A stretch of DNA of 34,543 nt from a virus, in the IMG/VR virus record IMGVR_UViG_3300038701_003660, positions 1-34,543 of that record; one strand, given 5' to 3'. The translations under genes and the position numbers were made by a program. The notes under the pieces are model-generated. The model was given only the letters and a program-made list of their open reading frames with translations. It was not told where the DNA came from and ran no database searches. Each line of letters starts with the position of its first letter. Position 1 is the stretch's first letter. Of the stretch, positions 1 to 34,543 are shown one piece after another.

Positions 1-231
1 ACGAGGGGTCCCTGGGAGTGCGTCCGGCTCAAGGTATCTCGGCCGCGCAGCGGGGCACAAGCCGCCCCCATGTATCGGGCCGCGAAAACTCGGCGGCGGT
101 TCGCGCGATAACTACCCTTTGTGACGGCAGGTGGGATTCTGGCCGATTCGCGCACTTTGGCGTCAGCGACACACCCGCCGGTAGGGCGAGCCACGGCCGC
201 GACTGCGCCGGGCAACGCGTAGCTCGAAGGC

Positions 232-729
232 CTACTCGTCAACCTGGAAGCGGTAGAGCAATGCCGAGATCCAGATCATGGCGCGTGCACCTTGGAGGAC
301 AGCCACCGCCAACAACGTTGCCACAACGGCCTCTGTCGGCCGCCCATCCATCCACCCGTAGAGCAACAGATGGGGGAAGGCAGAGATGCCAGCGAGGAAC
401 CAGAGCCACATCGACGCCGTAAAGCTCCTCAGCATGGTGTTCCACATGCCAGACGTCGCCAAGTCCTTCAAGCGCTCGTGACCTGACCACTCATGCGCGA
501 ATACCACTCCGGCCAGCATGAAGCCTGCCATGGCGGTTAGCGTTCCAAATGCGTCCCATGCCCATTCCGTGGGCGGCCCAAGGCGCAGACGCCCCTGCAC
601 TGCCAGGGAGGGAACCACCGCCAGACTAAGGAGCTGAACTCCAACCATGACTCGGTCTACCAACCCGGCCCCGATCCCTACGGGGTTGCGTGCAACCCGC
701 TTCCACTTGAGACGCAGCCGCGTCTTCAG
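232..729 (-). CDS. Small four-helix membrane protein, unknown family
   Basis: About 165 residues. Four hydrophobic segments lie at roughly residues 28-45, 58-78, 107-126 and 132-158, after a basic, amphipathic N-terminus rich in K and R, so an inner-membrane protein is expected. The start is uncertain. The position given is a CTG two bases after the stop of the upstream gene; a GTG at 783 would overlap that gene, and the first ATG downstream is at 648. The tight junction with the 731-1678 gene implies co-translation. A soluble ~315-residue protein followed by a small four-helix protein recalls the lambda RexA/RexB arrangement, but I see no sequence similarity to RexB and make no functional call. 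Confidence 0.6.
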   Translation of the reverse strand: MKTRLRLKWKRVARNPVGIGAGLVDRVMVGVQLLSLAVVPSLAVQGRLRLGPPTEWAWDAFGTLTAMAGFMLAGVVFAHEWSGHERLKDLATSGMWNTMLRSFTASMWLWFLAGISAFPHLLLYGWMDGRPTEAVVATLLAVAVLQGARAMIWISALLYRFQVDE

Positions 730-730
730 G

Positions 731-1678
731 TCAGTTGGCCTTGGCGACCCAGCGGCGCCCGTAGCCAGCGGCGAGGGTTGCACGCGAGTCCAAGGAGAGT
801 CGTCGGAGCTCTTCGAGGATGGCCTTGCGATCGACATGTTTCCTTGAGCGGGAGGCAACAGGGGGAACCTGAATATAGAACTTCAACTTGTGACTAAGCA
901 GGTCCAAAATATGACCATGCCGCCGTTCTACGTCCAGGCGGTCCACATCATCGGTCGCCTGAAGTTCCTTCAACAACGGTATAGCACCGCCGAGTGCCAT
1001 CTTCTTCCGCTTGCCGGGGCGGAAGAACACCTCTAGCATGGCGACATCTGGCGGCGCCCGTCTAAACGCTGCCTCGAACACATGGCCAGTCGGGTCCTCG
1101 GGAATCCCTACTCGGGCGCGAATGCGGCCCACCTTCTCTTCCGACAGCAGCAGATCCCATGGCTCAGGATGAACAGCCGGAGCGATCTCTATATGGTAGC
1201 GGTCGTGAAAGAGTTCATTGAGGTAGCTTGCGAGTGATGGCACTTTGGGTGAGCCATACGCGTTCTCCCAGTAGAGAAGGCTCATTGGCTGACTACTAGG
1301 CGCCGCCGGCTCTACCGGACAGTGAGTAAGGTCCTGGATGTGGAAGTGGGCCGGGTAGTTGAGCCCCTCGTCTGCCGCAAGGTTGAGATCGCCCACTCGC
1401 TCCCGATGATCCTTCTTGCGCGGATTGTCGTCGTACTTGCATGCGGAGAAGTCGCCATGGACCTGGCCATTTCCGAGCACCGCCACGCGCACCGCCCGGT
1501 CTTGGCCAGCGATGGCCTGCACGCGTTGAAGGCCAGCACTGGTGCGGTATGGCATCTTCTCAAGTTCAGCCCAGATGATGCCCTGGTCTGGTTCTACAGC
1601 CGTCCGGTGGGCATCCCAGACTTGGAGATGCATCACGTAGATGGTGCGCTTGACGGGCTTTGGCGGCTTAACGGCCAT
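731..1678 (-). CDS. Soluble protein of unknown family, upstream partner of a membrane protein
   Basis: 315 residues. The ATG at 1678 is preceded by a textbook AAGGAGG with a 6-base gap, which fixes the start even though the frame stays open further upstream. There is no signal peptide or transmembrane segment. The N-terminal half is mixed alpha/beta-like with an HGDFSACKYDD stretch near residue 76; the C-terminal third is basic (RPGKRKKMA, SRSRKHVDRKA). I do not recognise the family. The stop at 731 is followed almost immediately by the four-helix membrane protein, so the two probably act together, for example as cytosolic sensor and membrane effector. It may be host flank or prophage-borne cargo. 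Confidence 0.65.
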   Translation of the reverse strand: MAVKPPKPVKRTIYVMHLQVWDAHRTAVEPDQGIIWAELEKMPYRTSAGLQRVQAIAGQDRAVRVAVLGNGQVHGDFSACKYDDNPRKKDHRERVGDLNLAADEGLNYPAHFHIQDLTHCPVEPAAPSSQPMSLLYWENAYGSPKVPSLASYLNELFHDRYHIEIAPAVHPEPWDLLLSEEKVGRIRARVGIPEDPTGHVFEAAFRRAPPDVAMLEVFFRPGKRKKMALGGAIPLLKELQATDDVDRLDVERRHGHILDLLSHKLKFYIQVPPVASRSRKHVDRKAILEELRRLSLDSRATLAAGYGRRWVAKAN

Positions 1679-1921
1679 GGAGGACCTCCTTCGGTACAGG
1701 GCCTCATGCCCCCGATGGTGGCCCTCATGATGTCGCCCCGAGCATCTAATCACGTTCGCGCATTTCGCAACTCCATCCGCCAGGACCGCGCGAGGCCAAT
1801 TGCGGAACCCTCTGCACCTGCAATAGTCGCGAGCCTGAGAATCCTCGACCTGAGGACGGCCCCGAGAGTCTTGAAGATGAACACCTGTAGTTCACGACGC
1901 TTGGGCGAGCATGTCAGCCCC
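1679..1921. other. Gap between two minus-strand genes
   Basis: No convincing gene. On the minus strand the stretch carries an inverted repeat (GGGCC and GGCCC, 16-base spacer, near 1705-1730) and then the strong AAGGAGG of the 731-1678 gene. The separation suggests that gene has its own promoter, but no clear -35/-10 pair was found. Confidence 0.35.
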
Positions 1922-2497
1922 CTACAGCTGTGGCTTCTCGATGAGCTCGCGAGCCCATTGCCAAGCCTCCACAATCTGCGACACGACGTGTTCAAGCGCG
2001 GTGACGCGGACCAAGGGTGAGCCTGGGACGTCTTGCCGCCTAACTTCATGACCTTCTTGGAGGAGCACGGGGCCAACCCAGTCTTCCCGCAAAGGACACC
2101 AAGTGAGGGGCGCGCTCATCTGGTCGCGTACACGCTCACCGAAGAAGTCGACCAGCACCGCGATCGCGACTGCGGATTCCATGCCTTTCACGTGGAAGTA
2201 GACCTGGGCGCCCTCTTTGGTAGCGAAGACAATGGAGTCACCTCGCTCCACAGGCTCACCTCCGGCCGCCTTCAGCATATTTCTGACTTCCATCACCAAG
2301 TCTGCCCGTTTGGCAGCGGACTCCTCAGGGAGTTCTCGTCGCCAAGGTGATGTCACCACACCGGCGCTAAGTAAGCGATCCCAGGCAGCTGAATTCTTAG
2401 AAGTGAGCGTGTAGTCCACGAAATCTCCAGGTCGAGGTGTAGTTGCGCTTGCCTTGGACAGCCAGGCTCTCCACGCTACATCCTTCACCGCCGCCAT
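1922..2497 (-). CDS. Hypothetical protein, unknown family
   Basis: 191 residues from an ATG at 2497 that follows a purine-rich GGAAGG; the frame is open upstream but looks noncoding there. The protein is soluble, with no signal peptide or membrane helix. The middle reads like a small alpha/beta domain (VFATKEGAQVYFHVKG near residue 95) and the C-terminus is helical with several tryptophans. No family is recognised. It is the first of three leftward genes outside the last recognisable phage tail gene and sits 18 bases from a palindrome and promoter at 2515-2562, which may regulate it. Whether it is host flank or phage cargo cannot be told from the sequence. Confidence 0.55.
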   Translation of the reverse strand: MAAVKDVAWRAWLSKASATTPRPGDFVDYTLTSKNSAAWDRLLSAGVVTSPWRRELPEESAAKRADLVMEVRNMLKAAGGEPVERGDSIVFATKEGAQVYFHVKGMESAVAIAVLVDFFGERVRDQMSAPLTWCPLREDWVGPVLLQEGHEVRRQDVPGSPLVRVTALEHVVSQIVEAWQWARELIEKPQL

Positions 2498-2514
2498 GCC
2501 TTCCAAGCAGGCAT

Positions 2515-2546
2515 TTTGCGGCTGTGCCGAGGATTGGCACGGCAAA
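2515..2546. promoter_or_regulatory. Palindrome, candidate operator
   Basis: Two-block inverted repeat: TTTGC and GTGCC on the left pair with GGCAC and GCAAA on the right, with a short asymmetric interruption and a 7-base centre. It overlaps the -35 element of the plus-strand promoter at 2534-2562 and lies just upstream of the minus-strand start at 2497. It could be an operator or, as RNA, a hairpin. Confidence 0.5.
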
Positions 2547-2562
2547 GCCGCGTTTCTATAAT
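2534..2562 (+). promoter_or_regulatory. Strong sigma70-type promoter
   Basis: TTGGCA (5 of 6 to consensus), a 17-base spacer and a perfect TATAAT. This is the best -35/-10 pair seen in the window. It points rightward, antisense to the end of the late operon, and no plus-strand gene with a ribosome-binding site follows. It may make a small or antisense RNA, or be the promoter of a host gene separated from its coding part by the prophage. Confidence 0.6.
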
Positions 2563-2741
2563 GTCCCCCCCAACATGCTGCTATCGCAGGCGACAAGCAC
2601 CTTGTATCCCAGAAGAAGTTGGGCAACCCGCGACAACCGAGCCCGGCCCTGGGCCTTCTACACTCGCCCCGTCCGGTAGACCCCGCCCTCCCCGAAGCAT
2701 CGGCTGGCCCCATCCTGCGGCCATCACCGACACCACCGAGC

Positions 2742-3215
2742 TCACAGCGCTTCCACCGCCCCCGCCAGCTCGTGCCCCGGCCCCCACGCGCGCTTGGCCG
2801 TGATGAAGCCCCGCAGGACCCCCTCCTCGTGGACGACGAACTCGGCCACGGCCGCCCACGCCGCCTGCGTCGCCTCATCGAGCGCGCTCCAGTCCGGCAT
2901 GCGGCTGTAGTCGTGGGCCAGGTAGGACACCTCTGGCGGCCCCGCCTCCCGATAGAAGTCGTAGACCAGGGCGCCGTCGACCTTTGGGGCCTCCTCCTCC
3001 CAGACCACGGCGCGCAGCCGGCAGGTGATGTCCAGCCAGCGGGCGTGGGTGAGGAAGCCCAAGTACTCCCACTCGGGGATGGCGCGGCCGGTGAAGGCCT
3101 TGGGGTCGCCGGCCTTGGCCTTGGCGGTGCAGTAGGTGATGAACGCCAGCTTGGCGAGGCGGACGGTCAGGGGATCCGGGAAGTTGTGGGCCCGGCTGAA
3201 GACTTTGAGGTTCAT
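2742..3215 (-). CDS. Last gene of the late operon, unknown
   Basis: 157 residues. The ATG at 3215 has an AGGAG four bases upstream, making this a firm gene start. The protein is soluble and rich in aromatic residues and tryptophan, with no membrane segment and no catalytic motif recognised. It lies 46 bases after the preceding tail gene; a small CCGGC/GCCGG hairpin sits in the gap at 3231-3243. Being the last gene after gp48 and a putative fibre gene, it could be a fibre assembly factor or an unrelated terminal gene. I saw no lysozyme, amidase or holin signature. Confidence 0.6.
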   Translation of the reverse strand: MNLKVFSRAHNFPDPLTVRLAKLAFITYCTAKAKAGDPKAFTGRAIPEWEYLGFLTHARWLDITCRLRAVVWEEEAPKVDGALVYDFYREAGPPEVSYLAHDYSRMPDWSALDEATQAAWAAVAEFVVHEEGVLRGFITAKRAWGPGHELAGAVEAL

Positions 3216-3261
3216 GTCGCTCCTGGTGCCCGGCGGTGCCGGACGGTTGAAGGGTGGGGGC

Positions 3262-3915
3262 TTAGACGTCCCAACGAGGCCCAGCGCTCACGCGCCCGAC
3301 GAGCACGAACTCATCGTCGGAGGCGCTGGTCTTGGTGCAGAGGAGCGCCCCGGGGTGCCCGCTGCTCTCGTTGCCGACGTAGAGCACCAGGTCGTCGGTG
3401 CCCGACCCCGCCGCGACGTGCAGAGTCCCCGTCGGGAACGCGCTGCTGTCCGTCCCCGAGTGGGTGTACGCGAGCTTGTGGACCATGTCGGCGTGGCTGT
3501 AGAGCCAGATCAGCAGGGCCTCGTTTGCTCCTCCGGGGACGCTGTCCTCTGGTGTCGCGCTCTGGGCCTCCGACAAGAAGATCGTCACCAGCCGCTGCCG
3601 CCAGTCGATGCTGTCGTCGATGACGACCTCGTTGGCGCCGTCGGTGATGACGGCGAGGTCGACGGTGCGTCCGCCGCCGGCGTCCACCTGGGGCGTGACG
3701 ACGCCGTCGGTGTTGAAGCTGCAGCCCGCTCCAACTTGGGCCAGCTCCGCGGTGTCCGCGTGCTCTTGGGAGACGGTCTGGATGCGGTCCTCCACGCCGT
3801 TCCACGCCGCGCTCGAGAGCTGCAGCCCCGCCGAGGCGGAGAGGACGCTGGCGGTGAACTCCGTGGGGGTATCCAGGCCGTTTCCGTTGGTTCCTGTACT
3901 CATGGTCGTTGTCAT
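3262..3915 (-). CDS. Putative tail fibre or tail-tip protein
   Basis: 217 residues. It directly follows the gp48-like baseplate gene, the position where Mu encodes its tail fibre. The composition is typical of fibre domains: rich in G, S, T, D and V, with short alternating hydrophobic strands and few lysines, and no signal peptide. It is far shorter than Mu fibre gpS, so it may be only a short tip or adaptor. The start is ambiguous, since ATGs at 3915 and 3903 both lack ideal spacing from a ribosome-binding site. The role is inferred from position and composition; no fibre motif was recognised. Confidence 0.55.
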   Translation of the reverse strand: MTTTMSTGTNGNGLDTPTEFTASVLSASAGLQLSSAAWNGVEDRIQTVSQEHADTAELAQVGAGCSFNTDGVVTPQVDAGGGRTVDLAVITDGANEVVIDDSIDWRQRLVTIFLSEAQSATPEDSVPGGANEALLIWLYSHADMVHKLAYTHSGTDSSAFPTGTLHVAAGSGTDDLVLYVGNESSGHPGALLCTKTSASDDEFVLVGRVSAGPRWDV

Positions 3916-3948
3916 CCTGTCGTGGGTGTGGGCCAGCTGGCCCGGGGG

Positions 3949-4545
3949 TTAGACCGCAAAGCGGTCGAGGTCGAAGAGGGAGTAGGGGTCATCGAAGTAG
4001 AGGCCGTCGACCTGCACCAGGCCGACGGTGTGGGACTGCTTGCGCGCGTTGATGAACGCGAGCAGCTCATCGCGGTCCAAGCCCGCCGAGACTGCCTCGG
4101 CGTAGGCGATGCGCACGAAGAAGACGTGAGCGCCCCCGATGACGTCGTCCTCGCTGTCGAAGGTGCTGTCAGGGTCATCGAAGCGGAAGGGCCCGGGCTC
4201 GACGATGTCGACGTCACCGCCGAAGTAGGTCTCCACCGCCGCCTCCATCGTCGCCGGCCGCGTATCGGGCACTGTGCTGAGCACCGCATGCACAGCGGCC
4301 TGGCGCTGTGCGCTCGTCTTGCCGCCAATCGCGAGGATCCCCAACTCGGCTTCCCAGCGCACGAGCAGCACGTCGGTGGTGTCGGGGAAGGCCTCCTCGA
4401 GGAGCGCCTCGAGGAGCGCGTCGCAGTCATCGAGGGCTCCGGCGACGGCCTCGATGAGCGCCCGCCCGGCCGAGCCCTCTCCGAGGCCCCAGACGCCTCG
4501 AGGGCAAAGCCGCAGCAGACTGGCGAGGTTGGCAGGCACCGACAT
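3949..4545 (-). CDS. Baseplate protein, Mu gp48-like (DUF2313)
   Basis: 198 residues, the usual size for the DUF2313/YmfQ family, which links the baseplate wedge to the fibres. The N-terminal half is helical (LASLLRLCPRGVWGLG, then a DDCDALLEALLEEAFPDTT region where the family has its W/R-rich helix). The C-terminal half has the expected beta-rich aromatic segment ending in repeated FDDP motifs. Its start overlaps the stop of the gp47-like gene by one base (TGATG), so translation is coupled. Its order after gp47 and gp46 is the same as in Mu. Confidence 0.85.
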   Translation of the reverse strand: MSVPANLASLLRLCPRGVWGLGEGSAGRALIEAVAGALDDCDALLEALLEEAFPDTTDVLLVRWEAELGILAIGGKTSAQRQAAVHAVLSTVPDTRPATMEAAVETYFGGDVDIVEPGPFRFDDPDSTFDSEDDVIGGAHVFFVRIAYAEAVSAGLDRDELLAFINARKQSHTVGLVQVDGLYFDDPYSLFDLDRFAV

Positions 4546-5633
4546 CAGGCCGTCCCCAGGGTGCCGGGCACGAGCTTCTCGACGGTGCTGTCGTCGAGCG
4601 TGGCGACGACGTCGGCCGCTGGGCTGCTGAGGGTGAAGTTGAGCAGGCCCTCCACGCCTGCGATCTGCCGGATGAGCTGCACGCGCGCCAGGGTGCCGCC
4701 AGTGGCCACAGCGTGGATGGCGGCGCTCGCCGCGAGCTCGAAGGCCTCCTCGACGTCCGCCCAGACCAGGCCGTCGGTGAGCACGACGTCGGTGATCTCG
4801 ACGTCGACGTTGACCTCGGTGACCTCTGGGACCTGCACATCGGCGCAGAGGGGGCGCAGGCCCTCGAGGTGGGCGAGGACCTCCGCGCGGAGGTTGCCGG
4901 ACGCCGGCCCCGGCAGCAGCGAGCCGTCCGACGCCTCGACCGCGGTGAACACGGCCACGTCGGCGGTGCCCTCGCCCCGCCGGAGCGGCAGGGCGTCGGC
5001 GAAGCCCACAGCGCCCACCTCAAGGGCCCACTGCTCGTAGTCGACGTCCCGACCGGCGTCAGCGCCATTCCGCAGGCGCAAGAGCAGTCGGGCGAGCACG
5101 GATTCGGGCGTCTCCAGGTCCGTGCCGGTGGTGAAGGCCACGCTGAGCTCCGCCTCGGCGTCGACGCCCGACGGGGCGCTCAGGACGGTGCCGGTGACTC
5201 CGACGTCGCGGTTGCCGTCTGTCCCCGTCGACGAGCACGTCGCCGGGGCGTCCCCTGTGCCGCCGGAGATGACCAAGGTGTCGGTGGTCGTGTAGGTCGT
5301 GCCGTCGGCCAGGGCGACCTGCAGCCCCGCCAGGTAGAGCCCGTCGGTGCCGGTGAAGGTGAAGGTCCCGTCGTCCGCGGCCTCGGGCGGCCGACGGGTC
5401 ACACCGTAGAGGGTTGCCCACCGCAGCAAGTTGCTCTCCGTCGCGCTCGAGGGGAAGAGCTGGTCCTCCACCCAGCGTGCTGCCCAGTGCACCGTCCAGA
5501 CGGCGCCCGCGATGACGCTGAACAGGATGTAGGCGGTGGTGTGCGCGCCCACGTTGGCGTCGGCGTAGCGGTTGCGGAAGTCGTCCAGCATCGAGGTGCG
5601 GATGGCGTCCAGGCTGCGGGGGGCGTAGCTCAT
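4545..5633 (-). CDS. Baseplate wedge protein, Mu gp47 / gpJ-like
   Basis: 362 residues, matching the baseplate J-like family that forms the wedge ring of contractile tails. The N-terminus has the family's helix with an aromatic patch (AVWTVHWAARWVEDQLFP near residues 44-61) followed by SNLLRWATLYGVTR. Next come a beta-rich repeat region and a C-terminal domain with EVTEVNVDVEITDV, typical of gpJ-type proteins. The ATG at 5633 has GAGG seven bases upstream and is nine bases past the gp46 stop. The gene belongs to the gp45-gp46-gp47-gp48 baseplate run. Confidence 0.9.
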   Translation of the reverse strand: MSYAPRSLDAIRTSMLDDFRNRYADANVGAHTTAYILFSVIAGAVWTVHWAARWVEDQLFPSSATESNLLRWATLYGVTRRPPEAADDGTFTFTGTDGLYLAGLQVALADGTTYTTTDTLVISGGTGDAPATCSSTGTDGNRDVGVTGTVLSAPSGVDAEAELSVAFTTGTDLETPESVLARLLLRLRNGADAGRDVDYEQWALEVGAVGFADALPLRRGEGTADVAVFTAVEASDGSLLPGPASGNLRAEVLAHLEGLRPLCADVQVPEVTEVNVDVEITDVVLTDGLVWADVEEAFELAASAAIHAVATGGTLARVQLIRQIAGVEGLLNFTLSSPAADVVATLDDSTVEKLVPGTLGTA

Positions 5634-5642
5634 CGGTGAGCC

Positions 5643-6011
5643 TCAGAGGGTGATGGGCAGCCAGAGCTGCAAGGTGACGGGGGTGGCGCTGGCGTCGGTG
5701 ACGGTCACCGCGACCTGCCATTGGCCAGGGCCTTGGGCGTGCTCGAAGGCCAGGGCGGTGAGCTCGCCGGCCGCGGACAGGGGCGCGAGGGCATCTCGGA
5801 CCCGGTCCTCGAGGTCCTCGGCGAAGGTGGCGGTGAGGAGCCCACGCCGCAGCTCGTGCAGCGTGCTGCCGAAGTCGGGATCCCAGAAGCAGCTCCCCCG
5901 CTCGACCAGCAGGCGGTTGAGGCAGGCCTCGGCCAGGGCGTTGTCGACGGGCACGAAGTCGCCATCGGCGCCCACCAGGAAGTCGTGCGTGCTGGGGTCG
6001 AGCTGGAGCAT
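5643..6011 (-). CDS. Baseplate protein, Mu gp46-like (gp25/gpW family)
   Basis: 122 residues, a usual size for the Mu gp46 and T4 gp25/P2 gpW sheath-initiator group. Family features seen are an N-terminal G.DGDF-type stretch, a CFWDPDFGSTLHEL motif near residues 41-54 (the conserved region after the first helix), and a C-terminal beta strand pair. The start overlaps the stop of the spike gene by one base. It should attach the first sheath ring to the baseplate. Confidence 0.88.
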   Translation of the reverse strand: MLQLDPSTHDFLVGADGDFVPVDNALAEACLNRLLVERGSCFWDPDFGSTLHELRRGLLTATFAEDLEDRVRDALAPLSAAGELTALAFEHAQGPGQWQVAVTVTDASATPVTLQLWLPITL

Positions 6012-6568
6012 CAGCCCACCTCCACGGTGCTGGAGCCTTGACCGACCCGCCCCAGGGACGCAGGGACGCCTGGCACGGTCGCGGGAGCCCCGGCCGCGAG
6101 CGCTGAGAGCGCCGCGACCACCGCGGACATCCAGGCCGACATCTCCGTGGTGGCGTCGACACCATCGCCAAGGCGCGCCGCTGCGGCGCCGCCCCCGTTG
6201 ATGAGCACCCGGCCGTCGGGCTTGAGGCGGACCTGAGCCCCGCCAGGCGCCCAGACGACGACCTCATCGTCCTCAAGGTCCTGCGGGGCACGGTCGCGGT
6301 CATCGCCCGCCACCACGACGAGGTGCTGGCTGCTGCCGCCCACTGCGACCATCACGACCTCGCCCGCGGTCTGACGGGAGCGGAAGCCGAAGAGCTGAAC
6401 GACCTCCGCGTTGGGGTGGCGCTCGCCGTCGAGAGCCTCCACCGACACCTCGGGCGCCGCCTGCGTGGCCCCGCCTGCCTGCACCCGGGCCCTCACCGCC
6501 ACCCGCAGGCGTCGCAGGTGCCGAAGCACCCGGGCATCCAGCGCGCGCCACGTCTTGGCGTCCATCAT
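6011..6568 (-). CDS. Baseplate spike, Mu gp45-like
   Basis: 185 residues. An N-terminal helix (ARVLRHLRRLRVAVRARV) is followed by an OB-fold-like region with PNAEVVQLFGFRSR and GEVVMVAVGG, then short glycine-rich beta repeats and a hydrophobic tail. This matches Mu gp45/gpV-type spikes, the membrane-piercing tip of the tail. It lies between gpP and gp46, exactly as in Mu, and overlaps the gpP stop as ATGA. Two tandem ATGs (6568 and 6565) are possible starts. Confidence 0.87.
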   Translation of the reverse strand: MMDAKTWRALDARVLRHLRRLRVAVRARVQAGGATQAAPEVSVEALDGERHPNAEVVQLFGFRSRQTAGEVVMVAVGGSSQHLVVVAGDDRDRAPQDLEDDEVVVWAPGGAQVRLKPDGRVLINGGGAAAARLGDGVDATTEMSAWMSAVVAALSALAAGAPATVPGVPASLGRVGQGSSTVEVG

Positions 6569-7614
6569 TCCCCCCGAGGCGGGAGGATGGCCCCCCGCTC
6601 ATGCAGCGTCAGACTGCTGGTGGTCCCGCCATCGCGGCTGCGAGAGAGCTGCACCGCGCTGACCCAGTAGACGCCCGCGAGCCCGGTGTGCTGGTCGTCT
6701 ACCTGCACGAGGGTGTCAGGAGCCCAGCAGCGCCCCGCTGCAGGCCCATGGCCCGCCACGACGTAGCGCGCGACCAAGCCCTCACCCCGTCGGCTCCCGA
6801 TCTCCCACTCCGCGCGGTCTCGGGCCTCGGCCGAGGTCTCGGCTTCACCGTCGACGATGACCAGCGGCCGACGCAGCCCCAGGGCGACCAGGGCGTCATC
6901 CACCGCCTCCCCCCGCAGTGAGGGCGCCGCTCCACGGCCTCGGCCGCTACCCTGGCCCAGCACGACGACCGGGCTGCGGCGCTGGGAGGTCTGCCAGGTG
7001 ACGTCTGCCTGCAGCACGTTGTTCTGCCGACGACGCTCATCGGTGTAGCTGCAGAGACGGCCGAGGACGGGCTGGTCGTAGTTGGGCCGGATGAAGCGCA
7101 GCCCCTCGGGGGTGGCGTGCACCAGCAGCCGGCGGCGCGCCGCGTGCCGCGTCAGCAGCTCCCAGAAGGTCTCGCCCGGCTCTGGGCGGACGACGTCGAG
7201 GGTGGTCTCGGCCTCAGGCTCCGCCTCGACCACCTCGAGGGCGACGCCGAGCTCGCTGATGGCGAGCTCGGCGAGGCGCACCAGTGAGATGGAGCGCCAG
7301 GTCCACCCCACAGGGGTGCTGCAGTCGACCAGCGGGGCGACCCGATCCCGTCCCTGCAAGGTCAGGCGGGTGCCGCCCCGATTGACGCTGACCTGGCGGC
7401 TATCGACCCGCCCCCGCAGGACAACCTCTTCGCCGGCCAAGAGCGTCAGAGACGCGCCCTCGCCGATGGCGCTGATCTGATCTGGCGTGGGGTGCGCGAC
7501 CTCCAGTGACCAGCCGTCCGCTGGGGTCAGTAGGTCCCGGACGAGCTCGTAGCGGGTCCAGTTGGCATAGGTCACCCCGTTCGCAACGGCGCGGATCCCC
7601 GTACTACTCGGCAT
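6565..7614 (-). CDS. Baseplate hub protein, Mu gpP (gp44)-like
   Basis: 349 residues, close to the size of Mu gpP (T4 gp27-like hub). The N-terminal half has the expected ladder of strands (EEVVLRGRVDSRQVSV, TRLTLQGRDRVAPLVDCS) and the helix used by the family to build the central ring (LVRLAELAISELGV). The middle has GETFWELLTRHAARRRLLVH, the conserved block before the second barrel domain. The C-terminus ends in a strand with SSLTLHERGA. The start overlaps the upstream gene by 11 bases. It forms the channel ring on which the gp45 spike sits. Confidence 0.88.
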   Translation of the reverse strand: MPSSTGIRAVANGVTYANWTRYELVRDLLTPADGWSLEVAHPTPDQISAIGEGASLTLLAGEEVVLRGRVDSRQVSVNRGGTRLTLQGRDRVAPLVDCSTPVGWTWRSISLVRLAELAISELGVALEVVEAEPEAETTLDVVRPEPGETFWELLTRHAARRRLLVHATPEGLRFIRPNYDQPVLGRLCSYTDERRRQNNVLQADVTWQTSQRRSPVVVLGQGSGRGRGAAPSLRGEAVDDALVALGLRRPLVIVDGEAETSAEARDRAEWEIGSRRGEGLVARYVVAGHGPAAGRCWAPDTLVQVDDQHTGLAGVYWVSAVQLSRSRDGGTTSSLTLHERGAILPPRGE

Positions 7615-8023
7615 GATGAGCGACCTCCGTGCCAGCGGGGATGCGATGTGGCCGACGCAGCGAGGGGTTCAGGTCCAGCAGGTCCTCGGCCCGTCCGGCG
7701 TCGCCGTAGAGCTCCAGCGCCAGGTCGAGGAGGCCGCGCTCCCGTGTCAAGGTGCGCCGGAGCACGCGCCGGCCGTCAGACAGCGCCTCGAGCAAGTCGA
7801 GTTGTCGCGCCGCCAGGGCCTGCAAGGCGCGCACGAGGGGCTCGGCCTCTACATCCCACTCCGCGAGCGCCTGCTCCATCGCCACCAGCGCCAGCGCGCG
7901 CACCTCAGCGATGCGCTGCTCGGCCTCGGGCCGTGGGAGCACCTCACCCGCCTGCACGAAGGCAGCGAGCTCGAGGGCCGCCAGGCGGGCAGCCTCGACG
8001 GCCTCTCGCGTTGACGCGCTCAT
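7604..8023 (-). CDS. C-terminal half of a split gpN-type tail/DNA-circularisation protein
   Basis: 139 residues. A helical N-terminal part is followed by a C-terminal block with LALELYGDAGRAEDLLDLNP and a final RIPAGTEV. This resembles the LysM-like end of Mu gpN-family proteins, where 'YGDA..A..L...N' precedes 'P.....G'. Its start overlaps the stop of the gene carrying the matching N-terminal domain (ATGA at 8020-8023). Together the two products equal a shortened gpN, which joins the tape measure to the hub. The split is real in this sequence: the two frames differ and each has its own start. Confidence 0.7.
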   Translation of the reverse strand: MSASTREAVEAARLAALELAAFVQAGEVLPRPEAEQRIAEVRALALVAMEQALAEWDVEAEPLVRALQALAARQLDLLEALSDGRRVLRRTLTRERGLLDLALELYGDAGRAEDLLDLNPSLRRPHRIPAGTEVAHHAE

Positions 8024-8490
8024 GTGCCCTCCAGCGCGGCCAGCGCCGCGGCGACGTCGGCCGCCGCTGATTCCACGGCGGCGGCGGCGGCCGTGGGGCT
8101 GGCGCCGATCTCGAAGGCGAAGCCTTGCACCCGCCCAACGATGAACTCGAGGGTGATGCGAGCGAAGTCGTGCTCATCGTGCACATGGCGCACGTCGAGG
8201 GACCGTACACGCCCCTGCTGCCGGCCCCACTGGGGATGCACCAGGGTTTGCAGCCCAGGCCGGTCGACCTCCGCGCGCAGGCGGCGCACCTGGCCCAGCC
8301 AGCCCTCGCCCATGATGAAGCCCTCGAGGCGAATACGCTGCGGCTCGGCCCCGGTGTCCTGCAGGTCTGGGACATCGCGCCCGGGGTAGAGATGCTCCAC
8401 CAGCGCCCGGCCGTGGCCGTCGTCCGCGGTCTCGACCTCGAAGGGCACGTTGTTCAGGCTGGCGAGCAGCGGTGGCGTGGTCCAGCTCAT
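8020..8490 (-). CDS. N-terminal half of a split gpN-type tail/DNA-circularisation protein
   Basis: 156 residues from the ATG at 8490, which overlaps the tape-measure stop by four bases; upstream open frame is shadow. The protein shows the DNA_circ_N-like pattern: NVPFEVETADDGHGRALVEHLYPGRD at the start, an RIRLEGFIMGEGW strand-turn, a helix with VRRLRAEVDRPG, LVHPQWG, and a final strand region with DFARITLEFIV. In Mu gpN these features occupy the first part of one ~490-residue protein. Here the remainder is a separate overlapping gene, and the central region seems to be missing. Confidence 0.8.
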   Translation of the reverse strand: MSWTTPPLLASLNNVPFEVETADDGHGRALVEHLYPGRDVPDLQDTGAEPQRIRLEGFIMGEGWLGQVRRLRAEVDRPGLQTLVHPQWGRQQGRVRSLDVRHVHDEHDFARITLEFIVGRVQGFAFEIGASPTAAAAAVESAAADVAAALAALEGT

Positions 8491-10355
8491 CCCACCCCCT
8501 GCCTGGCGTCCACCGCGTCCATGGGCAGGCCGCTGGTGCGTACTTCGGTGCGCCCGTCGGGGTAGTTGTTGACCGTCACCTCGAGGCCGATGGCCTCGCG
8601 GAGCGCGTCCCAACCGCGCATCGCCGCGGCGTCGTTGATGCCCACGGTCTCGTCGCTCATGAACTGTGTGCCGAAGGTGTTCGCCGTCGCCGCGAGCAAC
8701 CCGTGGAGGATGGCCTCCGCCTGGGTTTCCTGGCCGATGAGGGCGTTGTCGACCACCCGGCCGGCGCCGTAGCCCGCCGCACCCGCGCCGAGGACCGCAC
8801 CAGCGGGGCCCAGGCGGGCCGCGACAGCCCCGAGCTTCGCGACCCTCGAGGCGCCCAGCGTGGCGGCGGCCGTGGCTCCGATCTTCGCCCCCATCTTCTT
8901 GAGGCCCGCGCCGATGCCTCCCGACGCCGCGGCCGACCCTGCCGCTTCCGCCAAGCCACCGCCGAAACCGCCCGGCCAGTTGGTCACGAACACCGGCGTC
9001 ACCCCAGCGAGCTCTTCGGCGACCTTTCCGCCCGCGATGCCCCCGAGCGCCCCCGCACCCGGGATGCGCCGAAGGGCGCCCAGGCCACGCATGCCCGCCA
9101 TCCCGGCCTTGCCGAAGCGCAGGGCAGCCACAGCCCCCAGCCCTGCCATGGCGGTGACCGCGGCCCCCGAGACGGCCTGGCCGATGCGGGCGTCCTCAGC
9201 CGCCGCCTCGGACAGCGCACCCACAGCCTCGTTGGCGCCAGAGGTGACAGCGCGCGCCGGCTCGAGGAGCGGCTCGAACAGCCGCGCCACCAGTGAGCTG
9301 GTGCTGCCGCCCAGTGCTTCCTGCTGAGCGCCCACGCCGTCCGCGATGACGCCGACCCGCTCGTCCAGGCCTCGCGCCCCCGCTGCTCCAGCGAGGACCT
9401 GCTCGATGGACCCGCGTTCCTGCTCGAGCAAGGCGAAGAGCACGCCCTTGCCCTCGTCGCCGAAGAGGTCCTGTGCCTCCTGCTGCTGCTTCTCGGTGGT
9501 CAGCCCGCCGAAGTAGGTGCGCAGCTCGTCGGTGACCGCAGCGAGGCCCTTGAAGGCGCCGTCCTCGTCGAAGGCGCTCAGCTGTCCCTTCGACCGGCCG
9601 TCCAGCTGCCCGAGCTGGCGGATGAAGGCGCTGGTCGCGGTGCCCCCTGCGGTGCCTTGCAGGCCCGCGTTGGCGGAGACCGCGAGAAGCCCCAGGGTCT
9701 CATTGATGCCCAGGCCCATCTCCGCGGCGCCCTTGACCTGGCTAAGCGCCTGGCCAAGCTCGAGGCCGTTGGTGTTGGCGGCAGCGCCAAACCGCACGAG
9801 GGCGTCCGCGCCCTCGGAGAGCTCGCTCCCAAGGAGCCCAAACTTCGATGCCAGCGTGATCACCGCATCGTTTGCCGCCTCGATGCCGGACCCCTCGGCC
9901 GTGGCCAAGTAGGCGCTCGCCTGGGCGCCGCCGCCATCCGCGAGCACATCCTCGAGGGAGAAGCCTGCCTTGCTGAGGCCGGTGATGGCGCCGTCGAGCA
10001 CCTGCTCGGAGGAGAAGGGCGTCGCGAGCTGGATGGCGTCGGCCACGGTGCGCGCCGCTTCGAGCTCGGCGGTGAGCTCTGCGGCGCTGGCGGCGCCGAG
10101 GTTGACCTCGAGCCGCTTCATCGCCGCTTCCATCGAGACGACGGTGTCCAGCGCTGGCTTGAGCGCCTGACCGAGCTGTCGCATGCCCTCGGCGGCCTTC
10201 ACCCCTTGGGCGGCGGCCTGGCCCATCTCCTCGAGGTGCCCGGCCGCCTCCGCCCCGGCCTCACCCAGACCCCGGACGTTGCTCGCCATGGCCTTGATGC
10301 CCTTGGACGCCAAGTCCGAGAGCGCGAAGGTCATGACCAGCCGGTTGATGCTCAT
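8487..10355 (-). CDS. Tail tape measure protein
   Basis: 622 residues, rich in A, G and L, with long helices and a glycine/alanine-rich hydrophobic middle (about residues 380-560), as expected for the protein that sets tail length and is ejected with DNA. The first ~350 residues follow the TP901-type tape-measure core: AMKRLEVNLGAAS, LATPFSSEQVLDGAITGLSKAGFS and an LGLLAVSANAGLQG-like helix. It starts by ATGA overlap with the frame-shifted chaperone extension and overlaps the gpN half at 8487-8490. It is short, suggesting a tail of roughly Mu length. Confidence 0.9.
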   Translation of the reverse strand: MSINRLVMTFALSDLASKGIKAMASNVRGLGEAGAEAAGHLEEMGQAAAQGVKAAEGMRQLGQALKPALDTVVSMEAAMKRLEVNLGAASAAELTAELEAARTVADAIQLATPFSSEQVLDGAITGLSKAGFSLEDVLADGGGAQASAYLATAEGSGIEAANDAVITLASKFGLLGSELSEGADALVRFGAAANTNGLELGQALSQVKGAAEMGLGINETLGLLAVSANAGLQGTAGGTATSAFIRQLGQLDGRSKGQLSAFDEDGAFKGLAAVTDELRTYFGGLTTEKQQQEAQDLFGDEGKGVLFALLEQERGSIEQVLAGAAGARGLDERVGVIADGVGAQQEALGGSTSSLVARLFEPLLEPARAVTSGANEAVGALSEAAAEDARIGQAVSGAAVTAMAGLGAVAALRFGKAGMAGMRGLGALRRIPGAGALGGIAGGKVAEELAGVTPVFVTNWPGGFGGGLAEAAGSAAASGGIGAGLKKMGAKIGATAAATLGASRVAKLGAVAARLGPAGAVLGAGAAGYGAGRVVDNALIGQETQAEAILHGLLAATANTFGTQFMSDETVGINDAAAMRGWDALREAIGLEVTVNNYPDGRTEVRTSGLPMDAVDARQGVG

Positions 10356-10594
10356 CCCTCGCCTGTCTCCTGTTCGAGAAGGGCGGCAGCCTCAGGCGGC
10401 ATCACCCAGTCGTCGTCGACCATCTCCCCGGCCACCAGCCGCCGGGTCTTCCCACCGTCACGCGCCGCTATCAGTGCCTCCGCCCAGTCCAGCAGCTCCA
10501 GCACGTGCATCTGAGCCAACTCCCGCAGCGGCCATCCCGTCGCCATGCTCAGCACCATCACGATCCGCCTGACCGAGCTCGACGACGCGACAAA
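10352..10594 (-). CDS. Frame-shifted C-terminal extension of the tail assembly chaperone (gpGT-like)
   Basis: This frame overlaps the 3' part of the 10458-10916 gene and ends at the tape-measure start (ATGA). Its sequence from about 10560 looks native: MATGWPLRELAQMHVLELL followed by DWAEALIAARDG, like the short helical segment after the shift in Mu-type chaperones. The tail of the main frame instead turns into G/A/D-rich sequence. Reaching it needs a +1 (equal to -2) shift; phage Mu is reported to use a -2 shift at this place. A TTTT run at 10592-10595 allows a tRNA-Phe +1 slip. Independent initiation at the GTG/ATG pair (10561/10558) is the alternative. Confidence 0.6.
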   Translation of the reverse strand, partial: FVASSSSVRRIVMVLSMATGWPLRELAQMHVLELLDWAEALIAARDGGKTRRLVAGEMVDDDWVMPPEAAALLEQETGEG

Positions 10595-10916
10595 ATCGGG
10601 CGTGGTCGCGGTCCAACCTCCGAATGGCGGCCCAGCACACCTCGACGTCGGCCCACTGCATGTTGTTGAGCAGCCAGTCGGGGTCCGACCGAAGGGGCGC
10701 AGGCACATCACCGAGGACCTGGAGGCGGGCCGCGAGGACAGCGAAGGCATGCCGGGCCAAGGCGTTCTCATCGCCCTTGGGGATCTGGGCGCGCGCCTCA
10801 TCGAGGCGCATCCAGCTCGCGGCGTCCACGGAGCCGATGACGATGCGCCGGTGCACTTTCCCCGCGTGGGTGACGCCGTAGATCAGCTCCGCGTCTACAT
10901 CGAGGAGGCGCCTCAT
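10458..10916 (-). CDS. Tail assembly chaperone, Mu gp41-like (gpG-like)
   Basis: 152 residues between the tube and tape-measure genes, the universal position of the tail chaperone. The start overlaps the tube stop as ATGA. The first ~110 residues look like a compact mixed domain (AELIYGVTHAGKVHRRIVIG; a LARHAFAVLAARLQVLGDVP helix; WADVEVCWAAIRRL). The last ~40 are G/A/D-rich and unlike a folded tail, consistent with the functional end lying in the overlapping frame at 10352-10594. The role is to coat the tape measure during tail assembly. Confidence 0.75.
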   Translation of the reverse strand: MRRLLDVDAELIYGVTHAGKVHRRIVIGSVDAASWMRLDEARAQIPKGDENALARHAFAVLAARLQVLGDVPAPLRSDPDWLLNNMQWADVEVCWAAIRRLDRDHARFCRVVELGQADRDGAEHGDGMAAAGVGSDARAGAAGLGGGTDSGA

Positions 10917-11296
10917 GTCAGCACCTGCTGGCGCTTGTCGAGCGCGCCCATGGTGAGCTTGAGCATGGCGTCGCCATCCTCGGAGTAGCTCTCCTCGGCC
11001 TCCTCGACGTAGACGCCGCGGAAGATGATCATCTGGCCTACGCCATCGCGGGGCATGATGGTCACGACCGCGCCCTCGAGGCTGTCCCAGTCGAGCACCC
11101 GACCCGCGGTGAGCAGGTAGGCGTTGGCGTTGAGCGAGTAGCTCTTGGTGCCCTTGCGCACCCCGAGTGGGCGGCCGTGAGGGGTCATGCCCTTCACGGC
11201 CTTCTTCCCGCTGCTGGTCCTGTGGGAGATGTCCTTGAGGTTGGCGATGGGCGTGCCATTCACGGTCATCACGATGGGGCCGACGACGTCAGGCAT
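10913..11296 (-). CDS. Tail tube protein, Mu gpM-like
   Basis: 127 residues, near the size of the Mu-type tube family. It shows GPIVMTVNGTPIANLKD at the start, a KKAVKGMTPHGRPLGVRKG segment, and a long strand region around IIFRGVYVEEAEESYSEDGDAML, all typical of this fold, in which stacked hexamers form the tail lumen. It begins ten bases after the sheath stop and overlaps the chaperone start. Sheath followed by tube is the standard contractile-tail order. Confidence 0.87.
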   Translation of the reverse strand: MPDVVGPIVMTVNGTPIANLKDISHRTSSGKKAVKGMTPHGRPLGVRKGTKSYSLNANAYLLTAGRVLDWDSLEGAVVTIMPRDGVGQMIIFRGVYVEEAEESYSEDGDAMLKLTMGALDKRQQVLT

Positions 11297-11306
11297 AGGT
11301 CTCTCC

Positions 11307-12749
11307 TCAGACGCTCAGCAGGCGGACAACCGCCGCCAGCACGTGGAGGCCGGGAACAATCTCGGCCGGAAGGTCGATGTCGACGCGACTGGTGTCGCTG
11401 CCGTTGCGCTCGACGACCAGCGCCGCGGCGTTGGCTTCGACGTCTTGGATGACGGCAGCCTCCTCCAGGTCGAGGAGCGCGGCGTAGACGGTGGCGCGAA
11501 TGGTGGCGGGGCTCGCCGTGAACTCGGTGGTGGCGACATCGGCGAAGAGCATCCGCCGGTAGGTCTCGTCCAGGCGCTCCCGGACGACGCGCCGGACGTA
11601 GTCCAGCGAGCGGATGGTCGTGACGTCGAGGAGCGCGGCGTCCTCGACACCCACGTCGGAGGTCAGGTAGGTCGAGATCGCGCGGAGCACGACGACGTCG
11701 CCCGCGTGGGTGACCACGCCAGGCGCGATGCCAGCGCGGAGCAGCACCGCCAGCTCGCTCCGCAGATACCGATCACTGATGGGCGGCGAGGCGACCCCCT
11801 CCAAGGGCAGCCCGTTGAGCGGGCGGCCTGGGTGGCTCGCCGAGGCCATCAACGCGCCGTAGGCGGCGCTCACCTCCGGCATCCACGTAGGCGAGCCCTC
11901 CAGCCCAAGGATGCTGATGCGCCCGCTGTTTCTGGCTGCGGCGAGGGTGGCCAGGTTGCTGATGGTGTCGTCCACGGCGAGACAGGCCACCCCAGGCCGC
12001 TGGTTGATGCCGTCGCTGGCGTCGTCCAAGTAGGTCTGGACCTTGGCGAGCTCGCCCGTGGTGGTGATGGACGGCACGTAGACGTCCCACAGCCCCTCGC
12101 CCAGGCCGTCGAGGGCGTCCTGGGTGTCTGGGTCGTTCGCCCCGCTGCTCATCGCGGTGACTGTGATGGTCACCCCCGTCCCGTCAAAGTCGGCGGCCAG
12201 GTCGATGCCGTTGCCCAGCGTCCCGCCGTTTTTGGCGGTGACGGTGACCGTTGAGGTGCTGATGGAGGAGGTGACGGGGAGGTCGGGGGCCGCCCCGATG
12301 GCCGCCTCGAGCAGGGCGGCGATGTCGGTGTTGGAGTCGCCCGCTGAGACCGCGACCTCGATGAGGTCCCCGCCAATCCAGGCCCGCAGGGTGCCCGCCG
12401 TCGCCGTGGTGACTGCGATGGCAAAGGAGCCGGTCGCAGCGACGGCCGAGCCGTCGTCCTCGAGAGGAACGGCCCACAGCTCCGCGAAGTAGGGACTGGC
12501 CGCGAGCGCTGCGGCGGCCATGCGGTGCAGGACGGACCCCTGCCCGAAGCGAAGGATGGCCTCGGCCTCGCCGCCGGAGAGCTGCACGGGTGTGGTGGCC
12601 GCAGCATCGCCGTCGCTGGTCATCTGCCCGACGAGCAGGAGCTTGTAGTCGGTGGATGGCAGGCCGCGGTTCCGCAGCCGGGTGTCGAGCTCGACGTAGG
12701 TGCCGGGGATGCTGACGTTGGCGGGGATCTGCTGAAACTCGATGCTCAC
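11307..12749 (-). CDS. Contractile tail sheath protein, Mu gpL-like
   Basis: 480 residues, as in Mu gpL. The start has the family's IPANVSIPGTYVE motif near residue 8. A beta-rich insertion domain follows at about residues 100-200 (ATAGTLRAWIGGDLIEVAV, STVTVTAKNGGTLGN). The C-terminal sheath domain contains LTSDVGVEDAALLDVTTIRSLDYVRR and ends with a strand-helix-strand around residue 470, used to hook neighbouring subunits. It overlaps the gp38-like gene by four bases. It polymerises around the tube and contracts on adsorption. Confidence 0.92.
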   Translation of the reverse strand: MSIEFQQIPANVSIPGTYVELDTRLRNRGLPSTDYKLLLVGQMTSDGDAAATTPVQLSGGEAEAILRFGQGSVLHRMAAAALAASPYFAELWAVPLEDDGSAVAATGSFAIAVTTATAGTLRAWIGGDLIEVAVSAGDSNTDIAALLEAAIGAAPDLPVTSSISTSTVTVTAKNGGTLGNGIDLAADFDGTGVTITVTAMSSGANDPDTQDALDGLGEGLWDVYVPSITTTGELAKVQTYLDDASDGINQRPGVACLAVDDTISNLATLAAARNSGRISILGLEGSPTWMPEVSAAYGALMASASHPGRPLNGLPLEGVASPPISDRYLRSELAVLLRAGIAPGVVTHAGDVVVLRAISTYLTSDVGVEDAALLDVTTIRSLDYVRRVVRERLDETYRRMLFADVATTEFTASPATIRATVYAALLDLEEAAVIQDVEANAAALVVERNGSDTSRVDIDLPAEIVPGLHVLAAVVRLLSV

Positions 12750-12916
12750 TCCTCACCTCCTTCGCGGCGACTCCTGGTCACGCGCTCCAGCTCGCCCTTG
12801 CGGAGGCGGCGCCGGTAGTAGCTGTCATTGGGCACCTCGACCGTCTTGGTCTTGGTGATGGGGGGCTTCCCCCGTTCATGGCGGGGCACAGGCACCCCAG
12901 TCGCTCGGACGCGCAT
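12746..12916 (-). CDS. Small gp38-like protein (DUF2635)
   Basis: 56 residues. It starts at an ATG overlapping the gp37-like stop (ATGA) and ends by overlapping the sheath start (ATGA). It is short, basic and shows the DUF2635 signature: an N-terminal RATG.PVP, then a VEVPNDSYYRRRLRKGEL block in which the family has 'V...SYW.RRL..GD'. In Mu this gene sits just before the sheath gene, as here. The molecular function of the family is unknown. Confidence 0.8.
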   Translation of the reverse strand: MRVRATGVPVPRHERGKPPITKTKTVEVPNDSYYRRRLRKGELERVTRSRREGGEE

Positions 12917-13482
12917 CAGATCTCCAAGTCCTCGAGCACGTCGGTGGCGACCTCGGTGTCGCCCCCCGCGTGCCGATGGTGGGTGGTGAGCCGGATCTCT
13001 TCGAGGGCGACCGTGTCGTTGACACGCTCGAAGAAGACGTTGCAGCCGAAGACGAGGCCGTACTCGGCGTAGCCCTGGCCCTGGTCGACGTGCAGCGGCT
13101 CCAAGCCCAAGGGCTCCAGGTCGCTCGCGGCCCCCTCCATGCGCTGACCGGCCAGCAAGCGCATCACATGGGGCAGCAGGTCTTGGACGCCCACCTCCCC
13201 CGTCGTGCCCGTCAGCGCCGCGGAGGGGGAGCGCAGGTTGCGGCAGCACAAGGTCACGCCCCACCGGGCCTCGTGAACCCAGCGGCTCATGCCCTGGTGG
13301 CGGATGTCGCCGCCCTGATGGGAGACCAGGATGGCGGGCAGCCGCACGACCACGCCGCGCTGACGCGCGCTCGGGAAGGTGTCCTGGAAGGGCCCAATGT
13401 GCGCGGCGAGAGCCGCGAGCTCGGCGTCGCCCTCGAGGGTGCTGAGGATGCCCAGTAGGGTTTCTGAGACGTCCAGGCTCAT
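12916..13482 (-). CDS. gp37-like tail protein (DUF1834)
   Basis: 188 residues. A helical N-terminus (SETLLGILSTLEGDAEL) is followed by strands with GVVVRLPAILVSHQG and a middle HEARWGVTLCCRN. The C-terminal half contains YAEYGLVFGCNVFFERV, typical of DUF1834 proteins. It lies between gpG-like and gp38-like genes and overlaps both by four bases. In contractile phages this position encodes the tail-terminator/neck component, which I infer here. Confidence 0.8.
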   Translation of the reverse strand: MSLDVSETLLGILSTLEGDAELAALAAHIGPFQDTFPSARQRGVVVRLPAILVSHQGGDIRHQGMSRWVHEARWGVTLCCRNLRSPSAALTGTTGEVGVQDLLPHVMRLLAGQRMEGAASDLEPLGLEPLHVDQGQGYAEYGLVFGCNVFFERVNDTVALEEIRLTTHHRHAGGDTEVATDVLEDLEI

Positions 13483-14081
13483 GGGGCCACCCCCATGACG
13501 TGGGTGACGAGCTCACGCTCGGCGTAGGCGACATCCTCGGCCTGCCAGAGCAAGAACGGGCGGGGATCCTGTTCCACTTTGGCCCGCAGGTAGAACAGGG
13601 GAATGAAGGTCATCTTGCGGGCCTTGCCCCGACCTCGGCGCACGCGGCGTCCCAACACGCCCCGGCTGTCGCTATCGCCGTTCACCGGCGGCGCGTAGGC
13701 GAGCTTGCCGTAGTGACCGGGTCGACGCTGTGAGCCTGGGTCCGCAGGGATCGCCAGCGCCTTGGCCTTCTTGGGGAGGATGGTCCCGCCGAAGTGAAAC
13801 TGCTTCGCGTAGCGCACGTTGGTGCCCACGCGCAGCTCGCGCCCACGCATCTCCCAGCCCATGCTCTTGAGCAACCGACCGCGGTTTCGGCCGATCTGCC
13901 CACCGCGGTGTGTGGCGGGCCACTTGTTGGGCCGACCGCCAACCCGGAAGTTCTCCGGGATGGAGTACTCCACCATCCGCGCGCCGACGGCCTCCATGAC
14001 CGGGCGGATGTCCTTGGCGCGCTGGGCCTGGGCCTCCAGCTCCTTCGCGACCAAGCCAGCGTTGGAGGAGTAGCGGAACAT
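13479..14081 (-). CDS. Virion morphogenesis protein, Mu gpG-like
   Basis: 200 residues of the phage virion-morphogenesis family. The motif block is clear: FRVGGRPNKWPAT near residue 45, the GRLLKSMGWEM strand near residue 70, and VGTNVRYAKQFHFGGTI near residues 86-102 (family consensus 'vgt...YA..hqfG'). It carries a basic insertion (RRVRRGRGKARK, near residue 145) before a PRPFL segment that is also conserved. It overlaps the DUF1320 stop by one base. It is thought to be a head-tail joining or tail-completion factor. Confidence 0.88.
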   Translation of the reverse strand: MFRYSSNAGLVAKELEAQAQRAKDIRPVMEAVGARMVEYSIPENFRVGGRPNKWPATHRGGQIGRNRGRLLKSMGWEMRGRELRVGTNVRYAKQFHFGGTILPKKAKALAIPADPGSQRRPGHYGKLAYAPPVNGDSDSRGVLGRRVRRGRGKARKMTFIPLFYLRAKVEQDPRPFLLWQAEDVAYAERELVTHVMGVAP

Positions 14082-14515
14082 CAGAAGCCCCGCAGGCTGT
14101 CGCGGCTGAACACGCGGGTGTGACTCACCAGCTGCGCCGACATCTCGGGGTTTTCCTCGGGCGTAGGCTGCTCGCCGAGGGTCAACCGGCCGCGGGCGAT
14201 GTCGTCGAGCTCCTTCTCAGCGCGCTGCCCGCGGGACCGGATGCCCTCAGGCACCCCCTCGGGGAAGCGGCGGGCCCAGATCTCCCACGCCACCAGCCGC
14301 ACCGCGATTCGCCGGACGATGCGGGGCACCGTCGCCAGCGGGAGCGCGTAGCGCACGCCCACGGCGGCATCGATGCGGGCCTCTACGTCCTCGGCGATCT
14401 CCTCCCAAACGGACACGTCGATGGTGTCGCCGCCCACGTCGTTCGTGAGCTGCACCATCTGCGCCTCAGGGATGGGTGAGGGGTAGAGGTCCGTGATGGC
14501 GTGGTAGACCGCCAT
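14081..14515 (-). CDS. gp36-like head-tail connector (DUF1320)
   Basis: 144 residues, the DUF1320 size. Features are a mostly helical fold with an acidic N-terminus, EEIAEDVEARIDAAVGVRYALPL near residue 38 and the conserved IVRRIAVRLVAWEIWARR helix near residue 66. The last 30 residues are a probable flexible tail. It sits directly after the major head gene, as in Mu, with a one-base overlap. It probably acts at the portal-tail connector. Confidence 0.88.
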   Translation of the reverse strand: MAVYHAITDLYPSPIPEAQMVQLTNDVGGDTIDVSVWEEIAEDVEARIDAAVGVRYALPLATVPRIVRRIAVRLVAWEIWARRFPEGVPEGIRSRGQRAEKELDDIARGRLTLGEQPTPEENPEMSAQLVSHTRVFSRDSLRGF

Positions 14516-15417
14516 CAGCCGGTGCCCTCGCTGCCCACCGCGAGCTGCCAGAGGTTGAAGGCCGCCGCGCCGCGGGCGTCGACGCCCATGCGGATCTTCT
14601 TCCGGTTGAAGTTGTTCTCATCCTCAGGTCGGTCCTGCACGACCCACTCAGGGGCCTTGCGGATGAACCACCGCATGGGCTTCGCGCCCTCCATGTCGTA
14701 GGTCAGGACCCACTTCTGGGTCTCATCCGCCCACTCCTCCACAACCACCAGCTCGGCCGCCTCGTAGTACTGGTTGGAGCGCCCACCGGTGGTGAACTGC
14801 TCCATGACGATGGCCCGCCCCGCGTTCTCAAGCGCGGGCGGCACCAGGAGCTTGAGCTTGCCCCGACGCCGCATCATGCGGAGGGGGCTGCCGTCCCACT
14901 TCTTGCGGCCTCGTAGGTTCGCGAGCGCCGCGGCGAATCCGGCGGCGTCGAGGGCGTTGGTGATGCGGTTGGACTGGGTGTCCACCTTCATTGGGTGGTC
15001 GGTCGCGAAGAACGTGGTGCCGTCCCAGCACTCCGCGGTGAAGCCCGTAAGCAGCTTGTCGAAGACGATCTGGTCGGGCCAGAGGGCCACGTCCATGCCC
15101 ATGAGCACCATCGAGGGCGCGTACTGGCCGATGATGTCGTCCTCGATGTGGTTGCGGTCTACCTCGACGCTGCGCTCGAAGTCGAGGATCTTGACGGTGT
15201 GCACATGGGACTGGAGGTTGACGAAGTGCCGGTCGCCCACCCACTCCCGCATCGCCCCGACCATCTCTGGGATCACGATGGTTTGCTGACCGGTGTCGGC
15301 GGTGTCGACCTGGGCGACGACAAGGTGAAGGGGCTCGGCCTGGTCGAGGCCGTGGAGGTAGCTGGCGTGCAGCCCGGTAGTCGCGGCGGCGTAGAGCTCG
15401 AAGTTCAGAGCGGCCAT
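14515..15417 (-). CDS. Major head protein, Mu gpT-like
   Basis: 300 residues, close to Mu gpT. Recognised blocks are EYAAA-type N-terminal helix, MREWVGDRHFVNLQ near residue 56, then a spine-helix region with ERSVEVDRNHIEDD and the P-domain segment with FFATDHP near residue 136. The C-terminal part has NQYYEAAELVVVEEWAD and RWFIRKAPEW, as in the family. It follows the protease and decoration-like genes, fitting capsid maturation order. The capsid shell is assembled from this protein. Confidence 0.92.
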   Translation of the reverse strand: MAALNFELYAAATTGLHASYLHGLDQAEPLHLVVAQVDTADTGQQTIVIPEMVGAMREWVGDRHFVNLQSHVHTVKILDFERSVEVDRNHIEDDIIGQYAPSMVLMGMDVALWPDQIVFDKLLTGFTAECWDGTTFFATDHPMKVDTQSNRITNALDAAGFAAALANLRGRKKWDGSPLRMMRRRGKLKLLVPPALENAGRAIVMEQFTTGGRSNQYYEAAELVVVEEWADETQKWVLTYDMEGAKPMRWFIRKAPEWVVQDRPEDENNFNRKKIRMGVDARGAAAFNLWQLAVGSEGTG

Positions 15418-15428
15418 TCAAGGTCTCC

Positions 15429-16130
15429 TCAGGGCTGCAGGCGCCCGCGGAAGGTGAGGGTGAGGGTGTTGGCGGACTGGTCGTCCACTCCGGTGAGGAC
15501 GCCCGCAGCGAGCGTCCAGTGGGTGGTCTCGACCAGCCGGTGTGGCGTGGCCACGTTGCCGCTGGAGGTGACGTCCGCGCGGACGGCGACCACCTCGTCG
15601 ATGACGAAGTCGCTGCCGCCGTAGTTCTCCGCGGGGCCGGTGAGGTCGTAGGCGGCGGTGTCGGTGCCCGGCACCTCGACAGTCCACTGCTGGGCGTGCT
15701 GGCCAGCCTCGGTGGGGTCGGTGGTCGCCAGCCGCACCCAGGCTTGAGTCGCGGAGACGAACTCCTCAATCCAGCCTACGAGGATGACGTCGTCGACGCT
15801 GGCGTCGTCGATGAGGCCGACGGTCGCGTCGTCGATGAGGTAGACGGCGTCGCCGACGTTGGTCCGGGCGAAGCCCGAGCCCGTGAGCAAGCAGCTGATG
15901 CCCTGGCGCACCTCGAGGGTCAGCTCGCCGTCGCTGTAGCCCGTGGCGTTGAGGGCGCCGTTGGACAGCCCGACGAAGCGCATCCCCGGGCTGTCCACGC
16001 CAGGTCGCGCATACCCGTCCGGGTCGATGCAGATCAGGGTGTTGGCGTAGATGACGCTGTCGCCGTTGACCGGCAGGCCGATGAGGATGCCGTCCCGAAC
16101 GGTGATGTCGAGGTCTTGGGTCGCTGGCAT
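15429..16130 (-). CDS. Putative head decoration-type protein
   Basis: 233 residues. It is all-beta in look, rich in D, T, V and G, with no long helices: DITVRDGILIGLPVNGDSVI, YANTLICIDPDGYA, then two or three further strand repeats. It lies between protease/scaffold and major head genes, where Mu has gp33 and where other phages have decoration or capsid-stabilising proteins. The start was set at the ATG (16130), six bases after GGGAGG; a GTG at 16133 is too close to that site. The function is inferred from position and composition. Confidence 0.6.
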   Translation of the reverse strand: MPATQDLDITVRDGILIGLPVNGDSVIYANTLICIDPDGYARPGVDSPGMRFVGLSNGALNATGYSDGELTLEVRQGISCLLTGSGFARTNVGDAVYLIDDATVGLIDDASVDDVILVGWIEEFVSATQAWVRLATTDPTEAGQHAQQWTVEVPGTDTAAYDLTGPAENYGGSDFVIDEVVAVRADVTSSGNVATPHRLVETTHWTLAAGVLTGVDDQSANTLTLTFRGRLQP

Positions 16131-17230
16131 CACGCACCTCCCTGTTGCAGCGCTCGCGCCTTGGCGAACTGCTCCTCGGTCAGGCCCATGCGCCGCATGA
16201 CGCTGCGGTCGGCCTCAGAGAACTCGGTGGGGGCGCCGTCCTTGGGCGGCGCCTTGCGGGAGCCGGCGGCGCTGGCGACCACCGGGGCGGACGCCAGCCA
16301 CTGCTTCGCCCCGGCTGGGTCGTTGGCCGCGAAGCCTGCGAACCACTCGCGCTGGGCGGGCACGAGCTTGCCGGCCGCCTCTGCGGCTTCGATGAGGCCC
16401 TTGGCCTCCAGCTCGCCAAGGCGCTTGCGTGCCTTGACGAGCTCGGCGGCCTCGACGAGGCCTGCGTGCTCAAGCACGGGCCGAAGCCCAGCGACCGCCC
16501 CGTCGACGCCTTGGTCGAGGGTGATCTCTGCGCAGGCCCGGTGCTCGAGCACCGAGCGGCCGACAGCGGCCTCGGCCTCAAGGAGCGCGAGCCCCTCCAG
16601 GCCGCCGGCCTTGCGGCCCTCGGTCGCGGCGTTGACCCGGTCCTGGGTGGCCTTGTTGGTGCGGGCGGTCTCAGCCAGCTCCGCGTCCGTGGTGCTCTCC
16701 GGTAGGGCGAGAGCAGTGAGGAGAAGGACTCTCAGCATGGGGCTCCTGGGGACTTCGTCTGCGGCGATGGCCGGCAGGTGGTCGAAGAAGGGGTTGTTGG
16801 TGATGGCGACGTTGAAGAGCCGCGTCCCGCGGCCTTCCCCGGTGCGTTTGTCCTCGTGGCCGAAGACGATGACCGGGCTGACGAACAGGTACTCGCCGTT
16901 TTTCAAAGTGTTCGATGCTTTTTCCGTCCACTCCGCTTTTGCCCAAAGCTCGGCCACTTTCGGACCGTCACGGCGCTCAAGCGCGATCACCCACCCCGCC
17001 GCGGGCACAGGCCCCCGGTTGTTGCGGGCCGCCATCGACTGGTGGTCGTAGTCGATGACGATGCGGCCTCGGCCGTCCGCCTCGAAGTTCGCGACCATCT
17101 CATCGAGGTCCTCGACCGTGAGGTCGAAGGCACCCACCGGGTGGGTCTCCCAGTGCCCCTCCGAGCACACCATGAACCACTCAGCGGGCTCACGGAGTTC
17201 CATGACCGCGCACCAAACGAATCGCCTCAT
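16130..17230 (-). CDS. Head maturation protease/scaffold, Mu gpI-like
   Basis: 366 residues from an ATG at 17230 that overlaps the portal stop. The N-terminal ~180 residues match the Mu protease family: GAFDLTVEDLDEMVANFE near residue 33, IVIDYDHQSM near residue 57 and a late FNVAITNNPFFDHLP block, with the conserved substrate-site histidine likely in DYDHQ. The remainder is a helical, A/E/K-rich scaffold region ending in LTEEQFAKARALQQGGA. In Mu the scaffold gpZ is made from the same gene by an internal start, so a similar product is possible here. Confidence 0.88.
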   Translation of the reverse strand: MRRFVWCAVMELREPAEWFMVCSEGHWETHPVGAFDLTVEDLDEMVANFEADGRGRIVIDYDHQSMAARNNRGPVPAAGWVIALERRDGPKVAELWAKAEWTEKASNTLKNGEYLFVSPVIVFGHEDKRTGEGRGTRLFNVAITNNPFFDHLPAIAADEVPRSPMLRVLLLTALALPESTTDAELAETARTNKATQDRVNAATEGRKAGGLEGLALLEAEAAVGRSVLEHRACAEITLDQGVDGAVAGLRPVLEHAGLVEAAELVKARKRLGELEAKGLIEAAEAAGKLVPAQREWFAGFAANDPAGAKQWLASAPVVASAAGSRKAPPKDGAPTEFSEADRSVMRRMGLTEEQFAKARALQQGGA

Positions 17231-19662
17231 CGGGTCTCCTTCACACCAAGCGCCTCTGTCCAGGCGTCGGGAAACTGGGCCCAGTCGACCTCGTGCGGCG
17301 ACAGAGCAGGGTTGGCTCGCCAGCCATGGTCGGGCAGCATGGGCTCGGCCAGGCCGCCGTCGCGGCTGGGCCAGCTCGGCAGGGCCTCTTCCACCGACAA
17401 GCCCCGGCGGACGAGCTCCGCCTGAGTCAGCGCCCTCACGCCGCACCGGCATCCATGGCCGTTTGGCGGGTACCAAGTCAGCCAGATCGCATGTCCCGCA
17501 CGCCAGGCCTTCCCGTTCATGGCTTCGTGTTGGTTGCGGGTCCGCTCGTCGATGATGGCGTCGTAGAGCCAGAACGGCCTCGCCTCAAGCATCGCGGGAC
17601 GCGTCATCTCCCGATAGCGTCCGACCTGATAGGCCGTGGCCATGTGGTTGCGGAAGACCAGCTCGATGTACCAGGGGCGCGTGCCCGCCCCACCCGAGAG
17701 GCCGCTCAAGCGCCACTCTTCACGATACCGGTCCTCGAACTCCGCGAATGTGTCGCCGTCCTCCAGGGCCATCTCCAGTGCGTAGTGCACGCCCTGGGCC
17801 GCCCTCAAGGTCGTGAAGTGCACGCCCGCGAACGCGCGATGCCGCGCCTCGGCGGTCAGGCCAGGCAGCTCCTCGGTGAGGGTGGGGATGCGCTCACGCC
17901 ACCAGTCCAAAGCCTCGCGAGGCGGCACGTCGGGCCACTCTCCGAGGGCCTCCTCATCCTCGAGCACCTGCACCCGGCCGATGAGCTCCGCGGTGAGCAT
18001 CTCGTCGGCCAACTCCTCAGCGAGGTCTTCCAGCTCCAGCGTGCGCAGCGCCTCCACCAGCGCCGGCCCCACACCGCTGATGCTGCCCGCCGCCACCAGG
18101 TGCTCGTCGAGGTGCTCGAGGACCCGTTGCCAGCCTCCCGCGCTGTGCTCCGCGAGCGCTTTGCGGACGGCCACCTCCAAATCAGCGCGGAGATGCGGGG
18201 TCTCTGCGAGCTCATGGGCGCCGCAGACATGCACAGCCTCTCGCAGCTCCCTCGCCTCAGCCCATCGCGCATCGCGGCGCTGCTCGGCTGCGGACTTAAC
18301 CCGAGGTTTCGGTGGCTCCTGGGCGTCCTGCCCGCCCTGGTAGACCTCCTCGCCTTCCTCGGGCAGGGGGATCCCGAAGCGCTCATGCACATGCTGCCGC
18401 GGCAGCGCGACGCCGATGCCGTGGAGGTCGACGTACATCTTCGCCACAGCCGCCCGGTCTTCCGGCGGCGTGGCGTCCAAGACGAGGCGAGGGTAGCGGT
18501 GCTGTTCACCGAACTGGTGGCGCACCGCGACCCTGACCAGGTCCCGGGTCAGGGTGTCGCTGAGCTGGGCGGCGTCGGACTCCAAGAGGTCGTGGCGCAC
18601 GTTGTCGTGGACGTTGCCCAGCGCCTGGGTACCCCGGCGCCCCTCCTCCGTGGTCAGCGTCTGCCCGAGCACGGCCTTTGATTGGGCCCGGTCGGCCCAG
18701 GTCACGAGCTTCTCGTAGACCTCGACGGAGCTCCGGGTGCTGGCGGCCTGCACGAACTCGATGTCCGTGTGCGTCGGGATCATCGCCGCCGCGTCCGCGC
18801 CCAGCGACCGGAGCGCTGCGAGCAGCTGGGCCCGGTCGTCTTGGCTCGTCGTCGCGTCGTACTTCCCCACCCGGATGGGGCAGCCGTAGGTCTCCGCGAA
18901 GATCAGCCAGTCCTTGAGCGTGTAGTTCTTGAAGAGGTAGGCCCACCCAAGGGGTCGGCCGAGGCCCCGACGGGCCGCGTGGAGACCACACTTCGCGCGT
19001 GGCTGGTGCAGCACCCAGGCGCCGGGCTGCAGGGGCTCGCCTCGGGTGGGCGCCTCTGGGGTCCGAATCGCCCAGCGCATGGGGTCCTCACGCTGTGGCA
19101 CCAGCCACGTCGCCGGGCGGCCCACCAGGCGTCGCACCCGCACCTGACCTCCACGCACCTCCCAGTCGATCTCCGCTGCGCTGTAGCCGAAGTAGATGCC
19201 GTCCAAGAGGTCGCTCAGCGCCTCACGCCACCCCTCCACCCCCTGAATGAGGTCGGTGACCCACTCGGCGATCCGCTGGTCGCGCCGCGTGCGTCCACCA
19301 GGCACCACCCGCCACGGGAGCTGCCCCACGCCCATCGTGCGGGTGTTGAGCACCGCGACGAGGTGCAGGTCCCGGTCCAACATCTCCCCGAGAAGCTCGG
19401 CCTGCTCGACGACGTAGCCGTCTGATGCCTGCCGAAGGTATCGAGCGAGCCGCTGGGGTGTCAGGCCCACGCCTCGGCGACTGCTGCCCACCGTGCGCGG
19501 CCCCCACCAGCTGGCGTCGTGATGGGCGGGGGCGGGTTTGACCAGCCCACCACGCACCGGCTCTCGCGCCTCGAGGGGGACGCGGGCGGCGGAGGCCGCT
19601 GGGCCCGATGACAGCGTGAGCGGCTGCCGCTTGAGGCCGAACAAGTCGCCGAAGAAGCCCAT
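17227..19662 (-). CDS. Fused portal (DUF935, Mu gp29) and head morphogenesis (MuF, gp30) protein
   Basis: 811 residues in one frame. The ATG at 19662 has AGGGAG upstream and overlaps the terminase stop (TGATG). Residues ~60-450 are the DUF935 portal: VAVLNTRTMGVGQLPWRVVP near 102-121, FGYSAAEIDWE near 158-168, LFKNYTLKDWLIFAETYG near 243-260. A helical linker covers ~455-590. Residues ~590-760 are MuF-like: a FAGVHFTTLRAAQG block near 611-624, FRNHMATAYQVGRY near 670-683, DERTRNQHEAMNG near 705-717 and a PPNGHGCRC motif near 732-740. In Mu these are two proteins. The fusion puts the portal and the minor head protein in fixed stoichiometry. Confidence 0.93.
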   Translation of the reverse strand: MGFFGDLFGLKRQPLTLSSGPAASAARVPLEAREPVRGGLVKPAPAHHDASWWGPRTVGSSRRGVGLTPQRLARYLRQASDGYVVEQAELLGEMLDRDLHLVAVLNTRTMGVGQLPWRVVPGGRTRRDQRIAEWVTDLIQGVEGWREALSDLLDGIYFGYSAAEIDWEVRGGQVRVRRLVGRPATWLVPQREDPMRWAIRTPEAPTRGEPLQPGAWVLHQPRAKCGLHAARRGLGRPLGWAYLFKNYTLKDWLIFAETYGCPIRVGKYDATTSQDDRAQLLAALRSLGADAAAMIPTHTDIEFVQAASTRSSVEVYEKLVTWADRAQSKAVLGQTLTTEEGRRGTQALGNVHDNVRHDLLESDAAQLSDTLTRDLVRVAVRHQFGEQHRYPRLVLDATPPEDRAAVAKMYVDLHGIGVALPRQHVHERFGIPLPEEGEEVYQGGQDAQEPPKPRVKSAAEQRRDARWAEARELREAVHVCGAHELAETPHLRADLEVAVRKALAEHSAGGWQRVLEHLDEHLVAAGSISGVGPALVEALRTLELEDLAEELADEMLTAELIGRVQVLEDEEALGEWPDVPPREALDWWRERIPTLTEELPGLTAEARHRAFAGVHFTTLRAAQGVHYALEMALEDGDTFAEFEDRYREEWRLSGLSGGAGTRPWYIELVFRNHMATAYQVGRYREMTRPAMLEARPFWLYDAIIDERTRNQHEAMNGKAWRAGHAIWLTWYPPNGHGCRCGVRALTQAELVRRGLSVEEALPSWPSRDGGLAEPMLPDHGWRANPALSPHEVDWAQFPDAWTEALGVKETR

Positions 19663-21269
19663 CACCACGCTCCCTTGCCGAAGTGGCTGCGCCGCCCCGG
19701 CACATGCTCGACGTGCGCCAGGCCATGCCCCCGGTGGGAGCGGTGTACGAGCTGTCGGCACATCTCGAAGACGTCGAGGCCGTCCTTCTTGCCGTGGGGG
19801 TAGGCGTCGCCCTGGCGACGCAGCGCCACGCAGCTCCCGTCGTCCGGCAGCCTGAACTGGCCACGCCGAGCGAGCGCGGCCAGCCCCCGGAGGCGCATGT
19901 CCTTGCTCTCCCCCTGGTAGACGATCTGCTCCCAGCCGATGAAGAAGCCCTGGGCACCGCCCCGGAGCGTCAGCAGCACCGTCATCAGGCGCTGAAAGCC
20001 GATGGCCTCGATGCCGTGTAGGTCGCAGTCCTCCTCGGCCGCGATGGCCAGCACCCGGTCGACCAGCTCCATCTCGTCGCAGATGTTCAGCAGCTCGATG
20101 CGGTGAGCCAGGAAGTGGCCGTCGACGAAGCGCGCGATGCCGACGGCCTGGTCGTCGCCGCCGCCGAGGGCGGGGTCGAAGGCCAGCACCTTGATGCCAG
20201 GTCGCCGCGCGTACTCCAGCCGGCTGTACGTGCTCCAGCTGGTGAAGATGCGGCCCTCGGCGGAGGGCTCCTGGTCCTCCATCTCCGGCCCGAACGTCTC
20301 GGGGTCGTCGTTGAGCTCCGCGAGCAGGTCCTCGGCGGGCCAACGCTCGGGCCAGGCGGAGGTCTTTCGCCAGTCGTCCCAGCAGTGGTAGCGCAGCTTG
20401 CGGAAGCGCGTAAACCGCTTGGGATCGCAGAAGCGGACGATCTGGCAGTCGTGCCAGCTGGGCGTCCCCACCATGAAGACACGGGACACGCCGGGCTCCA
20501 GTCCGAACTTCACGCCGCCGTTGATCTTCCGCGTCGCCGCGTCGCGCTTGCCGGTCTGCTCAGGCCGTCCAGCGGTGCGCTTGGAGTCGAGGTCGTCCAT
20601 CAGCGCCAGCGTGGGCCGTCTGGGGCCATGCTTGCCGCCGCGGATGGCGCCCTCCATCCCGAAGGCTCGCACGCGGACGTCGGTGGTGGTAACGAAGTCG
20701 TGGTAGTTGACTCCCTCGTCTCGGACCAGCACGCCCCAGTCCGAGCGCAGACGGTCATTACGCTCCAGCTCGAGCTTGATGGACTCGGTGAACTCCTGCG
20801 CTGTCGCGAAGGTCACCGCGATGATCTGGATGTAGGGGTCCCAGTGCAGGGCGATGTCGCGCCCTTGCTCCTCCATGACCTCATGGATGGCCCGGAAGAG
20901 TGCCGGGTCCTCCGCCTCCAGCGTGCCGTCCTGCCACTGCCGCAGGACGGCACCGCAGACCGCCTGGTGGAGCCCATAGGCGAAGGTGATCACGGTGGAC
21001 TTGGAGAAACCGCGCGGAGCCCGCACCGCGATGAAGCGGTCTGCCTCCAAGGCGCGATACCACTCAAGGTGCATCGCCGCGGGGACCTCGCGGAAGTAGT
21101 GGGGCAGGTAGGTCCGGTTGAAGACCTCCGGCAGCACGATGGCCTCAGCCTTGCGGCGAGCCATGGCCTCAGGGCTGTCCCCCTCGAAGACCGTGGTGCG
21201 GAGCTCCGCGAGGCGCAGCAGCGCCTCCGCTCGGGACCAGAACTGCTTCTGGGTCGGTCCCCGCCCCAT
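19662..21269 (-). CDS. Terminase large subunit, Mu gp28-like
   Basis: 535 residues. ATPase domain: a Walker A-like RAPRGFSKST at residues 83-92, a Walker B-like LALMDDLD at 221-228 and a GTPSWHD coupling motif near 268. Nuclease domain: AFDPALGGGDDQ at 363-374 (first acidic D365), GIEAIGF near E421, and KDGLDVFEM with D499 as probable third acid. It overlaps the small-subunit gene by one base and the portal gene by one base. It packages DNA by a headful mechanism, by analogy to Mu. Confidence 0.93.
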   Translation of the reverse strand: MGRGPTQKQFWSRAEALLRLAELRTTVFEGDSPEAMARRKAEAIVLPEVFNRTYLPHYFREVPAAMHLEWYRALEADRFIAVRAPRGFSKSTVITFAYGLHQAVCGAVLRQWQDGTLEAEDPALFRAIHEVMEEQGRDIALHWDPYIQIIAVTFATAQEFTESIKLELERNDRLRSDWGVLVRDEGVNYHDFVTTTDVRVRAFGMEGAIRGGKHGPRRPTLALMDDLDSKRTAGRPEQTGKRDAATRKINGGVKFGLEPGVSRVFMVGTPSWHDCQIVRFCDPKRFTRFRKLRYHCWDDWRKTSAWPERWPAEDLLAELNDDPETFGPEMEDQEPSAEGRIFTSWSTYSRLEYARRPGIKVLAFDPALGGGDDQAVGIARFVDGHFLAHRIELLNICDEMELVDRVLAIAAEEDCDLHGIEAIGFQRLMTVLLTLRGGAQGFFIGWEQIVYQGESKDMRLRGLAALARRGQFRLPDDGSCVALRRQGDAYPHGKKDGLDVFEMCRQLVHRSHRGHGLAHVEHVPGRRSHFGKGAW

Positions 21270-21724
21270 CAGTCCTCCCCGACGAGGTGGGCCATCAGCC
21301 CTGGCAGGTGCGGCGTGAGCGCGGTCAGGAGGTTGCGGTCCACCTCACCGAGGCGCTCCACCAGCGCATCGACGACGTCGAGCACCACCTGGCGGCGGAT
21401 GCGCTCATCTTGGGCCTGCTGTTCCTCGCTGCGGCCCGCCTTGTCGACCCGCTCCCACGCGTAGACGTCCTGCGCCCAGTCCCGACGCTTCGGATCGTTG
21501 ATGGCCTTGAGCGCCCGGTCGAGCGCGAGGTTGCGGAGACGCCGCCGTCGGGCGGTGTAGTCCATCTCCCCCACGCGCTGCTCCGCCCACCCCTCACGCG
21601 CGCCGCGCTTTTGGAGCGTGCTCTGGGCGATCCCGATGGCGTCAGCGACGTCCCGGTAGGCCATGCGCTCGACGACGTAGAGTCGCCGCGCCTCCTCCCA
21701 GGTCTCAGGGGAGTAGCCCCTCAT
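21269..21724 (-). CDS. Terminase small subunit-like HTH protein
   Basis: 151 residues. An N-terminal helix-turn-helix spans about residues 6-45 (ARRLYVVERMAYRDVADAIG, then STLQKRGAREGW), the arrangement of phage small terminases that bind the packaging site. The rest is helical and charged, suited to oligomer formation. The start overlaps the stop of the DUF2730-like gene as ATGA and the gene ends one base into the large-subunit start. In Mu the small subunit is gp27 at the same place. Confidence 0.82.
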   Translation of the reverse strand: MRGYSPETWEEARRLYVVERMAYRDVADAIGIAQSTLQKRGAREGWAEQRVGEMDYTARRRRLRNLALDRALKAINDPKRRDWAQDVYAWERVDKAGRSEEQQAQDERIRRQVVLDVVDALVERLGEVDRNLLTALTPHLPGLMAHLVGED

Positions 21725-22095
21725 TCGCGGCTCTTGGACTGCGCGACAAGCTCGCGGCGCAGCTCAGCGAGCTCGCGGCGCAGGGCGGCGATGCTCTGAT
21801 TGATGAGCTGCATGTCGACGCGCAGCTCCGCGCGGTACTCGGCGAGCTCTGCGCGTCGGGCGTAGACCTCCCGGGTGTTCTGGAGGCGATCTTCGAGGCT
21901 TCCGACGCGGTCGTCGAGGTTCTGAGCGTTGCGACGCCACGTCCCGAGGCCAACGCTGGCGACCAGGGTGAAGACGAGCTGGACAGCGCTGGCCGCCCAT
22001 AGAGCGTTCATCCCGCCATCCTCGCCAGCGAAGGCGAAGGGGGGCGCAGCGAGCGAGAACAAGGCTACCGCGAGGCAGCGGAGGAGCAGGGACAT
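21721..22095 (-). CDS. DUF2730-like membrane protein, first gene of the late operon
   Basis: 124 residues. A signal-peptide-like start (LLLRCLAVALFSLAAPPFAFA, with AFA before GE at about residue 23) is followed by a membrane helix at about 30-52 and a long C-terminal coiled coil (RVGSLEDRLQNTREVY and later heptads of R/E/L). Mu gp25 (DUF2730) has the membrane helix and coiled coil, at the same position ahead of terminase genes. An ATG at 22011 would give that shorter form without the signal-like part. A lysis role (spanin-like) is possible but unproven. The ribosome site GGAG lies in a small hairpin at 22101-22112. Confidence 0.7.
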   Translation of the reverse strand: MSLLLRCLAVALFSLAAPPFAFAGEDGGMNALWAASAVQLVFTLVASVGLGTWRRNAQNLDDRVGSLEDRLQNTREVYARRAELAEYRAELRVDMQLINQSIAALRRELAELRRELVAQSKSRE

Positions 22096-22100
22096 CTCCT

Positions 22101-22112
22101 CTCCAAGTGGAG
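22101..22112 (-). promoter_or_regulatory. Hairpin containing the late operon's ribosome-binding site
   Basis: On the minus strand CTCCA-CT-TGGAG forms a 5-base stem whose right arm is the GGAG ribosome site, ending five bases before the ATG at 22095. A similar TGGAG hairpin lies over the gp16 start site and another in the 32.8 kb leader. Confidence 0.45.
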
Positions 22113-22132
22113 GTGCCCTGATCTGGTAGTGG

Positions 22133-22182
22133 CCGCCTGCCCGAAGTGTTCCACGCTTTCGTGGACTTTCTTCCTCAGGCGG
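22133..22182. repeat. 50-base two-tier palindrome upstream of the late operon
   Basis: Outer arms CCGCCTG (22133-22139) and CAGGCGG (22176-22182) and inner arms TCCACG (22150-22155) and CGTGGA (22160-22165) share exactly the same centre. It lies between the lipoprotein stop and the late operon start. As RNA it would be a hairpin with a 10-by-10 internal loop and no U-tract, so an operator or processing site fits better than a terminator. Confidence 0.55.
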
Positions 22183-22199
22183 TCAGCCCTTGTCCTGCG

Positions 22200-22742
22200 T
22201 TAACGGCGGACGTGCACCACGAAGCGGTCGTAGGGCTTCCGGTTGATGCGCTCGCGGAAGTGGTTGAACTCGCAGGGGAGTTCGATGACGGAGCCCTCGA
22301 AGCTCACCGGCTCAATACGTCGCCAATCCCCTTGGATTGCGTTCTGACGAAGCTCGCCCACAGACGTTTCCAGAGCCGTCGTGTGCTCCTCTATGTAGCG
22401 CTCGTAGAAGTGGGCGTTGATCTGGAGTTCTGGGCCCCACTCGTTGGGGTTGATCTCCAGGCCGATGTCCAGCAGCAAGGGCTCCACCGGGGAGAGGGTG
22501 GGATCGCAGTCGACCACCCAGGTGCGAACCTCGCCGACCTGCCACTCGTCAGAGGTGTCATCGGTGGTGCCGCTGTCGTCAGGCGCGCTGTCATCGACGG
22601 CGCTGTCGTCCGGTGTGCCTGTGTCCTCGGAGTCCGTAGGCTCCCCGGAGTCCAGCTCCTTGGGGACGGTGTCCACCATGAGGGCTGAGTCGACCAGATC
22701 TCCGACAGCAGCGCAACCGAATAGCAACCAGAAATACATCAT
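22200..22742 (-). CDS. Lipoprotein with acidic linker, likely moron
   Basis: 180 residues. The N-terminus is a short lipoprotein signal (MMYFWLLFGC) with the lipobox cysteine at residue 10. Residues ~30-65 are a D/S/T/G-rich linker of DSG/DDS repeats, then comes a ~110-residue folded domain with W, Y and F residues and a basic end (DRFVVHVRR). No catalytic motif is recognised. The linker style is common in lipoproteins of Myxococcota-like bacteria. The gene sits between the repressor terminator and the late operon with its own promoter, GGGAGG ribosome site and no overlap with neighbours. This suggests expression from the lysogen and a role at the cell surface. Confidence 0.75.
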   Translation of the reverse strand: MMYFWLLFGCAAVGDLVDSALMVDTVPKELDSGEPTDSEDTGTPDDSAVDDSAPDDSGTTDDTSDEWQVGEVRTWVVDCDPTLSPVEPLLLDIGLEINPNEWGPELQINAHFYERYIEEHTTALETSVGELRQNAIQGDWRRIEPVSFEGSVIELPCEFNHFRERINRKPYDRFVVHVRR

Positions 22743-22750
22743 TCGCCTCC

Positions 22751-22795
22751 CGTGAGTACTCGTTCACGTATACCTGAGTTCCACCACCCACACAA
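22751..22795 (-). promoter_or_regulatory. Promoter of the lipoprotein gene with inverted repeat
   Basis: Read on the minus strand: TTGTGT (22795-22790), a 17-base spacer and TATACG (22772-22767). The match is moderate (3 of 6 and 4 of 6). A CGTGA/TCACG inverted repeat (22751-22768) overlaps the -10 and could be an operator. GGGAGG follows before the ATG. Confidence 0.4.
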
Positions 22796-22820
22796 GCCCA
22801 CCCCAGACGCCTCCCCCGGC

Positions 22821-22845
22821 CAAAAGTAACACGGTGTTACTTTTG
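22821..22845. terminator. Bidirectional terminator-like palindrome
   Basis: A perfect inverted repeat with 12-base arms around one central base: CAAAAGTAACAC, G, GTGTTACTTTTG. The A4 and T4 flanks of the GTAACA/TGTTAC stem make it suitable for termination in both directions. It includes the repressor's TAA stop and separates that gene from the lipoprotein promoter. An operator function is a less likely alternative. Confidence 0.7.
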
Positions 22846-23259
22846 CTCCGGTTCGCCATCGGGCCTGCGTAGTGCTATTCCGGCAATGATTCCATCTATA
22901 TAGCGCTCCGCTTCGCTGACCGCGTCTTCCCCCCCGACATCGAGCAGTTCCTCGAATCTGTGCGCCCCTCGCAGCCATACCGCGCGGCGCCCTACTGACA
23001 TGGCGCCGGCCTTGCTACTTGCCTCAAGCAGCTGCTCCAGGACGCTTTGGGGAGGCGACACCACGCCTGCATCCATTCTGACACCGGATGATTGCTGCTC
23101 CAGTCTCGTCATGGCGGCCATGAGCTTCTTGCTTGGTGGCCTCTGGCCTCGAGCAACCGCGCTCACGTAGGAGCTACTAACACCTGCCTCTTGCGCCAGA
23201 TCGGCCTGGCTCGCAAAGATCCGGTCCAACCTTCCGGCGATATCGAGCTGATTACTCAT
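22837..23259 (-). CDS. XRE-type repressor, probable immunity (c-like) protein
   Basis: 140 residues. An N-terminal helix-turn-helix at about residues 17-40 contains QADLAQEAGVSSSYVSAVARG, the XRE pattern. The C-terminal ~70 residues form a helical domain probably used for dimerisation. It is transcribed leftward, away from the Ner-like gene, across a 62-base intergenic region holding a promoter and palindrome, as in repressor/Cro switches. No ribosome-binding site precedes the ATG at 23259, so the message may be leaderless or weakly translated. The stop lies inside the terminator palindrome. It is not related in sequence to Mu c as far as I can see. Confidence 0.8.
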   Translation of the reverse strand: MSNQLDIAGRLDRIFASQADLAQEAGVSSSYVSAVARGQRPPSKKLMAAMTRLEQQSSGVRMDAGVVSPPQSVLEQLLEASSKAGAMSVGRRAVWLRGAHRFEELLDVGGEDAVSEAERYIDGIIAGIALRRPDGEPEQK

Positions 23260-23272
23260 TGGGTGCCATTGC

Positions 23273-23302
23273 TTGACTTTTGGTTTCCTGCGTGTGAATC
23301 AT
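23273..23302 (+). promoter_or_regulatory. Probable early promoter
   Basis: TTGACT (5 of 6), 18-base spacer and AATCAT (4 of 6), followed by AGGAGG ahead of the ATG at 23322. It lies between divergent repressor and Ner-like genes and would drive the whole early operon. Confidence 0.55.
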
Positions 23303-23308
23303 TACGCA
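23289..23308. promoter_or_regulatory. Candidate early operator
   Basis: TGCGT and ACGCA arms separated by ten bases, placed across the -10 of the early promoter. A dimeric HTH protein, either the XRE repressor or the Ner-like protein, could bind here and block RNA polymerase. Confidence 0.45.
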
Positions 23309-23321
23309 TCCAGGAGGTGTC

Positions 23322-23576
23322 ATGACGACGACTCAGTTGAAGCAACGCATGCTCGGGCTGGGCCTGACCGGTCGCCAGTTGGCAACAGCCATCAACGCCA
23401 GCCCCTCTCAAGTCAGCGACGTTCTGCACGGCCACCGTAAAACGCCTTGGATTCGCCGTGGCATCGCTGGCCAGTTGCAGCTCAGCTTCGAGCTTGCTTG
23501 GGGTGTCCCCGACCCTGGCGTCGACCGCCTTCCCGCTGGCCGACCCGGACAGCAGCAGGCTGAGGCGGGGGTTTAG
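23322..23576 (+). CDS. Ner/Cro-like HTH regulator
   Basis: 84 residues. A helix-turn-helix at about residues 15-40 reads LTGRQLATAINASPSQVSDVL, followed by HGHRKTPWIRRGIAG, a form common in small early regulators of Mu-like phages. The ATG at 23322 is preceded by AGGAGG at optimal distance. It is the first gene of the rightward early operon and divergent from the repressor, the position of Mu ner, which shuts down early and repressor transcription. The final ~15 residues are low complexity. Confidence 0.75.
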   Translation: MTTTQLKQRMLGLGLTGRQLATAINASPSQVSDVLHGHRKTPWIRRGIAGQLQLSFELAWGVPDPGVDRLPAGRPGQQQAEAGV

Positions 23577-23617
23577 ATGTTCACGCATTTCCGCAGGGTA
23601 ATCAGGGGGGTCCGGTG

Positions 23618-23974
23618 ATGTCCAACACTACTGGCCTCCACCACAAGGGCACCCACCAGGTCATCGTCATCGTTGCCGCGCTCGCGGGTGTCGATGGCTC
23701 CATCTCCGCAAGGGACCTCGCGCAACGGCTGGACCTGCACCGCAACACCGTGCAGGCCTGCCTCCTGGAGCTGGCCGACGCCGAGTGGGCGCTGGCCAGC
23801 GAGGAGGGTGGAAGCACGCGCTGGCGCCTCGGGCCAGGGTTGAACACCCTCGCCCTTCGCCGGTTGGAGCGGCAGGTCGCGGCCATCCGCCAGGCGCGCG
23901 CCACCCTTGGCGGTGAGCTGGCGGGCGCCCCTGAGGTCCGGGCGCTGCTCGGCTTGGGGGCGCAATGCCTCTGA
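23618..23974 (+). CDS. Winged-helix transcription regulator
   Basis: 118 residues. A winged-helix HTH covers about residues 14-70: QVIVIVAALAGVDGSISARD, LAQRLDLHRNTVQACLLELAD, then a wing with the EGGSTRWRLGPG hairpin, as in IclR/MarR-like proteins. A helical tail follows. The ATG at 23618 is seven bases after a G-run; a GTG three bases earlier is possible. It ends ten bases into the CsrA-like gene, so the two are coupled. It may tune early transcription; the target is unknown. Confidence 0.7.
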   Translation: MSNTTGLHHKGTHQVIVIVAALAGVDGSISARDLAQRLDLHRNTVQACLLELADAEWALASEEGGSTRWRLGPGLNTLALRRLERQVAAIRQARATLGGELAGAPEVRALLGLGAQCL

Positions 23975-24135
23975 ACAAGACCCTGCGCTCCGGCGCAGTG
24001 CTCACGGTGGGGAACGCCTCCATCGAGGTGCGGTGGGCTCGACGCGGGGAAGTGCGCCTCATCATCACCGCGCCGCCGGAGGTTCGAATTCGCGAGGCCT
24101 CGCGGCGGCTAACCAAGGAGCAACGCCGTGACTGA
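23965..24135 (+). CDS. Small CsrA/RsmA-like RNA-binding protein
   Basis: 56 residues, the CsrA size (E. coli CsrA is 61). It shows the family pattern in order: RSG near residue 8 (CsrA R.G), a hydrophobic L.VG strand, IEV strand, then VRLIITAPPEVRIRE at residues 30-44, against VRIGVNAPKEVSVHRE in E. coli. A36, P37, E39 and V40 fall at identical positions. The key R44 is E here, with R at 41 and 43, so RNA contacts may differ. The gene overlaps the winged-helix gene by 10 bases and the DUF3102 gene by 8, with a G-run ribosome site. CsrA represses translation by binding GGA in hairpins. Confidence 0.62.
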   Translation: MPLNKTLRSGAVLTVGNASIEVRWARRGEVRLIITAPPEVRIREASRRLTKEQRRD

Positions 24136-25564
24136 CTTCGCTGGAAGACTCAACCCCTACACCGACATGCTGGGCCAAGTCCCAGACGAGGAGATCTCCA
24201 ATCTGGCCGCCGTGCCTCTCGCTTTGGTCATGGAGGCTCGACGCGGCCTCAAAGCCAAGCGCCACGCCGACCCTGATTGGTTGCCCCCTGACAGCCTGAC
24301 GGAGCTCTACGACGCCATTCGCCGAATTGACGTGGGCGATGGTGACTTCAGCGCGGAGAGGCACCCAGCGTGGGCCCTCAAGGTGGCCATGAGCGGCGCG
24401 CTCGACGAGCTCACGCTGGCGGCCTGGCATGCGGCCCCCGAAGACCCCATCGGCTTCCTCGGCGCCATCTACCCACGCCTCAGTGAACTGGGCGCCGCAC
24501 CAGATACCTACATTGAGGAGTTCCTACGCCGCGACCTGCCCAAGGCCCCCAAGGGCTGCATAGCGGCGTTCCGCTGCTCCCTTGGGCTTGAGGGTCGCTC
24601 GAACCCTCGGGAGGAAGTGGAGGGGGAACTGGTCGACCGTGACGCCAACCCAGTGGCCAGGAGGGAGCCTGCGGCGGTGGCCCGCACCAAGGCCGACCGC
24701 CTCCAGCTCTACAGTCAAGGCCACGACTTCGACCGCCACGTCGTCGCCCAGGACGTGCGACGCCACATCGGCACCATGCTCTTTCACGCGTTCGAGGTTG
24801 GCCGGCTCCTCTGCTGGGCCAAGGCGGCGCTCCCTCACGGGCAATTCGGGCCCTGGGTCGAGCGCGAGTTCAACTTCTCCAAGATGACGCGTGCTCGCTA
24901 CATGGGCATCGCCGACATGCTGCTGGACCGTCCGAAGCAGCTGGAGATCCTCAAGGGGGCTCCCATCAAGTCGGTGCTGCTCCTCACCACGCTTCCCGAC
25001 GACCAGGTGGAGCTGCTGATGGCCGATGGCAAGCTCGGGGACGTCGAGCTTACGGACTTCGCGAAGAAGCCCTTCCGGGAGATCAAGGCCCTCCTCGATG
25101 GGGAGCGCAAGGCCCGTGCCCACGTTGAAGACGAGCTTCAGGCCATGCGAGAGCAGCGCGACGCTGCCAACGAGAAGGTGCGCGAAGTCGAGCGACACGC
25201 CGCGCGGGCGTCAGGTCTCGTGCCCCCGGAGGAGCTTGAGGCCATCATCGAGACGTGCGCCGACATCGAGGAGCGCTTCACCACCGTCAACGTCGCCATC
25301 AGCATCCGGATCGAGAACCTCGCCCGGCAAGCGCCTCACCTCGGTGTCAAGGAGAAGGCCCAGATCGCTGGCCTGGTCGTCTACATGGACCGCTTCACCA
25401 CCCTGATGCGGGCACGCGCCGAAGAGCTGTGGGGGCACCCCTGGACAGGGGCGGAGTGGACCGACCTCCTCGGCGGGCCTCGGCCCCTGGCGGATGTCTA
25501 CACCTTCCCCGAGCACATGGTGCCCCCCACCTTCGGCGATGACGACGACGGGATGGAGGGCTGA
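24128..25564 (+). CDS. DUF3102-type protein, early gene
   Basis: 478 residues from a GTG start at 24128, preceded by AAGGAG seven bases away. The centre (about residues 205-265) shows the DUF3102 pattern: VRRHIGTMLFHAFEVGRLLCW, then HGQFGPWVEREFNFS and ARYMGIAD. A helical, charged coiled coil follows at ~315-362. The N-terminal ~170 residues are helical and not recognised; the acidic C-terminus ends DDDDGMEG. DUF3102 proteins are common next to phage and plasmid replication or transposition genes and carry an HTH-like region, but their job is unknown. It sits immediately before transposase A. Confidence 0.7.
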   Translation: MTDFAGRLNPYTDMLGQVPDEEISNLAAVPLALVMEARRGLKAKRHADPDWLPPDSLTELYDAIRRIDVGDGDFSAERHPAWALKVAMSGALDELTLAAWHAAPEDPIGFLGAIYPRLSELGAAPDTYIEEFLRRDLPKAPKGCIAAFRCSLGLEGRSNPREEVEGELVDRDANPVARREPAAVARTKADRLQLYSQGHDFDRHVVAQDVRRHIGTMLFHAFEVGRLLCWAKAALPHGQFGPWVEREFNFSKMTRARYMGIADMLLDRPKQLEILKGAPIKSVLLLTTLPDDQVELLMADGKLGDVELTDFAKKPFREIKALLDGERKARAHVEDELQAMREQRDAANEKVREVERHAARASGLVPPEELEAIIETCADIEERFTTVNVAISIRIENLARQAPHLGVKEKAQIAGLVVYMDRFTTLMRARAEELWGHPWTGAEWTDLLGGPRPLADVYTFPEHMVPPTFGDDDDGMEG

Positions 25565-25567
25565 GCC

Positions 25568-27238
25568 ATGACGCTGGAGGAGGCCGCATACGAGCGACTG
25601 CTGAACGACGTCCGGTCCCAACCGGGCCGGGCCGGTCGGCTGGTCGCTGCCCTGGCCGCGAAGCTCGGCTGCTCCAAGTCGACCGTGTACCGCCAGCTCC
25701 GCGCTCGCGGCTGGACCAGCGGGCGCAAGCGGAGGCGAGACGCTGGCCAGTGCGTTGTCGCCAAGGAGGACGCCGAGCGCTTGGCGCGCATCCTCGCCAT
25801 GGGCCGTAACAAGCGCGGCCAGCTCAACATCCCGGTGCGGGAGGTCACCCGCATCGCTGAGGAGCACGAGCTGCTCGAGGGCGACGCGAGCTACTCCACC
25901 ATCCTCCGGGCGCTGAACGTCCACGGCCTCGGCCCTCGGCACCTCAAGGCGCCAGAGGCCGGCATCAGCCGGGTCTCCCTCCACCCCAACGCGGTCTGGT
26001 TCCTGGACATCAGCGTCGGAATCCAGTGGTACTTCCGAGACAAGGACGGCCGGCGCCTGCAGCTCTACCGAGACGCCGGGGCCCGGTTCTACGAGGGCAA
26101 GGTCCAGAACTTTCGGGCCCTGCGTCAGATCCTCCACCGCTACGTGGTCACTGACCACCGGACGGGCGCGTACTACGTCCGCTACTACTACTCCAGCGGA
26201 GAGCGAAGCGAGGACGTCGTCGACTTCCTCTGGCACGCCATGTCGGCCAAGGGACTCGACGCCTTCCCCTTCCGCGGCGTCCCCCGGACCATCGTGGTCG
26301 ACAAGGGCAGCGCCTTCCGCGCGGCCATCGTCCGCGAGCTCCTCGTCGGTCTGGGGGTCGAGGTGCAGGAACACCGCACCAAGAACCCCAAGGCTTCCGG
26401 CAGCGTCGAGTCGCGTCATGGCCATTGGCAGGCGTCGTTCGAGGGTCGCCTCGCCAACTGCTACGCCAGCGACCTCGACGAGATCAACGACTGGGCCCTG
26501 CGCTTCGCGGCGACCGCCCAGGGCACCCGCGTCCACAGCCGCCACGGCCACACCCCCATGGCGGCCTGGTCGACCATCGCCTCGGATCAGCTCGTCGAGG
26601 CCCCCGACCGGGCCACCTTCTTCCGGCTGGCCACGACCACCCCCGACACGCGCGTTCTCGACGGGAGGCAGTTCATCAGCGTCGGCGGCCGGGAATGGCA
26701 CATCAGCGGCCTCCACACCTACCCCGGGCAGAAGATCACCTATCGGCTCACCCCCTTCTCTGACCCCGGCCTTCGCGCCTGGGATGAGCACGGCCGCGAG
26801 CTCGCCGCGCTGGAGATCGCCCGCGACGAGATGGGCATGCCCCTCACCGGCCCCCGCCACGTCTTCGGTTCCGAGGATGAGAGCGAGAAGGGCGCGTCGC
26901 TCGCGACCACCCCAGCGCAGCAGGTCCTCGCCGACATCGAGGTCGAGCCCGAGAAGATCGCCGCGATGTTCGACCGCCTGGACGACCAGCTGGGGGGCCT
27001 GTCCTACCTGCCCCGCCAGGGTCAGGCTTGGACACCTCCAGAGGAGGTCGAGGAGCGTGCCGCTGCCCCCGCGCTCTCCTCGCTTGAGGCGCGTGAGCAG
27101 CTCTTCGATCTCCTTGGTCGCCCGCTCGACGATGAGGAGTACGCCTGGTGGCATCCCCGCCTTGAGGCGGGCGTCACCACCGACCAGCTCCAGACCCTTT
27201 TCGACACCTTCACCCAGCGCGGCACAGCCGCGCGCTGA
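25568..27238 (+). CDS. Transposase A, MuA-like DDE recombinase
   Basis: 556 residues (MuA is 663). An N-terminal HTH with AAKLGCSKSTVYRQLRARG at about 30-48 would bind the element ends; a second helical DNA-binding region follows at ~65-130. The RNase H-like core carries the probable catalytic triad: D147 in WFLDIS, D245 in IVVDKGSA and E281 in GSVESRHGHW. The C-terminal ~120 residues contain a helical region suited to contacting the B ATPase. It carries out DNA cleavage and strand transfer in integration and replicative transposition. The start is three bases after the DUF3102 stop. Confidence 0.95.
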   Translation: MTLEEAAYERLLNDVRSQPGRAGRLVAALAAKLGCSKSTVYRQLRARGWTSGRKRRRDAGQCVVAKEDAERLARILAMGRNKRGQLNIPVREVTRIAEEHELLEGDASYSTILRALNVHGLGPRHLKAPEAGISRVSLHPNAVWFLDISVGIQWYFRDKDGRRLQLYRDAGARFYEGKVQNFRALRQILHRYVVTDHRTGAYYVRYYYSSGERSEDVVDFLWHAMSAKGLDAFPFRGVPRTIVVDKGSAFRAAIVRELLVGLGVEVQEHRTKNPKASGSVESRHGHWQASFEGRLANCYASDLDEINDWALRFAATAQGTRVHSRHGHTPMAAWSTIASDQLVEAPDRATFFRLATTTPDTRVLDGRQFISVGGREWHISGLHTYPGQKITYRLTPFSDPGLRAWDEHGRELAALEIARDEMGMPLTGPRHVFGSEDESEKGASLATTPAQQVLADIEVEPEKIAAMFDRLDDQLGGLSYLPRQGQAWTPPEEVEERAAAPALSSLEAREQLFDLLGRPLDDEEYAWWHPRLEAGVTTDQLQTLFDTFTQRGTAAR

Positions 27239-27250
27239 CCAGGAGCCCAC

Positions 27251-27466
27251 ATGCAGCACTTCACTTCCTCGACCATGGACCACTTCCTCGATCTCGGTCT
27301 GTTGATCACGATGACCACCCCCACGGCGCAGCCCAACCGCCCGGTGTCGATGACCCTCACGGTGACCGGCGCCGAGCGCTGTAGCGACGTGCTGTCCGCC
27401 ATCGAGTCCCTCAAGCGCACCTGGCGCGCTGAGCAACGCTCCGACGTGGAGGCCGCTGCTCGATGA
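27251..27466 (+). CDS. Small protein between transposase A and ATPase B
   Basis: 71 residues. The ATG has an AGGAG a few bases upstream and the stop overlaps the B start as ATGA. The middle has alternating hydrophobic residues with PVSMTLTVTG and the C-terminus is a charged helix (SLKRTWRAEQRSDVE). It has no known domain. In other Mu-like elements A and B are usually adjacent, so an insertion here may be a transposition accessory. Confidence 0.6.
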   Translation: MQHFTSSTMDHFLDLGLLITMTTPTAQPNRPVSMTLTVTGAERCSDVLSAIESLKRTWRAEQRSDVEAAAR

Positions 27467-28617
27467 ACCCAGTCCGTGCCACGGCCCCCAGGGTCTCCTC
27501 CTCAGCACCAGAGCGCCGGACGCGCCTGTACTCGGCCTTGAAGGCCACAGGCGTCTCCCAATCCGCGCTCGCCAGAAGCATGGGCGTGCACCGCCACAGC
27601 GTCATCGCATGGACGCTTGGTCAGCACGAGCCCATCCCAGCGCTGCGGGAGCAACTGGACGCTTGGGCCGCGACGCAAGGACTGCCGCCGTACAACCTGC
27701 TCGAACTGCTGGAGGACCCCATGGAAGAGGTCGCCCGCCTGTCTGACTACATCCAACGCCAACAACGAGGCGCCGCCCCGCCGGAGAACTGCCCCATGAA
27801 TGTCACCGCTGACCTCCTGGACTACGACGACCTGGAGACCTGGGGACTCACCCACGACCCCTTCGACGACAACGACCCCGAAGACATCTGGCTCCCCAAG
27901 CGCCTCGCCTTCGAGGAGGCGACGCTGCAGCGCATCGTCTCCCTCCGCCGGATGGTCGCCCTTGTCGGCCCCCCAGGCGCGGGCAAGACGACCCTGCTCC
28001 GCCGGATGGTGAAGACCCTCGGGCGGAAAAAGAAGGTGCGGCTGCTGCTCCCCGCCACCATCGACCGCAAGCGGATCAACGCCGCCTCGCTGTCCGTCGC
28101 TATCCTCCGAGACCTCATCGGTGAGGACGCCACCTTCATCCCCGCTGAGCGCCGCAGCCGATTGCTGCAGGAGGCTCTACAGCAGCAAGACGCCTCGGGG
28201 GCCTTCCCCGTGCTGGCCATCGATGAGGCCCACCTGCTCTCCGACCACGGGCTCCTCGCGATCAAGCAAGTGTGGGACGCGGGGGTACTGATGAAGCACC
28301 TCGCCGTCATCCTCATCGGCCAGCCGCTGCTCAGGCGCAGGATCGAGATGTTGCCCGAGCTGGCCGAGATCGCTGGGCGCATCGTCGTCCGCGAGATGAA
28401 GCCGATGAAGGTGGAAGACGTCCGGGGCTACCTCGAGTGGCGCCTCAGCCGGGCCGGCGCCGATCCCACCTCCGTTGTCGCTGACGACGTCTTCGCCGCC
28501 ATCGCAGCTCGGGCGCCCACGCCGATGGCGGTCAACGCCTTCATGTCCCGGGGCCTCCGCTACGCCCGTCTTCACCGCCAGCCCAGGGTCGACGCCCAAG
28601 TGATCGGGCGCCTCTGA
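27463..28617 (+). CDS. Transposition protein B, MuB/TniB-like AAA+ ATPase
   Basis: 384 residues. An N-terminal HTH (about residues 25-65: GVSQSALARSMGVHRHSVIAW) matches the MuB layout. Next is a WGLTHDPFDDND block and an AAA+ core with Walker A VGPPGAGKTT at 168-177, Walker B LAIDEAH at 251-257 and a sensor-1-like VILIGQP at 282-288. The C-terminal ~70 residues form a helical lid. It is longer than MuB (312) owing to the linker at ~90-130. It selects target DNA and activates transposase A. Coupled to the preceding small gene by ATGA. Confidence 0.93.
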   Translation: MNPVRATAPRVSSSAPERRTRLYSALKATGVSQSALARSMGVHRHSVIAWTLGQHEPIPALREQLDAWAATQGLPPYNLLELLEDPMEEVARLSDYIQRQQRGAAPPENCPMNVTADLLDYDDLETWGLTHDPFDDNDPEDIWLPKRLAFEEATLQRIVSLRRMVALVGPPGAGKTTLLRRMVKTLGRKKKVRLLLPATIDRKRINAASLSVAILRDLIGEDATFIPAERRSRLLQEALQQQDASGAFPVLAIDEAHLLSDHGLLAIKQVWDAGVLMKHLAVILIGQPLLRRRIEMLPELAEIAGRIVVREMKPMKVEDVRGYLEWRLSRAGADPTSVVADDVFAAIAARAPTPMAVNAFMSRGLRYARLHRQPRVDAQVIGRL

Positions 28618-28637
28618 GAACACCCCACCTGCCTGAG

Positions 28638-28689
28638 GGCGCCAGGAGGCGCCGCCGCTAACGCGGAAAGGGCCCCCCCTCCTGGAGGG
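28638..28689 (+). promoter_or_regulatory. Leader hairpins over the gp16 start
   Basis: Two hairpins precede the ATG at 28693. GGCGCC-AGGA-GGCGCC (28638-28653) shows AGGA in a four-base loop. CCCTCC-T-GGAGGG (28677-28689) contains the GGAGG ribosome site. The two GGA motifs are 39 bases apart. This is the geometry of a two-site CsrA target, so translational control of the gp16-sigma segment is plausible. Confidence 0.5.
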
Positions 28690-28692
28690 CCC

Positions 28693-29352
28693 ATGCCCAG
28701 AACCCCCACCCCCGGCATCACGCCGGCCCAACGCCGCCTCATCTTCGGTCAGCTTCGCCGCCTGGCGCAGCTCTCCGGCCTCTCCCAAGAGGACCTCGAC
28801 GACCTACGCCGCCGCCTGACCCGCGAGGTGTCGGGCCAAGACAGCCTGCGCCACCTCAGCTTCAACGAGGCCGCAACGGTCGCCCAGCGGATTCGCGCGG
28901 AAGTCCAGCGCTTCACTCCCAAGCGGCCGGAGGCATCCACCAAGCGCTCTAAGCGTGACACGGAGCCTGCGAAGTCCATCACGCCCCGGCAGCAGCAGCA
29001 CCTGACCGGCCTGTTCGATCTCCTCGGCTGGGAGAAGCTGCGGGACCGGACTGCGTTCTGCGAGCGTCAGATCGGCCGGACCTGGCCCCAGAACAACGCT
29101 GAGTTCACCAAGGTGTCCACACCGCTCACCGAGATGGTGCTGCGCGCGACGGACCCCGCTGAGGTGCAGCGCCGCGTCGAGGCCCTCCTCGACCACCCCG
29201 CGCTCGACGCTTGGAAGACCAACTTCATCGCTGACCTGCACCGGCAGTTTCAGCGCGCTGAGCGCGAGGGTGGAGAACGGGGCGGCATCCTCACAGCCGG
29301 CAAGCTGCTGAAGCTGGCCGAGGCTGAGCGGTGGGTGTTGTCCCATGGCTGA
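28693..29352 (+). CDS. Mu gp16/GemA-like protein (DUF1018)
   Basis: 219 residues. The N-terminal half follows the DUF1018 pattern: ITPAQRRLIFGQLRRLAQLSG near residue 9, SGQDSLRHLSFNEA near 47 and a VAQRIRAEVQRF helix. The C-terminal half repeats a similar ITPRQQQHLTGLFDLLGW and has FCERQIGRTWPQNNAEF. GemA of Mu modulates host gene expression and topology during early growth. It lies after the transposition genes, with an eight-base overlap to the sigma-like gene. The ribosome site is buried in a hairpin. Confidence 0.8.
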   Translation: MPRTPTPGITPAQRRLIFGQLRRLAQLSGLSQEDLDDLRRRLTREVSGQDSLRHLSFNEAATVAQRIRAEVQRFTPKRPEASTKRSKRDTEPAKSITPRQQQHLTGLFDLLGWEKLRDRTAFCERQIGRTWPQNNAEFTKVSTPLTEMVLRATDPAEVQRRVEALLDHPALDAWKTNFIADLHRQFQRAEREGGERGGILTAGKLLKLAEAERWVLSHG

Positions 29353-30238
29353 GAGCTACGAAGAGCTGTCGCAGGAGCTGCGCCGCTTGTGCTGGCGGGC
29401 GCTCGGCCTGCTGGGCTGGGACTGGCGGTGCGCCGACCTTGCCGGACAAGATCGCGGGCGCCTGGTCGGCCCCTGGTGGGGGCACTTCATCGCCCGCCTG
29501 GCCGAGCTGCGGGAGACCTCGCTGCCTGGCCTTCCTGGCGCCAGCCTCGAGGACGCGCTCGCCTGCGTGCGCCGGGTGGACTCCATCGCGTCCACGCTGG
29601 TCCAGGCCGAGCTCCGCGTCGTAAGGCGTCAGACCTATGCGTTCCGGGGCATCCCCTCCGTGGAGCTGCTCGCGGTGGCCTGGCTGGCTGGCCATCGGGC
29701 GGCTTTCAACTGGGACCCGGCACGTAGCAGCTGGCCGAGCTGGCTCCGGCAGAACGTCCGATGGCGCCTCGTCGAGCACGTGCGGGCCCTCCGCGACGAC
29801 TTTGCGCGGCCCCAAGCGGCGCTCAGCGACCATCACCAGATCAAGGGTGCCCCCACCGACGACGAGCGCCGTTCTGCCGCCGAGCTCGGCTGGCCACGCT
29901 CGCGCCTATGGGCAGCCCGGCGACCTCTCCGCGCGCTGCGCCTCGAACAGCCGAGTAGCACCAGCGGCGCGCCGCTGATGGCCAGGATCGCCGACAGGAA
30001 GCCGACCGCAGAGCGGCTGCTGATGTCGTGGGCGAAGCAGCGCCGCCTCGCGAAGGCGCTCGGCAAGCTCCCCCCACGGCAGCGAGAGGTCCTCCGGTGC
30101 CTCTTCGAGGAGGGGTTGACGGTCACCGCCACCGCTCGCCGCATGGGCCTCGGCCGAGGGACCGTCCACCGGGAGCGGCGCCTGGCGCTCCGCGCGCTCC
30201 GCGAGTCGCTCTGGCACGTCGCTGAGGAGTCGCCATGA
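29345..30238 (+). CDS. Sigma70-family factor, probable late activator
   Basis: 297 residues. Residues ~88-150 match sigma region 2: LRVVRRQTYAFRGIPSVELL, then a GHRAAFNWDPARSSWPSWLR block, where sigma70 has 'DLIQEG..GL..A...FD...G..FSTYA.WWIRQ'. A short region-3-like HTH lies at ~160-200. Residues 240-290 are region 4: LPPRQREVLRCLFEEGLTVT, ATARRMGLGRGTVHRERR. The first ~85 residues are unrecognised. It occupies the place of Mu mor/C, which activate middle and late genes using host sigma70, so this protein may direct polymerase to the late operon. No promoter motif for it could be deduced. Confidence 0.78.
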   Translation: MAESYEELSQELRRLCWRALGLLGWDWRCADLAGQDRGRLVGPWWGHFIARLAELRETSLPGLPGASLEDALACVRRVDSIASTLVQAELRVVRRQTYAFRGIPSVELLAVAWLAGHRAAFNWDPARSSWPSWLRQNVRWRLVEHVRALRDDFARPQAALSDHHQIKGAPTDDERRSAAELGWPRSRLWAARRPLRALRLEQPSSTSGAPLMARIADRKPTAERLLMSWAKQRRLAKALGKLPPRQREVLRCLFEEGLTVTATARRMGLGRGTVHRERRLALRALRESLWHVAEESP

Positions 30239-30453
30239 CGCCCCACGACACCTTTGTGCGAGCGACTCGCGGCAGCCTCCGCGCCAGCGGCTGGGACGCC
30301 GACCACTGGCACCCTGGGGCGCGCCCCCAGCACCTGTCGCGGCCTCGCTGGCGGCGCTGGTGTCGGCACGTCCGCATGGACCTGCGGCGGCGGCGCCAGG
30401 GCTGCCGTCCTCGGACCCAGATCGGCGAGGAGGTGCTGTGTGCTGCCCCTTGA
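30235..30453 (+). CDS. Small basic protein, unknown
   Basis: 72 residues, strongly basic and rich in R, H and W (RWRRWCRHVRMDLRRRR). The start is ATGA-coupled to the sigma gene and has GAGGAG at ideal spacing. The end overlaps the next gene's GTG start. The composition fits nucleic-acid binding. No family recognised; it could be a partner of the sigma factor. Confidence 0.5.
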   Translation: MTPHDTFVRATRGSLRASGWDADHWHPGARPQHLSRPRWRRWCRHVRMDLRRRRQGCRPRTQIGEEVLCAAP

Positions 30454-30862
30454 GCACAGACGCCGTGTGGAGCGCTGCACCTCGGCCATGGTCTGCGAGA
30501 GCTGCCCGTTGCCGCTGGTCTGCGGCGCTCTTCGCGAGCCAGCCCAGAGCGTGAAGGTCTGGCTCCTCGGTGCACCCGCCTGGGTGCTCGGGAGACAGGG
30601 CGCTGAGGCCATCTTCCTTAGGCCATCGACAGGCCGAACGCTGCACCGGACCCCCACCAGCGACCTCGCCTACCACCTCCTCGCCGTGCTCCCGCCCATC
30701 CACGCCCTGGGCTGGCGCTGCCCCTGGTGTCGACGGCCGCCCTGTCCACGACCTGACGGCGCTGCCTGCCGCCGAGCTCAGCCCTCACCCCCTCGCGGCT
30801 CGGTTCAAGCCGAGTTGTTTAGCCCGCGGGCTCGCCCCGCTTCACCCCCGGAGACTCTATGA
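30440..30862 (+). CDS. Cysteine-rich small protein, unknown
   Basis: 140 residues from a GTG start that follows GAGGAGG at good distance. Cysteine pairs near residues 20-30 (CESCPLPLVC) and near 95 (CPWC, CP) suggest metal binding. The last ~40 residues are proline- and arginine-rich and probably disordered. It overlaps the basic protein gene by 14 bases and the next gene by four. The start could also be the ATG 19 codons downstream. The function is unknown. Confidence 0.45.
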   Translation: MLPLEHRRRVERCTSAMVCESCPLPLVCGALREPAQSVKVWLLGAPAWVLGRQGAEAIFLRPSTGRTLHRTPTSDLAYHLLAVLPPIHALGWRCPWCRRPPCPRPDGAACRRAQPSPPRGSVQAELFSPRARPASPPETL

Positions 30863-31524
30863 CTCGCCCCCTTCGCATCTATGTGGCCTCATCTTGGAGA
30901 AACGAGGAGCGCCAGCAGGCGGTCGTTCAACTCCTCCGTCGCCTCGGCCACGACGTCTACGACTTCCGCCACCCCGCCGAGGGCGTCCCCGGTTTCAGCT
31001 GGAGCGATGTCAGCCCCCAGTGGGAGTCGTGGACCCCTGAACAGCAGATCGAGGCCCTCACGGATCCGCGAGCCCTCAAGGGGTTCGCGCGGGACTACTT
31101 CGGCATGATTGAAGCCGACCTCCTGGTGTTGGTCTTGCCATGCGGTCGAAGCGCTCACCTCGAGGCGGGCTGGGCGGCCGGTCGCGGCATCCCCACCATC
31201 GTCATCCTCGCCGAGGGCGAGGAGGCGGAGCTTATGTACAACCTGCTCTCCGAGCCGATCTCCGACCTTGAGGACCTGATCGACTTGGTAGATGACATGG
31301 CCTCCACGTCGGTGGTCTGCTCCCCTCTCAGGTCACTGGAGAGCACCCTCCACGATGACCTCGTCGAGTTCTTGTCTCGGGGTGGCTCCCCCGCCAAGCT
31401 GCTCGCCCACATCGATGAGGAGCACCTCTGGGCCGCCCTGCGTCACGACGTCGAGGTGACCCTGCCGGCCAAGGGCGGCCATGAGCGGACGCGACCGGAC
31501 CCGAAGACGCTGGAGAGGTCATGA
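30859..31524 (+). CDS. Nucleoside 2-deoxyribosyltransferase-like protein
   Basis: 221 residues. The N-terminus RIYVASSWRNEERQQ and the central EADLLVLVLPCGRSAHLEAGWAAGRG (residues 85-110) match the Rossmann-like NDT/DUF4406 fold, with E102 in the place of the catalytic glutamate. A GIPTIVIL strand follows. NDT enzymes exchange or hydrolyse bases on deoxynucleosides. The C-terminal ~90 residues are extra and helical. The substrate is unknown; phage relatives are implicated in nucleotide salvage or base modification. The start overlaps the cysteine-rich gene by four bases. Confidence 0.7.
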   Translation: MTRPLRIYVASSWRNEERQQAVVQLLRRLGHDVYDFRHPAEGVPGFSWSDVSPQWESWTPEQQIEALTDPRALKGFARDYFGMIEADLLVLVLPCGRSAHLEAGWAAGRGIPTIVILAEGEEAELMYNLLSEPISDLEDLIDLVDDMASTSVVCSPLRSLESTLHDDLVEFLSRGGSPAKLLAHIDEEHLWAALRHDVEVTLPAKGGHERTRPDPKTLERS

Positions 31525-31865
31525 CCGAACGGCTCTGGGCTCACATCAACCGGCGCGGGGCCTTGGCCATGGGCGTCGCCTGGTTCTGGCACATGCGGCT
31601 TGGACGGGGGAACCCCCGTGAGCAGCGCGAAGCCGAGGTCGCCGTCGCTGCCTCTGTGGAGGCCGCGCTGGCCATCTTCCCCTGGACGACCCCGACCCAG
31701 GACCCCAGGGCTGCCTGGGAACAGATCGAGGGAGCTTGGCACGTCGAAGAGGTTCCAGCGCATACCCGTGTAGACACCCGCGTCTTCGTTCCCGTGGCCT
31801 TGGAGGACGTCACCCTCTTGTCGGGCGTCTGGCCACCACCGCCCACGGTCAGGAGGGCATCATGA
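31521..31865 (+). CDS. Hypothetical protein
   Basis: 114 residues, ATGA-coupled to the NDT-like gene. It has a helical first half with WFWHMRLGRGNPREQREAEV and a tail of strands and prolines. No domain is recognised. It ends coupled to the next gene, so the NDT-like gene and the two that follow form one translation unit. Confidence 0.5.
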   Translation: MTERLWAHINRRGALAMGVAWFWHMRLGRGNPREQREAEVAVAASVEAALAIFPWTTPTQDPRAAWEQIEGAWHVEEVPAHTRVDTRVFVPVALEDVTLLSGVWPPPPTVRRAS

Positions 31866-32272
31866 CGATCTCCCCGCTCTACTTCGGCTGCCTCGACCGG
31901 TCGGGGCACTACTGGTGGACATCCCCGCGGGAGTGCTCCCACAGCGCGCCCCCTTTCCTGCCGCCCATCCTGCGCCGTCACGAGCCGTCACCGCTCCTCG
32001 GCCTTGGCCCTCACGCCCACCACCGCTACCGGTCCTCCGAAGACCAGCGGCAGGGCAGCGCCACCTTCATCCGCCTCACCGACTTCACTCTGCTGACGTT
32101 CTGGGATCGCTCGGTAGACCGTAGGCTTGGCTCGTTCAGTGCTTTCGCTGTGCCTGGCGACCTCGACTACTCCTCGACACGCTCACAGGCGCTCGCCGCC
32201 TGGCCGATGGTGTGGGCCCGCTTCTCCTTCCAGGTTCAGTTGTGCACTGAGCACGACCTCGTCGGGCGCTGA
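31862..32272 (+). CDS. Hypothetical protein
   Basis: 136 residues from the ATG at 31862, coupled by ATGA. Rich in aromatic residues, H and S (YFGCLDRSGHYWWTS near residue 7; RLTDFTLLTFWDRSVDRRLG in the centre). No membrane segment or family is recognised. The regular composition over the whole length supports a real gene. Confidence 0.5.
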   Translation: MTISPLYFGCLDRSGHYWWTSPRECSHSAPPFLPPILRRHEPSPLLGLGPHAHHRYRSSEDQRQGSATFIRLTDFTLLTFWDRSVDRRLGSFSAFAVPGDLDYSSTRSQALAAWPMVWARFSFQVQLCTEHDLVGR

Positions 32273-32274
32273 GC

Positions 32275-32619
32275 GTGACTCCGCCATCTCAACCTCAGGC
32301 CCTCAGCTCTACTGTCGTTGAGCTCGCTGCCACGTTCACCGGCCGCCGCGGCCAGTGGACGTTTCTGCGCGCCGCCACTCGCCGAGCGCTTGAAGCAGCT
32401 GGCGCCGCCGGGCCGGTGTGCGCCGGCATCGTGGAGACGGCCTGCCCCGAGGGCAGCCTCTGGCGGCGCCGACGAGGCCGCGTGTCGCTGCGGCTCGCTC
32501 GCTGGGATCATGGGGCGTTCAGGGCCATTCTGGAGAGCCACGGTCGGCTTGGCCGGCCGCGGCGTCAACTGGTCCCCAGTCGGGACCTCTTGGGGTCTGA
32601 CTGGGTCCGAATCCAGTGA
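32275..32619 (+). CDS. Hypothetical protein, last of the early/accessory run
   Basis: 114 residues from a GTG two bases after the upstream stop; the ribosome site is weak, so coupling is assumed. The protein is helical and arginine-rich (FTGRRGQWTFLRAATRRALE, RRRRGRVSLRLARWD), and the middle may bind nucleic acid. The gene ends just as a new promoter begins (32616-32644). The call rests on frame continuity and neighbours. Confidence 0.45.
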   Translation: MTPPSQPQALSSTVVELAATFTGRRGQWTFLRAATRRALEAAGAAGPVCAGIVETACPEGSLWRRRRGRVSLRLARWDHGAFRAILESHGRLGRPRRQLVPSRDLLGSDWVRIQ

Positions 32620-32644
32620 CCGGTGATCACAAATGATCGATAAT
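32616..32644 (+). promoter_or_regulatory. Promoter of the methylase segment
   Basis: GTGACC (4 of 6), 17-base spacer, GATAAT (5 of 6). A GTGATCAC palindrome (32623-32630) sits in the spacer and could be an operator. It would start a transcript with a ~280-base leader ahead of the HTH gene at 32929. Confidence 0.5.
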
Positions 32645-32928
32645 GAGACACTTTTCGTGGGTGCATCGGCGCCCTGGCCCGCCGATTCCCTACGTTTGAC
32701 CTCGTTCTGGCCGGGGTACTTGGGCGATCACTCATGGAGGGGTGTATCGCTCCTTGGGCGAATGGGACTTTTTGGGACTCAGCGGTACCCTCTGGAGGGG
32801 TCCCATTTTTCCCACGGCCGCCATTCCTTGGTTGCCCCGCGTGCTTTCATCACCGCGCGAGCGGCACTTCCCCGCCCGGCGGTCCGTTGTCCGGGAGGGG
32901 CGTCTCGCGGTCATTCTGGGAGGTTGCG
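32620..32928 (+). other. Structured noncoding leader
   Basis: 309 bases with no convincing gene; an ATG-started frame from 32633 has no ribosome site and ordinary shadow composition. The lower GC and several inverted repeats suggest a regulatory leader: CGATCAC/GTGTATCG (about 32725-32749, one bulge), the AATGGGAC/GTCCCATT pair and a CCCTC-TG-GAGGG hairpin inside it. GGGAGG precedes the ATG at 32929. Confidence 0.5.
32761..32810 (+). terminator. Attenuator-like inverted repeat with T-tract
   Basis: AATGGGAC (32761-32768) pairs with GTCCCATT (32800-32807), followed by TTTTT. The long loop contains a second hairpin, CCCTC-TG-GAGGG (32788-32799). Located between a promoter and its gene, it may be an attenuator. 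Confidence 0.5.
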
Positions 32929-33132
32929 ATGAGCTCATGCGCTATCAGCAAGCGCCACGTCACCGTCCGCCAAGCCGCGGCACTATTGTGCTGCTGTCAA
33001 CGCACGATCTATCGGCGTATCCACGATGGGAGCCTCCCGAATACGCGCCGGCTACGCGGCGGCTACTTGATTCCGCTCAGCGACCTGGAGGCCCTGGCCG
33101 TTCCGCTGACATCCGGGGAGCCCCACCCATGA
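32929..33132 (+). CDS. Excisionase/MerR-type small HTH protein
   Basis: 67 residues from the ATG at 32929, five bases after GGGAGG. The pattern is the excisionase-family winged helix: VTVRQAAALLCCCQRTIYRRIHDG, then RRLRGGYLIPLSDLEAL, where relatives have 'G.yri...dle.l'. Three cysteines in a row in the turn are unusual. The stop overlaps the methylase start (ATGA). It could regulate the segment or act in DNA remodelling. Confidence 0.75.
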   Translation: MSSCAISKRHVTVRQAAALLCCCQRTIYRRIHDGSLPNTRRLRGGYLIPLSDLEALAVPLTSGEPHP

Positions 33133-33947
33133 CCCTGATGCGGCGATGGGTGGGGAGCAAGCGAACGCTGCTGCCTGCTCTCCGGGCGGAGCTGCCCGCC
33201 AGCTACGGCCGCTACTGGGAGCCCATGGTCGGCTCCGGCGCCTTGTTCTTCGACCTCCGGCCCCGTCGCGCCGTCCTGGCTGACGCCAACGCCGACCTGA
33301 TGGTCGCCTACCGCTGCGTCCGCGACGACGTCGAGGGCGTCATCCAAGCCCTGCGCGGTCACGCTTGGTGCGAGTCGCACTACCTGAGGGTCCGGGCGCT
33401 CAGCCCCTCACGTCTGTCCCCGCCAGCGCGGGCAGCACGGGCTCTCTACCTTGTCCACGCTGGCTTCAACGGCCTCTGGCGGGTCAACTCTCACGGGCGT
33501 CACAACGTCCCCTGGGGCGGCCCCGGCCGGTCTCGGCCGGCACCTGATGACCTCCGACGGTGCTCACGCCGACTCCGGGGTGTGGCGCTGTCCCACGGTG
33601 ACTACGCATCCCCCTTGGTCGCCACCGAGCCCGGCGACTTCGTCTACCTCGACCCGCCCTACGTGCCGTTGTCCTCCACCTCCAGCTTTACCGCCTACAC
33701 GGCAAGTGGCTGGTCCGCTGACGACCACCGGCGGCTGGCCAAGACCTTTGTTGCTCTGGCGGCCCGAGGGGTGCAGGTGCTCCTCAGCAACTCCGACACG
33801 CCGCTCGTCCGTCGTCTCTACGCTGGCTGGCGGCAGGTCCCCGTTGTCGCGCCTCGCTCCCTGGGCGCCTCCACAGGCAGCGCTGGCTCCGTGGGCGAGC
33901 TCCTCATCTCGTCCGGCTTCCCTCGGCTGCGCCCTTCCTACTCCTGA
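33129..33947 (+). CDS. DNA adenine methylase, D12 (Dam-like) class
   Basis: 272 residues, standard for Dam. The N-terminal WVGSKR (residues 7-12) corresponds to the family's 'W.GgK'. Motif I is EPMVGSGALFF at 31-41, binding S-adenosylmethionine; motif IV DPPY is at 175-178, with a preceding VYL strand. FTAYTASGWSADDHRRLA and LLSNSDT complete the core; a LYLVHAGFNGLWRVN target-recognition segment lies at 107-120. It would methylate adenine N6, probably to protect phage DNA or to control expression. No partner endonuclease was seen. Confidence 0.93.
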   Translation: MTLMRRWVGSKRTLLPALRAELPASYGRYWEPMVGSGALFFDLRPRRAVLADANADLMVAYRCVRDDVEGVIQALRGHAWCESHYLRVRALSPSRLSPPARAARALYLVHAGFNGLWRVNSHGRHNVPWGGPGRSRPAPDDLRRCSRRLRGVALSHGDYASPLVATEPGDFVYLDPPYVPLSSTSSFTAYTASGWSADDHRRLAKTFVALAARGVQVLLSNSDTPLVRRLYAGWRQVPVVAPRSLGASTGSAGSVGELLISSGFPRLRPSYS

Positions 33948-34381
33948 TGGTTGCTACCATGACGCCTGCACCTGTTCTTACTCTCTTCATCCGGTGGTCT
34001 TCCACGCGTGTCCGGCTGCGCCTCGATGCGCCCCCTGACTGCCTCGCCCCGTCCTTCCGCGTTGTCGCCGATCTGGCTGAGCGCATGGCGGTCAACCTCA
34101 AGGCCGCGGTCGCTGACCACACCGACTTTGCTGACAGCCGGCTCTCCGCCGGTGATGGGGACCCCCAATGGGAGTTTCTTTTCCTGCAACTCCCAGGCGA
34201 TGTGGCTGACCTCCGGTCTGGTCGCTGCATCCGCTGGAACTTCAGGTCGTCTTTTCCGCGCACCCCCGCCACTGCGCTCCAGGCGTTCGTCCTCCTCCTT
34301 CTGGCCGAGCCCGACGTCGACGCTCCTTGCTGGCCTGGCGTCGACTTCACCCTTCCGGCGGCAGGCCGCCGGTTGCCGTGA
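33947..34381 (+). CDS. Hypothetical protein, last gene on the right
   Basis: 144 residues; the ATG overlaps the methylase stop by one base (TGATG), with a second ATG at 33959 possible. It shows strand-helix-strand character: TLFIRWSSTRVRLRLDAP, LAERMAVNLKAAV and CIRWNFRSSFP. No family is recognised. The last codons include a perfect CCGGCGGC/GCCGCCGG hairpin at 34355-34372. Confidence 0.5.
   Translation: MVATMTPAPVLTLFIRWSSTRVRLRLDAPPDCLAPSFRVVADLAERMAVNLKAAVADHTDFADSRLSAGDGDPQWEFLFLQLPGDVADLRSGRCIRWNFRSSFPRTPATALQAFVLLLLAEPDVDAPCWPGVDFTLPAAGRRLP
34355..34372 (+). repeat. GC hairpin at the end of the last gene
   Basis: CCGGCGGC-AG-GCCGCCGG, a perfect 8-base stem at the 3' end of the last gene. 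No U-tract follows, so it may slow exonucleases rather than terminate. The 160 bases beyond it contain no gene that I can support. Confidence 0.4.
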
Positions 34382-34543
34382 CCATGCCGAAGAGCCGCGC
34401 AGCATTCTGACCACTTCCGGCAGAATCATGCCCAGATCGTTGCGCTCTGCCCGCCCCTCCTCTTCGTCACACAGCGGGTTTTCGCGCCTCACCCCCCGGG
34501 GTTATGGTGGTTCGGGATAGCGGCGTCGACCGCCGAGCCCTTT

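Follow-up and report, generated by a model that had tools for sequence, protein, structure and literature searches.

Mor/C is regarded as one of the core markers of transposable phages. Mor and C, as set out in passages of three papers (PMC4287176, PMC4390567, PMC4461284), work with the host sigma-70 polymerase. The transposable prophages of Leptospira are without Mor/C, a loss that the authors, in the passage cited, call surprising (PMC8705779). Phage late sigma factors exist elsewhere, notably the highly diverged gp55 of T4 (PMC2988020). In the open literature we found neither a sigma factor described in the mor slot nor a replacement of Mor by sigma.

The DNA analysed here, referred to as the window, is the full virus record IMGVR_UViG_3300038701_003660, which is linear and 34,543 nt (34.5 kb) long. 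It shows the features of a B3-like transposable phage, with a DDE transposase A, a MuB ATPase and a remote GemA in a rightward arm of early genes, and a divergent arm in which the late genes run leftward. The features on which the argument depends are the following:

19662 to 22095, minus strand: start of the leftward late operon, with an ORF (21721-22095), a TerS-like gene (21269-21724) and TerL (19662-21269)
22837 to 23259, minus strand: repressor-like HTH gene at the divergent early/late junction (HTH_3, 27 bits)
23322 to 23576, plus strand: Cro/Ner-like HTH gene, the first early gene (PHROG 1468, E 9.3e-7)
25568 to 27238, plus strand: B3-type transposase A, rve/DDE (PHROG 310, E 1.8e-51; 30% to phage B3)
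27463 to 28617, plus strand: MuB-type transposition ATPase (PHROG 296, E 3.6e-26; AAA_22)
28693 to 29352, plus strand: GemA/gp16-like gene (PF06252, E 6.7e-4, 21 bits, below the cut-off; PHROG 286, E 9.5e-8)
29345 to 30238, plus strand: predicted diverged sigma-70-family protein of 297 aa in the mor slot (intact ORF, profile matches, codon composition)
32929 to 33132, plus strand: HTH_17 DNA-binding gene, excisionase/MerR-like, a rival candidate for the late activator (PF12728, 37.5-38.1 bits, above the cut-off)

The repressor and Cro-like genes form a divergent pair near 23.3 kb. Terminase (TerL matches PHROG 38, E 3.6e-36), portal, protease, major head, sheath, tape measure and baseplate hub genes make up the leftward late arm. 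At its head lies a lipoprotein-like ORF (22200-22742, minus strand) with an acidic repeat rich in DSG/DDS; this ORF and the GC content of 69% presumably hint at a host of the myxobacterial type. The closest relative (L087) is still remote, at 35% for the transposase, 34% for the ATPase and 33% for GemA, the last figure comparing its GemA-position gene with the gene directly upstream of the sigma-like one. Measured on these sequences, the element is far from everything with which it was compared, and the GemA homology of the upstream gene is real but remote.

The 3' end of gemA overlaps the start of the sigma-like gene by 8 bases, and the 3' end of the sigma-like ORF overlaps the next ORF in an ATGA. 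Its codon GC (0.74/0.56/0.87) is of the coding type and resembles that of the gemA and transposase genes. Because of the two overlaps and a codon composition like that of its neighbours, the gene is probably translated within the early operon. The same operon also holds a nucleoside deoxyribosyltransferase-like gene (PHROG 12607, E 3.8e-48) at 30859-31524 (plus strand), two or three genes beyond the sigma-like one.

Across a comparison set of 50 Mu/B3-like records, with Mor counted at E<=1e-3, Mor is present in 40, 38 of them above the cut-off. Of the 36 relatives that have both genes, 32 have Mor directly 3' of GemA and read in the same direction. In phage B3, GemA followed by Mor are the last early genes. 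The Mor model (PF08765) has no match anywhere in the window, in agreement with the earlier note, which found no Mor/C-like activator. Taken together, the order found in relatives, the order in B3 and the lack of Mor in the window give good support to that note's further proposal that the gene, coming after the gp16-like gene, holds the position of mor. Both the position and the lack of Mor are strongly supported, and the slot is here occupied by a sigma-family protein instead. None of the 50 relatives has a sigma region 4 above the cut-off, and some of the weak region 4 matches among them, in G048, G034 and G026, overlap Mor itself. Relatives devoid of Mor are a minority of about 10 records, some of them incomplete and one with a divergent Mor. 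This divergent protein (locus L349, 263-784, from the reverse strand of G020 6000-7900) lies directly after gemA and scores 21 bits, below the Pfam cut-off, so simple Pfam counts under-report Mor.

In sigma factors, region 2 provides core binding and recognition of the -10 element, its core-binding part being what defines a sigma, and the helix-turn-helix of region 4 binds the -35 element. In the protein encoded in the window the two regions map as follows:

29588 to 29794, plus strand: putative sigma region 2, residues 82-150 (in register but weak, p about 0.01-0.03)
30038 to 30211, plus strand: sigma region 4, residues 232-289 (PF04545, PF08281)

Region 4, in the C-terminal third, matches PF04545 with an E of 3.5e-12 (46.1 bits, cut-off 24.1) and PF08281 with 34.8 bits (cut-off 25.7). 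The NCBIfam model of the sigma-70 superfamily, TIGR02937, aligns to residues 85-289 with 55.7 bits (cut-off 42.9). The C-terminal third by itself gives 50 of these bits and five variants with a shuffled N-terminus score 47.7-49.1, so the real N-terminus contributes only 6-8 bits. On these profile matches the identity of region 4 is beyond doubt. None of the subfamily models comes near its cut-off with this protein.

The evidence for region 2 is of another order. PF04542 has no match in the protein at E<=10, nor do the curated region 2 models when the N-terminal part is searched alone. When the full protein is aligned by hhalign to an alignment of fetched sigma factors, the two are colinear over residues 82-289 with a probability of 96.4%, and after removal of region 4 what is left can still be aligned to region 2, weakly and in an unchanged register. 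The empirical chance of such a result for the region-4-deleted part is 3 in 300 shuffles and 8-14 in 400 natural sequences (p about 0.01-0.035). The corresponding HMMER test gives 19-80 in 5000 shuffles (p about 0.004-0.016) and 21-210 in 2409 natural pieces, where p varies by model from 0.009 to 0.09. Residues 123-150 (WDPARSSWPSWLRQNVRWRLVEHVRALR) resemble ECF region 2.3-2.4 by eye, and the core-binding motif of region 2.2, DxxQE, is degenerate, with one acidic residue kept. The earlier note had described regions 2 and 4 alike as recognisable; the description stands for region 4, while for region 2 it has to be reduced to a weak signal in register. Judged from the alignments and models, region 2 is likely to be present, though unproved.

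AlphaFold, run with no alignment, gives a poor model (pLDDT 42-43). When the model of the full protein is searched with Foldseek, every hit of ranks 1-27 is a chain from an RNA polymerase initiation complex and, judged by chain letter and length, a sigma subunit, matched over 260-351 columns with E from 0.016 to 0.68, no single one being significant. The fragment 64-297 finds SigB first and SigH second. These fold matches are weak because the model has a pLDDT of about 42.

No close homologue of the sigma-like protein was found in viral contigs, phage records, plasmids, 275 fetched loci or 18 prophage host genomes; the plasmid search returned one sub-domain match. The 395 genomes of one phylum likewise held no homologue, and gave one match to an ordinary ECF sigma, in region 4 only. 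Two crafted scans with sigma patterns found none, and of two scans of genome contigs one was empty and the other returned distant Mu-like prophages, none carrying the gene. Two loci considered as homologues were rejected, one (L310) being an ECF sigma whose likeness is limited to region 4 and the other (L311) a multi-HTH protein. With no homologue found there is no evidence from conservation, and the gene is an orphan, a single case on one contig.

A two-box motif common to the late-strand gaps of the window did not rise above shuffles. The ECF-like promoter GGAACTC-N16-GTACTC at 22754-22782 (minus strand) was rejected because it occurs at chance level and because the start would fall inside a ribosome-binding site. 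GTGGAAC, tried as a late motif, was also set aside; it has 5 occurrences, all on the late strand, against 3.5 by chance. With only a single genome to examine, and a protein for which no homologue was found, the absent promoter motif is uninformative, not negative.

Our preferred reading, to which we assign a probability of a little under one half (about 0.48), is that a highly diverged sigma-70-family factor took over the position of mor and directs late transcription by sigma replacement. The protein would be made together with the early proteins, from the far end of their operon and with its translation coupled to gemA. We infer that its region 2 works and that, through region 2/4, it would bind the host core RNA polymerase; by virtue of its own promoter specificity it would then direct the polymerase to one or more leftward late promoters near 22.1-22.8 kb, at the late stage. 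Sigma replacement would in this way do the job of Mor/C, which instead activates the host sigma-70 polymerase. Such a late switch is plausible; what the sequence itself shows is the anatomy, namely the ORF, its region 4, its place in the operon, the lack of Mor and the synteny of the slot in relatives.

The firm support for region 4 alone would also fit a DNA-binding activator in which a sigma-region-4-like HTH is joined to an unrelated helical N-terminus, comparable to late regulators of the ArpU/RinA type, and which would activate the host sigma holoenzyme with no replacement of sigma. The weak region 4 matches given by the HTH of Mor itself favour this explanation. Nevertheless we regard it as rather unlikely, as the region 2 signal is in register and colinear with region 4 and the fold matches cover whole sigma subunits, not region 4 alone. 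It is improbable that the gene is a moron, a sigma taken from a host or a phage that serves to reprogram host genes (stress, dormancy) and whose place beside gemA is accidental. In favour of this, some phages do encode sigma factors that change the physiology of their host (PMC9429907), and within its phage family the gene stands as an orphan; against it, the slot is that of Mor in 32 of the 36 relatives with both genes, the gene shares bases with gemA, and Mor is missing from the phage.

Another candidate, missed in the earlier note, lies in the window itself. Of 48 relatives, three have HTH_17 above the cut-off; all three are devoid of Mor, and no record having Mor contains it (Fisher p 0.007). 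The closest relative, L087, has a double HTH_17 protein directly after gemA (12241-12588), a second relative (G004, locus L347) a single one in the same place, and the third (G037, locus L350) has one shortly after gemA. Lysis genes come after the HTH_17 gene in G004 and L087. HTH_17 after gemA in phages devoid of Mor is possibly a second type of Mor substitute, and the HTH_17 protein of the window might be the late activator, having replaced Mor in a wider branch, with the sigma-like gene as an extra early gene in another role. However, the window gene lies 2.7 kb past the sigma-like gene. Immediately 3' of it a gene for a D12-class adenine methylase begins, at about 33129, and the 310-base gap in front of the HTH_17 gene contains a promoter-like site (32616) and a terminator-like hairpin (32787). 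The domain, moreover, is generic and the cases are three only. We weigh this explanation lower because the gene is outside the gemA-adjacent slot, and consider it distinctly unlikely.

If sigma replacement does operate here, the same regulatory decision would have been rewired from activating to re-targeting the host polymerase, with the rest of the operon unaltered. We tentatively extend this to the suggestion that a Mu/B3-like phage may have swapped its activator-based late switch for a complete sigma of its own, and that the mor slot may be a general, replaceable "late-switch socket", filled by HTH_17 in other relatives without Mor. The genomic rule that would follow is to look after gemA for the late regulators of Mor-less transposable phages.

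Among known systems, Mor/C of Mu and B3 (PF08765) shares its slot with the sigma-like gene, immediately behind gemA where the early operon ends, and the role is presumed to be the same. Mor/C proteins are, in the passages cited, small dimeric activators that use the host sigma-70 holoenzyme (PMC4287176, PMC4390567), whereas the sigma-like protein has no Mor homology. The Leptospira prophages lack Mor/C and yet keep TnpA, TnpB, GemA and the divergent B3-like layout, as the window does; unlike in the window, no sigma substitute is reported for them in the passages cited (PMC8705779). Set beside the ECF and group 3 sigma factors, the protein has a region 4 and a 2.3/2.4 text similar to those of ECF sigmas, and differs in having about 80 additional residues at its N-terminus, a linker that is long and a degenerate region 2.2. 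In gp55 of T4, region 2 is likewise only distantly discernible (PMC2988020). That protein has a sigma domain 2 and lacks domain 4, and is aided by gp33 and the sliding clamp, whereas in the sigma-like protein it is region 4 that stands out clearly, and its phage, unlike T4, is presumably a temperate transposer.
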